Shown here in pieces: positions 1 to 7,454 of a stretch of 7,454 nucleotides of DNA. A program made the position numbers and the translations under genes. Source of the stretch: Nitrospirota bacterium (GTDB lineage: Bacteria > Nitrospirota > Nitrospiria > Nitrospirales > UBA8639); contig CP070628.1 in assembly GCA_020355985.1 (NCBI GenBank), forward strand, positions 945,808-953,261, read 5' to 3'. The notes under the pieces are model-generated. The model ran no database searches. It was not told the DNA's origin and worked only from the letters and a program-made list of their open reading frames with translations. Each line of letters opens with the position of its first letter. Positions within the stretch are counted from its first letter, which is position 1.

Positions 1-13
1 CATAGTTATTAAT

Positions 14-45
14 TATAATAATGTTTTATTTCAATAACTTATAAT
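14..45 (+). promoter_or_regulatory. Tentative promoter region for the 23-aa ORF (two TATAAT boxes)
   Basis: Bases 1-60 contain only 10 G or C. Two exact TATAAT hexamers occur here, at 14-19 and 40-45. Either could be a sigma-70 -10 element for the small ORF at 127. No convincing TTGACA-like -35 box is found 16-18 bases upstream of the second one, and the -35 region of the first lies outside the window. In DNA this AT-rich a TATAAT can arise by chance, so the call is weak. Confidence 0.25.
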
Positions 46-114
46 ATTCCACTACGATAAACCTCGTTGAGGAATATTGTTTGCATTTCTTTAGGTTCAT
101 CAAAGGTACTTTTT

Positions 115-120
115 AAGGAG
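115..120 (+). promoter_or_regulatory. Strong Shine-Dalgarno of the 23-aa ORF
   Basis: AAGGAG lies 6 bases before the ATG at 127. It is the best ribosome binding site in the window, clearly stronger than those of the large genes, and it is the main reason to accept the very short ORF that follows. Confidence 0.7.
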
Positions 121-126
121 AAAACG

Positions 127-198
127 ATGGACCCCATTTTTGACTTAGCGATGATTGCGGTAGTAGCCATAATGGTCGCTTTTAATATTTACGGATAA
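127..198 (+). CDS. Small single-helix membrane protein (23 aa), unknown function
   Basis: A 23-codon ORF runs from ATG at 127 to TAA at 196-198. The product starts MDPIFDLAMIAV and ends FNIYG. After a short acidic N-terminus (D2, D6), residues 7-20 or so are almost entirely hydrophobic (Ile, Val, Ala, Met, Leu, Phe), so one transmembrane helix is expected, with no lysine or arginine anywhere in the peptide. AAGGAG at ideal spacing supports translation. I recognise no family. By size and composition it resembles the tiny accessory subunits of membrane complexes (the CydX, KdpF or CcoQ class), but there is no specific sequence match and no partner gene beside it. It stands alone, 519 bases before the SulP gene and on the same strand; anything upstream is outside the window. 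That it is real is fairly likely; its role is unknown. Confidence 0.55.
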   Translation: MDPIFDLAMIAVVAIMVAFNIYG

Positions 199-295
199 CA
201 CCTCCCATTCTTTCCCTCTTTGTGCAGGGGACGAATCCGTAACAAGCCTTCCTTACCTGTTTCCCCCCTTTTCTTCAAAATTTTATCTCCACAAA

Positions 296-323
296 TTCAA
301 CAACGTATTTATACGTAATTGAA
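296..323. repeat. 28-bp interrupted palindrome, possible operator
   Basis: Arms TTCAA (296-300) and TTGAA (319-323), and inner arms ACGTAT (303-308) and ATACGT (311-316), are all symmetric about one centre at 309.5. Eleven of 14 position pairs are complementary; only the central TT and two flanking pairs break the symmetry. This is a typical shape for a dimeric regulator's operator. It could also form a short AT-rich RNA hairpin, but no T-tract follows, so a terminator is unlikely. Confidence 0.4.
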
Positions 324-538
324 AATTCATAAGTTTTAGATTTATAAGGGAATTTTTCGAAATTTCCTTGAGGTCACCCTTTCCGTCTTGTTATATCTCC
401 TTGACCATTTCTTGGATGTGTGTAGAGCCAACAGCATATGATTGAAGGCTTTAACGAATTTCCTTTCTCATTAAAAATAGTATTGACCAATTTGTAGGGC
501 GGCTGACTTGGAAAGTTATGCAGGGTCAGTTTCAGTAC

Positions 539-586
539 AAGCCGGTCTGAGGTTCTGGATAGCACGTCCGAAACCCTGGCCGGCTT
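539..586. other. Long imperfect stem-loop, possible terminator or structured RNA
   Basis: AAGCCGG (539-545) pairs perfectly with CCGGCTT (580-586). Inside, GGTT (551-554) pairs with AACC, with a partly paired internal loop between the two helices, and further weak pairing (TGGA with TCCG-like bases) closes toward the apical loop. On the plus strand the stem is followed by CTTTGTATC, which is T-rich but not a true T-tract. It may end a transcript from the left, or it may be a leader structure of the sulP transcript. Its G+C content contrasts with the AT-rich surroundings. Confidence 0.4.
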
Positions 587-717
587 CTTTGTATCAACTG
601 CTTGGGACACGAATCTTTCGAAGCCTTATCCAGCTTTCTACAATTATCATTGTATCTTCATGAATGTATGATTTGGCTCGCGACGTTAATTAATTCTCTC
701 CTGGCCAAAAATTCGAT

Positions 718-2343
718 ATGACAGAAATTCCAAAAGGGCAAATTTCCGATTTCCCTAAAAACTGGCACGCAGACATACTGTCTGGCTTTTTGGTGTTTTT
801 GATTGCTCTCCCTTTGTGCCTGGGAATTTCATTGGCCTGCGGCTATCCTGCTATTTCCGGCATTTTTACAGCAATTATTGGCGGAATGCTGGCCACATTT
901 TTCAGTAACTCCGAACTCACCATCAAAGGACCTGCGGCTGGACTCATTGTGATTGCCATCGGCTGCGTCACCGAGTTTGGGTTTACCGGAGGGGAAGATC
1001 CAGCCTTAGATCTTCAGGCATATCGTCTTGCACTGGGTGTTGGAGTTGTCGCGGGAGTCATCCAGATTTTCTTAGGAGTGTTCCGAGCTGGGATCTTAGG
1101 AGAGTTCTTCCCCAATTCAGCGATCCATGGCTTACTGACTGCGATTGGCGTCATCATTATGGCTAAGCAGTTTCCCATTGCCCTCGGAGTCAGACCGGAT
1201 GGCAAGCCGCTAGAGCTCATTGCCAAGATCCCTCAGTTTGTGATGGAGATGAATCCTCTCGTAGGTCTGATTGGAATTATTAGTCTCCTCATCATGTTTG
1301 GCTATTTATTTATTTCCAATCCCAAATTCAAAGTGGTTCCCGCCCCCATGGTCGTGTTGCTTGTCACCGTGCCGCTAGCGATGTATTTGAATCTCGGCCA
1401 AGAGCAGACGTATGCCTTCAATGGGCAGGAATATCCTCTGGGAGAGCGCTTTCTCGTGGCGGTGCCGGAGAACCTGTTTCATGCGATTACCTTTCCAGAT
1501 TTTTCCGGACTGTTGACTACCACAGGGTGGAAATATGTGATCATGTTTGCCCTGATTGGCAGTATTGAATCCTTATTGAGCGCCAAGGCTATCGATGGCA
1601 TAGATCCTTGGAAGCGAAAGACAGATCATGATCGGGATATGTTGGCTGTTGGAGTTGGAAATACGTTGGCCGCCTTTGTCGGTGGACTTCCCATGATTTC
1701 AGAAATTGTCCGCAGCAAGGCTAACATTGATAATGGCGCAAGAACTCGATTCGCTAATATGTTTCATGGATTGTTTTTGCTCTTGTTTGTTGCGCTCCTC
1801 CCTGGGTTAATCAATCAAATTCCTCTTGCTGCTCTCGGAGCGATGCTGGTTTTTACCGGATTCCGATTAGCTTCGCCGCAAGAATTCATCCGCATGTACC
1901 ACGTGGGGAAAGAACAATTTATAATTTTCGTGTCTACCATTATTGGAGTGTTGGGGACAGATTTGTTAATGGGCATTGCTATTGGGATCTTTGTCAATAT
2001 TGTGTTGCATCTCATAAATGGTGCTCCTATGCAATCGCTGTTTAAACCGCAAATTCAGGTAGAGCGGGATAACGATCGTGGGGTAATGGTGAAAGTGAAA
2101 GATTCAGCCATTTTCAGTACATGGATAGCGTTGAAGAAAACGCTAGATAGTCTTGCGAGTGAACCCTATGTGGTTTTGGATTTGTCAGGCACGTTTTTAG
2201 TGGATCACACGACGATGTCAAAACTTCATGAACTGCAAAAAGACTTTCAAGAAGGGAAATGTAATCTGGAGATAATTGGTTTAGACCACCATCAACCTTT
2301 ATCAAATCATCCAGAAGCAGGAAGAAAGAAGCCTAGGAAGTGA
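718..2343 (+). CDS. SulP/SLC26-family inorganic anion transporter with STAS domain (candidate bicarbonate transporter)
   Basis: This 541-aa inner-membrane protein is a SulP (SLC26) secondary transporter. Residues about 15-435 are strongly hydrophobic with some ten or more membrane spans. Family landmarks seen are the early GYPAISGIF segment (42-50), the substrate-site region NSELTIKGPAAGL (64-76) and the SIESLLSAKAIDGID signature (282-296). Residues about 455-525 form a cytoplasmic STAS domain, with the core strand VVLDLSGTFLVDHTTMSKL (485-503). The usual Asp-Ser of regulated STAS domains is D496-H-T-T here. SulP members move sulfate, bicarbonate or other anions, often with Na+ or H+. The neighbouring dabA and Mrp genes make bicarbonate the favoured substrate, as in BicA, but this is inference. 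ATG 718 is the first possible start because TAA at 691-693 is in frame upstream. No Shine-Dalgarno is visible before it. The C-terminal tail ends in a basic GRKKPRK. Confidence 0.9.
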   Translation: MTEIPKGQISDFPKNWHADILSGFLVFLIALPLCLGISLACGYPAISGIFTAIIGGMLATFFSNSELTIKGPAAGLIVIAIGCVTEFGFTGGEDPALDLQAYRLALGVGVVAGVIQIFLGVFRAGILGEFFPNSAIHGLLTAIGVIIMAKQFPIALGVRPDGKPLELIAKIPQFVMEMNPLVGLIGIISLLIMFGYLFISNPKFKVVPAPMVVLLVTVPLAMYLNLGQEQTYAFNGQEYPLGERFLVAVPENLFHAITFPDFSGLLTTTGWKYVIMFALIGSIESLLSAKAIDGIDPWKRKTDHDRDMLAVGVGNTLAAFVGGLPMISEIVRSKANIDNGARTRFANMFHGLFLLLFVALLPGLINQIPLAALGAMLVFTGFRLASPQEFIRMYHVGKEQFIIFVSTIIGVLGTDLLMGIAIGIFVNIVLHLINGAPMQSLFKPQIQVERDNDRGVMVKVKDSAIFSTWIALKKTLDSLASEPYVVLDLSGTFLVDHTTMSKLHELQKDFQEGKCNLEIIGLDHHQPLSNHPEAGRKKPRK

Positions 2344-2449
2344 CGAGATTTACAAAAGTCTAAGGACGGTTGTGCAGTTGTTTTTTTAGAAAAGGGTTTC
2401 GAATGTCGTGGAGATTATGTGAGAGTCAATTAATCCAAGAGGGGATCTC

Positions 2450-2833
2450 TTATGAAGCCAAGGGAAAATTTGCTTCGAGATCTTGGGCTAACGAGAATAC
2501 TATGATGCGTTCTCCGATGGTCACATCAATATCGGTAAACAACCCTGAAACCCTCGCTTCGGTAATCTGGCTAACTTGTGAACAGAGTTTTTCGCGACCT
2601 TGGGAAATCAGATTCTGACGCAAGGCTTTCACCATCTCAATTCCATCTTCACTCTTGGCCAACTGTCGTTCAGCTTGGGTGAGTACACCCTAAAGGCGAA
2701 CCAGAACCAGATCACGAAAGATGAAGGCTTTGACATCCATAGGGCCTCGCCCCATAAATTTCTGCTCGAATGTAATCACGGCATTTCGGATGGAAGCCTC
2801 AGCCTCGCCTTTTGTCGTTCGTCCATTTTTCAT
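2450..2833 (-). pseudogene. mpsC: MpsC-family (DUF2294) protein gene interrupted by one in-frame amber codon
   Basis: Read on the minus strand from ATG 2833 to TAA 2450-2452, this is a 128-codon frame interrupted only by TAG at 2692-2690 (codon 48). The first part begins MKNGRTTKGEAEASIRNAV and contains FMGRGPMDVKAF and DLVLVRL. After the stop it continues GVLTQAERQLAKSEDG, then LFTDIDVTIGERIIVFSL. Together these match the whole DUF2294 layout from memory: TKGEAEA N-terminus, GRGP, the R-L-x-G-V-L-T-x-A-E joint and the D-I-x-x-x-x-G-E-R-x-I-V-F end. The stop sits where relatives usually have lysine, so AAG to TAG is a one-base change. No frameshift or second stop is seen. Pfam names this family MpsC after the S. 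aureus mpsABC locus; its molecular role is poorly known. It is convergent with sulP and divergent from dabA, an MpsB homologue. It could be a fresh pseudogene, a read-through gene or a sequencing error. Confidence 0.8.
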
Positions 2834-2872
2834 GAAAACTTGTGAAAACGTAGAGGATGAATCAAACGCGAG

Positions 2873-2880
2873 ATTATAAA
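2873..2880. promoter_or_regulatory. Possible overlapping divergent -10 elements between mpsC and dabA
   Basis: The sequence ATTATAAA reads as TATAAA on the plus strand (2875-2880) and as an exact TATAAT on the minus strand (2878-2873). Starts about 7 bases downstream would give leaders of roughly 35 bases to the dabA ATG at 2924 and to the mpsC ATG at 2833. Neither direction has a good -35 box at 16-18 bases, so a regulator-dependent or weak bidirectional promoter is the most that can be proposed. Confidence 0.3.
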
Positions 2881-2923
2881 GTGTTCAATGGTAAGGAAAA
2901 AATTCTCAAGCACTGGGATCATA

Positions 2924-5900
2924 ATGTCTACTGAATCGACCACAAGCAAACAGAAGAACCTGACGTCGGAAGAGCGGCAACAGCTTCGGCAAGTCATTCA
3001 AGAGGCCAATGAACCCATTGCCCCATTCTGGCCTATGCGAACCATGGTTGCGCAAAACCCGATCCACGGATTGGAGTACTTACCCTTTGATCAGGCCGTG
3101 CGAAAAGGCAAAGATCTCCTGGGAGGCAATGGGTATCTGCCGAATGAAGAGTATCGTCTGTTTTATCGAGAGGGACGTATAACCACCGAAAACGTTAAGC
3201 GGGCGTTGGTCCGTATCGGCCCTCCTTCAAAATCGCAAGATCCAATAAAATTTGGGAACCTTCTTTTGTCTGCGCGCGATATATGGCAATGGCATTTAGT
3301 TGTTGGGTTTGAGGAGTTGGAGCCGGTTCTTTTGCAATGGGAACTGAGTGGGGGCGGAGCTATTCGGGAATTTCGTTCTGATCTACCCCAGGAATCAAAA
3401 CATCGGATTATTGAGCGAACGATCAGTGAATGCGAGAAGTGCAGAGATTGCCCGGAAGAGGCGTACCTGACAAATCTGTGGAAGGCCACATTATCGGCAT
3501 TGGGTTTAGATGATTCCGTTCCAGAAGCGAAGGCTTCTGAAGACCATGATCAAATACGACTCTCCGGCGAAGCTGGAGAAAGACTTCAGGTGAATATTGA
3601 TTTGCCAGCTCAACGAACGATCTGTGATTGGGTCGAAAGCTTGAGCGGTGTTTCCTTAGTCGAGCAAATCAATAACCAAATGATTAAATGGATTGCAGCC
3701 TTTGTTGACGAAGGGTTGGCCGGGTGGGAAATGCCCCTCAGGAACAAAGGATTTTTCAGGGCTTGGAAGGACCTGGCGCAATGGGATCGATCTGGGAATC
3801 TCTTGGGAATTCATGATTTTCGCCAAAAAATTCAAGAATTATCTGATGAGCCTGAAGTAACCATCGTCTGGTGTTTAGATCGTCTCGGTATCCCTCAATC
3901 CCAGTGGAAATCGTATCTTTCAAGAGAATTATCCCAATTGCCTGGTTGGACCAGATACATTCGCTGGCTGGGAGAACATCCTCTGTATCATGCTCAACTG
4001 AAATACCCGATTGATACACAACAATATCTGGCTGTTCGGCTGTTTTATGAGGTAGAGCTGAGTCAGGTGGTCTGTCAACGAGAATGGGGCATTGATGGAA
4101 CCGTTTCCGCACTGAAATCATACTGGCAAGAACGCCGTGTGGAATACGAGAATGGCATGGGGCTAGGTGGTCATCCTGTAGATCCCACAACTCAGGCCAT
4201 ATGTCGAGACGCCTGGCGCTTGTTTCATCTTGCACAATGTTTAGAGGTGTCACCCATTGAGATGCACGACCTTTCAAGCACAGAGGCTCAGGCCTTGTTG
4301 AAGTGGCTTGATGCCTTTCCCTCTGACCTTCATGGTCCGGTTTGGCTCAAGGCTTTTGAAGATTCCTTTCAAGAAGACATTTTAGGAAAACTCTCAGCGC
4401 ATCGTGGGGTTGTTAAGGACTTAGACATTCGCCCGCAAGCACAATTGGTATTTTGTATCGATGTCCGATCGGAGTCGTTCCGACGCCATATCGAGGCGCA
4501 AGGGCCCTATGAAACGTTTGGGTTTGCGGGATTTTTTGGTATTCCGATCAGTCACCAGGCCTTTGATAGCGAACAGCGGTCCGATTTATGCCCGGTGTTG
4601 TTGACGCCCAATCATGCCGTGAGGGAAGTGCCTCGCTCTGGAGAAGAAGGCTCTTTACAGAAATATGCTTCTGGCACTCGATGGCGTCAACTCGGTCATC
4701 ATCTCTTTCACGATCTGAAGCACAATCCTATTGGGTCGATGATGGTGATTGATGTGTTGGGCTTCTTTTTTAGTTTGGGTTTAGTAGGCAAAACCTTACT
4801 CCAAAAAACATTTCGTAGGATCACCTCAACCATCGAGCGTTGGTTCACTCATAGGGTACCCACACAGATCTCGATTTCTGCCCCTTCGGATCCGCAAAAG
4901 CCAAAAGTCGGAGAAGTGAATGCAGAGGGGATTCCTAATGGCCTGGCACAGGGGTTTTCTTTGACGGAACGGGCGACCTTTATCGAAAACGGATTGCGGG
5001 CCATGGGGCTCACTCAAAATTATGCGCGGTTAGTCTGCCTCTGTGGCCACGGCAGTGAGACGGACAACAATCCCTATTATGGTGCGCTGGATTGTGGGGC
5101 TTGTGGGGGAGCACCGGGGGACGCGAATGCGCGAGTCTTCGCTACTATGGCGAACGCCCCAGAAGTTCGTCGCATTCTCAAAGAAAAAGGGTTGTCCATT
5201 CCCGATGACACGTGGTTTCTTCCAGGGAAACATAACACCACGACGGATCGCGTGAAATTTTACGATCTAGAAGAATTGCCTGAAAGTCATAAAGAAGATT
5301 TGCGTGTGTTGAAAAAAGATCTCGAAGAAGCTGGTGCGAATCAAGCCCTTGAGCGGTGTCATCGCATTCCACGTGCTCCGACTGAAATTTCTCCAAAACA
5401 GGCCCTTGCTCATGTCGACGAGCGCAGTTGCGATTGGGCGAACACCCGACCAGAATGGGGTTTAGCTGGCAATGCAGCATTTTTAATCGGACGACGAAGC
5501 CTCACGAAAGGTCTGGATTTAGGCGGGCGGGTGTTCTTACATTCGTACGACCCCATTGCTGACCCTGCTGGTGGCATCCTTGAAAAAATTATGACGGCTC
5601 CATTGATTGTAGGAGAATGGATAAATACGGGATATTACTTTTCGGGAGCGGACCCGTGGAAGTATGGAAGTGGCAGTAAGGTATTTCACAACGTGGTAGG
5701 GGGCGTGGGAATGATGTTGGGAAGCCAAAGTGATTTGCAAATGGGATTTCCTTTACAGACGGTTAACGATGGTGATCGTCATTATCATGAGCCCATGCGG
5801 CTCCTTGCCATCATTGAACACACACCGAGTGTAATTTCGTCGATCATTGAAAAACATGGAATCCTTCAGCAGTTGTTTCATAACCAGTGGCTCAATCTTG

Positions 5901-5977
5901 TGGCATTGGACCCTCATGCATTTGAGTTTCATCGCTATAACTCTGATGGGTTGTGGGAGGCTGTTTCTCATAACTGA
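2924..5977 (+). CDS. dabA: DabA/MpsB (DUF2309): inorganic carbon capture subunit, carbonic-anhydrase-like
   Basis: This 1017-aa DUF2309 protein is the zinc-binding, membrane-associated partner of a NuoL/MrpA-like subunit (DabB). The pair turns CO2 into bicarbonate inside the cell using an ion gradient. The zinc-site residues known from the Halothiobacillus protein (C351, D353, H524, C539) are all present, with numbering from ATG 2924: C511 and D513 in VFCIDVRSE, H709 in CGHGSE and C724 in DCGACGG. The C-to-D gap of 2 and the H-to-C gap of 15 match exactly. The N-terminal region before the site is about 160 residues longer, and the segment between the two halves about 25 longer. It begins with family motifs FWPMRTMVAQNPIHGLE. 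A hydrophobic stretch (MMVIDVLGFFFSLGLVG) precedes the second half. ATG 2924 is preferred because GGGA lies 5 bases upstream; ATG 2888, which adds 12 residues (MVRKKFSSTGII), has no binding site. No dabB adjoins it; Mrp-type subunits follow. Confidence 0.93.
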   Translation: MSTESTTSKQKNLTSEERQQLRQVIQEANEPIAPFWPMRTMVAQNPIHGLEYLPFDQAVRKGKDLLGGNGYLPNEEYRLFYREGRITTENVKRALVRIGPPSKSQDPIKFGNLLLSARDIWQWHLVVGFEELEPVLLQWELSGGGAIREFRSDLPQESKHRIIERTISECEKCRDCPEEAYLTNLWKATLSALGLDDSVPEAKASEDHDQIRLSGEAGERLQVNIDLPAQRTICDWVESLSGVSLVEQINNQMIKWIAAFVDEGLAGWEMPLRNKGFFRAWKDLAQWDRSGNLLGIHDFRQKIQELSDEPEVTIVWCLDRLGIPQSQWKSYLSRELSQLPGWTRYIRWLGEHPLYHAQLKYPIDTQQYLAVRLFYEVELSQVVCQREWGIDGTVSALKSYWQERRVEYENGMGLGGHPVDPTTQAICRDAWRLFHLAQCLEVSPIEMHDLSSTEAQALLKWLDAFPSDLHGPVWLKAFEDSFQEDILGKLSAHRGVVKDLDIRPQAQLVFCIDVRSESFRRHIEAQGPYETFGFAGFFGIPISHQAFDSEQRSDLCPVLLTPNHAVREVPRSGEEGSLQKYASGTRWRQLGHHLFHDLKHNPIGSMMVIDVLGFFFSLGLVGKTLLQKTFRRITSTIERWFTHRVPTQISISAPSDPQKPKVGEVNAEGIPNGLAQGFSLTERATFIENGLRAMGLTQNYARLVCLCGHGSETDNNPYYGALDCGACGGAPGDANARVFATMANAPEVRRILKEKGLSIPDDTWFLPGKHNTTTDRVKFYDLEELPESHKEDLRVLKKDLEEAGANQALERCHRIPRAPTEISPKQALAHVDERSCDWANTRPEWGLAGNAAFLIGRRSLTKGLDLGGRVFLHSYDPIADPAGGILEKIMTAPLIVGEWINTGYYFSGADPWKYGSGSKVFHNVVGGVGMMLGSQSDLQMGFPLQTVNDGDRHYHEPMRLLAIIEHTPSVISSIIEKHGILQQLFHNQWLNLVALDPHAFEFHRYNSDGLWEAVSHN

Positions 5978-5980
5978 AAA

Positions 5981-6004
5981 TCCTCAGTCGATATGTGTTG
6001 AGGA
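5981..6004 (+). other. Short stem-loop just after dabA
   Basis: TCCTCA (5981-5986) pairs with TGAGGA (5999-6004), extended by one G-T pair, with a loop of about 10 bases, only 3 bases after the dabA stop codon. No T-run follows, so it is not a standard intrinsic terminator. It might protect the 3' end of the dabA message or simply be chance. The rest of the 195-base gap to mrpE shows no clear promoter. Confidence 0.3.
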
Positions 6005-6158
6005 AGAAAAGCCACCCTGATACAAGAACTGGAATTATTTAGAAAATGGTGGGTTAATTTTTATCCGTGCTAATGGGTGGGTAGCTGTACAATCTAACTA
6101 GATGCTTTTGTTATGAATGCCTTTCAATTTCCGGAGTCTTTCGGAGTAGGGGAATATA

Positions 6159-6176
6159 ATGGTGCTACTTAGATGA
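6159..6176 (+). promoter_or_regulatory. Possible five-codon leader ORF coupled to mrpE
   Basis: ATG at 6159 has the purine-rich GGAGTAGGGGA (6143-6153) at good spacing and reads MVLLR before TGA at 6174-6176. That stop overlaps the mrpE start as ATGA, the same arrangement used between mrpE/mrpF and mrpG/DUF4040. The mrpE start itself has only a weak GGTG upstream. The good ribosome site may therefore serve this mini-ORF and deliver ribosomes to mrpE by coupling. Confidence 0.35.
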
Positions 6177-6700
6177 GAAAGAATGTTTTTCCTGCTGGAT
6201 CTCGTCCTAGGCCGATTTCATCACAATTCTTGATCTTAAAGGCCACAGCACTCTTTGTGTTATGGATCATGTTATCTGCCAGTTTTGATTGGATCCATCT
6301 TGGATTGGGATTAGTTCTTTCCTTCACGGTGGCATGGATTAACTCTGGCCATTCCCCCTTTGTTCCTAAGTTTCGATTGTGGGGCAACATCCTCCTGTAT
6401 CTTCCCTGGCTTTTTGTCAAAATCGTCAAAAGTGGTCTTCATCTATCAAAGCTCATTCTTCACCCTGCGCTTCCTATCAATCCCCGGTTAATCCATGTTG
6501 AGACGAAATTGGGTCATCATGCTGCCGTTGTGCTCCTTGGTAATTCCATTACCTTGACTCCCGGAACGATTACCGCTGAGGTTGATCGTAATGCACTCAC
6601 CATTCATGCCATGGATGAAGTTTCAGCGGACGATGTCACAAGCAAGCGGATCGAATCTAAAATTGCTGAAATGTTTAAGGATGAAGAGCCGGATTTATGA
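6173..6700 (+). CDS. mrpE: Mrp-type cation/proton antiporter subunit E (MnhE/MbhA-like)
   Basis: The 175-aa product is a membrane subunit of the MrpE/MnhE family. About three hydrophobic spans lie at residues 18-37, 41-57 and 70-88, followed by a soluble C-terminal domain. The hallmark LGNSITLTPGTITAEV is at 122-137, within the expected family length of about 160-175 aa. MrpE is a small accessory subunit of Mrp Na+/H+ antiporters and of the related membrane-bound hydrogenase modules, where it helps assemble or stabilise the complex. An in-frame TAG at 6170-6172 directly precedes the ATG, so the protein cannot start earlier. It is the first gene of a compact run; its stop codon overlaps the mrpF start. 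The C-terminus is charged (KDEEPDL). Confidence 0.93.
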   Translation: MRKNVFPAGSRPRPISSQFLILKATALFVLWIMLSASFDWIHLGLGLVLSFTVAWINSGHSPFVPKFRLWGNILLYLPWLFVKIVKSGLHLSKLILHPALPINPRLIHVETKLGHHAAVVLLGNSITLTPGTITAEVDRNALTIHAMDEVSADDVTSKRIESKIAEMFKDEEPDL

Positions 6701-6963
6701 AAATTTTTCTTCTTTGCGTTCTAGTGGCATTGGCTTTTCTTATTGGTGCGTATCTGTATCGTGTCCTTCAAGGACCCACGATATTTGATCGTGTGTTAGG
6801 CCTGGCTGGTATATCCACCAAGGCGATTATTTTGCTCATTGTCATTGGAGTCTTCTTTGAACGAGTCGACATGTTCGTCGATATCTCAACTGGCTATGCG
6901 TTACTGAATTTGGTGGGGGCGCTCGCTGTGGCAAAATATCTGGAACAAAAGGGGCTTCCGTAA
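6697..6963 (+). CDS. mrpF: Mrp-type cation/proton antiporter subunit F (MnhF/MbhB-like)
   Basis: The 88-aa integral membrane protein has three predicted helices (about 3-22, 40-56 and 62-82), the usual MrpF size and topology. The family signature GPTIFDRVLGL (26-36) is clear, with Asp31 in the conserved D-R pair and another conserved acidic position near Asp62 in the third helix. In Mrp complexes MrpF packs with MrpE and MrpG. Its ATG overlaps the mrpE stop as ATGA (6697-6700), implying translational coupling, and mrpG starts one base after its stop. No strong Shine-Dalgarno is seen, consistent with coupling. Confidence 0.93.
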   Translation: MKIFLLCVLVALAFLIGAYLYRVLQGPTIFDRVLGLAGISTKAIILLIVIGVFFERVDMFVDISTGYALLNLVGALAVAKYLEQKGLP

Positions 6964-6964
6964 C

Positions 6965-7264
6965 ATGGGATTAATTTCCATCATGTGTATTCTTGCAGGA
7001 TTATTTTTTCTGATTGTTGCGGCTATTGGAGTCATACGACTTCCCGATGTCTTTAGTCGTTCCCATGCGGTGTCGTTAACGGATTCGTTAGGAGCATTCC
7101 TAATGTTAGTCGGTATTGCGCTCCATGAAGGACTTAGCGGGAACGCGCTGAAAATCCTTGCCGTGTTGGCCTTACTCTATATCCAAAATCCAGTTATAGA
7201 GCATGCTACTATTCGTGCGGCTCTTCGGGCTGGACTCAAACCGTGGAAAAGAGAAACCCCATGA
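6965..7264 (+). CDS. mrpG: Mrp-type cation/proton antiporter subunit G (MnhG/MbhC-like)
   Basis: The 99-aa protein belongs to the PhaG/MnhG family. Three hydrophobic helices are predicted at about 4-23, 40-54 and 61-75. The conserved segment GVIRLPDVFSRSHAVSLTDS (22-41) is diagnostic, and the motif IQNPV (73-77) closes the last helix as in relatives. The C-terminal tail is basic (RAGLKPWKRETP). It is a small structural subunit of the antiporter or of an Mbh-like membrane module. It starts 1 base after mrpF, and its TGA overlaps the next gene's ATG (ATGA at 7261-7264). Confidence 0.93.
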   Translation: MGLISIMCILAGLFFLIVAAIGVIRLPDVFSRSHAVSLTDSLGAFLMLVGIALHEGLSGNALKILAVLALLYIQNPVIEHATIRAALRAGLKPWKRETP

Positions 7265-7454
7265 CCTTCTCATTTGAAATTCCTCTCCTGATTCTCCTCC
7301 TGGTTGCAGCGGCTGGTGCCATTCTCGTTAAAGATCTGATGAGTGCGATCCTACTTCTGGGATCCTATAGTTTTTTCTTAGCCCTCGTGTGGGCTTGGAT
7401 TGGAGCGGTGGATGTCGCATTCGTGGAAGCTGTCGTTGGAGCAGGTTTAGCCAC
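7261..7454 (+). CDS. DUF4040/MbhD-like subunit (MrpA C-terminal homologue), partial at window end
   Basis: Sixty-four complete codons are visible before the window ends, starting MTFSFEIPLLILLL. Two hydrophobic helices are seen, and the stretch DVAFVEAVVGAGLA (51-64) matches the D-x-x-F-x-E-A-x-x-G-A-G motif of the MbhD/DUF4040 domain. That domain equals the C-terminal part of MrpA and resembles NuoJ. As a stand-alone gene after E-F-G it follows the order of archaeal mbhA-B-C-D and of split-MrpA operons, not the A-to-G order of Bacillus mrp. Genes for MrpB, MrpC and MrpD/NuoL-like subunits are therefore expected just downstream. The start is fixed by the ATGA overlap with mrpG. Confidence 0.85.
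   Translation, partial: MTFSFEIPLLILLLVAAAGAILVKDLMSAILLLGSYSFFLALVWAWIGAVDVAFVEAVVGAGLA

Follow-up and report, generated by a model that had tools for sequence, protein, structure and literature searches.

The mpsC gene beside dabA in a Nitrospirota genome is very probably a recent nonsense pseudogene, and mpsC is broken in other ways in related genomes

In a Nitrospirota genome, the mpsC gene located next to dabA is interrupted by an in-frame TAG, and we regard it as very probably a recent nonsense pseudogene. It carries a disabling mutation, and the gene is intact in relatives. The analysed stretch of DNA, below called the window, has 7,454 nucleotides. In it, mpsC lies between the genes of SulP and DabA, antisense to both, and mnhEFG is found downstream of dabA. 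The features of the window are as follows.

718..2343, plus strand: SulP-family anion transporter gene, intact, without internal stop, convergent with mpsC (PF00916, E 8.2e-57)
2450..2689, minus strand: 3' part of mpsC, 79 codons and the terminal stop, with the reading frame kept (PF10057, 63.0 bits, profile 43-110)
2690..2692, minus strand: in-frame TAG replacing the highly conserved lysine codon 48 (from translation and alignments)
2690..2833, minus strand: 5' part of mpsC, 47 codons and the TAG (PF10057, 36.1 bits, profile 1-41)
2888..5977, plus strand: dabA, intact, divergent from mpsC (PF10070, E 1.4e-265, profile 1-747); translation could also begin at an in-frame ATG at 2924
6173-6700, plus strand: mnhE, Mrp-type antiporter gene (Pfam; PF01899, PF04066 and PF03334 for mnhEFG)
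6697-6963, plus strand: mnhF, Mrp-type antiporter gene (same profiles)
6965-7264, plus strand: mnhG, Mrp-type antiporter gene (same profiles)

Translation of the minus strand at 2450-2860 gave 47 residues (MKNGR...VLVRL), the TAG at 2692-2690, 79 residues (GVLTQ...PLAS) and a stop at 2452-2450, all in a single frame. This bore out the preliminary description of the window, which had read 47 codons, a TAG and 79 codons in one frame and had assigned both halves to the DUF2294/MpsC family. That assignment was also correct. Taken alone, each half exceeds the 23-bit gathering cut-off of the PF10057 profile (MpsC, formerly DUF2294; 111 positions), and the halves match it in order, giving a whole-domain match above the gathering score. 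The TAG at codon 48 leaves the window with no intact frame for a full-length MpsC. Judged by its sequence, the window mpsC is a member of the MpsC family by descent and is not intact. For some PF10057 homologues, the source gives the name YbcI. In a homologue search, 903 proteins reached the threshold, and the best 120 of the 903 were examined. The 127 residues read through the stop align with the closest homologues of 127 aa without internal gaps. The eight closest homologues are 89–92% identical to the window, and the next is 83% identical. The likeness to the family extends to both halves, and the identity to intact homologues reaches 92%. Residue 7 of the window protein is an extra T, which is no lesion, because the eight closest homologues have the same T.

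The position of the stop is strongly conserved. Position 48 is K in 26 of 26 homologues in one alignment (A1) and in 46 of 46 in another (A2). Lesions were scored in the window and at 35 further loci, which comprise L030 and 34 family genomes without G040 and G047; the single exception to K at position 48 among these 35 is R in G042. On these alignments, the conservation and the gap-free match across the stop are far beyond chance. Codon 48 is AAA or AAG in 13 of the 15 rows with mpsC DNA; the two others are the window, with its TAG, and G012, which was masked at this codon owing to its own frameshift there. A single A-to-T change in the lysine codon AAG would produce the TAG. With the stop included, 3 of the 67 highly conserved MpsC positions are changed in the window. 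Among the best 120 of the 903 homologues, 7 show at least three such departures without known breakage. The model of the intact homologue P0001 (pLDDT 91.3) predicts one domain composed of a helix, a hairpin, two helices and a hairpin, with the elements H8-27, E33-39 and E42-48. According to this model, the TAG removes everything past the first helix and the first beta hairpin. Such a stop in a one-domain protein would abolish the function of MpsC.

A sequencing or assembly error, in which case mpsC would be intact with a sense codon at position 48, would have to affect only a single base. This is very unlikely, because the protein P0241, encoded on a different contig (14,675 bases), ends exactly at residue 47, like the N-terminal part in the window, and shares with it two uncommon substitutions, T21 and F39, which are absent from the eight closest homologues; the error would have to recur. 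P0241, which was seen as protein alone, is identical to the 47 window residues except for residue 25 (E25 in place of K25 in the window). The search for such products gave four proteins in all. P0242 is sister-like: it is 91% identical over the 47-residue query and is in another frame near codon 70, where the window's own shifted translation points to a frameshift. P0243 (50 aa, 600-base contig) was dropped as a lesion since it ends in LSLIHI, an apparent adapter translation, which we take to be translated transposase-adapter sequence. P0244 (71 aa, 1618-base contig) was also dropped, since the contig edge may explain its end.

The frame and most conserved residues are retained after the TAG. 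Complete retention of the frame is predicted by both very recent loss and read-through. Programmed read-through or recoding of the UAG (by a suppressor tRNA or as pyrrolysine) would give a full-length MpsC, and the replaced residue is lysine, the parent of pyrrolysine, which is a lysine derivative. However, the PylS cut-off was reached in none of the 48 family genomes (25 of the 48 had weaker matches), and in one of the 14 genomes of the control set, presumably Methanosarcina. TAG terminates 6 of the 42 neighbouring genes read in relatives, and the SulP, DabA and mnhEFG frames of the window have no in-frame TAG. No unusual RNA structure was found downstream of the TAG (z -0.84), and the mpsC lesions of relatives differ from this one in site and in kind. 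With no recoding signal found and the lesions of relatives located elsewhere, we consider read-through highly improbable. The same low probability applies to a split gene, in which the 47-residue piece would act together with a re-initiated C-terminal piece. Both halves are conserved, and past the TAG there is a 70-residue frame that starts with the TTG at 2662, but the TAG falls at the end of strand 2 within one compact predicted domain. Among the scored loci, two pieces occur only in G012, and there they are in different frames. Thus, the family identity and the recent one-base nonsense change proposed in the preliminary description stood, the latter with AAA or AAG in the 13 readable DNA relatives and with homologues that are intact and 89–92% identical. 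The assembly error, given the identical end of P0241 on another contig, and programmed read-through, which it had also offered, are disfavoured.

The recent nonsense pseudogene, which we prefer, belongs to a gene common in the GTDB family of G012 (48 genomes). An MpsC match was present in 36 of the 48 genomes, and a DabA match in 46. In 31 of these 36 genomes, no more than 5 kb separated the MpsC match from a DabA match, and in 25, no more than 1 kb. The window shows this typical linkage, with mpsC at 2453-2833 (minus strand) and the DabA gene starting from 2888 (plus strand). In this Nitrospirota family, the usual place of mpsC is near the DabA gene, often in back-to-back arrangement. The staphylococcal order is different: according to the available parts of PMC6689103 and PMC8552792, mpsC comes after mpsAB there, whereas the window mpsC is encoded divergently from dabA. 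The exceptions to the 5-kb linkage are G036, G024, G038, G040 and G004, where the mpsC copy is near a contig end. DabA without an MpsC match was found in 11 genomes (G009, G010, G016, G018, G021, G023, G026, G030, G031, G033, G046). Assembly gaps may explain some of them; in G046, dabA starts near the contig edge. In G009, 26 bases lie between the end of the SulP match and the start of the DabA match, and no trace of MpsC was found. The DabA closest to that of the window is 92% identical, and the next is 79% identical. The best long DNA match to window positions 2400-5977 among the 48 family genomes is 75% identical. The 38 loci found by DabA carried Nitrospirota-type and Nitrospinota-type labels and one Deltaproteobacteria label. 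The G036 genome (L170) has an open mpsC beside SulP and no DabA match at all. A reverse situation is seen in G015, G017 and G020 (L037): each has a second, partial dabA copy holding a TGA inside, and an open mpsC lies at most about 3.3 kb from a longer dabA.

It turned out that mpsC is also broken in five relatives. G011 (OFTM334) has a TAA at codon 78 and, with the stop included, 12 departures at the 67 conserved positions. In G012 (OFTM76), a frameshift lies near codon 47, and two frames are needed to read the gene. G008 (NPIRA04) has two frame changes and 25 departures, many of which appear to fall in the stretch between these changes. G004 (NPIRA01) has a TAA at codon 117, near the end, and 3 departures. 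In G005, the ATG is replaced by GCG, with 8 departures, and an upstream in-frame TTG remains. G004, having lost the tail alone, and G005, using the upstream TTG, could still make an MpsC protein. The number of departures alone is no proof of decay, because G028, G027, G039 and G014 show 6–12 departures without a lesion. We do not place the pseudogene reading of the window higher than very probable because K48 is not strictly invariant and the lesions of two of the five relatives may be mild. A second MpsC was not found in the five broken genomes, each of which has only its broken copy. The preliminary description had supposed either a second mpsC or a cell that has dispensed with MpsC; the relatives speak for the latter and not for a second copy. 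The recurrent loss of mpsC is beyond what could be seen from the window, on which that description was based.

We also placed the lesions on an RpoB tree, which included 29 of 30 genomes (G044 had no match). G011, G012, G013, G001 and G005 were grouped apart from G004, G008 and G009, and the six genomes with broken or absent mpsC fell into two separate clades. RpoB of G011 and G012 is 99.2% identical, and that of G004 and G008 is 99.4% identical; in both pairs, the mpsC lesions are different. The losses look independent on these sequences, or the different visible lesions may have come after an older, invisible inactivation. A Fisher test of lesion clustering was set aside, since the groups were picked post hoc and the 28 'intact' genomes included the unscored G040 and G047. 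In a sample of the phylum, 98 of 295 genomes had an MpsC match, and internal stops were listed only for G190 and G204. The TGA of G190 was not counted as a lesion, being outside aligned residues 12-120. G204 (L168, 2359-2505) contains an mpsC relict that ends at residue 62 and has three in-frame TAG codons, all at glutamine positions.

Selection was assessed by pairwise dN/dS using Nei-Gojobori counts. In the broken pairs G011-G012 and G004-G008, the dN/dS of mpsC was 0.449 and 0.774, respectively, when compared to 0.079 and 0.056 for SulP and 0.220 and 0.172 for DabA. In the intact pair G001-L030, the dN/dS of mpsC was 0.057. The nonsynonymous excess of mpsC over SulP had p 2.6e-5 in G011-G012 and p 1e-9 in G004-G008; over DabA, it was not significant in G011-G012 (p 0.062) and had p 0.00024 in G004-G008. 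The excess over SulP was absent in the pairs G001-L030 (p 0.38) and G003-G036 (p 1). We have thus shown relaxed selection on mpsC in the two broken pairs of relatives. Comparison of the window with G012 gave p 0.0089 over SulP and p 0.56 over DabA, and with G005 p 0.07 and p 0.99, both being weak tests. With so weak a test on its own branch, decay of the window copy is read from the stop. The window MpsC differs from its eight nearest homologues at 11–14 positions, stop included, and these differ among themselves at 2–10. Youth of the lesion would explain why there is little further damage. The variety of stops and frameshifts, the lost start and the missing gene in relatives, together with the raised dN/dS in two broken pairs, are the features of ordinary bacterial pseudogenes. 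There is no fundamental difference from them; what was lost is a conserved gene from the vicinity of DabA. In itself, the stop is nothing unusual, apparently a matter of repeated gene loss and not of a new reading of the genetic code.

The DabA of the window is full length and has the metal-site pattern C523-D525-R527-H721-C736 (C-x-D-x-R ... H-(14)-C). Its spacing matches that of the DabA2 zinc site, Cys351, Asp353, Arg355, His524 and Cys539, as given in the available part of PMC13144422. In contrast to the DAB/MpsAB complex, which consists of DabA (PF10070) and DabB, the context here is SulP and Mrp-type mnhEFG, MpsC is lost, and a scan of nine window frames showed no DabB (PF00361), the window ending inside the Mrp-type cluster. 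The five site letters of DabA are present in 14 of 15 rows; in G011, the contig ends before the last of them. In the five broken genomes and G009, the covered parts of SulP and DabA are free of internal stops; the sole stop in G009 is at aligned residue 7, ahead of the start. A contig end cuts dabA in G011 and G012, and dabA is spread over two contigs in G008. The contigs L028 and L029 both end inside dabA at residue 733, which is probably an assembly break; the remainder in G012 is on L038.

Loss of MpsC appears to be tolerated: the gene would have been disabled or removed on several occasions, with DabA and the SulP next to it remaining free of lesions. We infer that carbon uptake by DabA continues in the absence of MpsC. 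According to the available part of PMC6689103, growth of S. aureus was normal after mpsC deletion, and mpsAB was sufficient to complement an E. coli mutant lacking carbonic anhydrase. It is possible that MpsC is an accessory or conditional factor, which would perhaps explain why its loss is tolerated. MpsC is conserved and linked to DabA in 31 of 36 genomes, so it matters somewhere. We think it rather unlikely that MpsC restrains or conditionally regulates the DabA pump and that its loss was repeatedly favoured upon a change of habitat or a swap of dabA. If this were true, the mosaic-looking dabA genes would be a cause of mpsC loss, and MpsC would receive its first testable role. Genomes that repeatedly lost mpsC and kept DabA are natural knockouts for the role of MpsC in inorganic carbon uptake. 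Among the open-licence papers listed by our text searches, we found neither a description of mpsC decay nor a described function for MpsC. The available part of PMC8115632 describes SulP (BicA-like) transporters in Nitrospira marina and does not name DabA or MpsC in that account. That of PMC10880623 does not mention MpsC/PF10057.

The dabA gene is mosaic-looking, as noted for the window, L030 and L001. Window residues of about 81-480 are closest to G013, G001 and G012, and residues of about 561-880 are closest to L030, G014 and G002. G001 and L030 are 96% identical in SulP and only 68% in DabA, and this contrast suggests swapping of dabA alleles beside mpsC. We do not claim that the swapping is tied to mpsC loss; L030 has a swapped-looking dabA, yet its mpsC is open. 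Upstream of SulP, at window positions 127-198 of the plus strand, there is a hydrophobic ORF of 23 residues, MDPIFDLAMIAVVAIMVAFNIYG, preceded by AAGGAG. This ORF is conserved (57–91%) in 8 loci.
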